Assembly (NCBI RefSeq): GCF_001695835.1
Contig: NZ_MBSO01000067.1
Location: forward strand, 62,001-126,000
Direction: 5' to 3'
Origin: Ensifer sp. LC11
GTDB taxonomy: Bacteria; Pseudomonadota; Alphaproteobacteria; Rhizobiales; Rhizobiaceae
Length of the DNA stretch: 64,000 bases
Shown here: positions 1 through 64,000 of the stretch, piece after piece
How the letters are laid out: every line of letters begins with the position of its first letter
How positions within the stretch are numbered: position 1 is the first letter of the stretch
Translations under genes and position numbers: made by a program
Notes under the pieces: model-generated
Told to the model about the DNA's origin: nothing
The model's input: the letters and a program-made list of their open reading frames with translations, nothing else
The model's database searches: none

Positions 1-178
1 GTTCCTGATGTTCGGGCTGCTGGTGAACCTCGCCCTCTCGATCGCTGACGTCGCTGCCGTGTTCCTCGCCTCGTTCACACTTGGGCGCCTGACCGGCAGC
101 GGTAGCCGGCTGGTTCCGCGCGCCTGCGGCTCTATTCTCATTGCCCTCGGCCTGATGTTGGCTGGCCAGCCGGTGTGA
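1..178 (+). CDS. LysE/RhtB-family exporter, C-terminal end (partial)
   Basis: Only the last 58 codons are inside the window, in the frame starting at base 2 and ending with TGA at 176-178. The peptide has two hydrophobic stretches separated by a short basic loop and ends in a Gly/Leu-rich helix, which matches the final two membrane segments of LysE/RhtB amino-acid exporters. That family exports amino acids or related small solutes across the inner membrane. The start and most of the protein lie upstream, so the family call rests on the tail alone and the substrate is unknown. Confidence 0.5.
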   Translation, partial: FLMFGLLVNLALSIADVAAVFLASFTLGRLTGSGSRLVPRACGSILIALGLMLAGQPV

Positions 179-253
179 ACGTCAAAAGACGACCCGTGCC
201 CACGTGGCAGCCATGGTGTATCGTAAGACACGCTGGAGTGGAGGGGCCGGACT

Positions 254-1057
254 ATGCTCAATGCGACCGAGATAACCAAAGCCGCCGAAAGCCTGCATCA
301 GGCGGAACACGACCGCAAGCAAATCGGACTTCTATCGCTCAAGCATCCTGAAATGACGATCGATGACGCCTATGCGATCCAGGCCGCCTGGGTTAGGCGC
401 AAGCGCGACGACGGCCACCGTATCATCGGCTGGAAGATCGGCTTGACCTCCAATGCCATGCAGCAGGCGCTTGGCATAGATACGCCTGACTCCGGTGTGC
501 TGTTCGACAACATGCTGTTCGACGACGGTGCGAGCATTCCGGCCGATCGCTTCATCCAGCCACGCGTCGAAGCCGAGATCGCTTTCGTCATGAAGGCTGG
601 TCTCAAGGGACCGCGCGTCAATCTGGTGCAGGTGTTGAACGCCACTGATTATGTGATGCCGGCAATTGAGATTCTCGACACGCGCATCGTGCGAACCGAC
701 CCCAAGACCAAGAGGACGCGGACCATCGTCGATGCGATTTCCGACAATGCCGCCAATGGCGGCCTCATTCTCGGCGGCCGCGCCGTGCGTCCCGATACCG
801 TCGACATGCGTTGGATGGGCGCGATCGTCTCGCGCAATGCGGCGATCGAGGAGACGGGGCTTGCGGCCGGCGTGCTCAATCATCCGGCCCGCGGTATCGC
901 CTGGCTTGCCAACCGCCTCGCGCAGTGCGGAGATGCGATCGAGCCCGGCCAGATCGTTCTTTCCGGTTCGTTCATCCGCACCATCGAAGCCAAGAATGGC
1001 GATACGATCGTTGCCGATTTCGGCCCCTACGGCTCCGTGAGCTGCCATTTCGCGTGA
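254..1057 (+). CDS. hpaH: 2-oxo-hept-3-ene-1,7-dioate hydratase-like protein (HpaH/HpcG family)
   Basis: The 267-residue product fits the usual length of HpaH/HpcG hydratases, which add water to 2-oxo-hept-3-enedioate in homoprotocatechuate breakdown. Visible family features are GWKIGLTS (residues 59-66), the acidic pair in PRVEAEIAF (E106, E108) and E139 in PAIEILD, which correspond to the metal-binding triad of this family. The ATG at 254 follows a GGAGGGG-type ribosome site. No other homoprotocatechuate gene is nearby, so the substrate could equally be another 2-keto-enoate. It converges on gckA. The family is clear and the exact substrate is less so. Confidence 0.8.
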   Translation: MLNATEITKAAESLHQAEHDRKQIGLLSLKHPEMTIDDAYAIQAAWVRRKRDDGHRIIGWKIGLTSNAMQQALGIDTPDSGVLFDNMLFDDGASIPADRFIQPRVEAEIAFVMKAGLKGPRVNLVQVLNATDYVMPAIEILDTRIVRTDPKTKRTRTIVDAISDNAANGGLILGGRAVRPDTVDMRWMGAIVSRNAAIEETGLAAGVLNHPARGIAWLANRLAQCGDAIEPGQIVLSGSFIRTIEAKNGDTIVADFGPYGSVSCHFA

Positions 1058-1141
1058 CGGCGGAGGCGCCGGGACGAGACCTTTACTCGCGCGGGCCCGG
1101 CCGGAAAGCCGTTCCACACTTTTCCTGGAATTGCGTGCGGC

Positions 1142-2410
1142 TCACTGCACCAGAATGGCGCGGAAATCGTTGACGTTGGTGCCGGTCGGCCCAGGCTTGA
1201 AGAGATCGCCGAGCGCATCGAACGCTGTCCAGCTGTCATTCTTCTGCAGCAGTCCTGCAGCATCCAGCCGCTGCGCCACGAGCCGGGCTACGGTCGTGTC
1301 GTCTGCGAAAGCGCCGGCATTGTCCTCCGAGCCGTCGATCCCGTCCGTGTCAGCCGCAAGTGCCGAGACGCCCTTGGCGCCATCGATACCAAGCGCCAAG
1401 GCCAGCAGGAACTCGCTGTTGCGGCCGCCCTTGCCCTTGCCGCGGATCGTCACGGTCGTCTCGCCGCCGGAAAGCACGACGACAGGCTTGCTGAACGGCC
1501 GTCCCCGGCCGGCGACTTCACGGGCGATCGCCGCATGCACGCCGCCGACATCGCGTGCCTCGCCTTCGATCGCATCAGACAGAATGATCGCCGCGATCCC
1601 GGCTGCACGCGCTTCAGCCGCGGCTGCCTCGAGCGAGACGGAGGCGGATGCGATCAGCCGCACTTCGTTGCGGGCAAAGCGCAGATCATCCGGCAACGGC
1701 GCGGCGCTGTCGGGGCTGTTGATCCAGGCGATGACCTTGGCCGGCAATTCCAGGCCGTAGCGGTCGATCAGCGTCAGCGCATCTTCGCGCGAGCTTGCAT
1801 CGGCGAGCGTCGGCCCGGATGCGACCAGCGCCGGATCGTCGCCCGGAATATCAGAGACGATCAGCGAGACGACCTTCGCCGGATAGGCGGCAGCTGCGAG
1901 CCTGCCGCCCTTTATCATCGAAACGTGCTTGCGCACGGCGTTCATGGCGCTGATCGGCGCGCCGGAGGCAAGCAGTGCTCGGTTGACCGCAATCTCGTCT
2001 TCCAGCGTCAGGCCGGGTGGAGGCGACGGCAGAAGCGCCGAGCCACCGCCGCAAACAAGAGCGACGACGAGGTCGTCTTCCGTCAGGCCGCTGACTTCTG
2101 CGAGCAAGCGCTTCGATGCCAACAAACCATTCTCATCCGGAAGCGGGTGCGACGCCTCAAGCACCTCGATCTTGTCGCAGGGAGCGGCATAACCGTAGCG
2201 TGTGACCACGACACCCGAAAGCGGTCCATCCCAATGGCGCTCGAAGGCAGCCGCCATCTGGGCAGCGCCCTTGCCGGCGCCGACGACGACCGTGCGCCCC
2301 TTCGGCCGTTCCGGCAGGTTGGCGACGATCACCCGTTCCGGGTCAGCCGCGGCAACGGCCGAGGTGAACAGCGTTTCGAGAAAACGGCGTGGGTCAGTGA
2401 TCGCTGGCAT
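1142..2410 (-). CDS. gckA: Glycerate 2-kinase (MOFRL family)
   Basis: A 422-residue member of the GckA/TtuD family that phosphorylates D-glycerate to 2-phosphoglycerate with ATP. It has the N-terminal kinase-like domain (GAGKGAA at 44-50, GGGSALL at 121-127) and the C-terminal MOFRL domain (STGGETT-like and GKGGRNSEF-like segments; here [10 protein letters not shown] and GKGGRNSEF). Older annotations call such proteins hydroxypyruvate reductase. The frame is open further upstream, but the ATG at 2410 is preceded by GGGGAG and matches family N termini. It lies 123 bp downstream of glxR and completes the glyoxylate-to-glycerate-phosphate route. Confidence 0.88.
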
Positions 2411-2436
2411 TTTTCTCCCCGTACTTAATGATGTCT

Positions 2437-2500
2437 CGGGCGGCGGTTCCTCCAACCGCCGCCCGGACACATGACCGGCCCGGCACAATGGGACGCCGGG
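2437..2500 (-). other. Two intercistronic hairpins between glxR and gckA
   Basis: Two strong inverted repeats sit in the 123-bp glxR-gckA gap. A perfect 12-bp stem with a 5-base loop spans 2437-2465, and a 7-bp GCCCGGC/GCCGGGC stem spans 2477-2500. Neither is followed by a T run on the minus strand. They therefore look more like RNA stability or partial attenuation structures inside the operon than a full terminator. Confidence 0.5.
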
Positions 2501-2533
2501 CGGATCATGTGCGTTTCGTGCCTGCTAGAAGTC

Positions 2534-3418
2534 TCAGGCGACCTGATGGTTCGCCATGCGCTCCAGCGCCCGGACAAGACCGGAGTGATCAAGACCGCTG
2601 TCGCCATTGGCGGCGCAGTTGTTGAACAGTTCCTGCGTGGCGGCCGTGTTCGGCAGCGAGATGCCGAGCGACTTTGCGCCCTGCAGCGCCAAGTTCAGGT
2701 CCTTCTGGTGCAGCGAGATGCGGAAGCCCGGATCGAAGGTACGCTTGATCATGCGCTCGCCGTGCACCTCGAGGATGCGCGAGGAGGCAAAGCCGCCCAT
2801 CAGCGCCTCGCGGACGCGGGCCGGATCGGCGCCGGCCTTGGACGCAAAGACGAGGGCTTCCGAAACCGCCTCGATCGTCAGCGCGACGATGATCTGGTTA
2901 GCAACCTTGGTGACCTGGCCGTCGCCGCAGTCACCGACGAGCGTGATGTTCTTGCCCATCAGCTTCAGGAGCGGCAAAGCCCGGTCGAAGCTTTCCTGGG
3001 CGCCACCCGCCATGATCGAGAGCGAGGCGTTCTTGGCGCCGACTTCGCCGCCGGAGACCGGGGCGTCGATGAATTCGGCGCCGGTCTCGCGAACCTTCTT
3101 GGCGAATTCCTTCGTCTCGATCGGCGAGATCGAGCTCATGTCGATGACGAGCTTGCCCTTGGAAAGACCGTAGGCGACGCCGTTTTCGCCGAAGAGGACG
3201 TCCTTGACCTCCGGGGTGTCCGGCAGCATCAGGATGATCGTGTCGACGGTTTCGGCGAGCGCCTTCGGCGTGTCGACGAACTTCAGGCCGTTATCGAGCA
3301 GCTCCTGGCGCGGCGGGATGACGAACTTCGAGGTGACGATGGTGTGGCCGGCATCCTGCAGGTGGCGCGCCATCGGCGTGCCCATGATACCCAGTCCAAT
3401 GAAACCGATTGTTGCCAT
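2534..3418 (-). CDS. glxR: 2-hydroxy-3-oxopropionate (tartronate semialdehyde) reductase
   Basis: A 294-residue beta-hydroxyacid dehydrogenase that reduces tartronate semialdehyde to D-glycerate with NAD(P)H. The Rossmann motif GFIGLGIMG lies at residues 5-13, the substrate motif DAPVSGG at 119-124, and the catalytic Lys (K171) in GQVTKVANQ. Length and sequence match GlxR/GarR. The ATG at 3418 lies 5 bp past the hyi stop, with an AGGAG site inside the hyi end. It takes the product of Gcl directly and feeds glycerate to GckA. Confidence 0.93.
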   Translation of the reverse strand: MATIGFIGLGIMGTPMARHLQDAGHTIVTSKFVIPPRQELLDNGLKFVDTPKALAETVDTIILMLPDTPEVKDVLFGENGVAYGLSKGKLVIDMSSISPIETKEFAKKVRETGAEFIDAPVSGGEVGAKNASLSIMAGGAQESFDRALPLLKLMGKNITLVGDCGDGQVTKVANQIIVALTIEAVSEALVFASKAGADPARVREALMGGFASSRILEVHGERMIKRTFDPGFRISLHQKDLNLALQGAKSLGISLPNTAATQELFNNCAANGDSGLDHSGLVRALERMANHQVA

Positions 3419-3423
3419 GGTGC

Positions 3424-4239
3424 TTAGCTCCTGATCTTGATGATGTCTGCGGATTGGGTGCGCTTGCGCTCAGCGCCAAGCCAGCCAAGGCCGTCGGCCG
3501 TCGTGGTGCGCGGCTTGTACTCGCAACCGATCCAGCCGTCGTAACCGGCCGCTTTCAGCGCGTCGAAAACGAAGGGATAATTGATCTCGCCAGTGCCCGG
3601 TTCATTGCGGCCGGGGTTGTCGGCCAGCTGGACGTGAACGATGCGATCGGCAAAGCGCTTGTAGGTGCCGATCAGTTCGCCCTGGGTGCGTTGCTGATGG
3701 TAGAGGTCGTACTGGATGAACAGGTTGTCGCTGCCGACCTCTTCGATGATCGAAGCGGCCTGTTCGACCGTGTTGAGATAGAAGCCGGGAATATCGAAGT
3801 CGTTGATCGGCTCGATCAAAAGGCGAATGCCCTGCTTGCCCAGTTCACCTGCTGCAAGCTTGAGATTTGCGACCAGCGTGTTGCGAAGCACCTGTTCCGA
3901 GACACCCGCCGGCGCAATGCCGACCAGGCAATTCACCTGCTTGCAGTCGAGCGCCGTCGCATAGTCGATGGCGCTTGCGACACCCTTGCGAAACTCGTCG
4001 ACCCGGTCCGGCAGGATGGCGATGCCGCGTTCGCCGCTCGCCCAGTTGCCGGCCGGCAGATTGTGCAAAACCTGGGTCAGGCCGTGACGCTGAAGCTCGG
4101 CGCGCAGGCTCACCTTTTCGAACTCGTAGGGGAAGAGATACTCCACGCCTTCGAAGCCGGCCTTGGCGGCAAGGGCGAAACGATCGAGGAACGGCACCTC
4201 GTTGAACAGCATTGTCAGGTTCGCAGCGAACTTCGCCAT
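3424..4239 (-). CDS. hyi: Hydroxypyruvate isomerase
   Basis: A 271-residue TIM-barrel protein of the Hyi family, which interconverts tartronate semialdehyde and hydroxypyruvate. The paired metal-binding and catalytic glutamates are visible as E143 in LLIEPIN and E240 in GCEYKP, at the positions expected from characterised Hyi. The ATG at 4239 has a strong AGGAGG site 8 bases upstream. The gene sits between gcl and glxR in the same transcript, 65 bp after gcl. The product is slightly longer than typical Hyi (about 258) because of a C-terminal extension. Confidence 0.92.
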   Translation of the reverse strand: MAKFAANLTMLFNEVPFLDRFALAAKAGFEGVEYLFPYEFEKVSLRAELQRHGLTQVLHNLPAGNWASGERGIAILPDRVDEFRKGVASAIDYATALDCKQVNCLVGIAPAGVSEQVLRNTLVANLKLAAGELGKQGIRLLIEPINDFDIPGFYLNTVEQAASIIEEVGSDNLFIQYDLYHQQRTQGELIGTYKRFADRIVHVQLADNPGRNEPGTGEINYPFVFDALKAAGYDGWIGCEYKPRTTTADGLGWLGAERKRTQSADIIKIRS

Positions 4240-4304
4240 GCGATGTCTCCTCCTTGTGTTTGTCTTTGGAGCGGGATGCGGGCGGAAGACCGCCCGCATT
4301 TTGC

Positions 4305-6089
4305 TCAGTCGAGCAGGGCCGTGATTGCGGTCGGCACGTCCTCGCCGCGCAGCGCCAGTTCCTCGAACTCGACGACGGCATTGATGTCGGCACCCATGGA
4401 GATGTTGGTGACACGCTCGAGGATGAACTCGATGACGACGGGAACCTGGTGCTCGTCCATCAGCGCCCGTGCACGGTCGAAGGCTTCCTGGAACTCGTTC
4501 GGGCTGCGCACCCGGATCGCCTTGCAGCCGAGACCTTCGGCAACCGCGACGTGGTCGACGCCGTAACCCTTCTCCGCATCGCCCGACGCATTGATGTTGT
4601 CGAAGGCGAGGCTGACCTCGAAGTCCATGTTGAGGCCGCGCTGTGCCTGACGGATGAGGCCGAGATAGGAATTGTTCACGACGATATGCAGGTAGGGCAG
4701 CTTGTGCTGGGCGCCGACCGCGAGCTCCTCGATCAGGAACTGGAAGTCGTAGTCACCGGAAAGTGCGACGATCGTCCGGTCCGGATCGGCGGCGCGAACA
4801 CCGAGTGCTGCCGGCAAGGTCCAGCCGAGCGGGCCGGCCTGGCCGCAATTGATCCAGTTGCGCGGCTTGTAGACGTGCAGGAACTGGGCGCCGGCGATCT
4901 GGCTGAGGCCGATGGTCGAGACATAGCAGGTGTCGCGGCCGAAAGCCTTGTTCATCTCTTCGTAAACGCGCTGGGGCTTCAGCGGTGTCTGATCGAAATG
5001 GGTCTTGCGCAGCATGGTGCGCTTGCGCTCGCGGCACTCTTCGGCCCAGGCGGACCAGTCACGCAGCTTGCCGGCCGTCTTCCATTCGGTCGCGACGTCG
5101 AGGAACAGCTTCAGGGCAGCGCCGGCATCCGAGACGATACCGAAGTCAGGTGCAAAGACGCGACCGATCTGGGTCGGCTCGATATCGACGTGAACGAACT
5201 TGCGGCCTTCCGTATAGGTCGGAACGTTGCCGGTGTGGCGGTTGGCCCAACGGTTGCCGACGCCGAGAACGAAGTCGGAAGCGAGCATGTTGGCATTGCC
5301 GTAGCGATGCGATGTCTGCAGGCCGCACATGCCGGCCATCAGCGGATGATCATCCGGGATCGTGCCCCAGCCCATCAGCGTCGGGATAACCGGGATGCCG
5401 GTGATCTCGGCGAATTCGGTCAGAAGATCGGAGGCGTCGGCATTGATGATGCCCCCACCGGCGACGATCAGCGGACGCTCCGCCTCGTTCAGCATCGCGA
5501 TCGCCTTCTCAGCCTGGGCGCGCGTCGCCTTCGGCTTGTAGGCTTCAAGCGGCTCGTAGGTGTCCGGGTCGAACTCGATTTCGGCGAGCTGGACGTCAAC
5601 CGGCAGGTCGATCAGGACCGGGCCCGGGCGACCGGAACGCATGATGTGGAATGCCTTCTGGAAAACAAAGGGAACGAGCGCCGGCTCCATGACCGTGACC
5701 GCCCACTTGGTGACCGGTGCTGCGATCTTGGCGATATCGACCGCCTGGAAGTCTTCCTTGTCGAGGCGGGCGCGCGGCGCCTGGCCGGTGATGCACAGGA
5801 TCGGGATCGAGTCGGCCGAGGCCGAATAGAGGCCCGTGATCATATCGGTTCCGGCAGGGCCGGATGTGCCGATGCAGACGCCGATATTGCCGTGCTTGGC
5901 GCGGGTGTAGCCTTCCGCCATATGCGAGGCACCCTCGACATGGCGCGCCAGAATGTGGCGGACGGAACCACGCGCCTTCAGCGCCGAATAGAACGGGTTG
6001 ATGGCAGCGCCAGGTACGCCGAAGGCGCAGCCGATGCCTTCCTTCTCCAGAACATAAACAGCCGCGTCAACGGCACGCATCTTAGCCAT
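4305..6089 (-). CDS. gcl: Glyoxylate carboligase (tartronate-semialdehyde synthase)
   Basis: A 594-residue thiamine-diphosphate enzyme that condenses two glyoxylate molecules into tartronate semialdehyde and CO2. The N-terminal ThDP domain carries Val at position 51 ([13 protein letters not shown]), the hallmark replacement of the usual catalytic Glu in Gcl. The C-terminal domain has the GDYDFQF cofactor-binding segment. The length matches the 593-residue E. coli enzyme. The frame stays open upstream across the intergenic region, but the ATG at 6089 has a GAGGAG site and the correct family N terminus. It is first in the gcl-hyi-glxR-gckA unit and diverges from the IclR gene. Confidence 0.96.
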
Positions 6090-6147
6090 GGGAACTCCTC
6101 CAATTTCCTGAAAAGATAATCCATTATTTTCGATACGCAATACACAA

Positions 6148-6164
6148 ATGGAAATCATTTCCAT
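6148..6164. promoter_or_regulatory. IclR/AllR-type operator in the gcl/iclR divergent promoter
   Basis: A perfect 17-bp palindrome, ATGGAAATCATTTCCAT, lies 59 bp upstream of gcl and 95 bp upstream of the IclR gene. Its 15-bp core TGGAAATNATTTCCA is the classic binding sequence of IclR/AllR-type repressors. A further half site (TGGAAAT) follows at about 6169. The site is ideally placed for the adjacent regulator to control gcl and itself. Confidence 0.85.
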
Positions 6165-6258
6165 CATGTGGAAATAAAGATTTTCAACAAATCGGAGAAA
6201 ATCCCTTCGCGGCCTGATAGAGGATGATGGGCGAATGACGTGATTTGGAGAGGCATCG

Positions 6259-7080
6259 ATGGACGGCAACGGCAGGGGAAAACGCGGGCGCAAGGCGGGC
6301 GAAAATGCAGCGCCGTCGTCCGTCCAGGTGCTCGATCGCAGCCTCGCGCTGCTGGAGGTCGTGGCGCAGGGAGACGGCTCAACCTTGACCCAGCTCGCCG
6401 ACGAGACCGGCATGGCGCCATCCACCGTGCATCGTCTGCTGACGACGCTTTCCGGCCACGGCATGGTGATGAACGACCCTGATACGGGCGCCTGGACCGT
6501 CGGCCTCAAGGCATTCGAGATCGGCAATGCCTATCTGCGCTTCCGCAAGCTTGGCACCATCAGCCGCCCCTTCCTCAAGGGCCTCATGGAGGAAAGCGGT
6601 GAGACAGCCAATATCGGCATCGAGGAAGGCGGCGACGTCGTCTTCATCTCGCAGGTCGAAAGCCACGCGCCGATGCGCGCCTTCTTCCGCCCCGGCCGCC
6701 GCGGCCCCGTGCACGCCTCCGGCATCGGCAAGGCGATCCTTTCGACCTGGTCGGACAAGGAGATCGCTCAGCTTCTCGGCGGCCGCGAGCTTGCCCACTT
6801 CACCGACAAGACCCGCGACACGCTGCCGGCGCTGCTGAAAGACATCCAGGAGATCCGCCACCGCGGCTGGTCCGTCGACGACGAGGAGCACACGCTCGGC
6901 ATGCGCTGCGTCGCCGCCCCGATCTTCAACGAATATGGCGAGACGATCGCCGGTATCTCGATTTCCGGTCCTTCGGTGCGCGTCAGCAACGAGAAACTCT
7001 CGACGCTCGGCCCAATCGTGCGCGAGCGCGCCGATGCCTTGACCAAGGCGATGGGCGGCAAACGGCCGGAAGAGCTGTAA
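6259..7080 (+). CDS. IclR-family transcriptional regulator of the glyoxylate operon
   Basis: A 273-residue protein with an N-terminal winged helix-turn-helix (about residues 22-83, with [19 protein letters not shown] as recognition region) and a C-terminal IclR effector-binding domain (about 95-265). The composition resembles AllR/GclR/BhcR-type regulators that sense glyoxylate. It is transcribed away from gcl, and a textbook IclR palindrome lies between them, so it very probably represses gcl-hyi-glxR-gckA. Glyoxylate as effector is inferred from context. Confidence 0.88.
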
Positions 7081-7134
7081 CCGCCCAGGAGAATGCGCCG
7101 CTCACCCCGTTGCAATAGGCCGCGGAAACGAAAA

Positions 7135-7166
7135 GGGCTCGCAGATCCTTGCAGATCTGCGAGCCC
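7135..7166 (-). terminator. Intrinsic terminator downstream of guaD
   Basis: A perfect 13-bp stem (GGGCTCGCAGATC) closes a 6-base loop. On the minus strand it is followed directly by TTTTCGTTTC, as expected for a rho-independent terminator of guaD, whose stop is 22 bp away. It may also stop transcripts of the convergent IclR gene. Confidence 0.85.
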
Positions 7167-7188
7167 CAAGAAGGCAGTGCAATGCCGT

Positions 7189-8538
7189 TCAGGCGGTTTC
7201 TAGGCTCTTGGCCACCAATGCCGTATCCTTCGCCTCACTCGTGGCACGCTTCATCGGCTTGCCGGCAACGTAGGTCTCGGCAACGCAACGGTCGTCGCCC
7301 ATCGTCTGCAGGATAAAGAGCTCTTCCGCCAGCGAACCGGCGACCCGCATGCGCAGTTCCATCGAGGGCTTGGCGCGGCTGTCGAGCACGACGATGTCGG
7401 CATCGGCGCCGACATGCAGCGAACCGATGCGATCGTCGAGATCGAGCGCCCGGGCATTGCCGAGCGTCATGCGGTAGAACGAGTTGAACGGCGTCAGCCG
7501 CTGGCCCTGCAGGTGCAACACCTTGTAGGCTTCGTCCATGGTCTCCAGCATGGAGAAGCTGGTGCCGGCGCCGACATCGGTCGCGACCGACCAGCGGGCG
7601 CCGAACTTGTCGAAGCGATCCCGGTCGAAGAGACCGGAGCCGAGGAAGAGGTTCGAGGTCGGGCAGAAATTGCCGACGGCGCCGGTCTCGGCAAGAACGG
7701 AGATCTCGCGGTCGCTCAGGTAAATGCAGTGCCCGAGCAAGGTCTTGCGCGTCAGGAGATCGTAACGCGCGTAGATATCCGTGTAGTCCTTGGCTTCCGG
7801 ATAGAGCGAGGTCGCAAAGGCCACCTCGTCCTTGTTTTCGGAAAGATGGGTCTGGACGTAGCATTCCGGATGCTCGGCGACGAGCACGCGGCTCATCTCC
7901 ATCTGCTCCGGCGTCGAGGTGATGGCAAAGCGCGGGCTGATGGCATAATGCGCGCGGCCGCGGCCGTGCCACTTGGCGATCAGCGCCTTCGTCTCGTCAT
8001 AGCCAAGCTGCGGCGTGTCACGCAGCGCATCGGGGGCGTTGCGGTCCATCATCACCTTGCCGCCGATCATCAGCATGCCGCGCGCTTCGGCCGCACCAAA
8101 ATAGGCATCCACGCTTTCCGGATGCACCGAGCAGTAGGCGGCGGCCGTCGTCGTACCGTTCGCCAGCAGTTCGTCCAGGAAGCGGCCGGCGATGAAGTCG
8201 GCGTGCTCCGGCTTCCGCAGCTTCTGCTCCTCGACGAAGATGTAGGTGTTCAGCCATTCGAGAAGTTGCGCGCCGTAGGAGGCGATCGCCTGGGTCTGCG
8301 GAAAATGCAGGTGCGTGTCGATCAGGCCCGGCAGCACGAGATTAGGGCGATGGTCGGCAACCTTGACGCCGGGTCCGGCGCGGCGGGCGACTTCGGCGTG
8401 CTCTCCGATATCGGCAACCTTGCCGTCGCGCACCAGCACGGCGCCATCCTCGAAATAGCGATAGGAGGCGGTATCGTCGATGCCCTTGGGCTCTTCGACG
8501 AAGGTCAGGACGCGGCCGCGGATCAGCAATTCGGTCAT
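7189..8538 (-). CDS. guaD: Guanine deaminase
   Basis: A 449-residue amidohydrolase that converts guanine to xanthine and ammonia. The zinc site DTHLHFPQ (H76, H78) opens the barrel, and further features are the QTHLSEN, LLGHCIYL and TDVGAGTSFSML segments typical of GuaD. The start overlaps the puuD stop by 4 bp (ATGA), so the two are translationally coupled. The product feeds xanthine dehydrogenase encoded 6 kb away. A strong terminator follows the gene. Confidence 0.95.
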   Translation of the reverse strand: MTELLIRGRVLTFVEEPKGIDDTASYRYFEDGAVLVRDGKVADIGEHAEVARRAGPGVKVADHRPNLVLPGLIDTHLHFPQTQAIASYGAQLLEWLNTYIFVEEQKLRKPEHADFIAGRFLDELLANGTTTAAAYCSVHPESVDAYFGAAEARGMLMIGGKVMMDRNAPDALRDTPQLGYDETKALIAKWHGRGRAHYAISPRFAITSTPEQMEMSRVLVAEHPECYVQTHLSENKDEVAFATSLYPEAKDYTDIYARYDLLTRKTLLGHCIYLSDREISVLAETGAVGNFCPTSNLFLGSGLFDRDRFDKFGARWSVATDVGAGTSFSMLETMDEAYKVLHLQGQRLTPFNSFYRMTLGNARALDLDDRIGSLHVGADADIVVLDSRAKPSMELRMRVAGSLAEELFILQTMGDDRCVAETYVAGKPMKRATSEAKDTALVAKSLETA

Positions 8539-9773
8539 TGGGTTTTTCCTCCATTCACGACGGACTCGTACCAGGCGACCAGCAGCTGGCGCTCCTCGTC
8601 CGATACGCCGGTGACGTTTGCCGGCGGCATCGCATGCGAACGGCCGGCCTGCAGATAGATTTCACGCGCGTGGTTGGCGATCTCCACGTCCGTCTCGAGC
8701 GTCACGCCCTTCGGCGGGACAACCAGACCTTCCCAGCCCGGCTCCTTGGCATGGCACATGGAACAGCGGCCAAGCACGGTGTCGCGCACCTTCGGAAAGG
8801 CTTCCGCCGCGACGAAGGGCTGCTGCGCGGCCGAGATCTTCTCCTCGGCGCCACCGGCAAGGATCTTCGGCACGGTCGAGAGCCACATGATCGCAACGAA
8901 GAGCAGTGCTGTGACGAGCCAGGTCCAGGTCGGGTTGCCCTTGTCGGCATGGCGGGTGTTGAAATAGTGGCGGATGGTGACGCCCATCAGGAAGACCAGC
9001 GAGGCGATGATCCAGTTGTACTGGGTGCCGAACGCCAGCGGGTAGTGGTTCGACAGCATCAGGAACAGAACCGGCAGCGTCAGGTAGTTGTTGTGGGTCG
9101 AGCGTTGCTTGGCAATCACGCCGTACTTCGGGTCCGGCGTGCGGCCGGCGATCAGGTCACCCACGACCACCTTCTGGTTCGGGATGATGATGAAGAACAC
9201 GTTGGCCGACATGATCGTCGCGGTGAAGGCGCCGAGATGCAGAAACGCCGCGCGGCCGGTGAAGAGCTGCGTGTAGCCCCAGGCCATGCCGACCAGGATG
9301 AAGTAGAGAAGCACCATCAGCTTCGTGTTGTCACGACCGAAGGGCGACTTGCAGATCGTGTCATAGGCGAGCCAGCCGAAGGCGATCGAACCGAGCGAGA
9401 TGGCGATCGCCACCGGCTTCGAGACGTCGAGCACGTTCGGATCGATCAGGTAGAGATCCGCACCGGCGTAGTAGACCAGGCACAGCATGCCGAAGCCCGA
9501 AAGCCAGGTGACGTAGGATTCCCATTTGAACCAGATCAGGTGCTCCGGCATGTTGGCCGGTGCAACCAGGTACTTCTGGATGTGGTAGAAGCCACCACCA
9601 TGCACCTGCCATTCTTCGCCATAGGCGCCGACCGGCAGGCCGGGATGTTTCTTCAGACCAAGGTCAAGGGCGACGAAGTAAAAGGACGAACCGATCCATG
9701 CAATGGCGGTGATGACGTGCAGCCATCTCACGGCAAAGGTCAGCCAATCCCAGGCGATGGCATAGTCGTACAT
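8535..9773 (-). CDS. puuD: Urate hydroxylase PuuD (membrane protein with cytochrome c domain)
   Basis: A 412-residue PuuD-type urate oxidase. An N-terminal region with about eight hydrophobic segments (residues 1-305) is followed by a cytochrome c domain with heme motif CSMCH at 337-341 and a distal Met in HAMPPAN. The family oxidises urate to 5-hydroxyisourate at the membrane, passing electrons to the respiratory chain instead of making peroxide. It heads the puuD-guaD unit and diverges from a LysR gene. No soluble UaZ or HpxO-type uricase is present, so this is the urate step here. Confidence 0.93.
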   Translation of the reverse strand: MYDYAIAWDWLTFAVRWLHVITAIAWIGSSFYFVALDLGLKKHPGLPVGAYGEEWQVHGGGFYHIQKYLVAPANMPEHLIWFKWESYVTWLSGFGMLCLVYYAGADLYLIDPNVLDVSKPVAIAISLGSIAFGWLAYDTICKSPFGRDNTKLMVLLYFILVGMAWGYTQLFTGRAAFLHLGAFTATIMSANVFFIIIPNQKVVVGDLIAGRTPDPKYGVIAKQRSTHNNYLTLPVLFLMLSNHYPLAFGTQYNWIIASLVFLMGVTIRHYFNTRHADKGNPTWTWLVTALLFVAIMWLSTVPKILAGGAEEKISAAQQPFVAAEAFPKVRDTVLGRCSMCHAKEPGWEGLVVPPKGVTLETDVEIANHAREIYLQAGRSHAMPPANVTGVSDEERQLLVAWYESVVNGGKTQ

Positions 9774-9844
9774 GCAATTCTCCCATTTCTCCTCAGGCCA
9801 TTATGTGTCATTGCTGGAGGTCGCGGGAACGTCGCTGCTTCACC

Positions 9845-9864
9845 AACACTTTCAAAAAAATCTA
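9845..9864 (-). promoter_or_regulatory. Candidate purine-regulon element upstream of puuD
   Basis: Read on the minus strand this is GATTTTTTTGAAAGTG. The core TTTGAAAGT also occurs upstream of uraH (18675-18693) and of the NCS2 purine permease (26090-26107), always in the same orientation to the minus-strand purine gene. This copy is the weakest match in the A-rich half. The function is inferred from recurrence only. Confidence 0.4.
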
Positions 9865-9920
9865 TAAAATAGCGACGCAATGGATAGGCTAGTAAGAAGC
9901 CGGAGGAGTGGGACGGAGGC

Positions 9921-10835
9921 ATGTCTTATCTGGACAATGTACGCGTCTTCGTGCGCGTCGTAGAGCTTGGAACCCTGTCGGCGGCCGGTCGCGACCAGCG
10001 CGTGACGCCGGCGGTTGCAAGCAATAGAATCAAAGAGTTGGAACGCCATATGGGCGTTCGCCTGTTCAATCGGACGACGCGCAAGCTGACCCCGACGGAG
10101 CATGGCCGCGTCTTTTACGATGGCGCCGTGAAGATCCTCGAAGCGGTCAACGAAGCGGAAAATGCAATCGCCGATCTCTCGCGCAACCCGAAGGGCGCCT
10201 TGAAGATTACTGCTCCCTTGGGGATAGGTCGGCGACTGATCGCATCAGGCATTCCTGAGTTTCACGACAAGTATCCCGATATCGAAGTGCGCCTTCGCCT
10301 GTCGGATCACAACGTCGATATCCTCTCCGAGGGCGTCGACGTCGCCTTCAAGCTCGGCATCCTCGAAGATTCGAACCTGCGCATGCGCGGCATCATGAAT
10401 TGCGAGCGGGTGATCTGCGGTGCGCCCGCCTATTTCGAGAAACGCGGCGTGCCGCAAACGCCGGATGCGCTGATTGCCGACAAACACGACTGTCTGCTGC
10501 TGCGCTATCCCGGTTCGAAGGAATACTTCTGGACGCTCCAGACGATGGAAGGCGTGCGCAAGCTTGAGGTGACCGGCCCTTACGACTCTGATGACGGCGA
10601 CGTGCTCACCCAATGGGCGCTCGACGGCCGCGGCATCATCAACAAGCCGCTGTTCGAGGTGAAGGCCCACATCAATGCCGGTGCGCTGGTGCCAATCCTC
10701 TCCGACACGCCGCCGCTTAGTGTGCAACTCGCGGCGATCTATCCCCACAAACGTTTCCAGGACCCGAAAGTCAGGCTGATGATCGACTACATGGCTGAGC
10801 GCTGTCAGCGGCTGATCAACGGTATGCTGGCCTAA
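9921..10835 (+). CDS. LysR-family transcriptional regulator
   Basis: A 304-residue LTTR with a winged HTH in residues 1-60 (LSAAGRDQRVTPAVASNRIKEL) followed by a two-lobed effector domain. The N-terminal and effector regions look like the CrgA/YhjC-like group. The ATG at 9921 has a GGAGG-type site just upstream. It is divergent from puuD-guaD across 147 bp, so control of that pair is the likely role, with a purine intermediate as possible effector. The sequence does not show the ligand. Confidence 0.85.
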   Translation: MSYLDNVRVFVRVVELGTLSAAGRDQRVTPAVASNRIKELERHMGVRLFNRTTRKLTPTEHGRVFYDGAVKILEAVNEAENAIADLSRNPKGALKITAPLGIGRRLIASGIPEFHDKYPDIEVRLRLSDHNVDILSEGVDVAFKLGILEDSNLRMRGIMNCERVICGAPAYFEKRGVPQTPDALIADKHDCLLLRYPGSKEYFWTLQTMEGVRKLEVTGPYDSDDGDVLTQWALDGRGIINKPLFEVKAHINAGALVPILSDTPPLSVQLAAIYPHKRFQDPKVRLMIDYMAERCQRLINGMLA

Positions 10836-10967
10836 CCTCCGCAAAGGCGTGGTCAGGCGGCCAACGCAATGAGGCCCGACGAGGGCGCCCTCGCCGGGGC
10901 GTCATGCGCTCTGTCCCAAGAAGCGAGGCACCTCTTTCCGCAACGGCTTCGATTGCGGGAAGAAAGA

Positions 10968-11000
10968 CGGAGGGCGCATTGCCGAGGCGCCGGCCCTCCG
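10968..11000 (-). terminator. Terminator downstream of the Gly-Asp repeat protein gene
   Basis: An 8-bp perfect stem (CGGAGGGC / GCCCTCCG) with a 17-base loop is followed on the minus strand by GTCTTTCTT. It starts 13 bp past the stop of the repeat-protein gene and fits a rho-independent terminator. A separate short palindrome (CGAGGGCGCCCTCG) lies closer to the LysR gene. Confidence 0.6.
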
Positions 11001-11013
11001 CAACAACGAAGTA

Positions 11014-11388
11014 TCAGCGGTTCACGTCGCTGTGCTTCGATTTGCCGGGAACGCCGTCACCGCCGCCGTTACCGAAGCCGTTGTTGGCATGCTTGGTCTT
11101 GCCGCCGCCGTCGCCATCACCGTCACCATCGCCATCACCATCGCCGTCGCCGTCACCATCGCCGTCGCCATCACCATCGCCGTCGCCGTCACCATCGCCA
11201 CCACCATCGCCGTCACCATCGCCGCCGCCATCACCGCCGCCGTCACCATCGCCGTCGCCGCCAGTACCACTTTCACCACTGGTGGTCCCCTCGTCGGCGT
11301 GCGCAATGCCGATCATGATCGGCGCGCTATAGTGCGTCACCACCGCAAATGCCGTGGACAAAAGCAGAGCACGTGTCAATTTCTTCAT
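11014..11388 (-). CDS. Secreted Gly-Asp repeat protein, function unknown
   Basis: A 124-residue protein with a signal peptide (MKKLTRALLLSTAF..., probable cleavage after AHA at residue 31), then from about residue 43 to 98 an almost uninterrupted run of Gly-Asp dipeptides broken by occasional GGG. It ends in a short basic tail (KTKHANNGF... GKSKHSDVNR). The ATG at 11388 has a GGGAG site. No known family was recognised. The dense, regularly spaced aspartates suggest binding of calcium or another cation outside the cytoplasm, but that is inference. It is a stand-alone gene with its own terminator. Confidence 0.7.
   Translation of the reverse strand: MKKLTRALLLSTAFAVVTHYSAPIMIGIAHADEGTTSGESGTGGDGDGDGGGDGGGDGDGDGGGDGDGDGDGDGDGDGDGDGDGDGDGDGDGDGGGKTKHANNGFGNGGGDGVPGKSKHSDVNR
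11101..11262 (-). repeat. Trinucleotide-phased GGN-GAY coding repeat
   Basis: About 160 bp of tandem six-base units of the form GGN GAY (minus strand) encode the Gly-Asp array. The synonymous third positions vary (GGC/GGT, GAT/GAC), so the array is older than a fresh slippage expansion and its protein sequence appears to be kept by selection. Length change in steps of six bases would keep the frame. Confidence 0.8.
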
Positions 11389-11616
11389 CGTCGTCTCCCG
11401 ATCTGATGCGCCCTGTCTCCGTGCAGTTGCGTAAAACGCGACTTGTCTGAAAAGCACTAAAGAAAATCCGGGACGCGTTACTCCCTTAAAGGTCGACCTC
11501 AGCGCCAACCTTATTTTAGAAACCAATGATAATAGGCAGATCCAGTGGCAATCGGTAAGCGACACATTTGTGGTATGCGTTTAAGGCGGGCGGATCATGC
11601 AACCAATCCATTTGGG

Positions 11617-12591
11617 TTATGGCTCATGCGGCTCGGCCGTCAGACTATTTAACGAGGGAGGCTGATAGCCCTTCGTTCTCTCAATCCCGCCAAGACCGCC
11701 GATCCGCTCGACCAGGAAATCAACCAACAGGCGAACACGGGCAATGCCGGCGCGCTCGGGCACGATTAACAGGCTAAGCGGGACCGAAGGCAGCGAATAG
11801 TCCTGAAGCAACGGCACAAGCCGGCCGCTCGCCAGAAGATCGTCCACCAGCCACTGGTGTGCCGGTGCAATGCCGCGGCCGGCGACAAGCGCTTCGCGGA
11901 CGGCGAGCCCGTGATCGACTCGAAAGCGCCCGCCGAAGGGCACGACATGATGCCGTCCGTCCGGTCCCTTCAGGGTAAGCTTGTCGCTCCCTGCCACATT
12001 CGACATGCGGATCCCCTCATGGGCGGTAAGGTCAGTTGGGGAGCCGGGAACCCCACGCGCGGCCAGATAGCCCGGCGCCGCCACGAGCAAGCGCCGGCTT
12101 TCGCCAAGTGGCCGCAGCTTCATCGAGCTGTCGGTGAGCGGCCCGAGACGCAGCGCGATATCGATCCCTTCCCGCACCAGATCGATACGCTCATCGGTCA
12201 GGCTAAGATCGATGCCGATATCAGGATACTTGTCCTGAAAGGCGAAGATCAGCCGGCTGACGTGTAACACTCCGAAGGCAGACGTGCAGGATACGCGAAT
12301 GGTGCCGGCGGCAGTGCCGCGTGTGCCGCGTGCCTCGTCGCCCGCCTGTTCGACCAGCCGCAGGATCTGGATGCTGTTGGCATAATAGCGGCTGCCCTCA
12401 TCGGTCAGCGTGACGCGCCGGGTGGTGCGGCTGAGCAACGGCACGCCAACGGCTTCCTCCAGTTCCCGCAACTGCCGGGTAACAGTGGATTGGCCGATGC
12501 CGAGCTCGCGCGCGACAGCCGAAAGGCTACCGCGCTCGGCAACGCGTGTGAACGTGCGCATGCGCTCAAGCGTGACGTCCGATTTATCCAT
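11617..12591 (-). CDS. LysR-family transcriptional regulator
   Basis: A 324-residue LTTR. The HTH spans about residues 8-65 (GSLSAVARELGIGQSTVTRQLRELE), followed by the LysR substrate-binding domain. The C terminus is about 20 residues longer than usual. It is divergent from the quinone reductase gene with 95 bp between the starts, where a dyad CCTATGC-N16-GCATAGG is found. Such LysR/flavodoxin-fold reductase pairs commonly respond to quinones or electrophiles, and that role is inferred from arrangement. Confidence 0.85.
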   Translation of the reverse strand: MDKSDVTLERMRTFTRVAERGSLSAVARELGIGQSTVTRQLRELEEAVGVPLLSRTTRRVTLTDEGSRYYANSIQILRLVEQAGDEARGTRGTAAGTIRVSCTSAFGVLHVSRLIFAFQDKYPDIGIDLSLTDERIDLVREGIDIALRLGPLTDSSMKLRPLGESRRLLVAAPGYLAARGVPGSPTDLTAHEGIRMSNVAGSDKLTLKGPDGRHHVVPFGGRFRVDHGLAVREALVAGRGIAPAHQWLVDDLLASGRLVPLLQDYSLPSVPLSLLIVPERAGIARVRLLVDFLVERIGGLGGIERTKGYQPPSLNSLTAEPHEP

Positions 12592-12604
12592 TTTTTAGCA
12601 GAAT

Positions 12605-12634
12605 CCTATGCATTTCTGATATCTACCGCATAGG
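12605..12634. promoter_or_regulatory. Candidate LysR dyad between the regulator and the quinone reductase
   Basis: Perfect 7-bp arms CCTATGC and GCATAGG are separated by 16 bp in the 95-bp divergent region. The spacing is wider than a single T-N11-A box, so it could be two half sites or an overlapping regulator/activator arrangement. Support is from symmetry and position only. Confidence 0.45.
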
Positions 12635-12686
12635 CTTGTTGGGGTCTACTTGGAGTCTCAGTTGATGACACCAGGGAACACCGACC

Positions 12687-13478
12687 GTGAAAGTACTGCT
12701 TGTTTATGCTCACCCCGAACCCCGCTCGCTTAACGGCGCTCTGCGCGATGTCACCATCAAGGCGCTTGAGGCAGAGGGCCACGATGTGCGCGTTACCGAC
12801 CTTTACGCCGAGGGATGGAAGTCGGAAATCGACCGGGCGGACTTCCCCGCCCTGGCCTCGGATACCCGGTTCAAGCCAAGCCGCGCCTCGAAGGATGCCT
12901 TTGCGACCGACACCCTGACCGCCGACGTCAAAGCCGAGCAGGAAAAGCTGCTTTGGGCCGATGCACTGATCCTGCAGTTTCCACTGTGGTGGTATTCGAT
13001 GCCGGCGATCCTCAAAGGCTGGGTCGATCGCGTCTATGCCTATGGTTTCGCCTACGGCGTCGGCGAACACAGCGACAAGTATTGGGGCAAGCGCTTCGGC
13101 GAAGGCACGCTTGCAGGAAAGCGCGCCATGCTTGTGGTGACGACGGGCGGTTGGGAGGAGCACTATTCGTCGCGTGGGGTCAACGGGCCGATCGACGACC
13201 TGTTGTTCCCGATCAATCACGGCGTGCTCTATTATCCCGGCTACGACGTGCTTCCGCCTTTCGTCGCCTATCGCGTCGATGGCCTCGGCGAGGCCGGTTT
13301 CGAAGCAACCGCCGAGCGGCTCAGGGAAAGAATGCGCGCGCTTGCGACCACGACGCCCATTCCCTATCGCCGGCAGAATGGCGGCGACTACCTGATCCCC
13401 ACCCTTGAATTGCGCCCGGATCTCGAGACCGCAGACGCACGCGGCTTTGCGCTTCACCTGAACGGCGCGACGCAATAG
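12687..13478 (+). CDS. NAD(P)H:quinone oxidoreductase (flavodoxin-fold)
   Basis: A 263-residue member of the NQO1/MdaB/KefF flavodoxin-fold family, which uses FAD or FMN and NAD(P)H to reduce quinones by two electrons. Visible are the N-terminal strand and phosphate loop (VYAHPEPRSLNGAL), the LILQFPLWWYSMPAILKGWVDRV flavin-binding region and a GWEEHYSSRG loop near residue 155. The start is the GTG at 12687 with CAGGGA upstream. The single gene diverges from a LysR regulator that probably induces it under quinone or oxidative stress. Confidence 0.83.
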   Translation: MKVLLVYAHPEPRSLNGALRDVTIKALEAEGHDVRVTDLYAEGWKSEIDRADFPALASDTRFKPSRASKDAFATDTLTADVKAEQEKLLWADALILQFPLWWYSMPAILKGWVDRVYAYGFAYGVGEHSDKYWGKRFGEGTLAGKRAMLVVTTGGWEEHYSSRGVNGPIDDLLFPINHGVLYYPGYDVLPPFVAYRVDGLGEAGFEATAERLRERMRALATTTPIPYRRQNGGDYLIPTLELRPDLETADARGFALHLNGATQ

Positions 13479-13497
13479 GGCGACGGCGCCTTAACCG

Positions 13498-14367
13498 CTA
13501 GCGCGCAAGCTTGGCAACAGCAGGCCGGCGCACGGTATCGGATTGTGCCGGTTGACGGAAATTCAGCGCCGCCGCCATGACTTCGGCGGCGGCAAGTGCT
13601 GCAATGACCGCCGGCCGCTTGTCCTTCACGGTCGTGCCGCCGATTGGGCAGATGAGCCGGTCGAAGAGCTCCGGTCGGCCGATCTCGCGCGACAGCCAGT
13701 TCTTGAAGGTGGCACGTTTCGTCTTCGAGCCAATCATGCCGACATAGGAAGCGTCATCACGGAGAAGCGCCTCTGCCGCAATTAAAAAGTCGAGCGCATG
13801 GTCGTGCGTCAGGATGACGAAGGCACTGCCGGGAGGCGCGTCGCGAACGACCGCTTCCGGCATCGCCGTCAGGCAGGTCTCGATGCCGGGAATGTCGGCA
13901 ACGGCGGAAAGCTCGTTTTCGCGGGTATCGACCAGCACGGTGCGCACCGGCACCAGCGACAAGGCCATGGCGAGCGCATCGCCGACATGGCCGGCACCGA
14001 AGACATAAACATGTGGCCGGCTGGCGATTTCCAGGTCGCTGCGTTCAATCAGCATAGCGGCTTTCTCCCGATCGATGCGTGTGAAGGCGAGCGCCACGCG
14101 CCCGCCGCAACACTGGCCGATCTCAGGCCCGAGCGGGATCGTCATTGCCTCCAGCGCGTCGCCGCGCTTCAGCGCCCGCCGGCCATGGTCGATCGCCATG
14201 TATTCGAGTTGCCCACCACCGATCGTACCGAACAGGCTATCGGTCGCGACGAGCATCCAGGCATCGGTGTCGCGCGGCGTAGAGCCGGCCGCACCCGTCA
14301 CTTCCACGAGCACGCAATCCGGCTCGCGTCGGAGAAAGTCCCTGATATCCTCGCGGCTCGTTACCAT
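13498..14367 (-). CDS. xdhC: Xanthine dehydrogenase accessory protein XdhC
   Basis: A 289-residue XdhC/CoxI-family protein. It binds molybdenum cofactor, promotes its sulfuration and delivers it to XdhB. The N-terminal XdhC domain includes GTIGGGQLEY and GQCCGGR (84-90), and the C-terminal Rossmann domain includes VFGAGHVGDAL (GAGHVG at 124-129). It is the last gene of uraH-xdhA-xdhB-xdhC, 17 bp after xdhB. The order matches the known xdhABC arrangement. Confidence 0.93.
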   Translation of the reverse strand: MVTSREDIRDFLRREPDCVLVEVTGAAGSTPRDTDAWMLVATDSLFGTIGGGQLEYMAIDHGRRALKRGDALEAMTIPLGPEIGQCCGGRVALAFTRIDREKAAMLIERSDLEIASRPHVYVFGAGHVGDALAMALSLVPVRTVLVDTRENELSAVADIPGIETCLTAMPEAVVRDAPPGSAFVILTHDHALDFLIAAEALLRDDASYVGMIGSKTKRATFKNWLSREIGRPELFDRLICPIGGTTVKDKRPAVIAALAAAEVMAAALNFRQPAQSDTVRRPAVAKLAR

Positions 14368-14384
14368 GACCGATCAGCCCTTCC

Positions 14385-16724
14385 TCACCCTTTCTGCCGT
14401 GCAGCCGCCCTGAGCCGCTCGATCGCCATCAGCACCCGTTCCGGCGTTGCCGGTGCATCGAGGCGCGGTGCTATACGATACTCCGCAACGCTCGCCGCCG
14501 CCATGGATAGCGCCTCAAGAACCGAAATGCCGAGCATGAACGGCGGTTCGCCCACCGCCTTGGAACGCCGGATGGTTTCCTCGCGGTTGACCGACCATTC
14601 GGCAAGGCGGGTGTTGAAGACGCGCGGCCGATCCGACGCGAGCGGGATCTTGTAGGTCGAGGGCGCGTGCGTGCGCAGCCGGCCCTTCGCGTCCCACCAG
14701 AGTTCCTCCGTCGTCAGCCAGCCCATGCCCTGAACGAAAGCACCTTCCACCTGACCGAGGTCGAGCGCCGGGTTCAACGAGCGGCCGACATCGTGCAGGA
14801 TGTCGGTGCGATCGACCTGGTACTCGCCGGTCAGCGTATCAACGCTGACTTCGGAGCACGAGGCGCCATAGGCATAGTAGAAAAAGGGACGGCCGCGACC
14901 TTCTGCGCGGTTCCAGTGGATCTTCGGCGTCTTGTAGAACCCGGCCGCCGAAAGCTGGATGCGGGCGCCATAGGCGATCTTGATGAACTCGTTGAAGCTC
15001 AAACGTTCGGCACCGATCCGCACGGTGTTCGGCTCGAACGCAACGTCAGCCTCGGCAACGTTCCACCGCTCGGCGGCAAAGCGCACGAGCCGCGCCTTGA
15101 TCTGCTGGGCGGCGTTGGCGGCCGCCATGCCGTTGAGGTCCGAGCCGGACGAGGCTGCGGTCGCCGAGGTGTTCGGCACCTTGCCGGTCGTCGTCGCCGT
15201 TACCTTGATCCGGTCGAGATTGACCTGGAACTCGTCGGCCACCACCTGGGCGACCTTGGTATAGAGCCCCTGCCCCATCTCGGTGCCGCCGTGGTTCAGA
15301 TGGATGGAGCCATCCGTATAGACGTGCACCAGGGCGCCCGCCTGGTTGTATTCGGTCTTGGTGAAGGAGATGCCGAACTTCACCGGTGTCAACGCGATGC
15401 CGCGCTTGACCACGTTGTTCTCGCGGTTAAACGCGATCACCGCCTCGCGGCGCTTGGCATAATCCGCCGAGGTTTCCAGTTCCTCGATGATCCGGCCGAT
15501 GATGTTGTCTTCCACGGTCTGGTGATAGGGCGTGAGATTCCGCCCCTCGCCGCCGTAAAAATTCAGCTTGCGGATTTCGAGCGGATCCTTGCCGACCGCA
15601 TAGGCGATCTCCTCGATCATGCGCTCGCCGCCGACCATGCCCTGCGGCCCGCCGAAACCGCGAAACGCGGTGTTGGAGACGGTGTTGGTCTTCAGCGGAC
15701 GCGAGCGCAGGCGCACGTTCGGATAGAAGTAACAATTGTCGGCGTGGAACAGCGCGCGGTCGGTGACCGGGCCGGAAAGGTCGGCCGAATAGCCGCAGCG
15801 TGCCGAAAAGACGGCGTCCACCGCCTCAATGCGCCCCTCGTCGTCGAAGCCGAGCTTGTAGTCGACGTGGAAGTCGTGACGCTTGCCGGTCGCGCTCATG
15901 TCGTCGTCGCGATCGGGCCGGACCTTGACCGGGCAGCGGTATTTCTTGGCGGCAACCGCCGCGACGGCTGCGAAGATGTTCGCCTGCGTTTCCTTGCCGC
16001 CGAAGCCGCCGCCCATGCGGCGCACGTTGACGGTGACCGCATTCGAGGGCACGCCGAGCACGGTCGCGACCATGTGCTGGGTTTCACTCGGATGCTGGGT
16101 CGAGGAATAGACAAGAACTTCATCGTCCTCGCCGGGGATGGCAAACGAGATCTGACCTTCGAGATAGAAGTGGTCCTGGCCGCCGATCCGCATCTCACCC
16201 TGGAGAATGTTCTTCGCCTTGGCAAACCCGGCTTCAATGTCGCCGCGCTCGAGCTTCAGGGGATCGATCACCAGCGGATAATTGGCGGCCGCCGCTTCGA
16301 GCACATCGGTCACATGCGGCAGTTCGCGATACTCGATCTTGACCTTGGCCGCCGCACGCCGGGCCGCCTCACGCGAGGTGGCGATAACCGCGAAGATCGG
16401 CTGGCCGTGGAACTCCACTTTGTCAGTGACGAAGATCGGCTCGTCGTGCTTGTGGGCCGGGCTGATGTCGTTTTCGCCGGGGATGTCGGCCGCGGTCAGG
16501 ACGCCGATAACGCCTTCGCTGCTCGATACGGCCTCGAAGTCGATCGACAGGATCTCGGCATGCGCCCGCTGCGACAGGCCGAGATAGCCATGCAGCGTGC
16601 CTTGGGGTTCCGGAATGTCGTCGATGTATTCAGCGGTTCCCGACACATGCTTGTGGCCGGATTCGTGCCGTTCCTTTTCATGCACGGCGCCGCGGATGCG
16701 GTCGATGGGCTGCATCACGTTCAT
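14385..16724 (-). CDS. xdhB: Xanthine dehydrogenase large (molybdopterin) subunit XdhB
   Basis: A 779-residue molybdenum hydroxylase subunit that oxidises hypoxanthine and xanthine to urate with XdhA. Family motifs include RRMGGGFGGKETQ, FRGFGGPQG, MGQGLYTK and the catalytic Glu in KAVGEPPFMLG (about E726, matching E730 of Rhodobacter XdhB). The frame is open above the chosen start, but the ATG at 16724 has AAGGGAGG upstream and the correct N terminus. It follows xdhA by 11 bp. Confidence 0.96.
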   Translation of the reverse strand: MNVMQPIDRIRGAVHEKERHESGHKHVSGTAEYIDDIPEPQGTLHGYLGLSQRAHAEILSIDFEAVSSSEGVIGVLTAADIPGENDISPAHKHDEPIFVTDKVEFHGQPIFAVIATSREAARRAAAKVKIEYRELPHVTDVLEAAAANYPLVIDPLKLERGDIEAGFAKAKNILQGEMRIGGQDHFYLEGQISFAIPGEDDEVLVYSSTQHPSETQHMVATVLGVPSNAVTVNVRRMGGGFGGKETQANIFAAVAAVAAKKYRCPVKVRPDRDDDMSATGKRHDFHVDYKLGFDDEGRIEAVDAVFSARCGYSADLSGPVTDRALFHADNCYFYPNVRLRSRPLKTNTVSNTAFRGFGGPQGMVGGERMIEEIAYAVGKDPLEIRKLNFYGGEGRNLTPYHQTVEDNIIGRIIEELETSADYAKRREAVIAFNRENNVVKRGIALTPVKFGISFTKTEYNQAGALVHVYTDGSIHLNHGGTEMGQGLYTKVAQVVADEFQVNLDRIKVTATTTGKVPNTSATAASSGSDLNGMAAANAAQQIKARLVRFAAERWNVAEADVAFEPNTVRIGAERLSFNEFIKIAYGARIQLSAAGFYKTPKIHWNRAEGRGRPFFYYAYGASCSEVSVDTLTGEYQVDRTDILHDVGRSLNPALDLGQVEGAFVQGMGWLTTEELWWDAKGRLRTHAPSTYKIPLASDRPRVFNTRLAEWSVNREETIRRSKAVGEPPFMLGISVLEALSMAAASVAEYRIAPRLDAPATPERVLMAIERLRAAARQKG

Positions 16725-16735
16725 GGCTTCCTCCC

Positions 16736-18217
16736 TTAAACCGCGACAGCAATGGTGCGATCGAGGCGGAGCTGGCCGCCACTCGACTGCGTTTCGAGAT
16801 AGAAGCGACGAAGCAGGTTCTTCGCCACCAGCTGGCGATACTCCGCCGAAGCTCGCCAGTCGGTGAGCGGCGTGAAGTCCTGATCGAATGCCGCGACCGC
16901 CCGCTCGATCGTCTCCTCGTTCCACTCGGCCCCTTTAAGCGCCGCCTCGACGTTGGAGGCGCGCTTCGGCGTGCCAGCCATACCGCCGAAGGCGATCACA
17001 GCGTCGGTCACCCGGCCGGCGTCGAAGGCGACATTGAAGCCACCGCAGACGGCGGTGATGTCCTCGTCGAGCCGCTTCGTCACCTTGTAGACGGCAAGGC
17101 GGGCATTGTCGGAGACGAAGGGGATGCGCACGCTTTCCACGAACTCACCGGGCTCGCGGTCCTGCTTGCCATAGGCGATGAAGAAATCCTCGAGCACCAC
17201 CGTGCGCCGGCGCGCGCCCTTGCGCAGCGTGATCGAGGCGCCAAGTGCGATCAGTGCCGGCGGCGTGTCGCCGATCGGCGAGCCATTGGCGATGTTGCCG
17301 CCGACGGTGCCCATGTTGCGGACCTGCTGGCCACCGATGCGGTCCCAGAGTTCCGTCAGTTCCGGGAAATGCTCGACGATGACGGGATAGGCATCGGCAT
17401 AGCTGACGCCGGCTCCAAGAGTGACGCCATCCGCATCGACCGTGATCCGCCGCAGCTCTTCGAGATGGGTCAGGTGAATGACCGGCGAGATGTCGCGCAT
17501 GAACTTCGTCACCCAGAGCCCGACATCGGTCGAGCCGGCGACGATCGTCGCCTTCGGATTGGCTTCGAACACGGCGGCGAAATCGTCGACTGAGCCTGGA
17601 AGAATGAAGCGCTCCGCATCCGAGCCGATCTCGACGCGGCGGCCGTCCTGGAGAGCGACCAGTTCGCCCGCGATCCGGCCGCGCTCCGCGACCAGCGGAT
17701 CCTTGCCGACATCGCCGATCGTCGAGATCGCCTCGGCGGCGCGGATGATCGCGGCATAGCCGGTGCAGCGACAAAGATTGCCCTGCAGCGCCTTCTCGAT
17801 CTCGGCAATCGACGGCTTCGGGTTTTCCATCCAGAGGCCATAGAGCGACATCACGAAGCCCGGGGTGCAGAAACCGCACTGCGAGGCGTGCGTGTCGACC
17901 ATCGCCTGCTGCACCGGGTGCAGCGGACCGGCCGGCTGCGCCAGCGAATCCACCGTCACGATATGACAGCCGTCAAGCGAGCCGACGAAGCGGATACAGG
18001 CGTTGACCGATTCATACTTGAGCTTGCCGTCGACCAACCGGCCGACGAGCACCGTACAGGCTCCACAGTCGCCTTCGGCGCAGCCTTCCTTGGTGCCCTT
18101 CAGATTGCGGTCAATGCGCAGGAAATCGAGCAGGGTCTGGACCGGCGAAACGTCCGAGAGCTCAACCAGGCGATGGTTCAGGATGAAGCGAATGGTATTG
18201 CGGATCTGGATGGTCAT
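16736..18217 (-). CDS. xdhA: Xanthine dehydrogenase small (FeS/FAD) subunit XdhA
   Basis: A 493-residue subunit carrying two [2Fe-2S] clusters and FAD, moving electrons from the Mo centre to NAD+. The plant-type ferredoxin cysteines are C46, C51 and C54 in GCAEGDCGACTV. The second cluster uses CGFCTPG and CRCTGY. The FAD domain (about 200-370) has TIVAGSTDVGLW and GGNIANGSPIGDTPP. The start lies 3 bp past the uraH stop, so the two are tightly coupled. Confidence 0.96.
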   Translation of the reverse strand: MTIQIRNTIRFILNHRLVELSDVSPVQTLLDFLRIDRNLKGTKEGCAEGDCGACTVLVGRLVDGKLKYESVNACIRFVGSLDGCHIVTVDSLAQPAGPLHPVQQAMVDTHASQCGFCTPGFVMSLYGLWMENPKPSIAEIEKALQGNLCRCTGYAAIIRAAEAISTIGDVGKDPLVAERGRIAGELVALQDGRRVEIGSDAERFILPGSVDDFAAVFEANPKATIVAGSTDVGLWVTKFMRDISPVIHLTHLEELRRITVDADGVTLGAGVSYADAYPVIVEHFPELTELWDRIGGQQVRNMGTVGGNIANGSPIGDTPPALIALGASITLRKGARRRTVVLEDFFIAYGKQDREPGEFVESVRIPFVSDNARLAVYKVTKRLDEDITAVCGGFNVAFDAGRVTDAVIAFGGMAGTPKRASNVEAALKGAEWNEETIERAVAAFDQDFTPLTDWRASAEYRQLVAKNLLRRFYLETQSSGGQLRLDRTIAVAV

Positions 18218-18220
18218 TGC

Positions 18221-18592
18221 TCAGCTCCCGCGGTAGGTGGAATAGCCATAGGGCGAGAGAAGCAGCGGCACGTGATAGTGCGCGCCCTGGTTATCGATGC
18301 CGAAGCGGATCGGGATGACGTCGAGGAACGGGTTCTCACCGCGCTTGGCCGCGCCGCCGAGATAGTCGCCGGCATGGAACTGCAGCTCATAGGTGCCGGT
18401 CTGCATGCGCTCGCCGCTCAATAGTGGCTCGTCGCAGCGGCCGTCGTCGTTGGTCCTGACGGATTTGATATGCGTCTGGCGATCGCCATCGACCCGGAAG
18501 AGTTCGATGCGCAGCCCCTCGGCCGGCTTGCCGCTTGCCGTATCCAGCACGTGCGTCGTCAGGCGACCGGCGTTTCCACCATGAGATTGCAT
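18221..18592 (-). CDS. uraH: 5-hydroxyisourate hydrolase (transthyretin-like)
   Basis: A 123-residue transthyretin-related protein that hydrolyses 5-hydroxyisourate, the PuuD product, to OHCU. Catalytic features are the N-terminal LTTHVLDT histidine, the [17 protein letters not shown] segment and the hallmark C-terminal YRGS. A GTG three codons earlier (18601) is possible, but the GGGAGGAG site is better spaced for the ATG at 18592. It is first in the uraH-xdhABC operon and diverges from puuE. Confidence 0.95.
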
Positions 18593-18674
18593 TCTTTTCA
18601 CTCCTCCCGAAGTCAGCTTTCCACCTCGCAGTATTCCGGCAAAAGCGCTTGCCGGGTAGCGAGCGGATCATTCG

Positions 18675-18693
18675 AGACTTTCAAAATTTTTGG
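18675..18693 (-). promoter_or_regulatory. Candidate purine-regulon element in the uraH/puuE divergent promoter
   Basis: Minus-strand reading CCAAAAATTTTGAAAGTC. It differs by one substitution and one gap from the copy at 26090-26107 (CCGAAAAATTTGAAAGTC) ahead of the purine permease. It lies 83 bp upstream of uraH and 72 bp upstream of the puuE start, so one site could serve both transcripts. Confidence 0.5.
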
Positions 18694-18764
18694 GGGGAAT
18701 GGCTCGAAGCAAATGCCGGTAGAAATTGGATGCAGAGACGAAAATGTCTGGAGGAGCTGCTTTG

Positions 18765-20180
18765 ATGAGATACCCCCGCGATCTTCACGGCCACGGCCCG
18801 AACTTCAAGATCACATGGCCCGACGGCGCGCGGATCGCCGTGCAATTCGTCATCAACTACGAGGAAGGCGGCGAGAACTGCGTGCTCCATGGCGACGCGG
18901 CCTCCGAAGCGTTCCTGTCGGAAATCGTCGGTGCGCAGGCCTGGCAGGGCCAGCGCCACTGGAACATGGAATCGATCTACGAATATGGCGCCCGCGCCGG
19001 TTTCTGGCGGCTGCACCGCATGTTCACCGAGCGCGGTGTGCCGGCAACCGTCTATGGTGTCGCCACTGCGCTGAAGCGCTCGCCGGAGCAGGTCGCCGCC
19101 ATGCAGGATGCCGGCTGGGAAATCGCCTCGCACGGCCTCAAATGGATCGAGCACAAGGACTTTTCCCCGGAGCGCGAGCGCCAGGAGATCGCCGAGGCGA
19201 TCCGGCTGCACACAATTGTCACCGGCGAGCGGCCGCGCGGCTGGTACACGGGACGCTGTTCCGACAACACGCTCGATCTCGTCACGGAAGCCGGTGGCTT
19301 CGACTATGTTTCCGATGCCTATGCCGACGATCTGCCCTATTGGCATGAACACGCCGGGCGCCATCAGCTGGTCATCCCCTATACGCTCGACAGCAACGAC
19401 ATGCGCTTCGCCACGCCGCAGGGCTTCAACAGCGGCGACCAGTTCTTCAGTTACCTCAAGGACAGCTTCGACGTGCTCTATGCCGAAGGTACAGCCGGCG
19501 CGCCGAAGATGCTGAGCATCGGGCTGCATTGCCGCCTCGTCGGCCGCCCCGGCCGCGCCGCAGCGCTGGCGCGTTTCCTCGACTATGTGCAGAGCCATGA
19601 AAAGGTCTGGCTCGCAAAGCGCGTCGACATTGCTCGCTACTGGACAGAGACCTATCCCTTCAAGGCCTGGGACGATCGTCCGTCGCGGCTTTCCGAAGAA
19701 GCCTTCGTCGCCAAATTCGGCGGCGTCTTCGAACATTCGAAGTGGATCGCCAAGCGCGCCTTCCAGGGCGAGCTTTCGCCCGCCAACGACACGGCAATCG
19801 GACTTGCCGCCGCACTTTCCGCCGTCTTCCGCGAAGCCTCGGCCGAGGAGCGGCTTGCCGTTCTGATCGCCCACCCGGATCTTGCCGGCAAGCTCGCACA
19901 GGCAAAACGCCTTACCGAAAGCTCGACCAACGAGCAGGCCGGTGCCGGCCTCGATGCGCTGACCGACGCCGAGCGCGAGCGCTTCACCACGCTCAACGCG
20001 ACCTACGTCGAGAAATTCGCCTTCCCGTTCATCATGGCGGTCAAGGGGCGCTCCAAGGACGAGATCCTTGCGGCCTTCGAAAACCGTGTTGGCAACGATC
20101 GCGACACGGAATTCGAGACCGCATGTCGGCAGGTCGAGCGGATCGCCTATCTGCGCCTCAAGGACATGCTTCCGAGCTGA
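18765..20180 (+). CDS. puuE: Fused allantoinase PuuE and OHCU decarboxylase UraD
   Basis: A 471-residue two-domain enzyme. Residues about 1-305 are a PuuE-type allantoinase of the polysaccharide-deacetylase fold (ARIAVQFVINYEEGGE, ASHGLKWIEH, GWYTGRCSDNT), hydrolysing allantoin to allantoate. Residues about 310-471 are an OHCU decarboxylase, with the catalytic-His segment IAHPDLAGKL, NEQAGAGLDAL and FPFIMAVKGRSKDEIL, which makes S-allantoin. The fusion puts consecutive steps in one protein. The ATG at 18765 is chosen because GGAGGAG lies 8 bases upstream and MRYPRDLHGHG is the family N terminus. Upstream in-frame TTG (18726) and ATG (18744) are less likely. Confidence 0.93.
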   Translation: MRYPRDLHGHGPNFKITWPDGARIAVQFVINYEEGGENCVLHGDAASEAFLSEIVGAQAWQGQRHWNMESIYEYGARAGFWRLHRMFTERGVPATVYGVATALKRSPEQVAAMQDAGWEIASHGLKWIEHKDFSPERERQEIAEAIRLHTIVTGERPRGWYTGRCSDNTLDLVTEAGGFDYVSDAYADDLPYWHEHAGRHQLVIPYTLDSNDMRFATPQGFNSGDQFFSYLKDSFDVLYAEGTAGAPKMLSIGLHCRLVGRPGRAAALARFLDYVQSHEKVWLAKRVDIARYWTETYPFKAWDDRPSRLSEEAFVAKFGGVFEHSKWIAKRAFQGELSPANDTAIGLAAALSAVFREASAEERLAVLIAHPDLAGKLAQAKRLTESSTNEQAGAGLDALTDAERERFTTLNATYVEKFAFPFIMAVKGRSKDEILAAFENRVGNDRDTEFETACRQVERIAYLRLKDMLPS

Positions 20181-20191
20181 GGACCGTTGCG

Positions 20192-21211
20192 ATGACGACC
20201 GCCGGCATGAGCCTGCCCGCATTCGCGCTGAACGCGATCAACCTTGCCTCCGCCGGTCTCGGCGCGCGGCCGGTCTTCGCTACCGACGAGTTCTTCGCGC
20301 CGCTCGAGCGTATGCTGCAGGACGCGCCGCCGGTCTATCATCCCGGCGTCTATGACGAGAACGGCAAGTGGATGGACGGCTGGGAGACGCGGCGTCGCCG
20401 CGGCCCCGGCAACGATCATGCGATCATTGCGCTTGCCGCCAACGGGCGCATCACCGGCTTCGAGGTCGACACCGCGCATTTCACCGGCAACTATCCGACC
20501 GCCTGCGCCATCGATGCCTGCCTGGCGCCTGATGGACCGAATGAGCGCACGGTCTGGACGGAACTCGTCTGTGCGCGGCCGCTCGGGCCGAGCGCCCAGC
20601 ATTATTTCGAGGCCAGGTCAGACGCGATCTGGAGCCATGTCCGCCTCCGCATCTACCCGGATGGCGGCATCGCACGCCTGCGGGTCTACGGCGCGCCGGC
20701 GCTTGATCATGCGGCCACCCGCGACGCGGTCATCGACCTCGCGTCATCTCTCTTGGGTGGGCGCATCATCGCTTACTCGAACGGGCACTACGGCCACCAG
20801 CGGCTGCTTGCGCCCGGACGCGGCATCAACATGGGCGACGGCTGGGAGACGCGCCGGCGGCGCGAGCCCGGAAACGACTGGATCGTCGTGAAACTTGCCG
20901 CCCGCGGCGAGATCGAACGGCTCGTCGTCGATACCGCCCATTTCAAGGGCAACTATCCCGATGCCTGTTCGTTGCAGGCGGCCGACCTGGGCGAAGCCGC
21001 CTGCGAACTTGCGACCTCGATTACCGCGTCCTCGATGTTCTGGCGCGAGGTCCTGCCGCAGCAGAAGCTTCAGGCCGACAGCATTCATGCTTATGGAGCG
21101 AGCGAACTCGCGGGCTTCGGACCCGCAACCCATGTGCGTTTCAACATCTTTCCCGACGGCGGCGTCAGCCGGCTGCGTGTCTTCGGGCGTATTGCGAAAG
21201 CCGGCATCTAG
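20192..21211 (+). CDS. alc: Allantoicase
   Basis: A 339-residue allantoicase that splits allantoate into ureidoglycolate and urea. The protein is an internal duplication. The first half has GWETRRRRGPGNDHA ... VDTAHFTGNYP, and the second has GWETRRRREPGNDW ... VDTAHFKGNYPDAC, the signature of the family's two jelly-roll repeats. It starts 11 bp after puuE-uraD (ATG 20192, GAGGA upstream). An ATG five codons later is a possible alternative. Confidence 0.94.
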   Translation: MTTAGMSLPAFALNAINLASAGLGARPVFATDEFFAPLERMLQDAPPVYHPGVYDENGKWMDGWETRRRRGPGNDHAIIALAANGRITGFEVDTAHFTGNYPTACAIDACLAPDGPNERTVWTELVCARPLGPSAQHYFEARSDAIWSHVRLRIYPDGGIARLRVYGAPALDHAATRDAVIDLASSLLGGRIIAYSNGHYGHQRLLAPGRGINMGDGWETRRRREPGNDWIVVKLAARGEIERLVVDTAHFKGNYPDACSLQAADLGEAACELATSITASSMFWREVLPQQKLQADSIHAYGASELAGFGPATHVRFNIFPDGGVSRLRVFGRIAKAGI

Positions 21212-21280
21212 ATCAATTCGCCGAGGAGGCGAAACGATCGAACTTTAAAGCCCGATCAATATTGGACGGAGGAGCGTCAC

Positions 21281-21766
21281 ATGAAGGAGATCGTCATACA
21301 GCCACTGACCCGGGAGGCCTTTGCGCCCTTCGGAGACGTGATTGAAACCGAGAATGCCCACAACTTCCCCATCAACGGTGGAAACGCAACCCGCTTTCAT
21401 GATCTCGCCAAGATCGATACGACGGGCGAAAAGGCCCGGCCGATGATCAGCCTGGTGCGCGGCGTACCCTATCCGCTGCCGCTGAAGCTCACGATGGTCG
21501 AGCGTCATCCGCTCGGCAGCCAGGCCTTCATCCCCTTGAGCGACAATCCGTTTCTGATCGTCGTCTCGCGGGAAACCGATGAAGGCCCGAGCGAACCGAT
21601 CGCCTTCAAGACCACGCCGGGCCAGGGCGTCAACATCGCCCGCAATGTCTGGCACGGCATTCTGACGCCACTGGACGACGTCTCGGACTTTGCGGTGGTC
21701 GACCGCGGTGGCGAAGGTGTGAACCTCGAAGAGCATTTCTTCAAGGAGCCGTTCCTGATCGTGTGA
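21281..21766 (+). CDS. allA: Ureidoglycolate lyase
   Basis: A 161-residue cupin-fold AllA that releases urea from ureidoglycolate, giving glyoxylate. Family features include the N-terminal PLTREAFAPFGDVIE, VERHPLGSQAFIPL and the WHGILTPL metal/active-site segment. The start has GGACGGAGG upstream. It is last in the puuE-alc-allA unit. Its glyoxylate product is the substrate of Gcl encoded 15 kb to the left. No urease genes are in the window. Confidence 0.94.
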   Translation: MKEIVIQPLTREAFAPFGDVIETENAHNFPINGGNATRFHDLAKIDTTGEKARPMISLVRGVPYPLPLKLTMVERHPLGSQAFIPLSDNPFLIVVSRETDEGPSEPIAFKTTPGQGVNIARNVWHGILTPLDDVSDFAVVDRGGEGVNLEEHFFKEPFLIV

Positions 21767-21853
21767 ATGAACGCATGACCCGGTCGTCCGGTCGGGTTCA
21801 TCGGTGCGCCAGGGCCTCGCTGGCCGCCGAAATCGGACGATACGACTGCGGCC

Positions 21854-22702
21854 TCAGTACCCGCCGTCGCGCCGGAATTTTGTCGGCGTATATCCCGTTA
21901 CCCGCCGGAAATCGCGGGAGAAGTGATAGGGATCCGGATAGCCGCAGACGGCGGCCACCGCCGACACCTTGGCGTCGGGGGCGACCAGCAAACGTTTTGC
22001 CTGGTTGATGCGCTCATGGCGCAGCCAATCCATCGGCGTCGTGCCCACCATATCGCGAAAGCGGCGAAAAAGCTGCGACGGGCTGAGCCGCGCACACGCC
22101 GCGAGATCATCGATCGTCCAGGCGCGGGCGAGATCGTCGCGCATCGCTGAAAGAACCAACAGCAAGCGGTCTTCGCCCAAATCATCCTGTGCTGCCGCCT
22201 TGCCGATCAGCCGTGGCGCGATCATGTCCGCGATCAGCCCGGAGATCGCCGCACTCGCCAAGGCATCGGTTGCGGGTGAGCGTTCCGCCAGATAGCCGCT
22301 CACCGCTTCGAAGGCGCCCTGCGCTATCCCTGGTTCTCTCGGCACAAACAGCGGCGACTGTTGAACGCCGAGAAACTGGTAGAGCGCATCAAGCCCGTGC
22401 CCCTCGATCCCCATCCAGAGATAGCGCCAGGTTTCGCTGTCAGGCGCACAACTGTGCGCATAGGCCTGGGCGGTATCAAGCCAGACGACGCTGCCAATTT
22501 CAGCCAGGAAGCGTTGTCCGCGCACCTCGATCAACCCACGGCCGCCGATCGTATAGACGAAGACATGCTGGTGGAAGCGCTTGCGGATCGGCGCTTCGTC
22601 AGGACGGGCCGTCCGGCTTCCGGCGACCAGCGCCAGATAGGGAAACGCATCGGCAAACTTCGCCGGTGTGTGGAAATGGATTTCTTCGTTTTCAGACAGC
22701 AT
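21854..22702 (-). CDS. AraC-family transcriptional regulator
   Basis: A 282-residue regulator with an N-terminal cupin-like ligand domain (about 1-165; HQHVFVYTIGGRGLIEV) and a C-terminal pair of HTHs (about 180-280; WTIDDLAACARLSPSQLFRRFRD and GYPDPYHFSRDFRRVTGYTP). It converges on allA and diverges from the P450-ferredoxin pair with 111 bp between starts, so the P450 pair is the more likely target. The ligand is unknown. Confidence 0.85.
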   Translation of the reverse strand: MLSENEEIHFHTPAKFADAFPYLALVAGSRTARPDEAPIRKRFHQHVFVYTIGGRGLIEVRGQRFLAEIGSVVWLDTAQAYAHSCAPDSETWRYLWMGIEGHGLDALYQFLGVQQSPLFVPREPGIAQGAFEAVSGYLAERSPATDALASAAISGLIADMIAPRLIGKAAAQDDLGEDRLLLVLSAMRDDLARAWTIDDLAACARLSPSQLFRRFRDMVGTTPMDWLRHERINQAKRLLVAPDAKVSAVAAVCGYPDPYHFSRDFRRVTGYTPTKFRRDGGY

Positions 22703-22813
22703 CGTCGTTTCTGACAGTCGATGAGAGTTTTGTCCATCAACTTGCGACAGGGCGCCATTCCCAGAGATACTGCAGCGACGCTATCATGCAGCTTTATGCA
22801 CGGAGTGTTGCCC

Positions 22814-24067
22814 ATGACCGAAGCCGCGCCGAACGGCGAAGCCGCGAAGCTGATCTTCGCGCCGCTGTCTCCGGATTTCGCCCGCGATCCCTACCCAACC
22901 TACCGCGCCCTGCGCGAAAAGGAAGGGCTGCATTACTTCGCGGACTTCGATATCTGGCTCGCCTCGCGCTTCGAGGACGTGTCGGCAATCGTCATGGACA
23001 AGCGCATGGTGCGTTCGCTGGAGGACATCGCGACGGCCGAAGAGCTTGCGAAACTGCAGCGTGCGGCCAACTGGCACGACATGCCGCACCACGAGCGCTT
23101 CGTTCAGTTCAGCCTGCTCGACAGCGACGGGGCGGTGCACGACCGGCTGCGCAAGCAGGTGTTCAAGCTGTTTACGCCGGCCATGATCGCCAAGCTGCGC
23201 GACCAGATCCAGGTCTATGTCGACCGGCTGATCGACGGCCTTGCCGATCGTGGCGAGATCGATTTCGTCGATGACCTCGCCGCCCACGTTCCCGGCCACA
23301 TCATCGGCCGCCTGCTCGGCGTTCCGGACGAGGACTGTCCGCAGCTGCGCATCTGGTCGGAAAACATCGTGCAGTTCTTCGACGTCGACCGCTCGGATGC
23401 GCGCAAGAAGATCGCCGAGACCAACACGACCGAATTCTACGAATATCTGACGGCGCTGAAGGCCGAGCGTGAGCGGGCGCCGAAGGATGACCTCATCTCG
23501 GTGCTGATCGAGGCTGAACGCGCCGGTGCTATGAACTTCGACGAGTTCATCTCGACCTGCATGCTGATCCTGATGGCCGGTCACGGCTCGACGATCGACG
23601 TGCTCGGCAGCGGCATGCATGCGCTGTTGCGCTTCCCCGAACAGATGGCGCGACTGCGCAGCGAGCCCGGCCTCATCCAGACGGGGGTGCAGGAGATGTT
23701 CCGCTACGAGTCGCCGCTTCCCTTCTTCCACCGCCATTGCGCCGAGGACGTCGAAATCTGCGGCCGGCGCTTCGAGCGCGGCACCAAGTTCGGCCTGCTC
23801 TACGGCGCGGCCAACCGCGACCCCAAGCAGTTCGACAAAGCCGACACCTTCGATATCGGCCGTACGCCCAATCGGCACCTGGCCTTCGGCGGCGGCGTGC
23901 ACTTCTGTCTCGGCAACCATCTGGCACGCCTGGATATGGACATCATCTTCAGCACACTGCTGCGCCGCTTCCCGACGATCGAACTCGTCGACCAGGCGCC
24001 GGAGTACAAGCGTGGGCTGTCCGTCCGTGGTCCCAAGCGGCTGACGATCGCCATCCGGCCGGCCTGA
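22814..24067 (+). CDS. Cytochrome P450
   Basis: A 417-residue soluble bacterial P450 monooxygenase. The I-helix motif is AGHGST, the ExxR region is EMFRYESP, and the heme-binding loop is FGGGVHFCLG with Cys near residue 365. The start at ATG 22814 follows GGAG by 8 bases, and an in-frame ATG at 22796 is possible. A [2Fe-2S] ferredoxin gene follows 38 bp downstream and would supply electrons; no ferredoxin reductase is adjacent. The substrate is unknown. The divergent AraC gene may report it. Confidence 0.9.
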   Translation: MTEAAPNGEAAKLIFAPLSPDFARDPYPTYRALREKEGLHYFADFDIWLASRFEDVSAIVMDKRMVRSLEDIATAEELAKLQRAANWHDMPHHERFVQFSLLDSDGAVHDRLRKQVFKLFTPAMIAKLRDQIQVYVDRLIDGLADRGEIDFVDDLAAHVPGHIIGRLLGVPDEDCPQLRIWSENIVQFFDVDRSDARKKIAETNTTEFYEYLTALKAERERAPKDDLISVLIEAERAGAMNFDEFISTCMLILMAGHGSTIDVLGSGMHALLRFPEQMARLRSEPGLIQTGVQEMFRYESPLPFFHRHCAEDVEICGRRFERGTKFGLLYGAANRDPKQFDKADTFDIGRTPNRHLAFGGGVHFCLGNHLARLDMDIIFSTLLRRFPTIELVDQAPEYKRGLSVRGPKRLTIAIRPA

Positions 24068-24105
24068 TCCGCACCGAAACCGAAATTCTAATCCGGAGAA
24101 TACCC

Positions 24106-24426
24106 ATGCCCAAAATCGTCTTCATCGATGCGGACGGCAAGACGAAGGAAGTGCAGGCGGAGGTTGGCCAGTCGCTGATGTCGGCGGCCGTGCAGAACGG
24201 CATCGACGCCATCGCTGCCGAATGCGGCGGCTCCTGCGCCTGCGGCACCTGCCACTGTTACATCAACGGCGAATGGGCAGGGCGCTTGCCGGCACCCGAT
24301 TTTCAGGAGCAGGACATGATCGAGTGCGTCGTCAATCCGAACGAGCGCAGCCGCCTGAGCTGTCAGATCATGGTCTCGGCCGAGCTCGATGGCCTCGTCG
24401 TGCACCTGCCGGCCGGGCAATACTGA
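24106..24426 (+). CDS. [2Fe-2S] ferredoxin (adrenodoxin/putidaredoxin type)
   Basis: A 106-residue ferredoxin. The cluster ligands follow the vertebrate/bacterial P450-donor spacing C40-x5-C46-x2-C49-x36-C86, with one extra Cys at 44 and one at 51. The ATG at 24106 has CCGGAG upstream. It is the second gene of the P450 operon, so it is probably the dedicated redox partner. The reductase must be encoded elsewhere. Confidence 0.92.
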   Translation: MPKIVFIDADGKTKEVQAEVGQSLMSAAVQNGIDAIAAECGGSCACGTCHCYINGEWAGRLPAPDFQEQDMIECVVNPNERSRLSCQIMVSAELDGLVVHLPAGQY

Positions 24427-24451
24427 GCCCATCCAGGCCGGACACGAAAAA

Positions 24452-24480
24452 GGCCGGAGCGACATTTCGTCGTTCCGGCC
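24452..24480 (-). terminator. Terminator of the NCS2 permease transcript
   Basis: A 12-bp stem (GGCCGGAGCGAC / GTCGTTCCGGCC, one wobble pair) with a 5-base loop is followed on the minus strand by TTTTTCGTG. It lies between the convergent ferredoxin and permease genes. Confidence 0.75.
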
Positions 24481-24502
24481 AGCACTTACGGGGAAGTTCT
24501 GA

Positions 24503-24530
24503 TTGGCCGAGGCGAAGACGCCTCGGCCAA
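24503..24530. terminator. Second strong hairpin between convergent genes
   Basis: A perfect 12-bp stem, TTGGCCGAGGCG / CGCCTCGGCCAA, closes a 4-base loop 8 bp past the permease stop. On the plus strand it is followed by ATTTCGTCT, so it may act in either direction together with the neighbouring hairpin. Confidence 0.6.
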
Positions 24531-24537
24531 ATTTCGT

Positions 24538-25830
24538 CTACTCGGCAAAGAACGCGAAGCGCACGATGAACAGTGCCGCAACGATCTGGGTGGCCGGGTG
24601 GATGACACTCCACTTGCCGGTGCAGACCTTCAAGACGACATAGCTCACAAAGCCGAAGGCGAGACCATTGGCGATCGAGTAGGTGAAGGGCATGGCAAGC
24701 GCGGTGAGTGCTGCCGGGGCCGCTTCCGTCAGATCGTCCCAGTCGACTTCGGTCAGTTCGCGCATCATCAGGCCGGCGACGTAGAGCAGAGCCGGTGCCG
24801 TCGCATAGGACGGAACGGCCGCTGCCAGCGGCGAGAAAAACAGCGCAGCCAGGAACAGAACACAGACCGTGAGTGCGGTCAGACCCGTGCGGCCGCCAGC
24901 CTGAACGCCCGAGGCGCTTTCGACATAGGCGGTCGTGCTGCTGGTGCCGATCAGCGAGCCGGCGACGATCGCGGTGCTGTCGGCGAGAAGCGCGCGGCCG
25001 AGACGGTTCGGCTTGCCTTCTTCCACCAGCTTGGCGCGCTTGGCGACACCGATCAGCGTACCGGTGGCGTCGAAGACTTCGACGAGTACGAAGACGAGGA
25101 TCACATGAACCAAGCCGCCATGCAGTGCGCCCATGATGTCGAGCTGCAGGAAGGTCGGCGCAATGCTCGGCGGAGCCGAAACGATGCCCTTGAATTCGCT
25201 GACGCCGAGGATCATCGACAGGACCGTGACGACGAGAATGCCGATCAGGATCGAGCCGCGGACCTTCAATGCGTCAAGTACCGCGATGACGAAGAAGCCG
25301 AGAATGGCGAGCAGGGGGCCGGTCTGCTTGAGGTCACCGAGACCGACGAGCGTTGCCGGGTTGTCGACGACGATGCCGGCGTTTTTCAGCGCGATGATGC
25401 CGAGGAAGAGGCCGATACCGGTGGCGATCGCGCTTCGAAGCGAGTGCGGAATGCCGGCGATCAGCCAGCTTCTGACCCCGGTCACGGTCAGGATCAGGAA
25501 GATTACGCCCGAGATGAAGACAGCACCCAGCGCCTGTTGCCAGGTAAAGCCCAGCGCCGCGACGACGGTGAAGGCGAAGAAGGCGTTAAGGCCCATGCCC
25601 GGCGCCATGCCGATCGGCCAATTGGCGACGAGCGCCATGATTGCTGAGCCGAGGGCCGCAGCGATACAGGTTGCGACGAAGACGGCATCCCTATCCATGC
25701 CCGTGCTCGACAGGATGTCGGGGTTGACGAAGATGATGTAGGACATCGTCAGGAATGTCGTAATACCGGCAATCACCTCGGTGCGCGCCGTCGTCTGATG
25801 CTCTTTCAGCTTGAATAGTCGTTCAAACAT
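24538..25830 (-). CDS. NCS2-family purine permease (guanine/hypoxanthine/adenine type)
   Basis: A 430-residue permease of the AzgA/GhxP branch of NCS2, with about 12 or more hydrophobic segments. Signature regions are TFLTMSYIIFVNPDIL near the N terminus, GMAPGMGLNAFFAF, VEVFDATGTLIGVA and SLIGTSSTTAYVESASG. This branch imports guanine, hypoxanthine or adenine with protons. Start at ATG 25830 with GGGAGG upstream; the frame is open above it. It would supply substrates to GuaD and Xdh. It is preceded by a long leader that carries the shared purine element. Confidence 0.9.
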   Translation of the reverse strand: MFERLFKLKEHQTTARTEVIAGITTFLTMSYIIFVNPDILSSTGMDRDAVFVATCIAAALGSAIMALVANWPIGMAPGMGLNAFFAFTVVAALGFTWQQALGAVFISGVIFLILTVTGVRSWLIAGIPHSLRSAIATGIGLFLGIIALKNAGIVVDNPATLVGLGDLKQTGPLLAILGFFVIAVLDALKVRGSILIGILVVTVLSMILGVSEFKGIVSAPPSIAPTFLQLDIMGALHGGLVHVILVFVLVEVFDATGTLIGVAKRAKLVEEGKPNRLGRALLADSTAIVAGSLIGTSSTTAYVESASGVQAGGRTGLTALTVCVLFLAALFFSPLAAAVPSYATAPALLYVAGLMMRELTEVDWDDLTEAAPAALTALAMPFTYSIANGLAFGFVSYVVLKVCTGKWSVIHPATQIVAALFIVRFAFFAE

Positions 25831-26089
25831 CTTTCCTCCCTTGGCGGCGTCACCACGACGCAGCCGAACGACAGTGAGCGGGAAACCGTCTCCTCCAGTT
25901 CCCGACCAGTGCATTTCGAACGCCCGGAGGCTTCCGGGGCGATCGTTCCACAGAACCGCTTGAGGCTCCGTGCCGGCTGGCGATCGTCCGCCCTCTTTCA
26001 GACGACGCGAATGCCTTTTGCACAGCCTTGGGATTGTGCGTCTTCCAGCGCCGGTCCGCTAGCCGTCCATTCCCGGGATCGATGAGGAA

Positions 26090-26107
26090 AGACTTTCAAA
26101 TTTTTCG
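26090..26107 (-). promoter_or_regulatory. Candidate purine-regulon element upstream of the NCS2 permease
   Basis: Minus-strand reading CCGAAAAATTTGAAAGTC, nearly the same as the element in the uraH/puuE promoter and sharing TTTGAAAGT with the puuD promoter. The function is inferred from recurrence at three purine loci. Confidence 0.5.
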
Positions 26108-26201
26108 GAGCATTTGGCGGCGCTGAAATCGTGCCGTCGCGTCTTCTTCCACCTTGCGAAGGGCCTCAAAGAACCCTCGAAAAATATGTTGAAAGCCCCT
26201 C

Positions 26202-26232
26202 TTGACCTTCCAACGGTGGGAAACGCCATGTT
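26202..26232 (+). promoter_or_regulatory. CueR-type promoter of the CopZ-like gene
   Basis: TTGACC (-35) and CATGTT (-10) are separated by 19 bp that contain the dyad CCTTCC-N6-GTGGGAA-like, as in MerR-family metal promoters with overlong spacers. The same layout occurs before copA at 45461-45491. A CueR gene is present at 48150. Confidence 0.82.
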
Positions 26233-26261
26233 TCTCTCACAACGAAACGAAGGAGACAAGC

Positions 26262-26459
26262 ATGCAGAACTACAAGATCGACAACATGACCTGCGGCCAC
26301 TGCGCCGGCGTCGTCCAGAAGGCGATCCTGAGCGTCGACCCGCAGGCGACGATCAAGGTCGATCTCGGCAACCGGGAAGTCAGCGTCGAGACCGCCGCAG
26401 CCGCCGGTCCGATCGCCGAAGCCCTGAAGGCGGCCGGCTATGAGAGCCGCTCCCTCTGA
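26262..26459 (+). CDS. copZ: CopZ-like copper chaperone (heavy-metal-associated domain)
   Basis: A 65-residue single HMA domain with the Cu(I)-binding motif MTCGHC (C11, C14) and the ferredoxin-like beta-alpha-beta-beta-alpha-beta pattern. Such chaperones pass Cu(I) to the CopA ATPase. The ATG at 26262 has AGGAG 6 bases upstream. It is transcribed alone from a CueR-type promoter and is followed by a strong terminator. Its partner copA is 19 kb away, under a near-identical promoter. Confidence 0.92.
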   Translation: MQNYKIDNMTCGHCAGVVQKAILSVDPQATIKVDLGNREVSVETAAAAGPIAEALKAAGYESRSL

Positions 26460-26489
26460 GAGGCAACCGCATTTTGCCATCCCCCACGT

Positions 26490-26520
26490 AAAACGCACCG
26501 GCTATCCGGGGCGTTTTATT
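26490..26520 (+). terminator. Intrinsic terminator of the CopZ-like gene
   Basis: A 12-bp stem with one mismatch (AAAACGCACCGG / CCGGGGCGTTTT), loop CTAT, then ATTTTCC. It begins 31 bp after the stop and lies before the convergent dihydroxyacetone kinase gene. Confidence 0.82.
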
Positions 26521-26540
26521 TTCCGGCAAGCAGCAAAGCG

Positions 26541-28211
26541 TCAGCCGGCCGTTGCGGTCTCCGGCCGAACCGCATTGAATGCCGGGCGTCGGGCCAGATG
26601 CTCGAACAGAAGAGCGACAGCCTCGGCACCCGGATCGATGTGCCCCTCGAGTTGCTTGGCATTGATATAGGCGGCCCGCCCCGCCTTCGCCCGCACGAGC
26701 GTCGCCGTCAGGTTGGCGCCGGCGCGGGCCGCCTCGGCCGCCGCAGTCATGCTTGCGTCGAGTGCATCCAGCGCCGGTGCGAGAGCGTCGACCATGGTGC
26801 GGTCGCCGATCTGCGCGCCACCGATTTCCTGCATGCGTGCGAGACCTGCCTTCAGCGCTTCTCCGATGGAGAGCCCGCTTGACGCACCGTCTCCGGCTGC
26901 CGCGAAAAAGATCGCGAGAAGCACGCCGGAAGAACCGCCCATGGTCTGGCTCAATTCCTGTCCGATCGCGCGGAAGAGCTGCGTATGGTCCGAAAGAGGC
27001 AAACGGTCCATAGCGTCAATCAGAGCCCGTGCTGCGCCTGCCAGCGTCGATCCGGTGTCTCCGTCCCCGGATTTGGCGTCGAGCGCGTTCAACTCCTTCT
27101 CCGCACCGATCAGGAGATTGCAGCAGGCAAGCAGAAACTGCTTCGTCGGCTCATGCCGCGAGGGCAACGGAGCGATCGGGGTCAAGCCATCGGGAAGGGC
27201 CAGGACCGATACGGGCTTGATCTCCGTCATTCCCGGCCAGGCCGGAAGCGCAACAGGGGAGGACAAAAGTTCCAACTCGACCTTGTCGGCCGCATAGACG
27301 GATATCGAGAAACCGCGCATGTCGAGCGATGTCATCATCGCAGCTGGTCCGACCAGATGCGCGATCCTGTCGCCGATGGCGGAAAGGGCCAGCTCATGCG
27401 CGAGAACCGACATCTCCAGGATCGAGGTGCCGCCCAGATTGTTGACAAGCGCGACATGCGGCCTGTCGGCCATCGCTGCCTTCAGCCGCTCGACCATGGC
27501 GGCAACGGCATGTCGTGCGTCAGAGTATTCGATCTGCTCGACGCCTGCCTCGCCATGGATTCCAAGGCCGAGTTCGGCATGTCCTTCCGGAATTCGATGC
27601 TCTTTCGGAGAGCCCGGCACCGTGCAGGTATCGAGCGACATGCCGATCGTCCTCGTGCCGGATATGACCTTGCGTGCCGCACTGGCGATTGCATCAAGAT
27701 CTGCGCCGCGCTGAGCCAGCGCCCCGGCAATCTTGTGCACGAACAGTGTGCCGGCAACGCCGCGCGGCTGTGGAAGGTCGGGCAAGGCAATGTCGTCGTC
27801 GACGATGACCATGCTCACATTGAGGCCATAGGCCCGCGCGCGCTCTGCTGCGAGGCCGAAATTCAACCGGTCGCCCGTGTAGTTCTTAACGATCAGCAGG
27901 CAGCCGGCCGGTCCCGTGACGGCCAGAATGCCAGCGAGGATCGCATCGACGCTCGGTGATGCGAAGACGTCGCCGCAGATGGCCGCAGTCAGCATGCCCT
28001 TGCCGACGAAACCGATATGCGCGGGCTCGTGCCCCGACCCGCCACCGGAAACCAGGGCAACCTTGCCCTGATCCTTGTCCCAATCGGAACGTAGCACCAC
28101 CCGGATATGTGGATAGCCATCGAGGCGACTGAGCGCGCCACCGGATGCGGCGAGAACCCCATCGACCGCTTCCGTCACCGCATTTTCCTTGCGGTTGATG
28201 AATTGACTCAT
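26541..28211 (-). CDS. ATP-dependent dihydroxyacetone kinase (fused DhaK-DhaL)
   Basis: A 556-residue kinase that phosphorylates dihydroxyacetone (or glyceraldehyde) to DHAP. The DhaK domain (about 1-330) has GGGSGHEPAHIGFVG and the substrate-binding histidine H219 in GLGIHGEAG. The DhaL nucleotide domain (about 355-550) has DAKSGDGDTGSTL (DGDTG at 383-387) and MGGSSGVL. The fused form uses ATP rather than a PTS donor. ATG at 28211 with AAGGAGG upstream. It is the last gene of the six-gene ABC operon and implies that the imported compound yields dihydroxyacetone. Confidence 0.92.
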   Translation of the reverse strand: MSQFINRKENAVTEAVDGVLAASGGALSRLDGYPHIRVVLRSDWDKDQGKVALVSGGGSGHEPAHIGFVGKGMLTAAICGDVFASPSVDAILAGILAVTGPAGCLLIVKNYTGDRLNFGLAAERARAYGLNVSMVIVDDDIALPDLPQPRGVAGTLFVHKIAGALAQRGADLDAIASAARKVISGTRTIGMSLDTCTVPGSPKEHRIPEGHAELGLGIHGEAGVEQIEYSDARHAVAAMVERLKAAMADRPHVALVNNLGGTSILEMSVLAHELALSAIGDRIAHLVGPAAMMTSLDMRGFSISVYAADKVELELLSSPVALPAWPGMTEIKPVSVLALPDGLTPIAPLPSRHEPTKQFLLACCNLLIGAEKELNALDAKSGDGDTGSTLAGAARALIDAMDRLPLSDHTQLFRAIGQELSQTMGGSSGVLLAIFFAAAGDGASSGLSIGEALKAGLARMQEIGGAQIGDRTMVDALAPALDALDASMTAAAEAARAGANLTATLVRAKAGRAAYINAKQLEGHIDPGAEAVALLFEHLARRPAFNAVRPETATAG

Positions 28212-28221
28212 ATTCGCCTCC

Positions 28222-29217
28222 TTAAACGATACGCATTCCGGCCGCGTCGAAGAACAGCGGCTTGCTTGGCTGAATCTTGATTGTCTCACCGCCCCGGAAC
28301 CCGGTGTGGGGGTCCGTGACCGTTATGAGATCGTGGTGCTTGAACGAGAGGTGGAGACGCGTCTGGTCCCCGAGATGCTCGACACGCGTGACGAGGGCAT
28401 CCTCGCCGCTTCCCTGAACGATATGCTCAGGGCGCAGACCAATCGACTTCGCCTTCGCTGGGGCACCCGGGAACAGGTCGGCCGGCAGGACATTGATGCG
28501 CGGTTGGCCGAGACGGCTCGCGGCATAGACACTTACCGGTGTTTCGTAGATTTCTCTCGGCGAACCGAACTGCACAAGTCTGCCCTCTTCCAGCACGCCG
28601 ATATGCGTCGCCATGGTCATCGCTTCAATCTGGTCGTGCGTGACGTAGAGCAGCGTTGCCCCGGACTTCGCCTGGATATTCTTCAGTTCGACGCGCAGAT
28701 CCGCCCGCAGCTTCGCGTCGAGTGAACTCAGCGGCTCATCCATGAGGTATATCTGCGGGTTGCGCACCAGCGCCCGCCCGATCGACACGCGCTGCATCTC
28801 CCCACCAGACAAGGCGGTCGCCTTGTTGTCCAGCTTGTGCGAGATCTGTAAGACTTCCGCGATCGCGTTCACCTTTTCGTCGATCGTCTTCTGCGGCGTC
28901 TTCAACAGCGGAGATTTCAGCGGAAACTCCAGGTTCTGCCGCACGGACAGATGCGGATAGAGCGAGTATTGCTGGAACACCATCGCAACATTGCGCTGCG
29001 CCGGCGTCAGCCCGTGCATGGACAGCCCGCCAATAAAGATCTCGCCACTATCGGGCGTATCCAGGCCTGAGACCATGCGCAGCGTCGTCGTTTTTCCGGC
29101 CCCCGTCGGCCCCAGAAGCACAACGAACGACCCGTTCGGGATCGTCATCGAGACATCGTCGAGCGCACGCTGAGCGCCGAACGTCTTCGTCACATTTTGC
29201 AAGATGACTTCAGCCAC
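28222..29217 (-). CDS. ABC transporter ATP-binding protein (carbohydrate/polyol type, second of two)
   Basis: A 331-residue MalK/UgpC-like ATPase with Walker A LLGPTGAGKTTT, signature LSGGEMQRVSIGRAL, Walker B IYLMDEPLSSLDAK and a C-terminal TOBE-type regulatory region. The start is best placed at the GTG at 29217, which overlaps the stop of the preceding ATPase gene by 8 bp and has GGGAG upstream. Two different ATPases in one operon suggest a heterodimeric engine, as in the rhizobial glycerol transporter. Confidence 0.87.
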   Translation of the reverse strand: MAEVILQNVTKTFGAQRALDDVSMTIPNGSFVVLLGPTGAGKTTTLRMVSGLDTPDSGEIFIGGLSMHGLTPAQRNVAMVFQQYSLYPHLSVRQNLEFPLKSPLLKTPQKTIDEKVNAIAEVLQISHKLDNKATALSGGEMQRVSIGRALVRNPQIYLMDEPLSSLDAKLRADLRVELKNIQAKSGATLLYVTHDQIEAMTMATHIGVLEEGRLVQFGSPREIYETPVSVYAASRLGQPRINVLPADLFPGAPAKAKSIGLRPEHIVQGSGEDALVTRVEHLGDQTRLHLSFKHHDLITVTDPHTGFRGGETIKIQPSKPLFFDAAGMRIV

Positions 29218-30307
29218 GGCGCAAGACTCCCTCATTGGCTTCGGAGACAAGAGCACGGCCCGTCTCCGCGTTGAAGAGCGTCAGCGTTCGCGCATCAAAA
29301 TCGAGACCGATGAGTTCGTCGGCACGGGCAGCCTGGCTCGATGGCGTGCGCGCCTTGAGCTCGCCATTGGGCGTATCGAGCGTGACGATCTGCGTCGTAC
29401 CGAGATATTCGACGGCGATGACGCGACCCCGATAGGCGGAATCATCGACGAACCGGATGTGCTCCGGCCTGACACCAAGGGTCAGCGAGCCGGCCCGGCC
29501 CTCGCGCGAAGCCGGCACCTTCACCTTCTTGCCGGAGAGATCGATGCTGTCGCCACCAACGCCGATCATGCCGTCAAACTCCAGAAAGTTCATGGGCGGG
29601 GATCCGATGAACTTGGCGACGAACTTCGTCGCCGGCCAGTCATAGATCTGCTGCGGCCGGCCGAACTGTTCTGTGACGCCGTGGTTCATGACAACGATCT
29701 TGTCGCCCATCTGCATCGCTTCCAGCTGGTCGTGGGTGACGTAGACGGTGGTGGCGCCCATGCGATCATGCAGCGCACGCAGTTCGCCCGCCATATGTTC
29801 GCGAAACTCCGCGTCGAGCGCGCCGAGCGGCTCGTCCATGAAGAAGGCCTTCGGGTTCCTGACGATCGCGCGGCCAAGGGCAACCCGCTGACGGTCGCCG
29901 CCGGAGAGCCCCCCGACCGGCTTGTCGAGAATACCTTCGATCCTCAGGATCTTTGCAACCTCGGCGACGCGCGTGGCTACCTCTGCCTTCTTCATTCCCT
30001 GGCTGACGAGCGGGTAGGAGATGTTCTTGCGCACATTCATGTGCGGATAGAGGGCAAACATCTGGAAGACGAAGGCGATATCCCGCTCGCTCGCCCTTTT
30101 CATGCCGACTTCTTCGCCACCGATATAAATCCGTCCGCTCGTCGGCAGTTCGAGCCCCGCCATCATGCGCAAGGTCGTCGTCTTGCCGCAGCCGGATGGA
30201 CCGAGCAGCATGAAGAACTCACCGTCTTCCACGGTGAAGGTCGAAGACTGGACGGCGGTAAACGCCCCGAATTCCTTGCGCACATTCTCAATTCTGATCT
30301 GTGCCAT
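29210..30307 (-). CDS. ABC transporter ATP-binding protein (first of two)
   Basis: A 365-residue MalK-type ATPase with Walker A LLGPSGCGKTTT, signature LSGGDRQRVALGRA, Walker B AFFMDEPLGALDAE and switch His in VTHDQLEAM. The C-terminal third is an oligosaccharide-binding (TOBE) module. It follows the small membrane protein gene by 3 bp and overlaps the second ATPase gene. With the two permeases and binding protein it forms a complete importer. Confidence 0.9.
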   Translation of the reverse strand: MAQIRIENVRKEFGAFTAVQSSTFTVEDGEFFMLLGPSGCGKTTTLRMMAGLELPTSGRIYIGGEEVGMKRASERDIAFVFQMFALYPHMNVRKNISYPLVSQGMKKAEVATRVAEVAKILRIEGILDKPVGGLSGGDRQRVALGRAIVRNPKAFFMDEPLGALDAEFREHMAGELRALHDRMGATTVYVTHDQLEAMQMGDKIVVMNHGVTEQFGRPQQIYDWPATKFVAKFIGSPPMNFLEFDGMIGVGGDSIDLSGKKVKVPASREGRAGSLTLGVRPEHIRFVDDSAYRGRVIAVEYLGTTQIVTLDTPNGELKARTPSSQAARADELIGLDFDARTLTLFNAETGRALVSEANEGVLRRG

Positions 30308-30310
30308 CGG

Positions 30311-30499
30311 TTACTCCGGAAAATGGCTGACGATGATGAACATCACGGTTCCGGTCAGCGTCACAAGAAACGAGAAAGAGTAGAGCGTCAGCGACAGCGG
30401 CTGCATCAGCATCAGCACGCCGAGCGCGATGAGGACCGAAGCCACCATCTCCCACGCGCCGCGCCGAAGGCGCAGCAACTGGTTGAGGAAAGCTGTCAT
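30311..30499 (-). CDS. Small two-helix membrane protein of the ABC operon
   Basis: A 62-residue protein with two hydrophobic segments (about 18-35 and 40-58) after a basic N terminus (LLRLRRGAW). Its start overlaps the upstream permease stop by 4 bp (ATGA), and it ends 3 bp before the ATPase gene, so it is certainly translated with the transporter. A similar small membrane protein, GlpU, is encoded in the rhizobial glycerol ABC operon. It could be an accessory subunit, but no function is established from sequence. Confidence 0.8.
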   Translation of the reverse strand: MTAFLNQLLRLRRGAWEMVASVLIALGVLMLMQPLSLTLYSFSFLVTLTGTVMFIIVSHFPE

Positions 30500-31437
30500 T
30501 TTCGAACCGCTCCAAAGGTGATGCCGCGCAACAGGTGCTTGCGAAGAAGGATCGTGAACACCATCACGGGGACAAGGAAGAGGGTTGCGCCGGCGGCCAC
30601 GGCCGGCCAGTCCTGGCCACCGACGCCGATGATCGTCGGGATGAAGGGCGGCGCGGTCTGTGCCGTACCAGACGTCAGCAGCACGGCGAAGGCGTACTCG
30701 TTCCAGGCAAAGATCAGGCAGAAGATAGCCGTGGACGCGATGCCCGTCGCCGCCTGGGGCAGCACCACTTTGTAGAAGGCCTGGAAGCGGGTGTAGCCGT
30801 CGATCAGCGCTGCCTCTTCATATTCGATCGGGATTTCGTCAATGAAACCCTTGAGCAGCCAGACGGACAGCGACAGGTTCACCGCCGTATAAAGCAGGAT
30901 CATGCCGGCATGGGTGTCATTCAGCCCGAGCGAACGGAACATCAGGAAGATCGGGATCGCAACGGCGATCGGCGGCATCATCCGGGTCGAGAGAATGAAG
31001 AACAGCAGGTCGTCCTTAAGCGGCACCTTGAAGCGAGAGAAGGCATAGGCCGCCGCCGTCCCGAGCACGATGCACAGCACCGTCGACCCGAATCCGATGA
31101 TGACCGAATTATAGAAGCGCTCGGTGAACCGTGACGGCCCGGCGATGATCAGTCCATCCTTGCGCACGAGCCGATCGTACCAGGTCGTCGGCTCGCCCAT
31201 CTGCTTCAGTTGCTCTTCCGTGACCCGCGTACGCGTGGTGAACAGGTTCACATAGCCCTCGAGCGTTGGCTGGAAGAACGTCTTTGGCGGATAGGCAATG
31301 GCATCCGAGGGGGATTTGAAGCTCGTGCCGATGATCCAAAGGAGGGGCAGAATGGTGATGACGGCATAGAGCACGACGAGGGTGCCTGCGAACCACTTCT
31401 GCCGTGCGGATGGCTCCGTTACGGAATAGCTGCTCAT
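30496..31437 (-). CDS. ABC transporter permease (MalG type)
   Basis: A 313-residue inner-membrane permease with six predicted membrane segments and the cytoplasmic EAA loop EEAALIDGYTRFQAFYKVVLP, which contacts the ATPase. A periplasmic insert of about 60 residues (FTTRTRVTEEQLKQMGEPTT...) follows the first segment. The ATG at 31437 overlaps the stop of the partner permease by 4 bp. It belongs to the carbohydrate-uptake CUT1 type. Confidence 0.9.
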   Translation of the reverse strand: MSSYSVTEPSARQKWFAGTLVVLYAVITILPLLWIIGTSFKSPSDAIAYPPKTFFQPTLEGYVNLFTTRTRVTEEQLKQMGEPTTWYDRLVRKDGLIIAGPSRFTERFYNSVIIGFGSTVLCIVLGTAAAYAFSRFKVPLKDDLLFFILSTRMMPPIAVAIPIFLMFRSLGLNDTHAGMILLYTAVNLSLSVWLLKGFIDEIPIEYEEAALIDGYTRFQAFYKVVLPQAATGIASTAIFCLIFAWNEYAFAVLLTSGTAQTAPPFIPTIIGVGGQDWPAVAAGATLFLVPVMVFTILLRKHLLRGITFGAVRK

Positions 31438-32381
31438 CTCTGTTTCACCTTGTTGAGCGCTTTGACATAGATCGACGCAAGGCCGAAGACGGTGACGAAG
31501 AGGATCACGGCATAGGCGGAAGCGTATCCGGTGCGCCATTTCTCGAAGGCTTCACGCTTAAGGTTGATCGACGTCAGTTCGGTGATCGAGCCCGGCCCGC
31601 CGCCCGTCAGTTGCACGACAAGGTCGAACATCTTGAAGTTCTCGATGCCGCGGAAAAGGATGGCGAGCATCAGGAAAGGCAGCACCATCGGGATGGTGAT
31701 CGTCCAGAATTGCCGCCAGTTGCTGGCGCGGTCGCATTCCGCCGCCTCGTAGATGCTGTTTGGAATGGAGCGCAGGCCGGCCAGGCAGATGAGCATCACG
31801 AAAGGCGTCCACATCCAGGTATCGACGATGATGATGGCCCAGGGCGCAAGCGAGGTGTCGCCGATCATCGAGAAGCTGGAAGGATCCGCTCCGGTCAAAA
31901 ATCCGACTGCATAATTGAAGAGGCCGATCTGCGGCTGGTAGAGGAAGGTCCAGAAGTTGCCGACGACAGCGGGGCTCAGCATCATCGGCAGCACGATGAG
32001 GGTCGTCCACAGGTCGTTGCCGCGGAACTTCTTGTTGATGAGATAGGCGAGAGAAAAGCCAATCAGCACCTGAAGGACAATCGTCCAGATCAGGAAATGG
32101 GCCGTGGCCTGCATCGTCAGCCAGATGTCTTCATCGGTCAGGATATTCAAGTAGTTGCGGAGACCGACAAACTGAACAGGCTCGTTCGGTCGGTTGACGC
32201 GGAAGTTGGTGAAGCTTAGCCGGATCGTCCAGATCAGCGGAAATATGTTGATGGCGAGCAAGAGCACGATGGATGGAGCCACGAAAATCCAGGCGATTGC
32301 GCGGTCCGACAGGCCTCTGATCCGTTGCGCAACCGCCGGCGGCGTCGCGTGCGCGACGCGATCGATCGAAGAATGGAGCAT
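31434..32381 (-). CDS. ABC transporter permease (MalF type)
   Basis: A 315-residue permease of the CUT1 family with six membrane segments and the EAA-like loop YEAAECDRASNWRQFWTITIP. It pairs with the MalG-type permease immediately downstream. It begins 104 bp after the binding-protein gene, beyond a strong hairpin, so its expression is probably lower than that of the binding protein. Confidence 0.9.
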   Translation of the reverse strand: MLHSSIDRVAHATPPAVAQRIRGLSDRAIAWIFVAPSIVLLLAINIFPLIWTIRLSFTNFRVNRPNEPVQFVGLRNYLNILTDEDIWLTMQATAHFLIWTIVLQVLIGFSLAYLINKKFRGNDLWTTLIVLPMMLSPAVVGNFWTFLYQPQIGLFNYAVGFLTGADPSSFSMIGDTSLAPWAIIIVDTWMWTPFVMLICLAGLRSIPNSIYEAAECDRASNWRQFWTITIPMVLPFLMLAILFRGIENFKMFDLVVQLTGGGPGSITELTSINLKREAFEKWRTGYASAYAVILFVTVFGLASIYVKALNKVKQR

Positions 32382-32411
32382 GCTATTCCCCTAAGGCATT
32401 GAGACGATGGC

Positions 32412-32449
32412 GTGCAGGGCCGGTACCGGTTACACGACCGGCCCTGCAC
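32412..32449 (-). other. Intercistronic hairpin after the binding-protein gene
   Basis: A perfect 13-bp stem (GTGCAGGGCCGGT / ACCGGCCCTGCAC) closes a 12-base loop and has no T run. It sits between the binding-protein and first permease genes, the usual place for a structure that protects the upstream mRNA and lets binding protein be made in excess. A smaller CCGCC/GGCGG stem lies beside it. Confidence 0.6.
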
Positions 32450-32485
32450 GGACGCTGTCCGCCGGGAGGCGGCGGCCTGTTTGCG

Positions 32486-33823
32486 TCAGTACTTGCCTTC
32501 GTCCTCGAAGATGTCCTTCCAGTCCTCCGCCAGACCATCGAGCGCATCCTGGGCCGTACCCTGTTTCGCCACGACATAGTCGTGGAAGCGCTTTTGGGAA
32601 GCCTGAAGCAGGGACGCATAGGAGGGTTCGGCCCAGAAGTCCTTCACGATCGCCATCGAATCGAGGAAGGTCTGCGCATAGGGCTGGCTCGTGGCGAAGC
32701 CCGGATCTTCGACGACCGAGCGCAACGCCGAGTAGCCGCCAAGCGACCACCATTTCTTCTGGATTTCAGGCTGCGCAAACCACTTGATGTAGTCGAGCGC
32801 TTCCTTTTGCTTGTCGGATGCAGCGACAACCGAGATCCCCTGCCCGCCGAGCTGGGCGAACTGGATGCCGGTCGGGCCGGCCGGGTTCGGGAAATAGCCG
32901 GACTTGTCGCCTCCGACATTGGCATCGACGTGGATTCCGGGCCATGTGAAGGCAAAGTTCATCTGCAGCGCCACCTGGCCGGATTTGTAGGCGTCGATGT
33001 CCTCCGACATGTAGGCGTCGGAATGCCCTGGAGGCGTGCAGCAGTCATAGAGCGCCTTGTAGAACTCCAGCCCTTTTACCGCGTCGGCCGAATTGACGAA
33101 GCCGTCGAGCTCGTAGGCCTTCTTCGGATTGCCATACTCGAAGCCGAAGCTGTAGAGCACATCCATGGCGCCCATGGTGATGCCTTCCGACCCACGCTCC
33201 GTGTAGATGGCCGCACCATAGACGGTCTTGCCGTCGATCTGGCGCTTCTGGAAGAATTCGGCGATGTCCTTGAGTTCGGCAAAGGTTTTCGGCACGGCCA
33301 GGTCACGGCCGTACTTCTGCTTGAATTCCGCCTGGAGCTCGGGACGAGAGAACCAATCCTTGCGGTAGGTCCAGCCGACCACGTCGCCAAAGGCCGGCAA
33401 TGCCCAATAGTTCGGCGTGTTCTTCGGCCACTCCGCATAGCCGACGACGGTTGCGGGAATGAAGTCGCTCATCTTGATCCCTTCCTTGTCGAAGAAATCA
33501 TTGAGCTTGATGTACTGGCCGTTCTCGGCGGCACCGCCGATCCACTGGCTGTCGCCAATCATGAGATCGCACAGCTTTCCACCGGAATTCAGTTCGTTCA
33601 GCATCCGGTCGGCAAAGTTCGGCCACGGCACGAACTCGAACTTCATCGTGTTGCCGCTCTTGGTCTCGAAATCCTTGCTCAGCTCAACCAGTGCATTGGC
33701 CGGATCCCAGGCCGCCCAGCAAAGGGTCAGCTCGGCCGCCTCGGCATGCGTGCCAGCAGCGCCCGAAATAGCAAAATACGCTCCGATCACAACTGTGGAG
33801 CTCAATAGCATCTGCTTCATCAT
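32486..33823 (-). CDS. ABC transporter substrate-binding protein (family 1)
   Basis: A 445-residue periplasmic binding protein with a signal peptide (about residues 1-29, ending near AEA) and the family 1 fold (CWAAWDPANALVELSKDFE, WTYRKDWF, LQMNFAFTWPG). Tandem ATGs at 33823 and 33820 share one AGGGGAGGAG site. It is first in the operon, behind two LacI operators. The downstream dihydroxyacetone kinase points to a polyol, dihydroxyacetone or a sugar cleaved to dihydroxyacetone as ligand; the sequence does not settle which. Confidence 0.88.
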   Translation of the reverse strand: MMKQMLLSSTVVIGAYFAISGAAGTHAEAAELTLCWAAWDPANALVELSKDFETKSGNTMKFEFVPWPNFADRMLNELNSGGKLCDLMIGDSQWIGGAAENGQYIKLNDFFDKEGIKMSDFIPATVVGYAEWPKNTPNYWALPAFGDVVGWTYRKDWFSRPELQAEFKQKYGRDLAVPKTFAELKDIAEFFQKRQIDGKTVYGAAIYTERGSEGITMGAMDVLYSFGFEYGNPKKAYELDGFVNSADAVKGLEFYKALYDCCTPPGHSDAYMSEDIDAYKSGQVALQMNFAFTWPGIHVDANVGGDKSGYFPNPAGPTGIQFAQLGGQGISVVAASDKQKEALDYIKWFAQPEIQKKWWSLGGYSALRSVVEDPGFATSQPYAQTFLDSMAIVKDFWAEPSYASLLQASQKRFHDYVVAKQGTAQDALDGLAEDWKDIFEDEGKY

Positions 33824-33965
33824 TGGGTTCTCCTCCCCTTGTACCTTCCGACCTCCATCAGAAGGAAAACGCCCGAGCCGGGCGGTTGGCGTACCGAAAT
33901 CCTCTTGGCACCAGCGGTGCGCGCGGCTGCACTCGGAGCCCGCGTCTTATCGCCTAACAATTCAT

Positions 33966-33985
33966 ACTGAGGTGCGCACCTCAGT
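33966..33985. promoter_or_regulatory. LacI-type operator 1 (perfect 20-bp palindrome)
   Basis: ACTGAGGTGCGCACCTCAGT is fully symmetric with the central CG step typical of LacI-family sites. It lies in the divergent region between the binding-protein gene and the LacI gene, and its centre is 30 bp from a second copy. Confidence 0.85.
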
Positions 33986-33997
33986 GCAAGCGATTTT

Positions 33998-34013
33998 TGA
34001 GGTGCGCACATCA
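33998..34013. promoter_or_regulatory. LacI-type operator 2
   Basis: TGAGGTGCGCACATCA repeats the core of operator 1 with a single mismatched pair. The 30-bp centre-to-centre spacing is close to three helical turns, so two dimers would bind on the same face. Confidence 0.8.
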
Positions 34014-34076
34014 ATTGTTGATTTTGGAACGGTTTTGATGGAGTAGATTGCAGGATGATTACTTCTGGAGTTCCGT

Positions 34077-35099
34077 ATGCGGCCAACAGCCAAAGATCTT
34101 GCTGAGGCGGCGGGGTTAAGCCTCGCAACCGTGGACCGCGTCCTGAACGATCGGCCGAACGTGAGCCAGAAGGCGGTTCGAAAAGTCAATGAAACCATTG
34201 AAAAAATTGGATTTATCCGCAATCCTGCGGCGGTTAGCCTTGCTCGAAACAAGAGCTACCGGTTCCGCTTCCTTCTCCCGACTACCGGTGACCTCTACCT
34301 GGCGGAACTGATCCATCGGGTGGAAGATGCGAGGGCGGTCATGAAAGGCGACCTTATCGACCTCGACGTCGTCCAGATTCCCGTCGACGATCCACACAAG
34401 GTTGCGAAGTACTTGTCCGAAGTAGACGAGAACGAGTTCGACGGGATTGCGTTGATGGCGCCGGAATCGCCGCAGGTCCGCGACGCGATCGGCCGCCTCA
34501 TCGAGCGTGGCATCAAGTTCGTGCAATTTCTTTCCGGACAGGAAAAGCTTCCGACCGCTGACTTCGTCGGCGTCGACAATTTCGCCGCCGGGGCGACCGC
34601 CGCCAAAATAGTCGGTCGATTCGTCGGCGGGAAAGCGGGAAAAGTACTGATCGTGGCCGAGACGATGCAGTCCTTGGACAGTATCCAACGCCGCTTCGGT
34701 TTCGACAACGTCATCAATTCGCAATTTCCTCATCTCCAGTGTCTTCCCTCGGTCGAGACTTATGGCGATGAACGCAGGGCTGCGCAGATCCTCAGGAGAA
34801 TCCTGGAAAGAAATCAGGATGTTGTCTCGATCTATGTTTTGAGTTCGGAGGCACGGATTCCTTTGGAGGGGGCCGCGGCATACACGGATCTGCGACCACT
34901 CACGGTGGTCGTCCACGAACGCACGCCGTTCAGTGAAAGCGGTTTGCGCGACGAGCACATCGATGCGGTGATTGCCCAGGACCCAGGACATGCAGTGCGA
35001 AGCGCGATACGCATCATGCGCGCACGCGCCGACGCACGAGAACCCCACGCCGGACAGGACAAAATCCGCATCGAAGTCCTTCTCAAGGAGAACCTCTGA
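34077..35099 (+). CDS. LacI-family transcriptional regulator of the ABC/DHA-kinase operon
   Basis: A 340-residue regulator with an N-terminal LacI HTH (residues 4-23, AKDLAEAAGLSLATVDRVLN) and a periplasmic-binding-protein-like sensor domain that resembles the ribose-binding type. It is divergent from the transporter operon with two operators between the genes, so it almost surely represses the operon and itself. The inducer is probably the imported compound or its phosphate. Confidence 0.9.
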   Translation: MRPTAKDLAEAAGLSLATVDRVLNDRPNVSQKAVRKVNETIEKIGFIRNPAAVSLARNKSYRFRFLLPTTGDLYLAELIHRVEDARAVMKGDLIDLDVVQIPVDDPHKVAKYLSEVDENEFDGIALMAPESPQVRDAIGRLIERGIKFVQFLSGQEKLPTADFVGVDNFAAGATAAKIVGRFVGGKAGKVLIVAETMQSLDSIQRRFGFDNVINSQFPHLQCLPSVETYGDERRAAQILRRILERNQDVVSIYVLSSEARIPLEGAAAYTDLRPLTVVVHERTPFSESGLRDEHIDAVIAQDPGHAVRSAIRIMRARADAREPHAGQDKIRIEVLLKENL

Positions 35100-35324
35100 A
35101 CCGCGCCCCTCCTGAAAAGCCGGCTGCAAATGCCTTGAGGTCCGCCGGCCAAGCCCGCCGAAGGATTGCCCGGCAGCGCGCGCCTATCCATCGGCCACCC
35201 CTCCGGACCACGCTTGCGCATCATGCGCAGGAATTGCCGACGCGGTGCCAAAGCCACTTCGAATGTCGCTTGAGACGGCTGGGATTGGTGAAATAGCCTC
35301 GCTTGTGTGGGTCAGTTTCGGCGA

Positions 35325-35522
35325 CTAGGCGCGGACCTTTGTACGCTGCGCGTTCGATGCTTTTGGTGATTGCCGGCTCGCACTGCCACTATAGTCTGCC
35401 AACATCTGCATCGCCTTCCCGATTCCGATGGTACTGTTCGGGTCGACGTCATTCGCAAGGCACCATTCCTCATGCTCTTGTCTAATGGCGTCCATGTCGG
35501 CGGTAGAGAATGTGCCCGGCAT
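35325..35522 (-). CDS. Small hypothetical protein
   Basis: A 65-residue protein, acidic in its first half (MPGTFSTADMDAIRQEHEEW) and basic at its C terminus (QRTKVRA). An excellent AGGGGAGG site lies 6 bases before the ATG at 35522, which supports it as a real gene although the frame runs 10 codons further up. No membrane segment or known motif is seen. It lies alone between the LacI gene and the desaturase gene. Confidence 0.55.
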   Translation of the reverse strand: MPGTFSTADMDAIRQEHEEWCLANDVDPNSTIGIGKAMQMLADYSGSASRQSPKASNAQRTKVRA

Positions 35523-35652
35523 TTTCGGCCTCCCCTTCGAGTTCACACGCAAGGGAAACTACCACAACGGCAAAACGAGAGGCCCCGCACAACTGTGGGG
35601 TTTGGGAAACAGGAGCCCTTTTTCGTTCACGAGCCTGTGACGCCGAGGTCGA

Positions 35653-36666
35653 CTACTCTGCGATTGCGCACCGTGGCCGCATGGTTTTCTCCTCGGCCCT
35701 GACGGTTGGAACTGCAGCTCGAGCTGGCTGTCGATGTCGGGGGTGGCGCGGGTCGTCATGTGGCTTGAAGAGGTAACGCCGCGCGACATCCAGGTAGCCA
35801 TCATAGATCAGGCCACCATTGATCGAAAGCAGAGAACTCCTGTGTTTGCGATAGAGCAGCGGGACCCGGTACCACGGCAGACCCGGACGCTGATGGTGCA
35901 GCACATGCAGATTGTTGTAGAGAAACAGCAAGCCGAAAACGATGCTGTTTTCGACGATGGCGGTGCGTTCATCGTGATTGTCGGCGTAGCGGTGCTCCGC
36001 ATAGGAACGCAATCTGGTTAGCGCCGCCCCGACATAGACAAAGCCGAGAAGATAGAGCCAGACCGGCATGGCGCAAACGCCAATGACCCAGACCAAGACG
36101 GCGGCAACGCCGAGCGCGTGAGTGATCCAGAGGGTCGCCCGGGCGCGATCGCCGTTTTTGAGCATCGCCGCCTCCTGCACCAGAAAGCTGACGATCATCA
36201 CCAGGGGGCCAAGCGTCAACCGGCCGAAGAGGGTGGTGTTCCAGGCCGCAAGGGCGCGGCCAAGGCGGCCCATCCGATCCCAGGCGGCTTGTGTGAAGTA
36301 GGAGGACTCCGGGTCTTCGACCGGATCAGTCAGGTGCTCGTCGCGGTGATGCGTCAGGTGACCTTCACGATAGATCGCATAGGGCAACCAGAGCGACAAC
36401 GGCGGCCAGCCGATCGCATCGTTGATGAAACGGTTTCTGGTGGGATGACCGTGAATGACCTCATGCTGGAGAGAGCCGTGCCATGCGGTCAGCCAGCCGC
36501 CAAGGCCGACAACGACCACTATCGGAAGCGATTGCCAGAACCAGGTGAGTGCCAAGAAGCCGCCATAGATGACGATGGCAAGCGTCAGGGTCTGCCATTC
36601 GATGCCAGCGATCACGGAGAGAGCTGATTGCGGAGGGAGAGCGTCGGATGACGGTCGATTGGACAT
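35653..36666 (-). CDS. Membrane fatty-acid desaturase family protein
   Basis: A 337-residue di-iron membrane desaturase-like protein. The three histidine boxes are HEVIHGH (68-74), HLTHHRDEH (103-111) and NNLHVLHHQRPG near residue 260, and hydrophobic segments lie between them. Family members insert double bonds into, or hydroxylate, acyl chains or lipids at the membrane. The ATG at 36666 is chosen from the family N terminus; its ribosome site is weak. The substrate is unknown and neighbours give no hint. Confidence 0.85.
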   Translation of the reverse strand: MSNRPSSDALPPQSALSVIAGIEWQTLTLAIVIYGGFLALTWFWQSLPIVVVVGLGGWLTAWHGSLQHEVIHGHPTRNRFINDAIGWPPLSLWLPYAIYREGHLTHHRDEHLTDPVEDPESSYFTQAAWDRMGRLGRALAAWNTTLFGRLTLGPLVMIVSFLVQEAAMLKNGDRARATLWITHALGVAAVLVWVIGVCAMPVWLYLLGFVYVGAALTRLRSYAEHRYADNHDERTAIVENSIVFGLLFLYNNLHVLHHQRPGLPWYRVPLLYRKHRSSLLSINGGLIYDGYLDVARRYLFKPHDDPRHPRHRQPARAAVPTVRAEEKTMRPRCAIAE

Positions 36667-37045
36667 GAGGCGAATTCCGGGTGGCGAAAAAGCATTAGAT
36701 TTCAAGCGCCAATATAGAGGCACGCTGCCTCGGGCCGCGCCGTATGACTTTGCAAGAAAGACCCGATGAACGGAAAACTGGTCGTGTTGGCGAGCATCAA
36801 CGGAGAATATTTATTCTATGTAATTTATATATTATTGAGTTTAATCCCTCCATCGACTTGACGAGTCCTGGCCCTTGGCCGGACGTCCCATGACATTCAA
36901 TCCCACGCGTCGACAGGTGCTTGCTGGCGGCGCTTCCATCGCGACCATCGTTGCCCCGGCGGCGTCCACCCGGCCCCTCAGACGGACGAAGGCGGGCGCA
37001 AAGTCGCATGCACTTTCCGCTAGCCGCAAAGCCGCCCGTCATCCC
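36667..37045. other. Intergenic region with AT-rich patch and a Tat-signal remnant
   Basis: An unusually AT-rich stretch at about 36806-36846 (TATTCTATGTAATTTATATA and neighbours) resembles a promoter or operator region. It contains TCTATGTAAT, similar to the palindrome arm TCTATGCAT at 37883. It is followed by a truncated Tat signal sequence (36890 onward). Nothing else is coding here. Confidence 0.5.
36890..37021 (+). pseudogene. Remnant of a Tat-exported protein gene (5' end only)
   Basis: ATG at 36890 opens MTFNPTRRQVLAGGAS followed by a hydrophobic Ala-rich stretch, a good twin-arginine signal peptide (TRRQVLAGG). After about 30 codons the homology-like region stops and the frame runs into the antisense of the PhnD-like gene. 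The likely parent is an ABC-type binding protein for sulfonate/nitrate-like ligands, inferred from the signal style and the flavoprotein remnant on the other side. Confidence 0.55.
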
Positions 37046-37852
37046 TCAAGCGATCGCGGGGTAACCATGGCGCGCGGCGTCTCGGTCAAGCTCGGCCAAC
37101 GCTTCGTAGTCGGCATCGCCGAGCAGGCTGATGCCCGCAAGCGAGAGCGTATCACAGACGCCACCGAGTTCCGGATCGGCTATCGTCTCGGCCAGTGCAC
37201 GCCGCAAGATGATGAGGTCCTTCGCCGAGGTCGAGGCGGCGGTAATGAAGGGCAGGCCCGGCCCCTTCGTCGTCTCCGCGAGAATACGGACGCCGGCCAC
37301 TCGTTCGGGATCGAAACGCAGCGTGTTGCCAAAGGTAACGCAGTCGATGGCCGCGACGTCGGCCGCGCCGCTCGATACGGCATCGATGCTTGCCCGGTGG
37401 CCCCCGGTCTCGACGACCGACGAGAAAAAGCGCCCGTCGATCGCATGGGGCGCCACGGCGGCCCGAAACAGGTTGTAGCCGGAATTGCTGCCCGGTTCAT
37501 TGATCGCCGCGCGCGCACCACGCAGATCGCCAATCGAGCCGGCCGACGAACCGGCATTGACGATGATGAAACTGCATTTGAGCGGTCCGTCACAGCCAGG
37601 CAAACCATAGGTCGGCGTCGCCACCAGTTGCACCTTGCCCCGCAGGTGCTGGACATAGGGATACCCACAGGCCTGGCCGAACAGCAGATCCGGACGAAAC
37701 CACGCCTCGTTATAGGCCACGGTCTCGTCGAGCGCCTTCGGCGCTTCGAGGCCGTATCCACGTATCCGTTTCCCCAACGCTTCCCAGAACAACCGCGTCG
37801 CCTCCTGGACCGGCGGCGGGCTGACATACATGGCAAGGCTGGCGAGAAGCAT
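37046..37852 (-). CDS. PhnD-like phosphate/phosphonate-type binding protein, no signal peptide
   Basis: A 268-residue protein of the phosphonate/phosphite ABC substrate-binding (PhnD) family: SLAMYVSPPPVQEATRLFWEAL at the N terminus, LLFGQACGYP, a NEPGSNSGYNLFR ligand loop, and GAADVAAIDCVTF. It lacks a signal peptide and has no permease or ATPase beside it, so it is an orphan that may act in the cytoplasm or be a leftover. ATG 37852 has CTGGAG upstream. A 17-bp palindrome lies 31 bp above the start. Confidence 0.75.
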   Translation of the reverse strand: MLLASLAMYVSPPPVQEATRLFWEALGKRIRGYGLEAPKALDETVAYNEAWFRPDLLFGQACGYPYVQHLRGKVQLVATPTYGLPGCDGPLKCSFIIVNAGSSAGSIGDLRGARAAINEPGSNSGYNLFRAAVAPHAIDGRFFSSVVETGGHRASIDAVSSGAADVAAIDCVTFGNTLRFDPERVAGVRILAETTKGPGLPFITAASTSAKDLIILRRALAETIADPELGGVCDTLSLAGISLLGDADYEALAELDRDAARHGYPAIA

Positions 37853-37882
37853 GCGTGGGCTCCAGGGAAGGCAACTCAGAAC

Positions 37883-37899
37883 TCTATGCATTGCATAGA
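37883..37899. promoter_or_regulatory. 17-bp palindromic operator
   Basis: TCTATGCATTGCATAGA is perfectly symmetric about the central T and lies between the PhnD-like gene and the divergent flavoprotein remnant. A diverged relative of its arm occurs in the AT-rich patch at 36812. The cognate regulator is not identified. Confidence 0.6.
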
Positions 37900-37941
37900 T
37901 TTAAATCGCAACGACATTTCTTCATCGAAAGGATGCCTGTC

Positions 37942-38100
37942 ATGAGCATGACTATCGCAAGGGTCACGGGAGGCCCGTCCCGGAGGCAATGAAATCGATT
38001 GCGACATGCTCGTCATCGGCGGTGGTCACGCCGGATGCTGGGCCGCCCTTGAAGCTGCCTTCAAAAACGCGAAAAGTCGGCAGCCCTGGCGCCACTGCTA
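37942..38100 (+). pseudogene. Remnant of an FAD-dependent oxidoreductase gene (5' end only)
   Basis: A start at 37942 (MSMTIARVTGG...) meets a stop after 16 codons. In another frame the sequence encodes EIDCDMLVIGGGHAGCWAAL, a typical dinucleotide-binding beta-alpha-beta with GxGxxG-like GGGHAG, then ends at TAG (38098-38100). This looks like a frameshifted and truncated flavoprotein of the fumarate reductase / APS reductase alpha class. The rest of the gene is missing. Confidence 0.6.
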
Positions 38101-38239
38101 GGGGCAAGAAGAGGCAAGCTTGACTCGATCGACAACATCGCTGCAGCATGAGCGGTAACTCAGAGCCGCGACCTATCACGCTGCGGTTTGGCCGATAGCT
38201 GAGCGGTCGCGTCCGAAGCCGGTCGCGAGGAGCGAAGTG

Positions 38240-38362
38240 ATGGGGTATGATTGGAGCGGTGCGCGCGGACGACGAATGAAGGCTGCACGCCTTGGCGCAG
38301 CGCTTACGCTTGCGGCGATGCTCGTAACCGTGGCAGCGCAAGTCGTGGGAAGGGCAATTTAG
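38240..38362 (+). CDS. Short membrane peptide (40 aa)
   Basis: A 40-residue peptide starting MGYDWSGARGRRMKAARLG, followed by one hydrophobic helix (AALTLAAMLVTVAA). An AGGAG site lies 7 bases before the ATG at 38240. Short proteins with a YDWSG start, a basic patch and one membrane helix occur in Rhizobiales genomes as far as recalled; no function is known. It could also be a chance frame in the degraded region. Confidence 0.45.
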   Translation: MGYDWSGARGRRMKAARLGAALTLAAMLVTVAAQVVGRAI

Positions 38363-38587
38363 AACCGGCCGCTCCCCATGGTGATAACGAGAAGCGTCCG
38401 GCTGCGCCTTCGACTTCCAGCGCCAATCCATGGGAGCGCGCTCGAAGCGGCAAAGCTCGGCTCCCATTGACAATCGAAAGGCAAGGCTCGACCGCCGCCA
38501 GTTACCCGCTCGATTATGTCAACGCCGCGCAAGCGTCGACAAACTCGAAGGTGCGGGCGCATTCCGCGGCCAGAGCGTGAAACACCG

Positions 38588-39577
38588 ATGACGATGAAAT
38601 CCAACAATGCTCCGGCCGGCCGCCTCAAAATCGGCTTCGTGCTTGCCCGATCCTTCACCCTTTCCGCCTTCGCTCTCTTCATCGATACGCTCAGGCTTGC
38701 GAGCGACGAACTCGACAAGTCCGGCCGCATCCGCGCAGATTGGCAGGTGCTCGGCAACACCCGGCATCTCATCACCTCCAGCTGCGGCGTGCAGGTGGCG
38801 CCGACGTCGGACCTCGTCGACCCTACCCCCTTCAACTACATCGTCGTGGTCGGCGGCCTGCTCAACAGCCAACACCCGATCGACGACGAGACGGTTCGGT
38901 TCATTCAGAAAGCAGCCGCGCGAAAAGTGCCGTTGATCGGCCTGTGCACGGGAACCTTCATCCTGGCTGAAGCGGGCCTGATGACAGGACACAATGTTTG
39001 CGTCAGCTGGCTCCACTACCAGGCGTTCCGCGAACGTTTCCCCGACCTTAAGGTTCGCTCGGATCGCCTGTTCAATCTCGATCGCACCCGCGGCTCCTGC
39101 GCCGGCGGCAGCAGCGCGGCCGATATGGCAGCCCATATCGTGCGCCTTCATATCAGCAAGGAAGCGGAGCGGAATGCGCTTGAGGTGCTGCAGATCGACA
39201 AAGCGCGCTCGCACCTGCATGTCCAGCCGAGAAAACCGCTCGCAATCGAGAGCGACGATCCTCGCTTAAACGCGGCCCTCATCATCATGGAGCAGCAGAC
39301 CGAAAGCACGCTCTCTATCCCCGAACTGGCGGCGTCCGTCGGATTGTCCCGCCGGCAATTGGAGCGCCTGTTCATGGAGAAAGCGAAAATGTCGCCGGCG
39401 CTCGTCTACAGGAAATTTCGACTGGAGCGCGCCAAGCACCTCCTCACCCAGACGAAGGCACCACTGATCGACATAGCCCTCGAAGTCGGCTTCGAGAACG
39501 CCGGACATTTTTCCAGGGTATTCGCAAAAACCTACGGCCAATCGCCGAGCAAACTTAGGGCCGCGCTTTCGACATGA
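38588..39577 (+). CDS. GlxA-family transcriptional regulator (DJ-1/PfpI domain plus AraC HTH)
   Basis: A 330-residue regulator. Residues about 12-190 form a DJ-1/PfpI-like domain with the nucleophile-elbow region IGLCTGTFILAEAGLM. Residues about 225-325 are a double AraC-type HTH (STLSIPELAASVGLSRRQLERLF and LIDIALEVGFENAGHFSRVFAKTYG). This architecture is used by regulators of glycine betaine, carnitine, choline and arginine catabolism. The ATG at 38588 fits the family, and an ATG two codons later is possible. No obvious target operon is adjacent. Confidence 0.85.
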   Translation: MTMKSNNAPAGRLKIGFVLARSFTLSAFALFIDTLRLASDELDKSGRIRADWQVLGNTRHLITSSCGVQVAPTSDLVDPTPFNYIVVVGGLLNSQHPIDDETVRFIQKAAARKVPLIGLCTGTFILAEAGLMTGHNVCVSWLHYQAFRERFPDLKVRSDRLFNLDRTRGSCAGGSSAADMAAHIVRLHISKEAERNALEVLQIDKARSHLHVQPRKPLAIESDDPRLNAALIIMEQQTESTLSIPELAASVGLSRRQLERLFMEKAKMSPALVYRKFRLERAKHLLTQTKAPLIDIALEVGFENAGHFSRVFAKTYGQSPSKLRAALST

Positions 39578-39646
39578 ACGAGAACCCTGGCGGGTCTCAT
39601 TTCGCCGGATCGTATTCCGCCCTCGGCAGCCGCCGCGCCTGCCGCT

Positions 39647-39672
39647 CCCAGCCGCTATGACGAGCGGCTGGG
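39647..39672. terminator. Hairpin between convergent genes (possible bidirectional terminator)
   Basis: A perfect 10-bp stem (CCCAGCCGCT / AGCGGCTGGG) closes a 6-base loop between the GlxA-type gene and the MYG1 gene. There is no clear T run, so termination strength is uncertain. Confidence 0.45.
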
Positions 39673-39685
39673 CAAGGTGGCGGGT

Positions 39686-40609
39686 TTACACCGAAACGGC
39701 TTCTGCGACGGCCAGCTCAGCCATTGCGATCGCAGCTTCGCGCGTCTTTGCGGCCGCGATGAAACGGCCGTTGTGGCAAAAGCTTGCACCAGCCACTCCG
39801 CAAGCCGCCTCCAAGTCGCTGTTCGTCAGGCCAGCCCAGGCTGCGGGCAAGTCTGCGCGCAGTTCAAACCCTTCATCCGCCTTGCGAATGCCCGTCAGGC
39901 ACCAGTCACTCTCGCGCGGATGAACGACGAACAACAGGTGATCGGCGCCAGCTTTCACGATGGCTGGACGAAAGGGCATTCCCCTTGGCAGCTCGAGTAT
40001 TCGTCCCTCACCGGCATGGGCGATCTGCTGAAGGACGAGCGCCTCGGCCCTGAGCTTTGCGGCACGCTGGGAGACACTGGCCTCGACGAGCGTGCGGGCG
40101 ATCGCCAAGGCTGCGTGGAAGCCGCGATCGTCGGCCTCCGGGCCTGCCTCGTCGAAAACGGGCTTCAAGGTTTCCAAAAGAGCCGGCAATGCGAGGCCCG
40201 CGAGCGGTCCGAGAAGGGAGGGGTCGAGCGCACCATTGTCAACCAGGTCGACAGGCAGCACGAAGCGAGCGTCGAAGGAGGCATGTACCGCTTCGATATG
40301 ATTTTCAGGAACACCTGAGGCGGCAAGATAGTCGCGGCCATAGTGTTTCCAGATCAGTCCGAACGAACTGTAAGGTTGGCCATCCTCTCGCATCGGGGCG
40401 CCACGCTGATGGTGATCGAAAATCCCGGCGGCGGCGTCATATACCCCCCCGACATCATAAATGATGCGGTCTGCGCCTGGTTTGATCCATTCGGCGGCGC
40501 GACTGCGGATAAGACGAGCCTGCGGAAAGAGCCGCGTGAGAATGACGGTGGACAAAAGTTCGTCGGCGTGGAACCCACCGGAATGCGTAACGAGAAAGTC
40601 TGGGGTCAT
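39686..40609 (-). CDS. MYG1-family protein (DHH-like metal-dependent hydrolase)
   Basis: A 307-residue member of the MYG1/UPF0160 family. Visible are the N-terminal metal-binding motif THSGGFHADELLS, YDVGGVYD and FDHHQRG, which follow the DHH-phosphoesterase pattern. The eukaryotic homologue is a 3'-5' RNA exonuclease; the bacterial role is little known. ATG 40609 fits family N termini; the frame extends 23 codons upstream without a ribosome site. Transcribed alone. Confidence 0.82.
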   Translation of the reverse strand: MTPDFLVTHSGGFHADELLSTVILTRLFPQARLIRSRAAEWIKPGADRIIYDVGGVYDAAAGIFDHHQRGAPMREDGQPYSSFGLIWKHYGRDYLAASGVPENHIEAVHASFDARFVLPVDLVDNGALDPSLLGPLAGLALPALLETLKPVFDEAGPEADDRGFHAALAIARTLVEASVSQRAAKLRAEALVLQQIAHAGEGRILELPRGMPFRPAIVKAGADHLLFVVHPRESDWCLTGIRKADEGFELRADLPAAWAGLTNSDLEAACGVAGASFCHNGRFIAAAKTREAAIAMAELAVAEAVSV

Positions 40610-40935
40610 CCCGATTGGCCTTATGCTTCTTTGATCTAAGGGCGTGTGGGGCACGACATAACCATTGCCTGATGCCACCTCAACCCACTATCGCTCTGTC
40701 GAGCGCGGATCGAACCTCAATCCCGTGCGCAGACGACCTCACCGGGCGGAAGAGGCGGGGATCTCCGTCGCCGAACACTTTACGGGTTTTCAGTGTCACC
40801 TTGAATTGATAGGTTCCCACTATGTTCCGGTCCACCGTACACATGCACGCGCGAACAGTGGCGACGGTCACACGGCCTTGAAGAAGAGCGCCGGGACACC
40901 AGCGGAACAGCAATCTGTCGGAATACGAGGAATTT
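40610..40935. other. 326-bp intergenic region before the helicase gene
   Basis: No gene is supported. A short CGCTCTGTCGAGCG hairpin lies near 40694. The helicase ribosome site (ACGAGGAATTT) ends the region. No clear promoter could be called. Confidence 0.4.
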
Positions 40936-43005
40936 ATGGGTGCCGCCTATCTCGAAAAGCTCAATGATCGTCAGCGCGAGGCGGTCGTCCATGGTGTCGG
41001 ATTGCCGGAAGGCCGGATCGGTGGCCCGCTTCTCATCATCGCCGGCGCTGGCTCGGGCAAGACCAACACGCTTGCCCATCGTGTAGCGCACCTCATCGTC
41101 AATGGCGCCGACCCGCGGCGAATCCTGCTGATGACTTTTTCGCGGCGGGCAGCGTCCGAAATGACCCGTCGGGTCGAGCGAATCTGTCGCCAGGTTTTGA
41201 GCGGCAATGCCGCAGTCATGACCGATGCGCTTGCCTGGGCGGGCACCTTCCACGGGATCGGCGCAAGGCTGCTGCGCATCTATGCCGAGCAGATCGGCCT
41301 GAACGTCGATTTCACCATCCATGATCGCGAAGACAGCGCCGATCTGATGAACCTCGTTCGCCATGAACTCGGGCTCTCCAAGACCGAGAGCCGTTTTCCG
41401 ACAAAGGGCACCTGCCTTGCCATCTATTCGCGCGCGGTCAATTCCGAAATCCCGCTTGCCGATGTGCTGAAGTCGGCCTTTCCCTGGGTCGCCGGCTGGG
41501 AAGAACAGCTGAAAGCGCTGTTTTCCGGCTATGTCGAAGCCAAGCAGGCCCAAAACGTGCTCGACTACGACGACCTGCTTCTCTACTGGGCGCAGATGGT
41601 CTCCGCGCCGGAGCTCGCCGAAGATATCGGCAGCCGCTTCGATCATGTTCTCGTCGACGAGTACCAGGACACAAATAGCCTCCAGTCCTCCATCCTGATG
41701 TCGCTGAAACCGGATGGTAACGGACTAACGGTCGTCGGAGATGACGCGCAGTCGATCTATTCCTTCCGCGCGGCAACGGTTCGCAACATCCTCGATTTCC
41801 CGAAGGGGTTTTCGCCAGACCCCGCCGACGTCATCACGCTCGATCGCAATTACCGCTCGACGCAGCCGATCCTCGCTGCCGCAAATGGCGTAATCGAGCT
41901 TGCTCGGGAAAGGTTCACGAAAAACCTCTGGACCGACCGGCAATCCGAGCAACGCCCGTTCCTTGTCACCGTCAAGGACGAAACCGATCAGGCGGCCTAC
42001 ATCGTCGATCAGGTGCTCGCCAACCGCGAGGTCGGCATCTCCCTCAAGCAACAAGCGGTCCTGTTTCGCTCGTCCAACCACAGCGGGACGCTGGAGGTCG
42101 AACTAACCCGTCGCAACATTCCCTTCGTCAAGTTCGGCGGGCTCAAGTTCCTCGACAGCGCCCATGTCAAGGATCTCCTGGCGGTCTTGCGGTTTGCCCA
42201 AAATCCGCGTGACCGTGTCGCCGGGTTCCGCCTGTTGCAGATGCTTCCGGGCGTCGGTCCGCAGACCGCCGGCAAGATCCTCGACGCCATCGCCGCCGAT
42301 CCGGAGCCGCTGGCAGCGCTTGCCGATATCCCCGCCCCCGCCAAGACCGGTGATGATTGGTCCAGTTTCATAACGCTCGTTTCGGGCCTCCGAAAATCCG
42401 GAGCCGGTTGGCCGGCGGAGATCGGCACCGCCCGCGCCTGGTACGAGCCGCACCTCGACCGCATCCATGAAGACGCGGACACGCGTAAGGCTGACCTCAT
42501 CCAGCTCGAACAGATCGCCGGTGGCTATCCGAACCGCGAGCGTTTCTTGACCGAGCTGACGCTCGATCCACCGGATGCGACCAGCGACCAGGCCGGTGTG
42601 CCCCTCCTCGACGAAGACTATCTGATCCTCTCCACCATCCATTCGGCAAAAGGCCAGGAATGGCGCTCGGTCTTCATGCTCAACGTCGTCGACGGCTGCA
42701 TTCCCTCCGATCTCGGCGTGGGAACGACCGCGGAACTGGAGGAGGAGCGCCGGCTGCTCTATGTCGGCATGACCAGGGCGCGCGACAGCCTTTCGCTGAT
42801 CACGCCTCAGAGGTTCTTCACCCACGGACAGAATGCGCAAGGCGACCGTCACGTCTACGCATCACGCACGCGGTTCATCCCGGCAACGCTGCTGCAGTTT
42901 TTCGAGGCAACCACCTGGCCGAAAGTATCCGCCGCTGCCGGTGAACGCAGCGCCCGGCAAATCCGCATCGATGTCGGCGCCCGAATGCGAACCATGTGGA
43001 AGTGA
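40936..43005 (+). CDS. UvrD/Rep-like ATP-dependent DNA helicase (superfamily 1)
   Basis: A 689-residue SF1A helicase. Motifs in order: Q-motif (LNDRQREAV), Walker A IAGAGSGKTNT (35-44), motif Ia LLMTFSRRAASEM, motif II VDEYQDTN, motif III GDDAQSIYSFRAA, motif IV LDRNYRSTQ, motif V STIHSAKGQEW and motif VI YVGMTRARDSL. It is near Rep/PcrA length and lacks the long UvrD C terminus. Such enzymes unwind 3'-5' in repair or replication restart. It stands alone, so it is probably an additional UvrD paralogue rather than part of a defence system. Confidence 0.9.
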   Translation: MGAAYLEKLNDRQREAVVHGVGLPEGRIGGPLLIIAGAGSGKTNTLAHRVAHLIVNGADPRRILLMTFSRRAASEMTRRVERICRQVLSGNAAVMTDALAWAGTFHGIGARLLRIYAEQIGLNVDFTIHDREDSADLMNLVRHELGLSKTESRFPTKGTCLAIYSRAVNSEIPLADVLKSAFPWVAGWEEQLKALFSGYVEAKQAQNVLDYDDLLLYWAQMVSAPELAEDIGSRFDHVLVDEYQDTNSLQSSILMSLKPDGNGLTVVGDDAQSIYSFRAATVRNILDFPKGFSPDPADVITLDRNYRSTQPILAAANGVIELARERFTKNLWTDRQSEQRPFLVTVKDETDQAAYIVDQVLANREVGISLKQQAVLFRSSNHSGTLEVELTRRNIPFVKFGGLKFLDSAHVKDLLAVLRFAQNPRDRVAGFRLLQMLPGVGPQTAGKILDAIAADPEPLAALADIPAPAKTGDDWSSFITLVSGLRKSGAGWPAEIGTARAWYEPHLDRIHEDADTRKADLIQLEQIAGGYPNRERFLTELTLDPPDATSDQAGVPLLDEDYLILSTIHSAKGQEWRSVFMLNVVDGCIPSDLGVGTTAELEEERRLLYVGMTRARDSLSLITPQRFFTHGQNAQGDRHVYASRTRFIPATLLQFFEATTWPKVSAAAGERSARQIRIDVGARMRTMWK

Positions 43006-43097
43006 GGATGACGGCGCCGCGCGTCTCACGAGACGTGTAGGGGCCGCGGTTGTCCCTCCCGCCCCTTGCAGGCAGGCGGTGGGAGGCCGCCGAACGG

Positions 43098-44606
43098 TCA
43101 GGCGAAGCGATCGCTTGCGACACCAAAGTAGAATAGCTCCTGAAGCGGAGTGGCCGCGGCGTCCGGAAAGATCACGAACCCGTCCCTCGGGGCGACAACA
43201 GCCTCACCGGAGGCGCGCCGGGCGATCGTTTGGCCTGCAGTGACCGGGTCACCCGTGCGCCAGTCCCCTTCGAGACGGTCTCCCGGCGAAAGGCAGAGAA
43301 CAACGTCGACAAGATGAATAGCCCTGGGATGCACTGCTTCCGGTGCCGGCGAATCGATGATCCCGAGGTGAGCCAATGCGCGCACAATTGCCTGATAGGC
43401 GACGTCGACCGCGCCTGGGTCCTTATGCTGACCGCACTCCAAAGTAAGCCCATAGCCACCTGAGAAGCGCATGTATTCCGCCGTCCCGACGGCGTGCGAC
43501 AACGCGTTTCCGGCTCCGCCGTGTCGCGCCTGTTCGGCAATCGACTTGGCGTACGCGTCGAGCCAGCCGTGGAGGATCAGGCCGGGTCCAAGCCTCACTG
43601 CCAGGCTTGTCTCCAATTCTGCCTTGGAGAAGGGTTGGTTCCCCTTTGTGCTGTTGTCAGGGCCAAGAAATACAAAGGGTTCCCCCGCCGAGCGATAGGA
43701 ATGAATGTCCAACAGGACGTCGTTTTGGCGCAGCAGCGGGCAGAGCGTGTTGGCGACCCGATCCTCGTAGTCCCTTTCGATCGTTACTTCGCACAGGTCG
43801 CGGTTCAGGTTGCGATCCCCCTCGCGGGTTCCCTGTCGATAGGCTTTCCCATTCACCACGGGGACGAACGTAACCTCTCCGCGGCGGACGGCGAGCTCGC
43901 CCGTTCGGCACGCCGTTATCGCTCTCCAAATTGCGTCTGGCCCGCAGGTTTCATTGCCGTGAACTGCTCCGGTAACGAGCAGCTTGGGCCCACGCTGCAG
44001 CCCAGAGAAGCGCACGACCTCGATCGGCGTTCCTTCGTCGGCCGGCTCAGGCAAGATAGAACGAGGTTCAAAATCGATGTCGATCAGCATGCCGGGCCGC
44101 AATCGCCGGACAAGAGCCATGACATCGCCGGCAGCGACCGCCACGCAACCGGCAGTGCCCGCAAAATCGGCCCTTGCTGCGTGGATGAACAGCGCGCTGC
44201 CGCCGCCCATCCTGGCGACGGAATCGTTGAAGCCGATAGGAACGATGACGTCGAACAGGGGCTCGGCACGTTCGCGGGTCAGCCGCTCTGTCGCGCGCTC
44301 GCCTTCATCGGCGTAGACGAGTCGGTTGTAGTTGGCCCCCGCCTCCTCCCAGATCATGTCGGCGGACGCAGGAACGAACGGATAGGCCAGATCACGTGGA
44401 AAATCCGGTCGGGCGACCGGATTGAAAAAGCCGTAGCGTAACGGAAACACGCCAATCGGGGTTCGACCATCGCCTTCCCGCTTGAGCGCTGCCGAAACGA
44501 GACCGGCTCGCCCGACAACGCACGGAATGGCCCAGTCCCCGATCGAGAGGGTACCCTTGTGGCATGGGTCAGCGGATGCAGGAACTCTCACTTTGATGAC
44601 CGGCAC
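43098..44606 (-). CDS. Fusion protein: L,D-transpeptidase-like (YkuD) domain plus AstE/AspA zinc-hydrolase domain
   Basis: Taking the GTG at 44606 as start (502 residues). Residues about 1-180 resemble the COG3786 L,D-transpeptidase type: LKREGDGRTPIGVFPLRYGF, then H142 in ALFIHAARAD and the catalytic-type Cys C154 in TAGCVAVA. After a linker (EPRSILPEPADEG) residues about 195-500 form a succinylglutamate desuccinylase/aspartoacylase domain with zinc motif VHGNE (H216, E219), RNLNRDL and LDIHSYRS. The frame is continuous, with no internal start at the junction. A longer N terminus up to the GTG at 44720 or ATG at 44696 cannot be excluded. No signal peptide is evident with either. The function is unknown, perhaps peptidoglycan peptide or amide trimming. 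Confidence 0.78.
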   Translation of the reverse strand: MPVIKVRVPASADPCHKGTLSIGDWAIPCVVGRAGLVSAALKREGDGRTPIGVFPLRYGFFNPVARPDFPRDLAYPFVPASADMIWEEAGANYNRLVYADEGERATERLTRERAEPLFDVIVPIGFNDSVARMGGGSALFIHAARADFAGTAGCVAVAAGDVMALVRRLRPGMLIDIDFEPRSILPEPADEGTPIEVVRFSGLQRGPKLLVTGAVHGNETCGPDAIWRAITACRTGELAVRRGEVTFVPVVNGKAYRQGTREGDRNLNRDLCEVTIERDYEDRVANTLCPLLRQNDVLLDIHSYRSAGEPFVFLGPDNSTKGNQPFSKAELETSLAVRLGPGLILHGWLDAYAKSIAEQARHGGAGNALSHAVGTAEYMRFSGGYGLTLECGQHKDPGAVDVAYQAIVRALAHLGIIDSPAPEAVHPRAIHLVDVVLCLSPGDRLEGDWRTGDPVTAGQTIARRASGEAVVAPRDGFVIFPDAAATPLQELFYFGVASDRFA

Positions 44607-44924
44607 AGTGACCACCTGGAACCTCGCAGCATTCTGGGGCGCCGTGTGCTCAGATGAACGCACAAAGGTCGCTCCAGCATTTTGGTTCTGGAGCATCTTC
44701 TCCGACGTCGGTGATTCCACCTGAGGACGGGATGCTCACATCTAGAGCTGCGAACCTATATCGGTATCGCGAGATCGACAATGTTGCCCCTTGTTCGCCT
44801 GATAGTGCGCGGCTGCGCTTCGGCGAGCATCCCGAGCGCCAGGCAGTCGACCTTGATAAACTTCGGCATATCGCATCCAACGCTTCCACTATAAGACACC
44901 CGCTTAAACAAATCAGGAGAAGAC
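44607..44924. other. 318-bp region upstream of the fusion gene and a small gene
   Basis: The minus frame of the fusion gene remains open to 44720, so the first 114 bp may be coding. A TATAAG sequence at 44890 could be the -10 box of the small gene starting at 44925; no matching -35 box is obvious. Confidence 0.4.
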
Positions 44925-45131
44925 ATGGAGACCGTGGAAATCAACGGCCGCAGCGATTTCGCCCTTTGGGCAATCGAGCGCGCGCAAGAAATAGTGACCA
45001 TCGAAGGCGCTGCCTTCGCGGTTGCCGCCCGTGACATGAATGAACAAGAGCTGGCAGAAACCGCAGCCGCGCTTGGAAAAGCGATCAGTGACGCGATGCT
45101 CGAAGTTTTCGATGGCTTGATTGCGGGTTAG
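44925..45131 (+). CDS. Small hypothetical protein
   Basis: A 68-residue acidic, mostly helical protein (METVEINGRSDFALWAIERA ... ALGKAISDAMLEVFDGLIAG) without Cys, signal peptide or membrane segment. An AGGAGAAG site sits 3-8 bases before the ATG. The codon pattern fits the genome. No family was recognised. It is isolated between the fusion gene and the copper island. Confidence 0.6.
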   Translation: METVEINGRSDFALWAIERAQEIVTIEGAAFAVAARDMNEQELAETAAALGKAISDAMLEVFDGLIAG

Positions 45132-45521
45132 TCCTCACCCATTTCCAAGAGAATGCTGGCGCAAATTTTGAAGAGATGGACGGCCTTGGCCCTGAATGTC
45201 GAGACCACTTTTCAGGGCACGCCACGCACTGGGATGGATGACCTATCACCGCGAAGCCGGAGGGGTAGAAGGCGCGCACGCCATGTGGCGTGAAGCGGTG
45301 GCTCGCGATGCGAGCCGGCGCGTTTCGTGCCTTTGGCGTCACAACCAAGCTTGAACTAATCGCCGATCCAAACGAGAGGGCCACTGTGACGCCGCTGGGT
45401 TATCGCGTCGGTCGGCGCCCTGTCACCGTTCGCCGCCGAGCGGAAAGTTCAGCAATGCTCTTGACCTTCCCATCGTTGGAAGCCCCATCTTCCAATAAAA
45501 GGATGTGAAAGGAGCGCGATT
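45132..45521. other. 390-bp intergenic region before copA
   Basis: Two adjacent perfect hairpins, CACGCC-ATGT-GGCGTG (45277-45292) and GGCTCGC-GAT-GCGAGCC (45300-45316), could end the small-gene transcript, though they lie 145 bp past its stop. The CueR-type promoter (45461-45491) and the copA ribosome site complete the region. No gene is seen. Confidence 0.5.
45461..45491 (+). promoter_or_regulatory. CueR-type promoter of copA
   Basis: TTGACC and CATCTT boxes are separated by 19 bp containing CTTCCCATCGTTGGAAG, the dyad and overlong spacer of MerR-family copper promoters. It closely matches the promoter of the CopZ-like gene at 26202. The copA start lies 30 bp downstream. Confidence 0.85.
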
Positions 45522-48032
45522 ATGGGATCTGTGACCCCCATTAGAACCAACGATGCCGAGGAATTTTCGGCGACTGCGATGAGTGCCAGTATTCCCGTCG
45601 AGGGCATGACTTGCGCGTCGTGCGTGTCACGCGTCGAAAAGGCGATCCGCGCCGTGCCAGGTGTCACCTCGGCTTCGGTCAATCTCGCGACCGAACGCGC
45701 CGACATCCGCTTCGACGCGACGACCAAATCGGCCGACATCGTCAAGGCGATCGAGAACGCCGGATATGGTGCGGCCGAAGACACCATCGAGCTCACCATC
45801 GAAGGCATGACCTGCGCGTCCTGCGTCGCACGCATCGAAAAGGCGCTGAAGACGGTGCCGGGCGTCACCGAAGCAAACGTCAATCTGGCGACCGAGCGCG
45901 CCTCGGTCCGCGTGACAAGGGGCATCGCCACCGCGGCCGCGCTCGAAGAGGCTGTCCGCGTTGCCGGCTATGCCGCCAAGCGCATCACCGGCGACGAAAG
46001 TGTCGACCGCGAAGGTGAGAAGCGCGAGCAGGAGACCCGAAAGCTCGCGCGCTCCCTGCTCCTCGCCGGCGTCCTGACGCTGCCGATCTTCCTGCTCGAA
46101 ATGGGCTCGCACTTCATCCCGGCCGTGCACGACTTCGTCATGAACAACATCGGCATGCAGGAAAGCTGGTACCTGCAGTTCGTGCTGACGACGCTGGTGC
46201 TCTTCGGCCCGGGTTTGCGCTTCTACCAGAAGGGCGTTCCCGCCCTCTTCCGCCTGGCACCGGACATGAACTCGCTGGTCGCCATCGGTACGTCGGCAGC
46301 CTGGATCTATTCGGTCGTCGCTACTTTTGCGCCGGACTTTTTGCCTGACGGTACAGCCAACGTCTATTACGAAGCTGCTGCCGTCATCGTCACGTTGATC
46401 CTGCTCGGCCGCGTCCTCGAGGCGCGCGCCAAGGGCCGCACGTCGGAGGCGATCAAGCACCTGATGGGGCTGCAGGCAAAGACGGCCCGCGTCATCCGCG
46501 ACGGCGAGACCGTCGAGGTCCCGCTTTCCGACGTGCAGAGCGGTGACACCGTGGTGGTGCGCCCTGGCGACCGGGTTCCGGTCGATGGCAGCGTCATCGA
46601 CGGCAACTCCTATGTCGACGAATCGATGATCACTGGCGAGCCGGTGCCGGTCGAAAAGACCGCAGGCAGCGAGGTGGTAGGCGGCACGATCAACAAGACC
46701 GGCTCCTTCACCTTCCGCGCCACCAAGGTCGGCGCCGACACGGTGCTCGCGCAGATCATCAAGATGGTCGAGCAGGCCCAGGGCGCGAAGCTGCCGATCC
46801 AGTCGCTGGTCGACCGCGTCACGGCCTGGTTCGTGCCGGCCGTCATCGCCATTGCGCTTCTGACCTTCGGCATCTGGCTGGTCTTAGGACCCGATCCGGC
46901 GCTGACCTTCGCGCTCGTCAATGGCGTCGCCGTGCTGATCATCGCCTGCCCCTGCGCCATGGGCCTTGCCACCCCGACCTCGATCATGGTCGGCACGGGC
47001 CGCGCCGCCGAAATGGGCGTGCTCTTCCGCAAGGGCGAGGCGCTGCAGACGCTGCGCAATGCCGCCGTCATCGCCGTCGACAAGACGGGAACCTTGACCA
47101 AGGGACGGCCCGAACTGACCGACCTCGAAACCGCCGCTGGCTTTGAACGTGACAGCGTTCTGGCGCTGGTCGCTGCCGTCGAAACCCGTTCCGAGCACCC
47201 GATTGCCGAGGCAATTGTCGAGGCGGCAAAGGCAAAAGGCCTGGCGATCGCTGATCCGGCCAAGTTCGAGGCCATCCCCGGTTTCGGCGCTAGCGCTGAA
47301 GTGGCGGGCCGCACGGTCCATGTCGGCGCAGACCGGCTGATGGCGCAACTGAATCTCGATGTTGCCGTCTTTGCCGAACAGGCCGCTCGGCTGGGTTCGG
47401 AAGGCAAGAGCCCGCTCTATGCCGCGATCGACGGCAAGCTTGCAGCGATCATTGCCGTTGCCGACCCGATCAAGGAAACGACGCCGCAGGCAATCCGTAT
47501 GCTGCACGATCTCGGTCTCAAGGTCGCGATGATCACCGGCGACAATCGCCGCACTGCGGAAGCTATCGCCGCCAAGCTCGGCATCGACGAGGTCATCGCC
47601 GAAGTCCTGCCCGACGGCAAGGTGGCAGCGCTGAAGAAGCTGAAGCAAGGCGGACGCGCTGTCGCCTTCGTCGGCGACGGCATCAACGATGCGCCGGCGC
47701 TCGCCGAAGCCGATGTCGGGCTTGCGATCGGCACCGGCACGGATGTCGCCATCGAAAGCGCCGACGTGGTGCTGATGTCCGGCGATCTGCTCGGCGTGCC
47801 GAACGCTATCGCCCTTTCCAAGGCGACGATCCGCAACATCAAGGAGAACCTCTTCTGGGCCTTCGCCTATAACGCGGTGCTGATCCCGGTTGCCGCCGGC
47901 GCGCTCTATCCCGGCTATGGCCTGCTGCTGTCGCCGATCTTTGCGGCTGGCGCCATGGCGCTGTCGAGCGTCTTCGTGCTCGGAAACGCACTGCGCCTCA
48001 GGGGCTTCCGGCCCGTTGCGGCGGCGCATTGA
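45522..48032 (+). CDS. copA: Cu(I)-exporting P1B-type ATPase
   Basis: An 836-residue copper pump of the inner membrane. Two N-terminal HMA domains carry GMTCASC (C31/C34 and C98/C101), followed by eight membrane segments, the TGEPVPVEK actuator loop, the metal-path motif IIACPCAMG, phosphorylation site [18 protein letters not shown] and the hinge [16 protein letters not shown]. The CPC motif and hinge make it P1B-1 (Cu+/Ag+). AAGGAG lies 7 bases before the ATG. It is followed 117 bp later by cueR. Confidence 0.96.
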
Positions 48033-48149
48033 AACACTGCCCGGCTTCCCAAGACGTAGCGGAAGCCGGGCAGCCCCCCTATATTCGATCGGACAGGTTT
48101 GCCCGCCTATGCAACCCCAAGGATTGCACGCAGCTCCAAAGGTAAAGTC

Positions 48150-48620
48150 ATGAACATCGGTGAAGTCTCTCGCGCCTCCGGCGTCTCGACCAAAATGATC
48201 CGCTACTATGAGACGATCGGCCTGATCCCCCCGGCCGACCGCAGCGAATCGGGCTACCGCAACTATGGCGACAACGATGTCCATACGCTGCGCTTCATCC
48301 GTCGCTCGCGCGACCTCGGCTTCACCGTCGAGCAGATGACCGATCTCCTGGCGCTCTGGCGCGACCGGTCGCGCGCCAGCGGCGAGGTCAAGAAGATCGC
48401 GCTCGAGCATGTTGAGATCCTGGAGCGCAAGGCCGAAGAACTGAAGGCGATGAGCCGCACACTCAAGCATCTGGCCGCCCATTGCCATGGCGACGCGCGC
48501 CCGGACTGTCCCATTCTTGACGATCTGGCCGATGCCGGCAACACCCCGGCGAAGACAACCGAGCCTGCCCGTTTTGGTGCCGGCGGCATCGACCCGGTTC
48601 GCAACCGGCGGCATGGATGA
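48150..48620 (+). CDS. cueR: Copper-responsive MerR-family regulator CueR
   Basis: A 156-residue MerR protein with N-terminal winged HTH (MNIGEVSRASGVSTKMIRYYE), a long dimerisation helix and the Cu(I)-binding pair C112-x7-C120 in HCHGDARPDC, exactly as in E. coli CueR. After this loop it has a 30-residue tail. It is placed downstream of copA in the same direction and is the obvious activator of the two CueR-type promoters in this window. Confidence 0.93.
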   Translation: MNIGEVSRASGVSTKMIRYYETIGLIPPADRSESGYRNYGDNDVHTLRFIRRSRDLGFTVEQMTDLLALWRDRSRASGEVKKIALEHVEILERKAEELKAMSRTLKHLAAHCHGDARPDCPILDDLADAGNTPAKTTEPARFGAGGIDPVRNRRHG

Positions 48621-48716
48621 CGTGGCCCCATGCGCTTTGCAAAGTCTCACGCATTCGTGACGCCGCTAAACGCAAGCGGCATTGACAGGAATCGTCTGCG
48701 TTTCTACGGATCGGTC

Positions 48717-49106
48717 ATGGAGAAGGTACGAGCCACATATCTGCGTTTGCTGATTGTGCTGAAGCTGGCGATTGCTGTGTCGCTGGCCCTGCTGCCTTAT
48801 TCCACCGCTTCGGGCATGATGCATGCAGCCGCGCACGGCGCGATGCAGATCGAGGCATCCGCCAATCCGATGCAAGCTGCGACCGAACACTGCCCGAGCC
48901 TCGACAAAGGCAAGGTGAAGCCGGCAGAGCAGAGCGGCAAGGCCGACAAGAAGGATTGCTGCAAGACCTTCTGCGCGGCCGTGGCGGTGCTTGGCGACGC
49001 CGACGGCAGCCATCCGGATTTCCCGCGCTCCATCCGTAATTTCGGCGCACACCCGCAGCTGACCCCCGGTGAGCTCGACGGCCTTCATCGTCCCCCAAGA
49101 GCCTGA
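48717..49106 (+). CDS. Cys-rich membrane-anchored protein of the copper island
   Basis: A 129-residue protein with one N-terminal membrane or signal helix (YLRLLIVLKLAIAVSLALLP), a His/Met-rich segment (GMMHAAAHGAMQIEAS) and a cysteine cluster (EHCPSL ... KKDCCKTFCAAVAVLG). This layout resembles small DUF2946/CopL-like copper-region proteins, but the match is by eye. No good ribosome site precedes ATG 48717; the frame is open to 48630 upstream. A periplasmic copper-binding role is inferred from context and composition. Confidence 0.65.
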   Translation: MEKVRATYLRLLIVLKLAIAVSLALLPYSTASGMMHAAAHGAMQIEASANPMQAATEHCPSLDKGKVKPAEQSGKADKKDCCKTFCAAVAVLGDADGSHPDFPRSIRNFGAHPQLTPGELDGLHRPPRA

Positions 49107-49308
49107 CTTCGTGAATTCGTGACCGCTGCTGCGTGTTTCCTTTGGTCGTAGCCAATTGAGGAACAAGAACCTGCAGTAGTTCCAAGCGTTCCAGCGACCG
49201 TTGTCGTCCAGTGAGACGCAGGTCCCTGCAGCGCGGTCCGCGACGAGGCCCGCCCGGTCCTTTGCCGGTCGATCGCCGACCTCTGCCATTCACATTTCAG
49301 GTTGAACC

Positions 49309-49539
49309 ATGAAACGATTGTTTTCCATGGCGCTCCTGCCCATGATCCTGGGCGGATGCGCTGCCACCTTGCCTGCCGAGGTCTCAAGCCTCGGCGATCC
49401 CGCCGACAGCACGAGCGGCATTCGAAGCACGCAGTATCGCAGCCCCATTTCGGGCTACACCCACCGCGAGCCGACCGGCCCCAAGGCCTGGGGCCCTCTC
49501 AACGACGCGCAATCGACCGCCAAGGGAGACGCGTCATGA
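49309..49539 (+). CDS. Small lipoprotein of the copper efflux operon
   Basis: A 76-residue lipoprotein with a signal peptide and lipobox ILGGC (C17), then a short hydrophilic, Ser/Pro/Gly-rich mature part ending WGPLNDAQSTAKGDAS. Its stop overlaps the start of the TolC-like gene by 4 bp (ATGA), so the two are coupled. It may be an outer-membrane accessory to the TolC-like protein; no domain was recognised. Confidence 0.78.
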   Translation: MKRLFSMALLPMILGGCAATLPAEVSSLGDPADSTSGIRSTQYRSPISGYTHREPTGPKAWGPLNDAQSTAKGDAS

Positions 49540-50999
49540 GGCTTCGCAAGCTCAACCTCGCGGCGGCAATCGGCCTGCCGCTCGTGCTTGCCGGCTGCGC
49601 GACCAACGCAGAATATTCGGCCAAGGACGCGGGCTTTACGACTGTCGATGCGAAGATCGCAACGGCCGCGACGAAGAAAAGCGTCTGGATCCAGAACCGC
49701 GAACAGGCCGACAAGGTCAATGCCGAGGTCAAGGCGCTGTTGAAGCGCAAGACGATCGACGCCGATACGGCCGTCCAGATCGCGCTTCTCAACAACAAGG
49801 GCCTGCAGGCCGCCTATGCCGATCTCGGCGATGCCTCGGCCGACGCCTGGCAGGCGACGCTGTTCCTCAACCCCACCGTCTCGATCGGTACGACCGGCAT
49901 CGGCACACCGGAACTCCAAGCCTACAAGGCGATCGAGGGGCTGGTCACCACCAATATCCTGGCACTCCTGACGCGCGACAAGACCATCGCCATTGCCGAC
50001 GCGCGCTTCCGCCAGGCACAGCTTTCAGCGGCACTCAGCACGCTCGAGCTTGCCGCGGAGACCCGCCGCGCCTGGATCGACGCCGTCGCGGCATGGGAAA
50101 CCGTCGCACAGCTGAACCGGGCGCAGGTTGCGGCGGATGCCTCCTCGGAACTGGCCGCAAAACTGGGTGAGACCGGCGCCATGGGCAAGGGTACGCAAGC
50201 GCGTGAACATGTCTTCGACGCCGAACTCGCCGGGCAGGCGGCCGAGGCGCGGCTTGCCGCTCGCCTTGCCAAGGAGAACCTCACGCGGCTGATGGGTCTG
50301 TGGGGCGCCGACGTGGACTATCAGGTCCCGAACCGTCTGCCGGATCTGCCGAAGGCGCTCGCCCGCAAGGACAGCATCGAAGCGGAGGCGCTGAAACGCC
50401 GCGTCGATCTGCAGATCGCCCGGCTTGATCTCGAAGCGGTAGCGAAATCCTACAAGCTGACCGAGGCGACCCGCTTCGTCACCGACCTCGAGCTCGTCGC
50501 CGGCGCGGAAGCGGAGCGGGAGAAAGAGGATCACGGCACCAAGGTCGAGACCACGGGCCAGTTCGAGCTCGAATTTGTGATCCCGATCTTCGACAGCGGA
50601 AGCGCGCGCATGCGCAAGGCCGAGCTTGCCCATATGCGCTCGGCGAACCTGCTTGCGGAAAAGGCGGTCAATATCCGCTCGGAAGCGCGGTCCGCCTACG
50701 AAGCCTATCGCTCGCGCTACGAGATCGCCCGCCACTATCGCAACAGCGTCGTGCCGCTGCGCAGCAAGATCGAGGAGGAAGCGACGCTCAGCTACAACGG
50801 CATGATCACCAGCACGTTCGAGCTCTTGGCCGACGTCAGGGCGAAGGTCAATTCGACCGTGCTTTCCGTCAACGCAAAGCGCGATTTCTGGCTGGCCGAC
50901 GCCGATCTGACGACGGCGATCAACGGCGGCGGATCGGGTGGATCCGGCGGAGCAGCGGCCGCACCCGCAGCGGCGGAAGCCGGCGGCGCAGGGCACTAA
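49536..50999 (+). CDS. TolC-family outer-membrane efflux lipoprotein
   Basis: A 487-residue outer-membrane factor with lipobox LAGC (C21) and two long heptad-rich coiled-coil regions around internal repeats (AALSTLELAAETRRAWIDAVAAWE and ELAHMRSANLLAEKAVNIRSEARSAYEAYRSRY). The DSGSARMRKAE segment is typical of OMF proteins. The C terminus is a Gly/Ala-rich tail. It is followed by the multicopper oxidase gene. No RND pump (CusA) or membrane-fusion protein (CusB) gene is in the window, so its inner-membrane partner is unknown. Confidence 0.85.
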   Translation: MRLRKLNLAAAIGLPLVLAGCATNAEYSAKDAGFTTVDAKIATAATKKSVWIQNREQADKVNAEVKALLKRKTIDADTAVQIALLNNKGLQAAYADLGDASADAWQATLFLNPTVSIGTTGIGTPELQAYKAIEGLVTTNILALLTRDKTIAIADARFRQAQLSAALSTLELAAETRRAWIDAVAAWETVAQLNRAQVAADASSELAAKLGETGAMGKGTQAREHVFDAELAGQAAEARLAARLAKENLTRLMGLWGADVDYQVPNRLPDLPKALARKDSIEAEALKRRVDLQIARLDLEAVAKSYKLTEATRFVTDLELVAGAEAEREKEDHGTKVETTGQFELEFVIPIFDSGSARMRKAELAHMRSANLLAEKAVNIRSEARSAYEAYRSRYEIARHYRNSVVPLRSKIEEEATLSYNGMITSTFELLADVRAKVNSTVLSVNAKRDFWLADADLTTAINGGGSGGSGGAAAAPAAAEAGGAGH

Positions 51000-51013
51000 G
51001 AAGGAATAGAAAG

Positions 51014-52351
51014 ATGTTCAACAGAAGACACTTCCTCGGCGCTGGCGCAGCTCTCGTTTCGACCGCCGCCTGGGCGCAGACCTCCAACTCCGGCCTGCCC
51101 GAAGCGGCAACGATGGACAATGCCAAGACCCAGAAGCCGATCGTTCCGACGAGCGGTCCTGACTACAATCCGGTCGTCACCCTCAACGGCTGGACCCTGC
51201 CGCACCGCATGAACAACGGCGTCAAGGAATTCCACCTCGTCGCCGAGCCTGTCGAGCGGGAGATGGCGGACGGCATGACCGCCTATCTCTGGGGCTACAA
51301 CGGCCAGTCGCCGGGTCCGACGATCGAAGCGGTCGAAGGTGACCGCGTCCGCATCTTCGTCACCAACAAGCTGCCGGAACACACCACCATCCACTGGCAC
51401 GGCATGATCCTGCCTTCGGGCATGGATGGCGTCGGCGGCCTGTCGCAGCCGCACATCCCCTCGGGCAAGACCTACGTCTACGAGTTCGACCTCGTGAAGT
51501 CGGGCACCTTCATGTACCACCCGCACGCCGACGAAATGGTGCAGATGGCCATGGGCATGATGGGGTTCTTCGTCGTGCACCCGAAGGACCCGAATTTCAT
51601 GCGCGTCGACCGCGATTTCGTGTTCCTGCTCAATGCCTACGACATCGAGCCCGGGACCTACGTTCCGCGCATCATGGAAATGACCGACTTCAACATGTGG
51701 TGCTGGAACAGCCGGATCTTTCCCGACATCGACCCGCTGGTCGTGTCGAAAGATGACCGCGTGCGCGTGCGGGTCGGCAACCTCACCATGACCAACCATC
51801 CGATCCACATGCACGGTTACGACTTCGAAGTGACCTGCACCGATGGTGGCTGGGTACGGCCGGAGGCCCGTTGGCCGGAAGTAACCATCGACATCCCCGT
51901 CGGCGCGATGCGTGCCTACGAGTTCGACGCCAAATACGAAGGCGACTGGGCGATCCATTGCCACAAGTCGCACCACACGATGAATGCGATGGGGCACGAC
52001 ATCCCGACCTTCATCGGCGCCGACAAGACATCGGTCGCGGCGAAGATCCGCAAGGTCAAGCCCGACTATATGCCCATGGGTACGGCCGGCATGGCCGACA
52101 TGGGCGAAATGGAAATGCCGCTCCCCGACAACACGATCCCGATGATGACTGGCTGGGGTCCGCACGGCGCGCTGGAGATGGGCGGCATGTTTTCGGTGGT
52201 GAAGGTGCGCGAAGGCATCTCCGCCGGCGATTACAGCGACCCCGGCTGGTACAAAAACCCGCCGGGAACGCAAGCCTGGGAGTGGACCGGCGCTCTGCCG
52301 GAAGCGACGCGGGCAAACGATGCCAAGACCGTGATCACGCCGAAACCATGA
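51014..52351 (+). CDS. Tat-exported multicopper oxidase
   Basis: A 445-residue periplasmic oxidase with twin-arginine signal (NRRHFLGAG). The four copper motifs are HWHG (H127, H129), HPH (H169, H171), HPIHMHG (H262, H265, H267) and HCHKSHHTM (H315, C316, H317, H321 region, M323). Such enzymes oxidise toxic Cu(I) to Cu(II). The C-terminal region is Met-rich (MPMGTAGMADMGEMEM), a typical extra copper-binding stretch. It starts 14 bp after the TolC-like gene. Confidence 0.93.
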   Translation: MFNRRHFLGAGAALVSTAAWAQTSNSGLPEAATMDNAKTQKPIVPTSGPDYNPVVTLNGWTLPHRMNNGVKEFHLVAEPVEREMADGMTAYLWGYNGQSPGPTIEAVEGDRVRIFVTNKLPEHTTIHWHGMILPSGMDGVGGLSQPHIPSGKTYVYEFDLVKSGTFMYHPHADEMVQMAMGMMGFFVVHPKDPNFMRVDRDFVFLLNAYDIEPGTYVPRIMEMTDFNMWCWNSRIFPDIDPLVVSKDDRVRVRVGNLTMTNHPIHMHGYDFEVTCTDGGWVRPEARWPEVTIDIPVGAMRAYEFDAKYEGDWAIHCHKSHHTMNAMGHDIPTFIGADKTSVAAKIRKVKPDYMPMGTAGMADMGEMEMPLPDNTIPMMTGWGPHGALEMGGMFSVVKVREGISAGDYSDPGWYKNPPGTQAWEWTGALPEATRANDAKTVITPKP

Positions 52352-52401
52352 CGACACGGCTGATTGTTATGAACACTCTCAAATCGACCAGGAACAATAC
52401 G

Positions 52402-52887
52402 ATGAAGAAAACAGCATTCGCACTGGCGCTCGTTGTCGCCACCGCCCTCTCCTCCCAGGCTTTCGCATCGGGCAGCCACGCAGGTGGCCACAATAAGGTC
52501 TCCATCGGCGAGCCCGGCGACAGCAAGAAGGCGACGCAGACGATCCGCGTCACCATGAAGGAAACCGACGACGGCAGGATGATCTTCACCCCGGCCACCA
52601 TCAAGGTTCGGCAGGACCAGACGGTTCACTTCGCGATCAAGAACGCCGGCGAGCTCGCGCATGAATTCGTCCTCGACGACAAGGCGACGATCCAGGAACA
52701 CAAGATCACCATGGAGAAGTTCCCCGACATGGAGCACGACGATCCGAACGCGATCCGGCTCGAGCCTGGCAAGTCCGGCGACATCTACTGGACCTTCACC
52801 AATGACGGTACCTTCGAGTTCGCCTGCCTTGTGCCGGGCCACTACGATGCCGGCATGCACGGCCCGCTCGACGTCGTGAAGAAATGA
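52402..52887 (+). CDS. Periplasmic cupredoxin-like copper protein
   Basis: A 161-residue protein with signal peptide (cleavage after AFA near residue 22) and a plastocyanin/azurin-like fold. The type 1 copper ligands are visible as His in LAHEF and the C-terminal C...H...M set in FACLVPGHYDAGMHG. ATG 52402 is preceded by CAGGAA; an ATG at 52370 is an alternative. It probably carries electrons or copper for the neighbouring oxidase. Confidence 0.88.
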   Translation: MKKTAFALALVVATALSSQAFASGSHAGGHNKVSIGEPGDSKKATQTIRVTMKETDDGRMIFTPATIKVRQDQTVHFAIKNAGELAHEFVLDDKATIQEHKITMEKFPDMEHDDPNAIRLEPGKSGDIYWTFTNDGTFEFACLVPGHYDAGMHGPLDVVKK

Positions 52888-52912
52888 TCCCGATCACAGG
52901 AAAGGATGAAAC

Positions 52913-53206
52913 ATGAAGACCGTAGGCAAACTCTTTGCAGCGCTCGCGCTTGCTGTTTCCGCCACCACATTTGCCCTTCCCGCCCAGGCAGCGGAATTCA
53001 CCAAAGGTGTCGTCAAGAAGATCGACACCAAGGCCAAGAAGGTCACGATCGACCATGAGGATCTGAAGAACCTCGACATGCCGGCCATGACCATGGTGTT
53101 CCGCGTTGGCGACGATGCCGTGCTCGCCAAGCTCAAGGAAGGCGCTGCGATTGAATTCGTCGCCGACCGGGTCAAGGGCAAGCTGACCGTGACCGAGGTC
53201 AAGTAA
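52913..53206 (+). CDS. CusF-like periplasmic copper-binding protein
   Basis: A 97-residue protein with signal peptide (cleavage near AQA, residue 26) and a CusF/CusX-type OB fold. The DMPAMTMVF segment supplies the methionine ligands, and DHEDLKNLD holds the expected His upstream. It starts 25 bp after the cupredoxin gene. In CusCBAF, CusF passes Cu(I) to the RND pump; the pump is not encoded here. Confidence 0.9.
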   Translation: MKTVGKLFAALALAVSATTFALPAQAAEFTKGVVKKIDTKAKKVTIDHEDLKNLDMPAMTMVFRVGDDAVLAKLKEGAAIEFVADRVKGKLTVTEVK

Positions 53207-53286
53207 CTGTGACAATCGGCCCGGGTCGACTTCGCGCGGCCCCGGCCTCACAATCCCCAAATCAGGCAAACGGAAAGGAGTGTTCG

Positions 53287-53748
53287 ATGAACGTGCTACG
53301 CAGGCATTTCGTTGCAGGCACGATTGCGGGCATCGCCCTCTTTGCAACAGGCACAGCGGCGGCAACCAGTACCATGGCCGTCTACAAGGACCCGCAATGC
53401 GGGTGCTGCGAACAATGGGCGGACGCGATGGAAGCCGCCGGCTACAAGGTCGAAGTGCACGACGAGGCCGATATGTCGGTGATCAAGACGCGGTTCGCGG
53501 TTCCCGCCGACGTGGAAGGCTGCCATACGGCGATCGTCGACGGCTATGTCGTCGAGGGACACGTGCCGCTGGAAGCAGTCCGCAAGCTTCTGGCTGAGAG
53601 ACCCGACATTGCCGGCATTGCCGTGCCCGGCATGCCCGCAGGCTCGCTCGGCATGGGCAACGACCCGCAGGCGTCCTACGACGTCTACACGATCGCCAAG
53701 GCGGGCGCCCAATCGACGGTCTACTATCAGGTACGACCGGTAAAGTAG
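53287..53748 (+). CDS. DUF411 copper-region protein
   Basis: A 153-residue DUF411 protein with a signal peptide (about 1-26, ALFATGTAAA) and a thioredoxin-like start carrying the CxCC motif of YKDPQCGCCEQW, plus GCHTAIVDGYVVEGHVP with a further Cys. DUF411 proteins are found in copper and silver resistance clusters and are thought to bind metal in the periplasm. It ends the copper operon, with AAAGGAG before the ATG. Confidence 0.88.
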   Translation: MNVLRRHFVAGTIAGIALFATGTAAATSTMAVYKDPQCGCCEQWADAMEAAGYKVEVHDEADMSVIKTRFAVPADVEGCHTAIVDGYVVEGHVPLEAVRKLLAERPDIAGIAVPGMPAGSLGMGNDPQASYDVYTIAKAGAQSTVYYQVRPVK

Positions 53749-53803
53749 CGCCGATCCCCGAGGGTGAGCGTTCCGACACCTGGCATGTTGCGCAAACAGA
53801 GAC

Positions 53804-53835
53804 CCGAACGCTTCCGCGATGGCGGAGGCGTTCGG
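53804..53835. terminator. Hairpin between the copper operon and the convergent VOC gene
   Basis: A 14-bp stem with one wobble pair (CCGAACGCTTCCGC / GCGGAGGCGTTCGG) and a 4-base loop. On the minus strand it is followed by GTCTCTGTTTG, a modest T-rich tail. It probably ends the VOC transcript and perhaps the copper operon. Confidence 0.55.
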
Positions 53836-53863
53836 CAAGAAGGCTGGGCTGCGGGAACGAAAG

Positions 53864-54259
53864 CTAATCCGGTTTGTCCAGCGATGCGAGGTTCTGCGGC
53901 TCTCCGACCTCTATTGCGTGACCGTCCGGATCATAGAAGCGGAACACGCGCTGTCCCCACGCTTGGCGCTCGACGGGGTGTATCAATTCCACATGCGGCG
54001 CGATGCGTTCAAAGGCCGCGTCGACATCGTCATGCTCGAAGTAAAGGAGCAGATTTCGTCGTCCATAGCGTTCCGTCGAAACGGGTTCGCTTCGCCAGAC
54101 GGTTTGTTCCAGCGATCGCCCTTCATGGATCGCAAAACCACTTGCGAAGAGGACGAAGGTCCCGAAGTCCTCCAGCACCGTAAGGCCAAGTCTCTCCTCG
54201 TAGAACTCCTTGGATCGATTGATGTCGCGGACGAAAGGGATTGGATTGACAAACCGCAT
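53864..54259 (-). CDS. Glyoxalase/bleomycin-resistance (VOC) superfamily protein
   Basis: A 131-residue VOC protein with two beta-alpha-beta3 modules (VNPIPFVRDINRSKEFYEERLGL and NLLLYFEHDDVDAAFERI) ending in the metal-binding style FRFYDPDGHAIEVGE. Family members include dioxygenases, glyoxalases and drug-binding proteins; the sequence does not identify the substrate. AGGACC precedes ATG 54259. It is a single gene. Confidence 0.85.
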   Translation of the reverse strand: MRFVNPIPFVRDINRSKEFYEERLGLTVLEDFGTFVLFASGFAIHEGRSLEQTVWRSEPVSTERYGRRNLLLYFEHDDVDAAFERIAPHVELIHPVERQAWGQRVFRFYDPDGHAIEVGEPQNLASLDKPD

Positions 54260-54321
54260 GGAGGTCCTTTCGTGATGCCGTGCCACTAGCCTATCGCGGC
54301 CGACGCACGGTGCAAAGGAAT

Positions 54322-55002
54322 TCAGGCGGCGAGCCAGCTTCCGTCTTCGTCGCGCCGAAGCATCGGCGTCTCGAACACGCCGACGACGCGCTCGGGCCAA
54401 TGTGATGCGAGATCGGCAAGCGGTTGGCGCCAACGCTCGGTCTGCAGCATCGCGGCGCCAATCGCGACCGGCTCGATGCCGCAGGCATCCATCAAGCTCA
54501 GGCCCGCCACGATCGAAGTGCCGCTGGAAATCACGTCGTCGATCAGCGCCACGCGCTTCCCCTCCAAGAGCGGCAGCATGCGCGGATCGACATAGAGCCG
54601 CTTCTTCTGATCCGGCGTCGTGATCGAAGAAAGTGGCACGCTGAGGTCGTCGACATACCAGAATTTTCTTGATGTCCCGAGCGGCACGTAACGGCCATGG
54701 CCGAGCTTGCGCGCGACGGCGGAGGCAAGCGTCAGGCCGAGTGTCGGCAGGCCGGCGACGACGTCAGGCTCGAAGACGGCAAGCTTTGCTGCGAGTTCGG
54801 TTGCCAGCGCGTCTTCGACAGCAAAACTCGCCTGATTGACGATCAGTGAGGCGAGCGCGTGTTTGCCATCGGCGAGCGGCCGGATCGGCAGCAGGATCTG
54901 GCTGTTATCACCGAGTGTCGCCGGGAAGAAATCGCGATAACCCGTCTGAATGTCGAAACTTTTCGGCGGGTAGACCTCCTGCCAAAAGTCATGAGGCTGC
55001 AT
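54322..55002 (-). CDS. Phosphoribosyltransferase-like protein
   Basis: A 226-residue type I phosphoribosyltransferase with the PRPP loop RVALIDDVISSGTSIVAG near residue 150 and a hood region with VAGLPTLGLTLASAVARKLG. It most resembles adenine/orotate-type PRTases without close similarity to a named enzyme. It is possibly purine salvage, which would fit the adenine deaminase nearby. ATG 55002 has GAGGACG upstream. It diverges from the M20 hydrolase gene. Confidence 0.82.
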   Translation of the reverse strand: MQPHDFWQEVYPPKSFDIQTGYRDFFPATLGDNSQILLPIRPLADGKHALASLIVNQASFAVEDALATELAAKLAVFEPDVVAGLPTLGLTLASAVARKLGHGRYVPLGTSRKFWYVDDLSVPLSSITTPDQKKRLYVDPRMLPLLEGKRVALIDDVISSGTSIVAGLSLMDACGIEPVAIGAAMLQTERWRQPLADLASHWPERVVGVFETPMLRRDEDGSWLAA

Positions 55003-55194
55003 CGGTTTCGTCCTCGTCTTCGCATTTCGCCCGGATTGAAAGGCGACCAGAAAATCCGGTTCGCTGTTCTGATCCCGGCTGTTTTCGTCTATACCGTTTG
55101 CGACTTCGATCAAACCGAAAGGGCACCGCGAGCTGAGCAAAGCGCGCGGAATTCACAAGCCCTTCGCCGGATGAACCATAGGAAATGCCTGCCA

Positions 55195-56370
55195 ATGCGC
55201 CTGCCAGACGGAATAGCTGCCGACCTCACCTTCCTCACCGATTTCCGTCGCGATCTGCATGCCCATCCGGAACTCGGCTTCGAGGAGGTGCGCACCAGCG
55301 ACCTCGTTGCCAAATGGCTTGAGGACGCGGGGCTTAAGGTTCACCGTGGCTTGGGAAAAACCGGTATCGTCGGCACGCTGCAAGTGGGCAACGGCACTCG
55401 CTCGATCGGCCTTCGCGCCGACATGGACGCGCTCGCCATGCCGGAGATCGCCGACCGCCCCTACAAATCCCGCGAAGCCGGCAAGATGCATGCCTGCGGC
55501 CATGACGGCCACACGACAATGCTGCTCGGCGCTGCCCGTCATCTGGCAAAGACCCGCAATTTCTCCGGCACCGTGCATTTCATCTTCCAGCCGGCCGAGG
55601 AAGGCCGCGGCGGCGCAAAGCGCATGGTCGACGACGGGCTGTTCGAACTTTTCCCCTGCGACGCGGTCTATGGCTTGCACAACATGCCGGGCCTTGATCC
55701 GGACGAGATGGCGGTCGTCGCCGGCCCGCAGCTTGCCTCCTCGGACAGCTGGCGGCTGACCTTCCGCGGCGTCGGCACCCACGGCGCCAAGCCGCATCTC
55801 GGCCGGGACCCAGTGACCGCCGCCGGTACCTTCCTCGCCTCGCTGCAATCGATCGTCGGCCGTGTCGTCGATCCGCTGCAGCCGGCCGTCGTCAGCGCCT
55901 GCTCGGTGCGTGCCGGCGACCCGAAGGCGCTCAACGTCATCCCGGACATCGTGGAAATCGGCGGCACCGCGCGCGCCTATACGCCAGAGGTGCGTGACCA
56001 GCTCGAAAGGGAAATCGGCCGCCTGGCGCGTGGCACGGCAGAAATGTACGGGATTGCCGTCGACTACGACTTCGAGCGCCGCATTCCGCCCGTCGTCAAC
56101 GACGGCGATGCGACCGACCGGGCGCTGAGGGCAGCCCAAGCCGTCTTCGGCGACAAGACCCGCACGGCATTCCCGCCCTCGACAGCGGGCGACGATTTCG
56201 CCTTCTTCGGCCTCGAAGCTCCCGGCTGCTACGTCTGGCTGGGCAACGGCCCCGCCGTCGACGGCGCGCTGCATCACAACACCGCTTATGATTTCAACGA
56301 TGCGGCGATCGGCCCGGGCGTCGCCTTCTGGTCGACGCTCGTGGAACAGGAACTCGCACGCGCCGAGTGA
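55195..56370 (+). CDS. M20-family amidohydrolase (hippurate hydrolase-like)
   Basis: A 391-residue metallopeptidase of the M20D group (hippurate, N-acyl amino acid or indole-acetyl-amino-acid hydrolases). Metal and catalytic motifs are HACGHDGHT, FQPAEEGRGGAKRM and GLHNMPG, with a dimerisation domain (about 185-300) and a final HHNTAYDFND histidine. It cleaves amide bonds to release an acid and an amino acid. The ATG at 55195 is preferred; an in-frame ATG at 55171 is close. It converges on the adenine deaminase gene. Confidence 0.9.
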   Translation: MRLPDGIAADLTFLTDFRRDLHAHPELGFEEVRTSDLVAKWLEDAGLKVHRGLGKTGIVGTLQVGNGTRSIGLRADMDALAMPEIADRPYKSREAGKMHACGHDGHTTMLLGAARHLAKTRNFSGTVHFIFQPAEEGRGGAKRMVDDGLFELFPCDAVYGLHNMPGLDPDEMAVVAGPQLASSDSWRLTFRGVGTHGAKPHLGRDPVTAAGTFLASLQSIVGRVVDPLQPAVVSACSVRAGDPKALNVIPDIVEIGGTARAYTPEVRDQLEREIGRLARGTAEMYGIAVDYDFERRIPPVVNDGDATDRALRAAQAVFGDKTRTAFPPSTAGDDFAFFGLEAPGCYVWLGNGPAVDGALHHNTAYDFNDAAIGPGVAFWSTLVEQELARAE

Positions 56371-56473
56371 GGCGCGTCTGAACAAGACCTGTAACACCGG
56401 TCGGAAGCGTGCGATCTCAAGATTTTAGAGCGTTTTCTTAAATAGGGAGGCGGGATGAGCCTCGGTCTTCACG

Positions 56474-56494
56474 GGCCGCCCTACGAGGGCGGCC
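56474..56494. terminator. Hairpin downstream of the adenine deaminase gene
   Basis: A perfect 9-bp GC-rich stem (GGCCGCCCT / AGGGCGGCC) with a 3-base loop lies between the convergent M20 and adenine deaminase genes, 8 bp past the ade stop. No long T run is present on either side. Confidence 0.5.
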
Positions 56495-56502
56495 TAAGAA
56501 AA

Positions 56503-58290
56503 TCATCCTTCGAGCACGTCCAGAACAGGGCTTTGCATGACCTTGCCCGTCGCCACGTCGGCGATACCGCGGTCGGTCTGGTGCGGCCCTGCATTGCAGG
56601 CGAGCGTCGCGCCGAAGCAGGCCTTGAACACCAGATAGGGCGGCTGCCAATCGACGATGCGGCCGACCGCCTCGCGAAGTTCTGCAAAGCTTGCAGCCAC
56701 CTTCTCAAGCGGTTCCTCCGAGACCAGCCCGGCGAGCGGCAGAGGCAGGAGAGCATCGACCTTGCCGCCGGCCACAACGGCCATGCCGCCGCCGGCGGCA
56801 ATCACCGCGTTGGCGGCAACTGCCATATCCTCGGCATTGCCGCCGAAGACGGTGAGGTTGTGGCTGTCATGCGAAACCGTGGTCGCAAAGGCGCCGCGCC
56901 AGGAGCCCCAACTTGACAGGAGACCGACCCGCGGCCCGCTGTCGGCGCGTCCGTGACGGTGCGCCACGGCGATCAGGGTCGTACCGTCAGGCGGAACAAC
57001 GAAGCCGTCCGTGACCTCGGCAATCGCCTCTCCCCACTGGGTGAAGCGAGGGCGGTCGATGGTCGCGACACGGACCTTCCTGCCATCTGCAGGAATGCGG
57101 AAATCGTTCTCCGACAGAGGTGCAATCTTCATCGTGCCGTGCAGCGGCGCGACGTCGATTTCGTGCAGCGGCTCGATCATCCGGCCAGCATCGGCGATCA
57201 CCTTGCCGTCGACGATCACCTTACGTGCACGGAAATCGGCGAGATCCTCGAAAAGCACAATATCCGCCCGGCGCCCCGGCGCCACGAGCCCGAGATCGTG
57301 CCGGCCGAGGCGCACTGCACCGTTCAGCGTCGCCGCCCGAAGCGCCCACACAGCCGGCAGGCCGTAGCGGACCAGCCGGCGGACGACATCATCAAGACCA
57401 CCGGCGTGAGCGAGATCGTCCGAGAAGACGTCGTCGGTGCAGAGCGTCACCGTCTGAGGAAGATGGCCCAAGGCATTGAGTGTCTTCACGAATTCCGGCA
57501 ACAAATGGTCGTGCGAGCCACGCAGTTCGATCGACAATCCGGCTCGGAGCTTCGCCATCAGATCGTCGCTCGAGACAAGCTCGTGATCAGAACTGACGCC
57601 AGCGGTGACGAAGGCCTGGAGATCGGCGCCGGTTAGGCCGCGCGCGTGTCCGTTGACCGGCTTGCCGGCGGCGAGCCCCGCCTGGACGATCGCGCTGATC
57701 CGCGCCTCGCCGTCGATGACGCCGCGCATATTCATCATCTCGGCTATGCCGCCGATTTCCGGCCAGCTCAGGATGTCGGCAATCACATCGGCGTCGAAAT
57801 CGGCGCCGGCAAGCTCCAGTCCCGGCGCCGACGGTACGCTGGAGGGCGCCAAAAGTACTGTGCGCAAAGGCAGCCCGGCGGTGGCATCCGCGGCCCAGCG
57901 CACGCCGGCAACGCCGTTGACGTTGCCGAATTCATGGGGATCCCAGACGATTGTCGTCACGCCACGCGGCAACACGGCATTGGCGTAGGTCGCCGGCGTC
58001 ACCATCGAGCTTTCGACATGCATATGCGTGTCGATCAGGCCAGGAGAAACGAAGGCACCGGTCGCGTCGATGACGGCCGCCGCATCCTTGCGCGCACCCG
58101 GCGCATGAACGCTCGCGATTAGCGGCCCAACAACACCGACATCTGCCGGGCGGAGTTCGCCCGTCACCACGTCGACCAGCGTACCGCCCGATATCAGGAC
58201 GTCAAACGGTTCGGCGCCGCGCGCAGCGGCCACCGCGCGTGTGCGGAGCGCCGCATCCGTCAGGTCCTGAGGCTGCTGCACCGAACTCAT
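56503..58290 (-). CDS. ade: Adenine deaminase
   Basis: A 595-residue amidohydrolase that converts adenine to hypoxanthine. The metal site DTHMHVESSM near residue 90 is the Ade hallmark, followed by WDPHEFGNV, NGHARGLTG, SSDHELVS and LCTDDVFSDD. The C-terminal part includes SHDSHNLTVFG. The length matches bacterial Ade (about 590). Its start overlaps the nucleoside hydrolase stop by 4 bp. Its product is a substrate of the xanthine dehydrogenase encoded at 14-18 kb. Confidence 0.95.
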   Translation of the reverse strand: MSSVQQPQDLTDAALRTRAVAAARGAEPFDVLISGGTLVDVVTGELRPADVGVVGPLIASVHAPGARKDAAAVIDATGAFVSPGLIDTHMHVESSMVTPATYANAVLPRGVTTIVWDPHEFGNVNGVAGVRWAADATAGLPLRTVLLAPSSVPSAPGLELAGADFDADVIADILSWPEIGGIAEMMNMRGVIDGEARISAIVQAGLAAGKPVNGHARGLTGADLQAFVTAGVSSDHELVSSDDLMAKLRAGLSIELRGSHDHLLPEFVKTLNALGHLPQTVTLCTDDVFSDDLAHAGGLDDVVRRLVRYGLPAVWALRAATLNGAVRLGRHDLGLVAPGRRADIVLFEDLADFRARKVIVDGKVIADAGRMIEPLHEIDVAPLHGTMKIAPLSENDFRIPADGRKVRVATIDRPRFTQWGEAIAEVTDGFVVPPDGTTLIAVAHRHGRADSGPRVGLLSSWGSWRGAFATTVSHDSHNLTVFGGNAEDMAVAANAVIAAGGGMAVVAGGKVDALLPLPLAGLVSEEPLEKVAASFAELREAVGRIVDWQPPYLVFKACFGATLACNAGPHQTDRGIADVATGKVMQSPVLDVLEG

Positions 58291-59207
58291 TTCTGCGCTT
58301 CCTTCATCAGCGCGCCCAGGATCTGCGCCCTCGTCGTCTCGATATGGGCGTCGACGGCATATTCGGCGTTAAAGATCGCATGGCTTTCGCGGGTCTCAAC
58401 CACGGTGCGCCCTCGGGTCAGTGTCCCGCCGAGCTCGACATCGATACGGGCGCTGCGGAAGGAGATCGCGCCGGGATTGACGAAGGCGACGGCGGCAGAG
58501 GGGTCATAGATCGCCATGCCCGGCCGGCCGCGGCTGGTGCCGATCGAGATGTAGCCCGCAAGCAGATCGGCAATCAGTGCCGCATTGGCGCCACCCGCAG
58601 AGCGGATCGACGCGACATCATCGGGATAGGCGAAAACCTTGCGGCAGAGATCGAGGTCGACCATGCGCAGCGGCAGGCCGTGGGCAAGCACGATCGCGAG
58701 CGCTTCCGGATCGGCAAAGGCGTTGAATTCGGCGGATGCCGTGTGGTTGCCGCTGGTGACGCCGCCACCCATCCAGGTGAGGTCGGTGATGCGCGCAGAA
58801 AGATCCGGCCGCGCAAGGCACAGGGCTGCAAGATTGGTGAGCGGCCCGAGCGCCAGAATGCGCTTCGGCCCTTCCTGTTCCAGCCAGGAGCACAGTGTCG
58901 CAAAGGCGTCGCTCGGCGGCAAGGAATCGCCTTCCGGCAGCGTCAGTCCGGCGGTCGGCATGCCAGCCGCGCCAAGGATGCGTTCGGCAGTCTCGAGCTT
59001 GCCGAGCACCGGCAGCGCGCGCCCCTCATGAATGGGGAAGGTCCAACCGAAGGCGTGCGTCGCGCTGGCCGCATTGCGCTTCACCTGGTCCAGCGGCGTG
59101 TTGCCGAAAACGAGGGAGACGCCGTCGATTTCTTCACCGGCATGAAGGACGACAAGCACCGCAGCGATGTCGTCGAAGCCCATGTCCGTATCGATCCAGA
59201 CACCCAT
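58287..59207 (-). CDS. Purine/pyrimidine nucleoside hydrolase
   Basis: A 306-residue inosine-uridine nucleoside N-ribohydrolase family protein. The calcium-binding N terminus reads WIDTDMGFDD (DxDxxxDD). A second metal/substrate segment is LALGPLTNLA, followed by MGGGVTSGN and EFNAFADPEAL. It cleaves nucleosides to ribose and free base. It is coupled to ade by a 4-bp overlap and follows the ABC ATPase by 6 bp, so purine nucleosides are the likely transported compounds. Confidence 0.9.
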   Translation of the reverse strand: MGVWIDTDMGFDDIAAVLVVLHAGEEIDGVSLVFGNTPLDQVKRNAASATHAFGWTFPIHEGRALPVLGKLETAERILGAAGMPTAGLTLPEGDSLPPSDAFATLCSWLEQEGPKRILALGPLTNLAALCLARPDLSARITDLTWMGGGVTSGNHTASAEFNAFADPEALAIVLAHGLPLRMVDLDLCRKVFAYPDDVASIRSAGGANAALIADLLAGYISIGTSRGRPGMAIYDPSAAVAFVNPGAISFRSARIDVELGGTLTRGRTVVETRESHAIFNAEYAVDAHIETTRAQILGALMKEAQK

Positions 59208-59213
59208 CGGAGG

Positions 59214-60242
59214 TTACCCGAACTTCTTGAGGCGCGCCGCCTTCTCGACCGGCAGGTCGAAGGCAATCGCAGAGCCGGTTTCGCGCGCTGCAAGCGTGGC
59301 ATCTTCCTCGGCCTTGATGGCGCCGAGCGGCGAATCGAGCAGATATTCGCGCGTGCTGCCGGAGAAAGAGGCTCCGCGCACGGTGCCCTGGAAAGGACCT
59401 GAACCAAGGGTCACCATGCGCGGACGCCACACAAGCCCTGCCGTGTCAGGCGGCAGGGATCCGGAAAAATCGATCGGGCCGTTGCCGGCCTTAAGCTTGC
59501 CGCCCTCGACGGCAAAGATGTTCTCGAAGCCGACGAAATCGGCGACGAAGCGCGAGACCGGGCGGTTGTAGATATCCTCGGGCGTGCCGATCTGCTCGAT
59601 CGCGCCGTTCAGCATGACGACGATGCGATCCGCCAGCGAAAGGGCTTCGCCCTGGTCGTGGGTCACGAAGATCATCGTCACGCCGGTTTCCTTCTGAACC
59701 CGCTGCAGCTCGGTGCGCATTTCCAGGCGCAGGCGGGCGTCGAGGTTCGACAGCGGCTCGTCGAGAAGCAGCACCTTCGGTTCCATGACCATGGAGCGCG
59801 CTAGTGCCACGCGCTGCTGCTGGCCGCCCGAGAGTTCACCCGGCTTGCGCGCGGAGAATTTCGAAAGGCCGACCGACTTCAGGCCCGCGGTCACCTTGCT
59901 CTCGATCTCGGCGGCCGGCAGCTTTTTCAGCCGCAGGCCGAAGGCGACGTTTTCAAACACCGTCAGGTGCGGGAACAGCGCATAGGACTGGAAGACGAGG
60001 CCGACCGAGCGTTTGTTTGCCGACACACGGGTGATATCGGCGCCGTCGAGCCTGATCGCGCCGGAGGCCGGCGATAGCAGGCCCGCGATCGAGCGCATCG
60101 TCGTGGTCTTGCCGCAGCCGGACGGACCGAGAAACGCCACCAGTTCGCCCTTGCGGATCGAAAGGTCGAGATCCTTCACCGCAACGGTATCGCCATAGGC
60201 GAGCGTCAGTTTTTCAAGGCTGAGGAAGGCGGTGTCAGACAT
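59214..60242 (-). CDS. ABC transporter ATP-binding protein (PotA-like)
   Basis: A 342-residue ATPase with Walker A FLGPSGCGKTTT, signature LSGGQQQRVALARSM, Walker B VLLLDEPLSNLDAR, switch THDQGEAL and a C-terminal TOBE domain. It resembles the polyamine/iron/opine group (PotA/FbpC). Its start overlaps the permease stop by 8 bp. Co-transcription with nucleoside hydrolase and adenine deaminase argues against simple polyamine transport. Confidence 0.9.
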   Translation of the reverse strand: MSDTAFLSLEKLTLAYGDTVAVKDLDLSIRKGELVAFLGPSGCGKTTTMRSIAGLLSPASGAIRLDGADITRVSANKRSVGLVFQSYALFPHLTVFENVAFGLRLKKLPAAEIESKVTAGLKSVGLSKFSARKPGELSGGQQQRVALARSMVMEPKVLLLDEPLSNLDARLRLEMRTELQRVQKETGVTMIFVTHDQGEALSLADRIVVMLNGAIEQIGTPEDIYNRPVSRFVADFVGFENIFAVEGGKLKAGNGPIDFSGSLPPDTAGLVWRPRMVTLGSGPFQGTVRGASFSGSTREYLLDSPLGAIKAEEDATLAARETGSAIAFDLPVEKAARLKKFG

Positions 60243-61014
60243 AGCGAGAGAATCCCAGGAAGCGTTCGGCAAGGAAGACGATGCCGATGGACATGAAGGC
60301 GAGCAGCGCCGAAAGGGCAGCAACCGACGGATCGTAGGTGATCTCCATGTAGGAGAGCATGTCGATCGGCAGCGTGCGCACGCCCGGGCCGGAGAGGAAG
60401 AGCGAGACCGGCACCTGGTTGAAGCTCGTCACGAAGCCGAGGATGAAGGCGGCGAGAATGCCGCTGCGGATGTTCGGCATCACCACCCGGAAGAAGGCGC
60501 CGGCGCGCGAAGAGCCGAGCAGCACCGCTGCCTCCTCGATATCGGAGCGCAGGTTGTTGAGGCTCGCCGAGACGACGCGCACGGCATAGGGGAGAACCAG
60601 CGCCGTGTGGGCGAGGAAAAGGGTCAAGGTGATGTTCATGCCGAAAGGCACGACGATGTAACGCAGCAGCGCCAGGCCGACGATGATGCCGGGCACGATG
60701 ATCGGCAGAGAGACGATCGTGCGGATGGTTTCGCCGAAGGGCAGCTTGTAACGCGAGAGCGCGTAGGAGGCGGGGACGCCGAGCACGAGCGCGGCCGCCG
60801 TACCCCCAATCGCCAAAAGCATCGAGATCGCGAAGCTCTCGCGGAAACTCTCGACCGTAAAGACCTTGGCGACCCACTGCAGCGAGAAGCCCTGCGGCGG
60901 GAAGGCCAGCGTCTCGCCGCCTGAGAGCGAAGCGGCAACGATGATGAAGAACGGTCCGATCAGGAAGCCGATCACCAGGAATAGGACCAGGGGGGAAAAG
61001 ACGCGCGGGGTCAT
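60235..61014 (-). CDS. ABC transporter permease (PotC-like)
   Basis: A 259-residue inner-membrane permease with six membrane segments and the EAA loop EEAAVLLGSSRAGAFFRVVMP. It is the second permease of the cassette; its start overlaps the first permease stop by 4 bp. It belongs to the spermidine/putrescine-type BPD permease family. Confidence 0.9.
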   Translation of the reverse strand: MTPRVFSPLVLFLVIGFLIGPFFIIVAASLSGGETLAFPPQGFSLQWVAKVFTVESFRESFAISMLLAIGGTAAALVLGVPASYALSRYKLPFGETIRTIVSLPIIVPGIIVGLALLRYIVVPFGMNITLTLFLAHTALVLPYAVRVVSASLNNLRSDIEEAAVLLGSSRAGAFFRVVMPNIRSGILAAFILGFVTSFNQVPVSLFLSGPGVRTLPIDMLSYMEITYDPSVAALSALLAFMSIGIVFLAERFLGFSRYV

Positions 61015-61838
61015 CGCTTGTTCCTCGCGGTGGCAAGCCGTTTCAGGAGAAGATTGGCGGCAAAGCTCATGACGATCAGGATGAAGGCGATGACGCTGGC
61101 GGCGACGAAATCATTGGCGACAGTGACGCGCTGATAGAGCAGCGTTTCGAGCATCAGCACCTTGGAGCCGCCGAGGATTGCCGGCGTGATGTAGGCCGTC
61201 AGCGAACCGGTGAAAACAAGCGTTCCACCGATCACGAGCCCCTCCTTGGTGAGCGGCAGGATGACCTTGAAGAACACCTGGAACCAGTTGGCGCCGAGCA
61301 CGCGGGCCGCCGGGATCGCATCCTTCGGCATGTTTTCGAGCGCGCTGATCAGCGACAGGATCATCAACGGCAGAAAGAGCTGCAAAAGGCCGATGAACAC
61401 GGCGGTTTCTGTGAAGAGGAAGCGGATCGGTTCATCCGAGAGACCGACGAGCTGCAGCGCCTGATTGACGATGCCGGTTCGGCCGAGAATGACGATCCAG
61501 GCATAGGTGCGCGCGACCGACGAGATCATCAGCGGCAGCACGACGAGACCGATCATCTGCCCCTTGTTGCGCGGCGTCAGATTGACGATGGCAAAGGCGG
61601 CCGCATAGCCGATGACCGCCGAGACGGCAGTGACTATCAGGCCAAGCCGGAAGGTGCGCAGGAAGACGGTGCGGTTCAGCGGATCGGAAAAGAAGTTGGT
61701 ATAGGCGACAAGCGACCAGCTATCGGCGTTGCGAAAGCCTTCCGCCAGCAAGATCACCACCGGCGCCAGAAAGACGATCGCCGCAAAGACCGCTGCGGGC
61801 AGAGCGAGCGCCAGGGCTTCGGCGCGGTTCTGGAACAT
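61011..61838 (-). CDS. ABC transporter permease (PotB-like)
   Basis: A 275-residue permease with six membrane segments and an EAA-type loop (IPAARVLGANWFQVFFKVILP). ATG 61838 with GGAAGAAGG upstream is preferred over an ATG ten codons earlier. It follows the binding-protein gene by 104 bp and pairs with the PotC-like permease. Confidence 0.9.
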   Translation of the reverse strand: MFQNRAEALALALPAAVFAAIVFLAPVVILLAEGFRNADSWSLVAYTNFFSDPLNRTVFLRTFRLGLIVTAVSAVIGYAAAFAIVNLTPRNKGQMIGLVVLPLMISSVARTYAWIVILGRTGIVNQALQLVGLSDEPIRFLFTETAVFIGLLQLFLPLMILSLISALENMPKDAIPAARVLGANWFQVFFKVILPLTKEGLVIGGTLVFTGSLTAYITPAILGGSKVLMLETLLYQRVTVANDFVAASVIAFILIVMSFAANLLLKRLATARNKR

Positions 61839-61942
61839 CCTTCTTCCTTTCGAGGCATTCGTGGGCACGTGTCATCGCGCCCGTCGCATGAGGTCTTCAC
61901 CGGCGGTGATGACCCGCCGATGAAGGTTGCGATTGCTTGATT

Positions 61943-62965
61943 TTACTGGCCGACCTGTGCGTTCCACTCCGACAGCCACGATTCGCGGTTGTCGAGGGCG
62001 ACGGCCGACGGGATCAGCTTGAGGTTCTTCACCGTCTCTTCGCCGTAGGTGAGGTTTTCAGCGACCTCCGGCGAAACCTTGACGTCCTTGTTGGCCGGGC
62101 TGTCGACGAGCTTTTCGGCAAGAGCCGTCTGGATTTCGGTCGAGAGCCAGAAGTCCATGAACTGAAGCGCGAGCTCCTGGTTCTTGCCGCCCTTAGTCAG
62201 CACCATGACGTTCATACCGCCGGTCTGGCCTTCCTTGGGCGTTGCCCACTTGATCGGCAGGCCGAGCTTGGTGAAGCCTTCCCAGGAGAAGCGGCCGATC
62301 GGGGCTGCCCAGATTTCTTCCTGCTGCATCAGCTGCACGAGCTGCGAGGACTTGACGTAGAAGGTGACGATGTCGTCCTTCTTGGCACCGACGGCGGCGA
62401 TCGCTTCCTTGAGGTCAGGCGTGTTCTTGCCGATGGCTTCGCCGACCATGTAGAGCGCCGGCGGGCCCTGGTTGGTGGTGACGTTCGGGAAGGCGGCGTG
62501 GCTGGCGTTTTCATCGCTCAAAAGATCCGCCCAGGAGTTCACTTCCATCTTGTCCGAGCGGTAGACGATCGAGGTGGCATAGAAGGTGTAGCCGACGCTC
62601 ATGCCGTCGCCGTTCGGGTCCTTGGCGAGATCGTAGAGCTTGTTGAAGTTCGAAAGCTTCGACGTATCGATCTTTTCAATGAGGTCCGCGCGCGTGGCGG
62701 AAAGCGCGTCTGCCATCGAAACGACGGCCATGTCGACGACCGGGCTTGCCTTGTTGGCTTCCATCTTTGCCAGCCGCTCGACGCTGTTGCCGGTTTCGAC
62801 GACGAGCTTGCAGCCGCACTTCTGTTCGAACGGCGTATAGACCAGCTCCTTGAACGCGTCCTGGGCAAAGCCGTAGACGGAGATGGTAAGCGTCTTTTCC
62901 TGGGCAGACGCGGCTGGAGCGGCGACGAGCAAGAGTGCGCTCGATGCAAGCAGGAACTTCTTCAT
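61943..62965 (-). CDS. ABC transporter substrate-binding protein (PotD-like)
   Basis: A 340-residue periplasmic binding protein with signal peptide (cleavage after ASA, residue 21-22). The mature part resembles PotD/family 1 proteins (LTISVYGFAQDAF, YTPFEQKCGCKLVVETGNS, WADLL) and has a CGC pair that may form a disulfide. Its ATG overlaps the LacI regulator stop by 4 bp. The ligand is not evident; purine nucleosides are inferred from the downstream enzymes. Confidence 0.88.
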   Translation of the reverse strand: MKKFLLASSALLLVAAPAASAQEKTLTISVYGFAQDAFKELVYTPFEQKCGCKLVVETGNSVERLAKMEANKASPVVDMAVVSMADALSATRADLIEKIDTSKLSNFNKLYDLAKDPNGDGMSVGYTFYATSIVYRSDKMEVNSWADLLSDENASHAAFPNVTTNQGPPALYMVGEAIGKNTPDLKEAIAAVGAKKDDIVTFYVKSSQLVQLMQQEEIWAAPIGRFSWEGFTKLGLPIKWATPKEGQTGGMNVMVLTKGGKNQELALQFMDFWLSTEIQTALAEKLVDSPANKDVKVSPEVAENLTYGEETVKNLKLIPSAVALDNRESWLSEWNAQVGQ

Positions 62966-64000
62966 GGCTGGGGTCCTCCTTCGATGACGGGGGTGACTGC
63001 GGTGGCGGTGGTTTGAACAGATTGAAAAGCGGGCGGCGCTGCAGCCGATTGCCTGACGACCAGATGCATCGGCACCTTCGACGTCTCGGCCGTAACCGGC
63101 GCGCCGATCAACGGATCGGAAGGGTCGCGCTCGCTGATCGCCTTGACGAGTGCTGCAACGGCAATCGCTGCAATCTCGGTCATGTCCATGCGGGCCGTTG
63201 TCAGTGCCGGTGTGATCACGGGCGCCCAGATCAGGTCGTCAAAACCGGTAACGCTCGCCTTTTCCGGCACAGTGATGCCGGCGCGCTGCAACTCGGTGAG
63301 CGCCCGGAGCGCATGGAGATCAGAAATGCAGGCAAAGGCGGTGTAGCCTTCCGCCACCTTCTCGGCGAGCCCGAGGAGGCAGCCCTTGCCTGAGGCCTTC
63401 TCCAGCGGCTCGATCCAGAGCGTATCGGTGTGGTAGCCCTCGCCGAAGACCGAACGGATACCGCCGGAGCGATCGTTCTGCACATTGGAGGCCGGATTGT
63501 TGCCGATGATGAGCACACGCCGGTGGCCGAGCGCCTTCAGATGCTCGGCGATCTGCCGCCCGCCGCCCCAATGGTCGGCGGCAACGGTGTTGCCCGGCGT
63601 CGAGGGCGTGTCGATGACGGCGACCGGACAGCCGACATCGGCGATGCGGGTGCCGCGCCGCGGCACGATCACCAGGCCATCGACGTCGCGGTCGATCAGC
63701 CGTTCGATGGCCTTGGTCTGGGTCGAGACGTCGCCGCGCGAGTCCGCGATCAGCACGCCGTAGCCAGAGGACGAGGCGGCGAGCTCGATCGCCTGGGCGA
63801 TCTGCGGGAAGAGTGGATTGGCGATATCGGGAAGGACGAGGCCGATGACACCGGTGCGCCCGGTGCGTAGCGCCCTGCCCGCCTGGCTCGGCACATAGCC
63901 AAGTTCGGCGGCGGTCGCACGGATTTTTTCCGCCATCTCGGCGGACACACGACCCTTGCCCGAGAGCGCGTTCGAAACCGTGGCCGCGGAGACGCCCAGC
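62962..64000 (-). CDS. LacI-family transcriptional regulator (5' end outside the window)
   Basis: The frame is open to the window edge. The visible part starts within the HTH (LGVSAATVSNALSGKGRVS), followed by the hinge (GYVPSQAGRALRTG) and the periplasmic-binding-like sensor domain. It ends with TGA overlapping the binding-protein start by 4 bp, so it is the first gene of the nucleoside operon and is co-transcribed with it, presumably as autorepressor. A few N-terminal residues are missing. Confidence 0.88.
   Translation of the reverse strand, partial: LGVSAATVSNALSGKGRVSAEMAEKIRATAAELGYVPSQAGRALRTGRTGVIGLVLPDIANPLFPQIAQAIELAASSSGYGVLIADSRGDVSTQTKAIERLIDRDVDGLVIVPRRGTRIADVGCPVAVIDTPSTPGNTVAADHWGGGRQIAEHLKALGHRRVLIIGNNPASNVQNDRSGGIRSVFGEGYHTDTLWIEPLEKASGKGCLLGLAEKVAEGYTAFACISDLHALRALTELQRAGITVPEKASVTGFDDLIWAPVITPALTTARMDMTEIAAIAVAALVKAISERDPSDPLIGAPVTAETSKVPMHLVVRQSAAAPPAFQSVQTTATAVTPVIEGGPQP

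Follow-up and report, generated by a model that had tools for sequence, protein, structure and literature searches.

A YkuD domain fused to an AstE/AspA-type zinc hydrolase in Ensifer sp. LC11, a candidate peptidase of peptidoglycan stem peptides

Introduction

ElsL of Acinetobacter baumannii is a leaderless YkuD protein and a proven cytoplasmic L,D-carboxypeptidase. The published search for its orthologs was restricted to single-domain proteins of 105-200 residues (PMC8649774); since longer proteins were dropped, the fusions described here, which have two domains and in our locus span 505-540 residues depending on the start, could not have appeared in it. The YkuD-type L,D-carboxypeptidases Csd6, Pgp2 and Bd1075 differ from the fusion in carrying an NTF2 domain, in a longer spacing between His and Cys and in their cell-shaping role, and Pgp2 is periplasmic. 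Cleavage between D-Glu and DAP is the step of MpaA and of the M14 D,L-carboxypeptidases Pgp1 and Csd4, the last of which cuts D-Glu-mDAP and has a QxxE metal motif (PMC4220969). Helicobacter and Campylobacter pair this step with that of a YkuD-type carboxypeptidase, the two residing on separate proteins. DoeB, AstE, AspA and CphZ, which belong to the same Pfam family as the zinc domain considered here, have no YkuD domain, and their substrates are N-acyl amino acids or, for the dipeptide hydrolase CphZ, a cyanophycin dipeptide.

Import of such peptides need not involve AmpG. According to the accessible part of a study of Agrobacterium (PMC9790009), Rhizobiales and Rhodobacterales are without AmpG and muropeptides enter through the ABC system YejBEF-YepA; this transporter is distinct from the one described below, and that part of the study does not mention a fused hydrolase. 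DAP is given as the inducer of LysR in the accessible parts of two further reports (PMC5002191, PMC6254735). Here we analyze a 64,000-nucleotide stretch of DNA from the soil bacterium Ensifer sp. LC11 (the window), for which an original prediction, made from the sequence alone, had proposed a fusion of a YkuD domain with an AstE/AspA zinc hydrolase. No published description of this architecture was found in literature searches.

Results

One reading frame encodes both domains

Positions 43098-44720 of the minus strand form a single open frame of 540 codons, counted from the first possible start, in which an N-terminal YkuD domain is followed by a C-terminal AstE/AspA-type (M14) zinc hydrolase. 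Both Pfam profiles score above their cut-offs (YkuD, PF03734: residues 63-215, E 1e-9, 39.5 bits, cut-off 23.4; AstE_AspA_cat, PF24827: residues 244-342, E 2.1e-12, 47.4 bits, cut-off 25). The one-frame fusion is thereby confirmed, and the residues that had been described as kept are intact in both domains: the YkuD His and Cys, and the HGNE, NLNR, DIHS and TLECG motifs of the zinc domain. The features are as follows, with residues numbered from ATG 44696.

43098..44720, minus strand: fused YkuD / AstE-AspA (M14) protein (ORF, Pfam, start comparison)
44076..44534, minus strand: YkuD domain (Pfam span), leaderless type (Pfam; AlphaFold model, pLDDT 87.0, pTM 0.80)
44181..44183, minus strand: YkuD catalytic-type His, H172 (invariant in 45 sequences)
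44145..44147, minus strand: YkuD catalytic-type Cys, C184, in a T-A-G-C context (invariant in 45 sequences)
43101..44033, minus strand: AstE/AspA-type M14 zinc-hydrolase half with C-terminal beta-rich part (Pfam, Foldseek; outer limits set by eye)
43959..43961, minus strand: putative zinc-ligand His of HGNE, H246 (invariant column; role as in the family)
43950..43952, minus strand: putative zinc-ligand Glu of HGNE, E249 (invariant column; role as in the family)
43701..43703, minus strand: putative third zinc-ligand His of DIHS, H332 (invariant column; role as in the family)
43437..43439, minus strand: candidate general base, the Glu of TLECG, E420 (invariant column; role as in the family)

Three starts are available: GTG 44720, ATG 44696 and GTG 44615. 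The sequence GGAG ends three bases 5' of ATG 44696, and GTG 44615 aligns with the starts of Microvirga fusions; either is a likelier start than GTG 44720. The lack of a clear export signal, also predicted, agrees with a crude hydrophobicity measure, the 17-residue Kyte-Doolittle mean, which peaks at 1.15 within the first 60 residues from GTG 44720. By the same measure a strongly hydrophobic N-terminus was found in 0 of 40 fused proteins (highest mean 1.21).

The fusion recurs in independent genomes

In a search for relatives, the best 80 of at least 574 loci were kept. Among these best 80, 37 encode the fusion, one encodes a fusion split by an in-frame stop (L046) and 42 encode the zinc domain alone, so that the two parts are not always separate in related genomes. 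Another genome of the genus carries two copies of the same uninterrupted fusion. Because of this recurrence, in independent assemblies, an assembly or sequencing error at the junction, the other circumstance named as able to overturn the prediction, is ruled out. The suggested Pfam check of the architecture gave matches to both families in all 40 fused proteins at E up to 0.001. Within the genus, 2 of 16 genomes have the fusion, and the gene is accessory there; a search for a phage origin returned 0 matches in 50,697 phage records.

Mapped on a tree of the zinc domains, the root of which is uncertain, the fused state changes seven times. The fused YkuD domains, together with that of the split locus, group in a single clade (100/100) that excludes 19 stand-alone leaderless YkuD proteins, and repeated loss of YkuD is therefore the simplest account of the zinc-domain tree.

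In many relatives the fusion closes a peptide transporter operon

In 21 of the 24 members of one clade, as counted from tblastn, the fusion is the last gene of an operon that also encodes a LysR-type regulator, a serine enzyme of beta-lactamase fold and a peptide ABC transporter (an SBP, two permeases and two ATPases). Other gene calls follow a longest-ORF rule, by which some genes are missed or inverted in GC-rich DNA. Of the 40 fused loci, 35 have a transporter gene on the same strand no more than 8 kb upstream; L040 is counted among them, its only transporter genes being distant relatives (29-35% identity) that lie several kb upstream. For the beta-lactamase-fold enzyme, no solved relative was found at E up to 0.1.

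We put at about even the chance that the fusion is a bifunctional cytoplasmic peptidase of peptidoglycan stem peptides, and we infer both activities, the substrate, the order of the steps and the inducer as follows. The peptide ABC transporter would import DAP-containing stem peptides. The Cys/His pair of the YkuD half, using water, would remove the terminal D-Ala from the tetrapeptide, the L,D-carboxypeptidase step of ElsL, LdcA and Csd6. The tripeptide would then pass to the zinc half, which would cut the gamma-D-Glu-DAP bond, as MpaA and Csd4 do, to give L-Ala-D-Glu and free meso-DAP. Where the relatives have the operon, a regulator of the type of E. coli LysR would switch it on in response to DAP, or to a compound that contains DAP, and the DAP would be consumed. 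Compared through its published description, ElsL would share with the fusion a leaderless YkuD domain (by the crude hydrophobicity measure), the conserved Cys, a presumed cytoplasmic location and the proposed conversion of tetra- to tripeptide, but it has no further domain.

A wider proposal, which we hold more tentatively and at somewhat less than even odds, is that one polypeptide performs both trimming steps in bacteria without AmpG, served in the relatives by a DAP-sensing import operon, and that its zinc half derives from N-acyl-DAP hydrolases, a family in which proteins standing alone take the place of DapE in some alphaproteobacteria. Literature searches found no such family, with stand-alone DapE replacements, in print. 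If these proposals were right, the fusion would link two reactions that separate proteins perform elsewhere and would be a candidate for the missing trimming steps of imported stem peptides in Rhizobiales and Rhodobacterales. It would belong to a self-contained pathway in which cell-wall peptides are eaten or recycled, with a defined operon and a testable inducer in the relatives. Proteins annotated only as succinylglutamate desuccinylase/aspartoacylase would gain a substrate, and possible stand-ins would be at hand for DapE, which serves the biosynthesis of lysine and of the cell wall.

The operonic regulator resembles E. coli LysR

All 17 clustered LysR proteins match E. coli LysR, at a mean of 42% identity and 223 bits, against 30% and 126 bits for NocR, 30% and 94 bits for OccR, and 25% and 40 bits for PgrR (16 of 17 proteins). 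NocR here denotes what we take to be that protein, the product of the LysR-type gene adjoining nocP on the C58 Ti plasmid, which the record does not name. With the NCBIfam model of E. coli LysR, PRK11013 (cut-off 288), E. coli LysR itself scores 590.7 bits and the Microvirga LysR 313.2, over the cut-off, while two LysRs of the other clade score 281.6 and 274.7, both under it, the latter from a gene cut by the locus end; the controls NocR and OccR reach 202.7 and 164.0 bits. PRK11013 is the best model for NocR and OccR too, and hence the inducer of the operon could be another amino-acid conjugate.

Genome-wide, the best match to E. coli LysR is the gene adjoining the fusion operon in 7 of 9 genomes, most of which were chosen with the neighboring LysR already known; in the window genome no gene resembling E. 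coli LysR is found at E 1e-35. In a regulator tree, E. coli LysR joins NocR and OccR (83/99) and not the operonic LysRs, and in a second tree the Microvirga LysR joins NocR and OccR (83/74). Topology tests reject neither a single clade that unites the operonic LysRs with E. coli LysR (p 0.40) nor two alternatives (p 0.13 and 0.14). On these comparisons the operonic LysR is nearest to E. coli LysR by identity and PRK11013 score, with trees that do not separate it from the opine regulators.

These regulators bear on the possibility that the operon degrades other compounds with D-amino acids or isopeptide bonds, such as non-ribosomal peptides, microcystin-like peptides or opine-like conjugates, and that the fusion is one of the hydrolases involved. 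The opine regulators OccR and NocR share a LysR subgroup with the operonic regulators, and the trees do not separate the two. In Microvirga and Bosea, moreover, an M81 (MlrC) metallopeptidase and an Amidohydro_3 hydrolase are encoded beside the same transporter, and MlrC is known from microcystin breakdown. Against it stand the closer likeness to E. coli LysR than to OccR and NocR in identity and model score, and the gene neighborhood in Microvirga: in three of the four fused regions read, LysR and a paralogue of the DAP epimerase DapF lie upstream, adjoining the operon. The DapF paralogue lies away from the operon in four further Microvirga genomes and is absent in six; in the Bosea region L140, which has just the zinc domain, LysR and DapF are both missing. 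We regard degradation of such other compounds as fairly unlikely.

The zinc half belongs to a family of N-acyl amino acid hydrolases

The AstE/AspA catalytic profile matches all 55 aligned members at E up to 0.001. All four patterns of the zinc domain, which comprise HxxE with a later His, N-x-N-R and a late Glu, are present in 40 of 40 fused proteins and in 40 of 43 others, L046 being counted among the latter and the late-Glu pattern being loose. HG[N/D]E occurs in 40 of 40 fused proteins, in contrast to the QxxE of Csd4. In Foldseek searches the best matches are 3cdx and DoeB (6twm), with AstE, CphZ and Csd4 lower (Csd4 from rank 39 on), and what Csd4 shares with the zinc half is the M14 fold. 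E. coli MpaA, whose cut is the one proposed for the zinc half, has no detectable similarity to it by HHalign (probability 0.7%, 21 columns). We propose that the zinc half is a gamma-D-Glu-DAP (N-acyl-DAP) amidase.

The same enzyme class admits a different substrate. The zinc half might be an N-acyl-DAP amidase of another kind, such as a desuccinylase of N-succinyl-LL-DAP or a hydrolase of DAP dipeptides, with the YkuD half feeding it some D-amino-acid-capped peptide other than the murein tetrapeptide. Its nearest solved structures are indeed N-acyl amino acid hydrolases (DoeB, AstE), and the genomes of stand-alone relatives point the same way: 7 of 8 have no DapE over the cut-off, against 0 of 12 controls, which were the first 12 listed of 375 genomes without a match. 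This survey also counts in favor of the stem-peptide reading. The seven include G543, counted as DapE-less despite two sub-cut-off matches to the DapE model (219.5 and 206.6 bits), and two genomes in the survey, G390 and G698, are less than 90% complete. DapD is present in four of the seven DapE-less genomes and absent in three, and in two of them the zinc-domain gene adjoins dapD or lies one gene away. Both fusion genomes checked (G000 and G014), however, have a DapE of their own, and the operon codes for peptide import, not DAP biosynthesis, which makes such a substrate unlikely for the fusion itself.

Support for a role in stem-peptide trimming might also be sought in the absence of S66 LdcA. 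Of 14 fusion genomes, 12 are without it, as are 4 of 4 zinc-alone genomes (16 of 18 overall); since the zinc-alone genomes lack it too, this absence lends the reading no support.

The YkuD half departs from classical L,D-transpeptidases

The classical L,D-transpeptidase motif is H-x14-17-[S/T]HGC. The YkuD half has a His-x11-Cys spacing, shorter than the published H(S/G/D)x14-19C; H-x11-C with T[A/S/Q]GC is found in 38 of 40 fused proteins, and the other two have the same spacing by a looser pattern. A pattern check found no [S/T]HGC motif. With no evident leader and no HGC, a classical exported L,D-transpeptidase is ruled out.

A YkuD profile searched against PDB sequences at E up to 1 gave four matches, all L,D-carboxypeptidases: Pgp2 (two chains), Bd1075 and, weakly (0.06), Csd6, the names of entries 7o21 and 4xzz being taken from PMC8938487. 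In Bd1075 and in the window copy alike, the catalytic His is followed by Ala. A Foldseek search with the YkuD model returned weak and mixed matches (best E 1.4e-3), among them Pgp2, B. subtilis YkuD, mycobacterial transpeptidases and Csd6, and the fold therefore cannot tell carboxypeptidase from transpeptidase. We propose that the YkuD half is an L,D-carboxypeptidase. According to the accessible part of PMC9790009, A. tumefaciens seemingly has no cytoplasmic L,D-carboxypeptidase activity; if it has a leaderless YkuD protein, such proteins in this group need not be L,D-carboxypeptidases.

It is highly improbable that the YkuD half is instead a true cytoplasmic transpeptidase that exchanges or joins D-amino acids, with the zinc half trimming the product. 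The family is named for transpeptidases and these appear among the Foldseek matches, but the missing [S/T]HGC, the short His-x11-Cys loop, the proven hydrolytic precedent for a leaderless YkuD and the restriction of the PDB profile matches to carboxypeptidases all argue otherwise. The earlier reading of a cytoplasmic ligation/hydrolysis pair thus survives in part: hydrolysis of cell-wall recycling peptides is best supported by the related loci, and no support was found for ligation. The relatives' operon, the links to LysR and DAP and the position of the window copy outside such an operon were no part of the original prediction.

The window copy stands alone

No transporter or LysR of the operon type lies near the fusion at the window copy or at loci L022, L024 (about 2.2 kb of upstream sequence), L025 and L067. 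The solo copy in the window would keep the function of its operonic relatives. That it is instead a remnant of the operonic enzyme, in decay or turned to another use, as the missing operon, transporter and LysR and its long terminal branch (0.58) in the tree of zinc domains might suggest, is most improbable given that all its active-site motifs are intact, that its frame is open across 540 codons and that four other loci also carry the fusion without the transporter.

The fusion gene and its distribution

The window carries a fusion of a YkuD domain with an AstE/AspA zinc-hydrolase domain that, judged on sequence and model comparisons, is most likely a two-step stem-peptide hydrolase and that, in relatives, belongs to an import operon probably under diaminopimelate (DAP) control. 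The window's own genome carries a solo copy, without the operon.

43098-44720, - strand, fusion gene (YkuD + AstE_AspA_cat), open frame of 540 codons

Both Pfam domains of the window protein (YkuD, residues 63-215; AstE_AspA_cat, residues 244-342) exceed their curated cut-offs. The choice among three candidate start codons is not settled: GTG 44720 gives the longest version, ATG 44696 has a GGAG ending three bases upstream, and GTG 44615 aligns with the starts of Microvirga relatives. No hydrophobic leader was evident at the N-terminus, in agreement with the original prediction, which had seen no clear export signal. Third-position GC is equal across the two halves (0.694 and 0.686) and higher in the flanking helicase (0.755) and ATPase (0.816) genes.

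One genome per species was scanned with an alignment of three fusions, yielding at least 574 relatives, of which the best 80 loci were kept. The zinc domain stands alone in 42 of these 80, and the same single-ORF fusion is present in 37, excluding as its origin a sequencing error that joined two genes, the objection the original prediction had raised against itself. Both Pfam families are matched by all 40 fused proteins (the 37 loci, the window and two copies, L022 and L023, from another genome of the genus), and the predicted one-frame, two-domain architecture is thereby borne out. In L046, the remaining one of the 80 (Paenochrobactrum gallinarii, 7971-9536), a single in-frame stop parts the two domains, with an ATG directly after it, indicating either a split gene or a recent mutation.

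Full-length matches were found in 2 of 16 genomes of the genus (the window's genome and G014, with two copies in the latter) and, at E <= 1e-30, in 7 of 297 genomes and 5 of 109 genera of the family, one of the seven being the split gene. A class-wide draw of 385 genomes returned 10 matches: the window's own genome at full length, eight with the zinc domain alone and one with YkuD alone. Carriers among the best 80 of at least 574 relatives include Microvirga, Rhizobium, Ciceribacter, Mesorhizobium, Phyllobacterium, Pseudochrobactrum, Brucella of the Ochrobactrum group, Paracoccus and Haematobacter, and in each of four plasmid records a single place covers at least 80% of the fusion. The fusion is real and conserved but patchy in distribution, and is an accessory gene. 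The plasmid copy of Ensifer canadensis (L022) is surrounded by genes that, by eye, look transposase-like (1668-2609, 4819-5547, 9073-9774), and a GntR/FCD regulator adjoins it. Locus L051, whose contig bears the label Bacillus subtilis SK6B4, is placed with Pseudochrobactrum by all three trees (zinc domain, YkuD and LysR), and its assembly is either mislabelled or mixed.

In the YkuD tree, the fused domains and the split L046 form one clade (support 100/100), separate from the 19 leaderless YkuD proteins that stand alone in related genomes. In the zinc-domain tree, the Bosea, Microvirga brassicacearum and Vineibacter/Reyranella proteins, which stand alone, branch from among fused ones, so that the fused or alone label requires seven changes; the simplest reading would be a single fusion event, after which some lineages lost YkuD. 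The window's genome also encodes a stand-alone leaderless YkuD protein (L002, G000:C26:25743-26177), with similar matches in the other listed genomes of the genus, and a search of the same genome for S66 LdcA returned none.

The operon in relatives and its regulator

Gene order is the same in 21 of the 24 loci of the Rhizobium/Brucella/Paracoccus clade: a divergent LysR, a PF13354 beta-lactamase-fold serine enzyme, SBP_bac_5, two permeases, two ATPases and the fusion. The exceptions are L040, whose transporter is a different and distant one, L044, which runs into a contig end, and L046, where the gene is split and no operon is present. The serine enzyme (L048:1468-2370 and homologues) has no evident leader and, by eye, keeps SxxK, SxN and KxG-like motifs; no PDB relative was found for it at E <= 0.1. 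In Microvirga, too, the fusion comes after this transporter, and upstream are an M81 metallopeptidase and an Amidohydro_3 hydrolase. Extending four fused Microvirga regions upstream revealed a DapF paralogue together with a divergently oriented LysR in three and a recombinase gene in the fourth. Of 13 Microvirga genomes searched, 7 have such a second DapF gene, elsewhere in four (L143-L146) and adjoining the operon in three:

L138:6640-7575, second DAP epimerase gene
L141:12833-13711, second DAP epimerase gene
L142:2957-3814, second DAP epimerase gene

The longer Bosea region (L140) contained neither LysR nor DapF, and no LysR was found in the fetched flanks of stand-alone zinc-domain loci among the best 80 of at least 574 relatives. 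The fusions of the window, L022, L024, L025 and L067 lack any transporter upstream.

According to passages of PMC5002191 and PMC6254735, LysR activates lysA with DAP as inducer. The closest reference to the 17 clustered LysR proteins is E. coli LysR (mean 42% identity, 223 bits), versus NocR (30%, 126 bits), OccR (30%, 94 bits) and PgrR (25%, 40 bits, 16 of 17 matched); Microvirga LysR likewise shows 42% identity with E. coli LysR, while its identity with NocR and OccR is 30-31%. The E. coli LysR model PRK11013 (cut-off 288) scored E. coli LysR at 590.7, Microvirga at 313.2, L048 at 281.6, L023 at 274.7 (gene truncated where the locus ends), NocR at 202.7 and OccR at 164.0, PgrR being absent from the score list. 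On such sequence measures, membership of the operonic regulators in the LysR subgroup is certain, and DAP is likely their inducer, with the caveat that the regulator trees do not follow identity and scores. E. coli LysR grouped with NocR and OccR in the first tree (83/99), and three added Microvirga LysRs grouped with NocR and OccR in another (83/74); a topology test did not reject a common clade for the operonic LysRs and E. coli LysR (p 0.40), nor did it reject two alternatives (p 0.13 and 0.14). The best genome-wide match to E. coli LysR adjoins the operon in 7 of 9 genomes searched, most of them picked with the LysR neighbour already known. It lies elsewhere in G317, which has the fusion without this operon, and the window's genome has no match at E 1e-35.

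Stand-alone zinc-domain relatives and DapE

DapE was sought with TIGR01246 (cut-off 361.8 bits) in the eight genomes of the class-wide draw with a stand-alone relative and in 12 controls without. It exceeded the cut-off in one of the eight and in 11 controls; with G351, at 361.4, counted as present, DapE is missing in 7/8 versus 0/12 (Fisher p 1e-4). G543, counted among the seven, has two matches below the cut-off (219.5 and 206.6 bits). DapD exceeds its own cut-off in five of the eight, four of them without DapE; the other three DapE-less genomes lack DapD too, so that in these three DapE absence may mean another pathway or gaps. Three stand-alone genes have notable neighbours:

L155:5965-6834, beside dapD (L155:6835-7686)
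L156:5891-6790, one gene from dapD (L156:7889-8791)
L154:6165-7070, abutting a PLP-dependent decarboxylase (best model TIGR03099, 295.9 bits; second lysA, 248.2; both below cut-off)

It is thus possible that stand-alone relatives replace DapE in some alphaproteobacteria; no account of such replacement was found in open-licence full texts, so earlier publication is possible. In both N-succinyl-LL-DAP and gamma-D-Glu-mDAP, DAP is N-acylated by a group that carries a carboxyl, and one active-site type could therefore serve both. The zinc domain, like the regulator, points to DAP.

Active sites and proposed function

HG[N/D]E, NxNR and DxHS are kept in all 40 fused proteins, as is the late Glu when sought with a loose pattern. 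In 38 of the 40, the YkuD half reads His-x11-Cys with T[A/S/Q]GC; a looser pattern finds the same spacing in the other two. The transpeptidase motif contains [S/T]HGC. The fused domain differs both from this and from H(S/G/D)x14-19C, given for Csd6 and relatives in passages of PMC4599014.

The full-length AlphaFold model (mean pLDDT 84.4) has a pTM of 0.62, so the relative placing of the halves is uncertain. Its top Foldseek matches are AstE/AspA structures (3cdx, DoeB 6twm, then mlr6093, CphZ and AstE), with Csd4 at rank 39. The YkuD domain alone was modelled well (pLDDT 87.0, pTM 0.80) but gave weak, mixed matches, none at E <= 0.001. A YkuD profile matched four PDB chains at E <= 1: Pgp2 twice (8e-5), Bd1075 (7o21, 2.4e-4) and Csd6 (4xzz, 0.06, short stretch), all L,D-carboxypeptidases according to parts of PMC8938487.

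In the proposed mechanism, stem peptides would be imported, the YkuD half would take off D-Ala, the zinc half would then free DAP, and in operonic relatives DAP would induce the operon. ElsL, a leaderless YkuD protein making the first cut in the cytoplasm, offers a precedent for the YkuD half in the sections of PMC8649774 consulted, where the ortholog search excluded proteins >200 residues. The two cuts have precedents in the Csd6/Csd4 pair (portions of PMC4599014 and PMC4220969) and, again from partial text, the Pgp2/Pgp1 pair. Against the mechanism stand the window's own copy, which lies outside the operon, and an excerpt of PMC9790009 in which the A. tumefaciens cytoplasm seemed to be without L,D-carboxypeptidase activity. 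For Caulobacter crescentus, also an alphaproteobacterium, passages of PMC13046382 report no LdcA homologue. No description of a YkuD + AstE/AspA-type fusion was found in open-licence full texts, so this too may have been published earlier.

Several other genes of the window were noted, the two on the copper-type ATPase and its neighbour by eye:

39686-40678, - strand, MYG1/UPF0160 family protein (PF03690)
44925-45131, + strand, ORF of 68 codons, diverging from the fusion gene and equipped with a good ribosome-binding site (AGGAG)
45522-48032, + strand, heavy-metal (copper-type) P-type ATPase
48099-48620, + strand, MerR-like regulator after the ATPase gene
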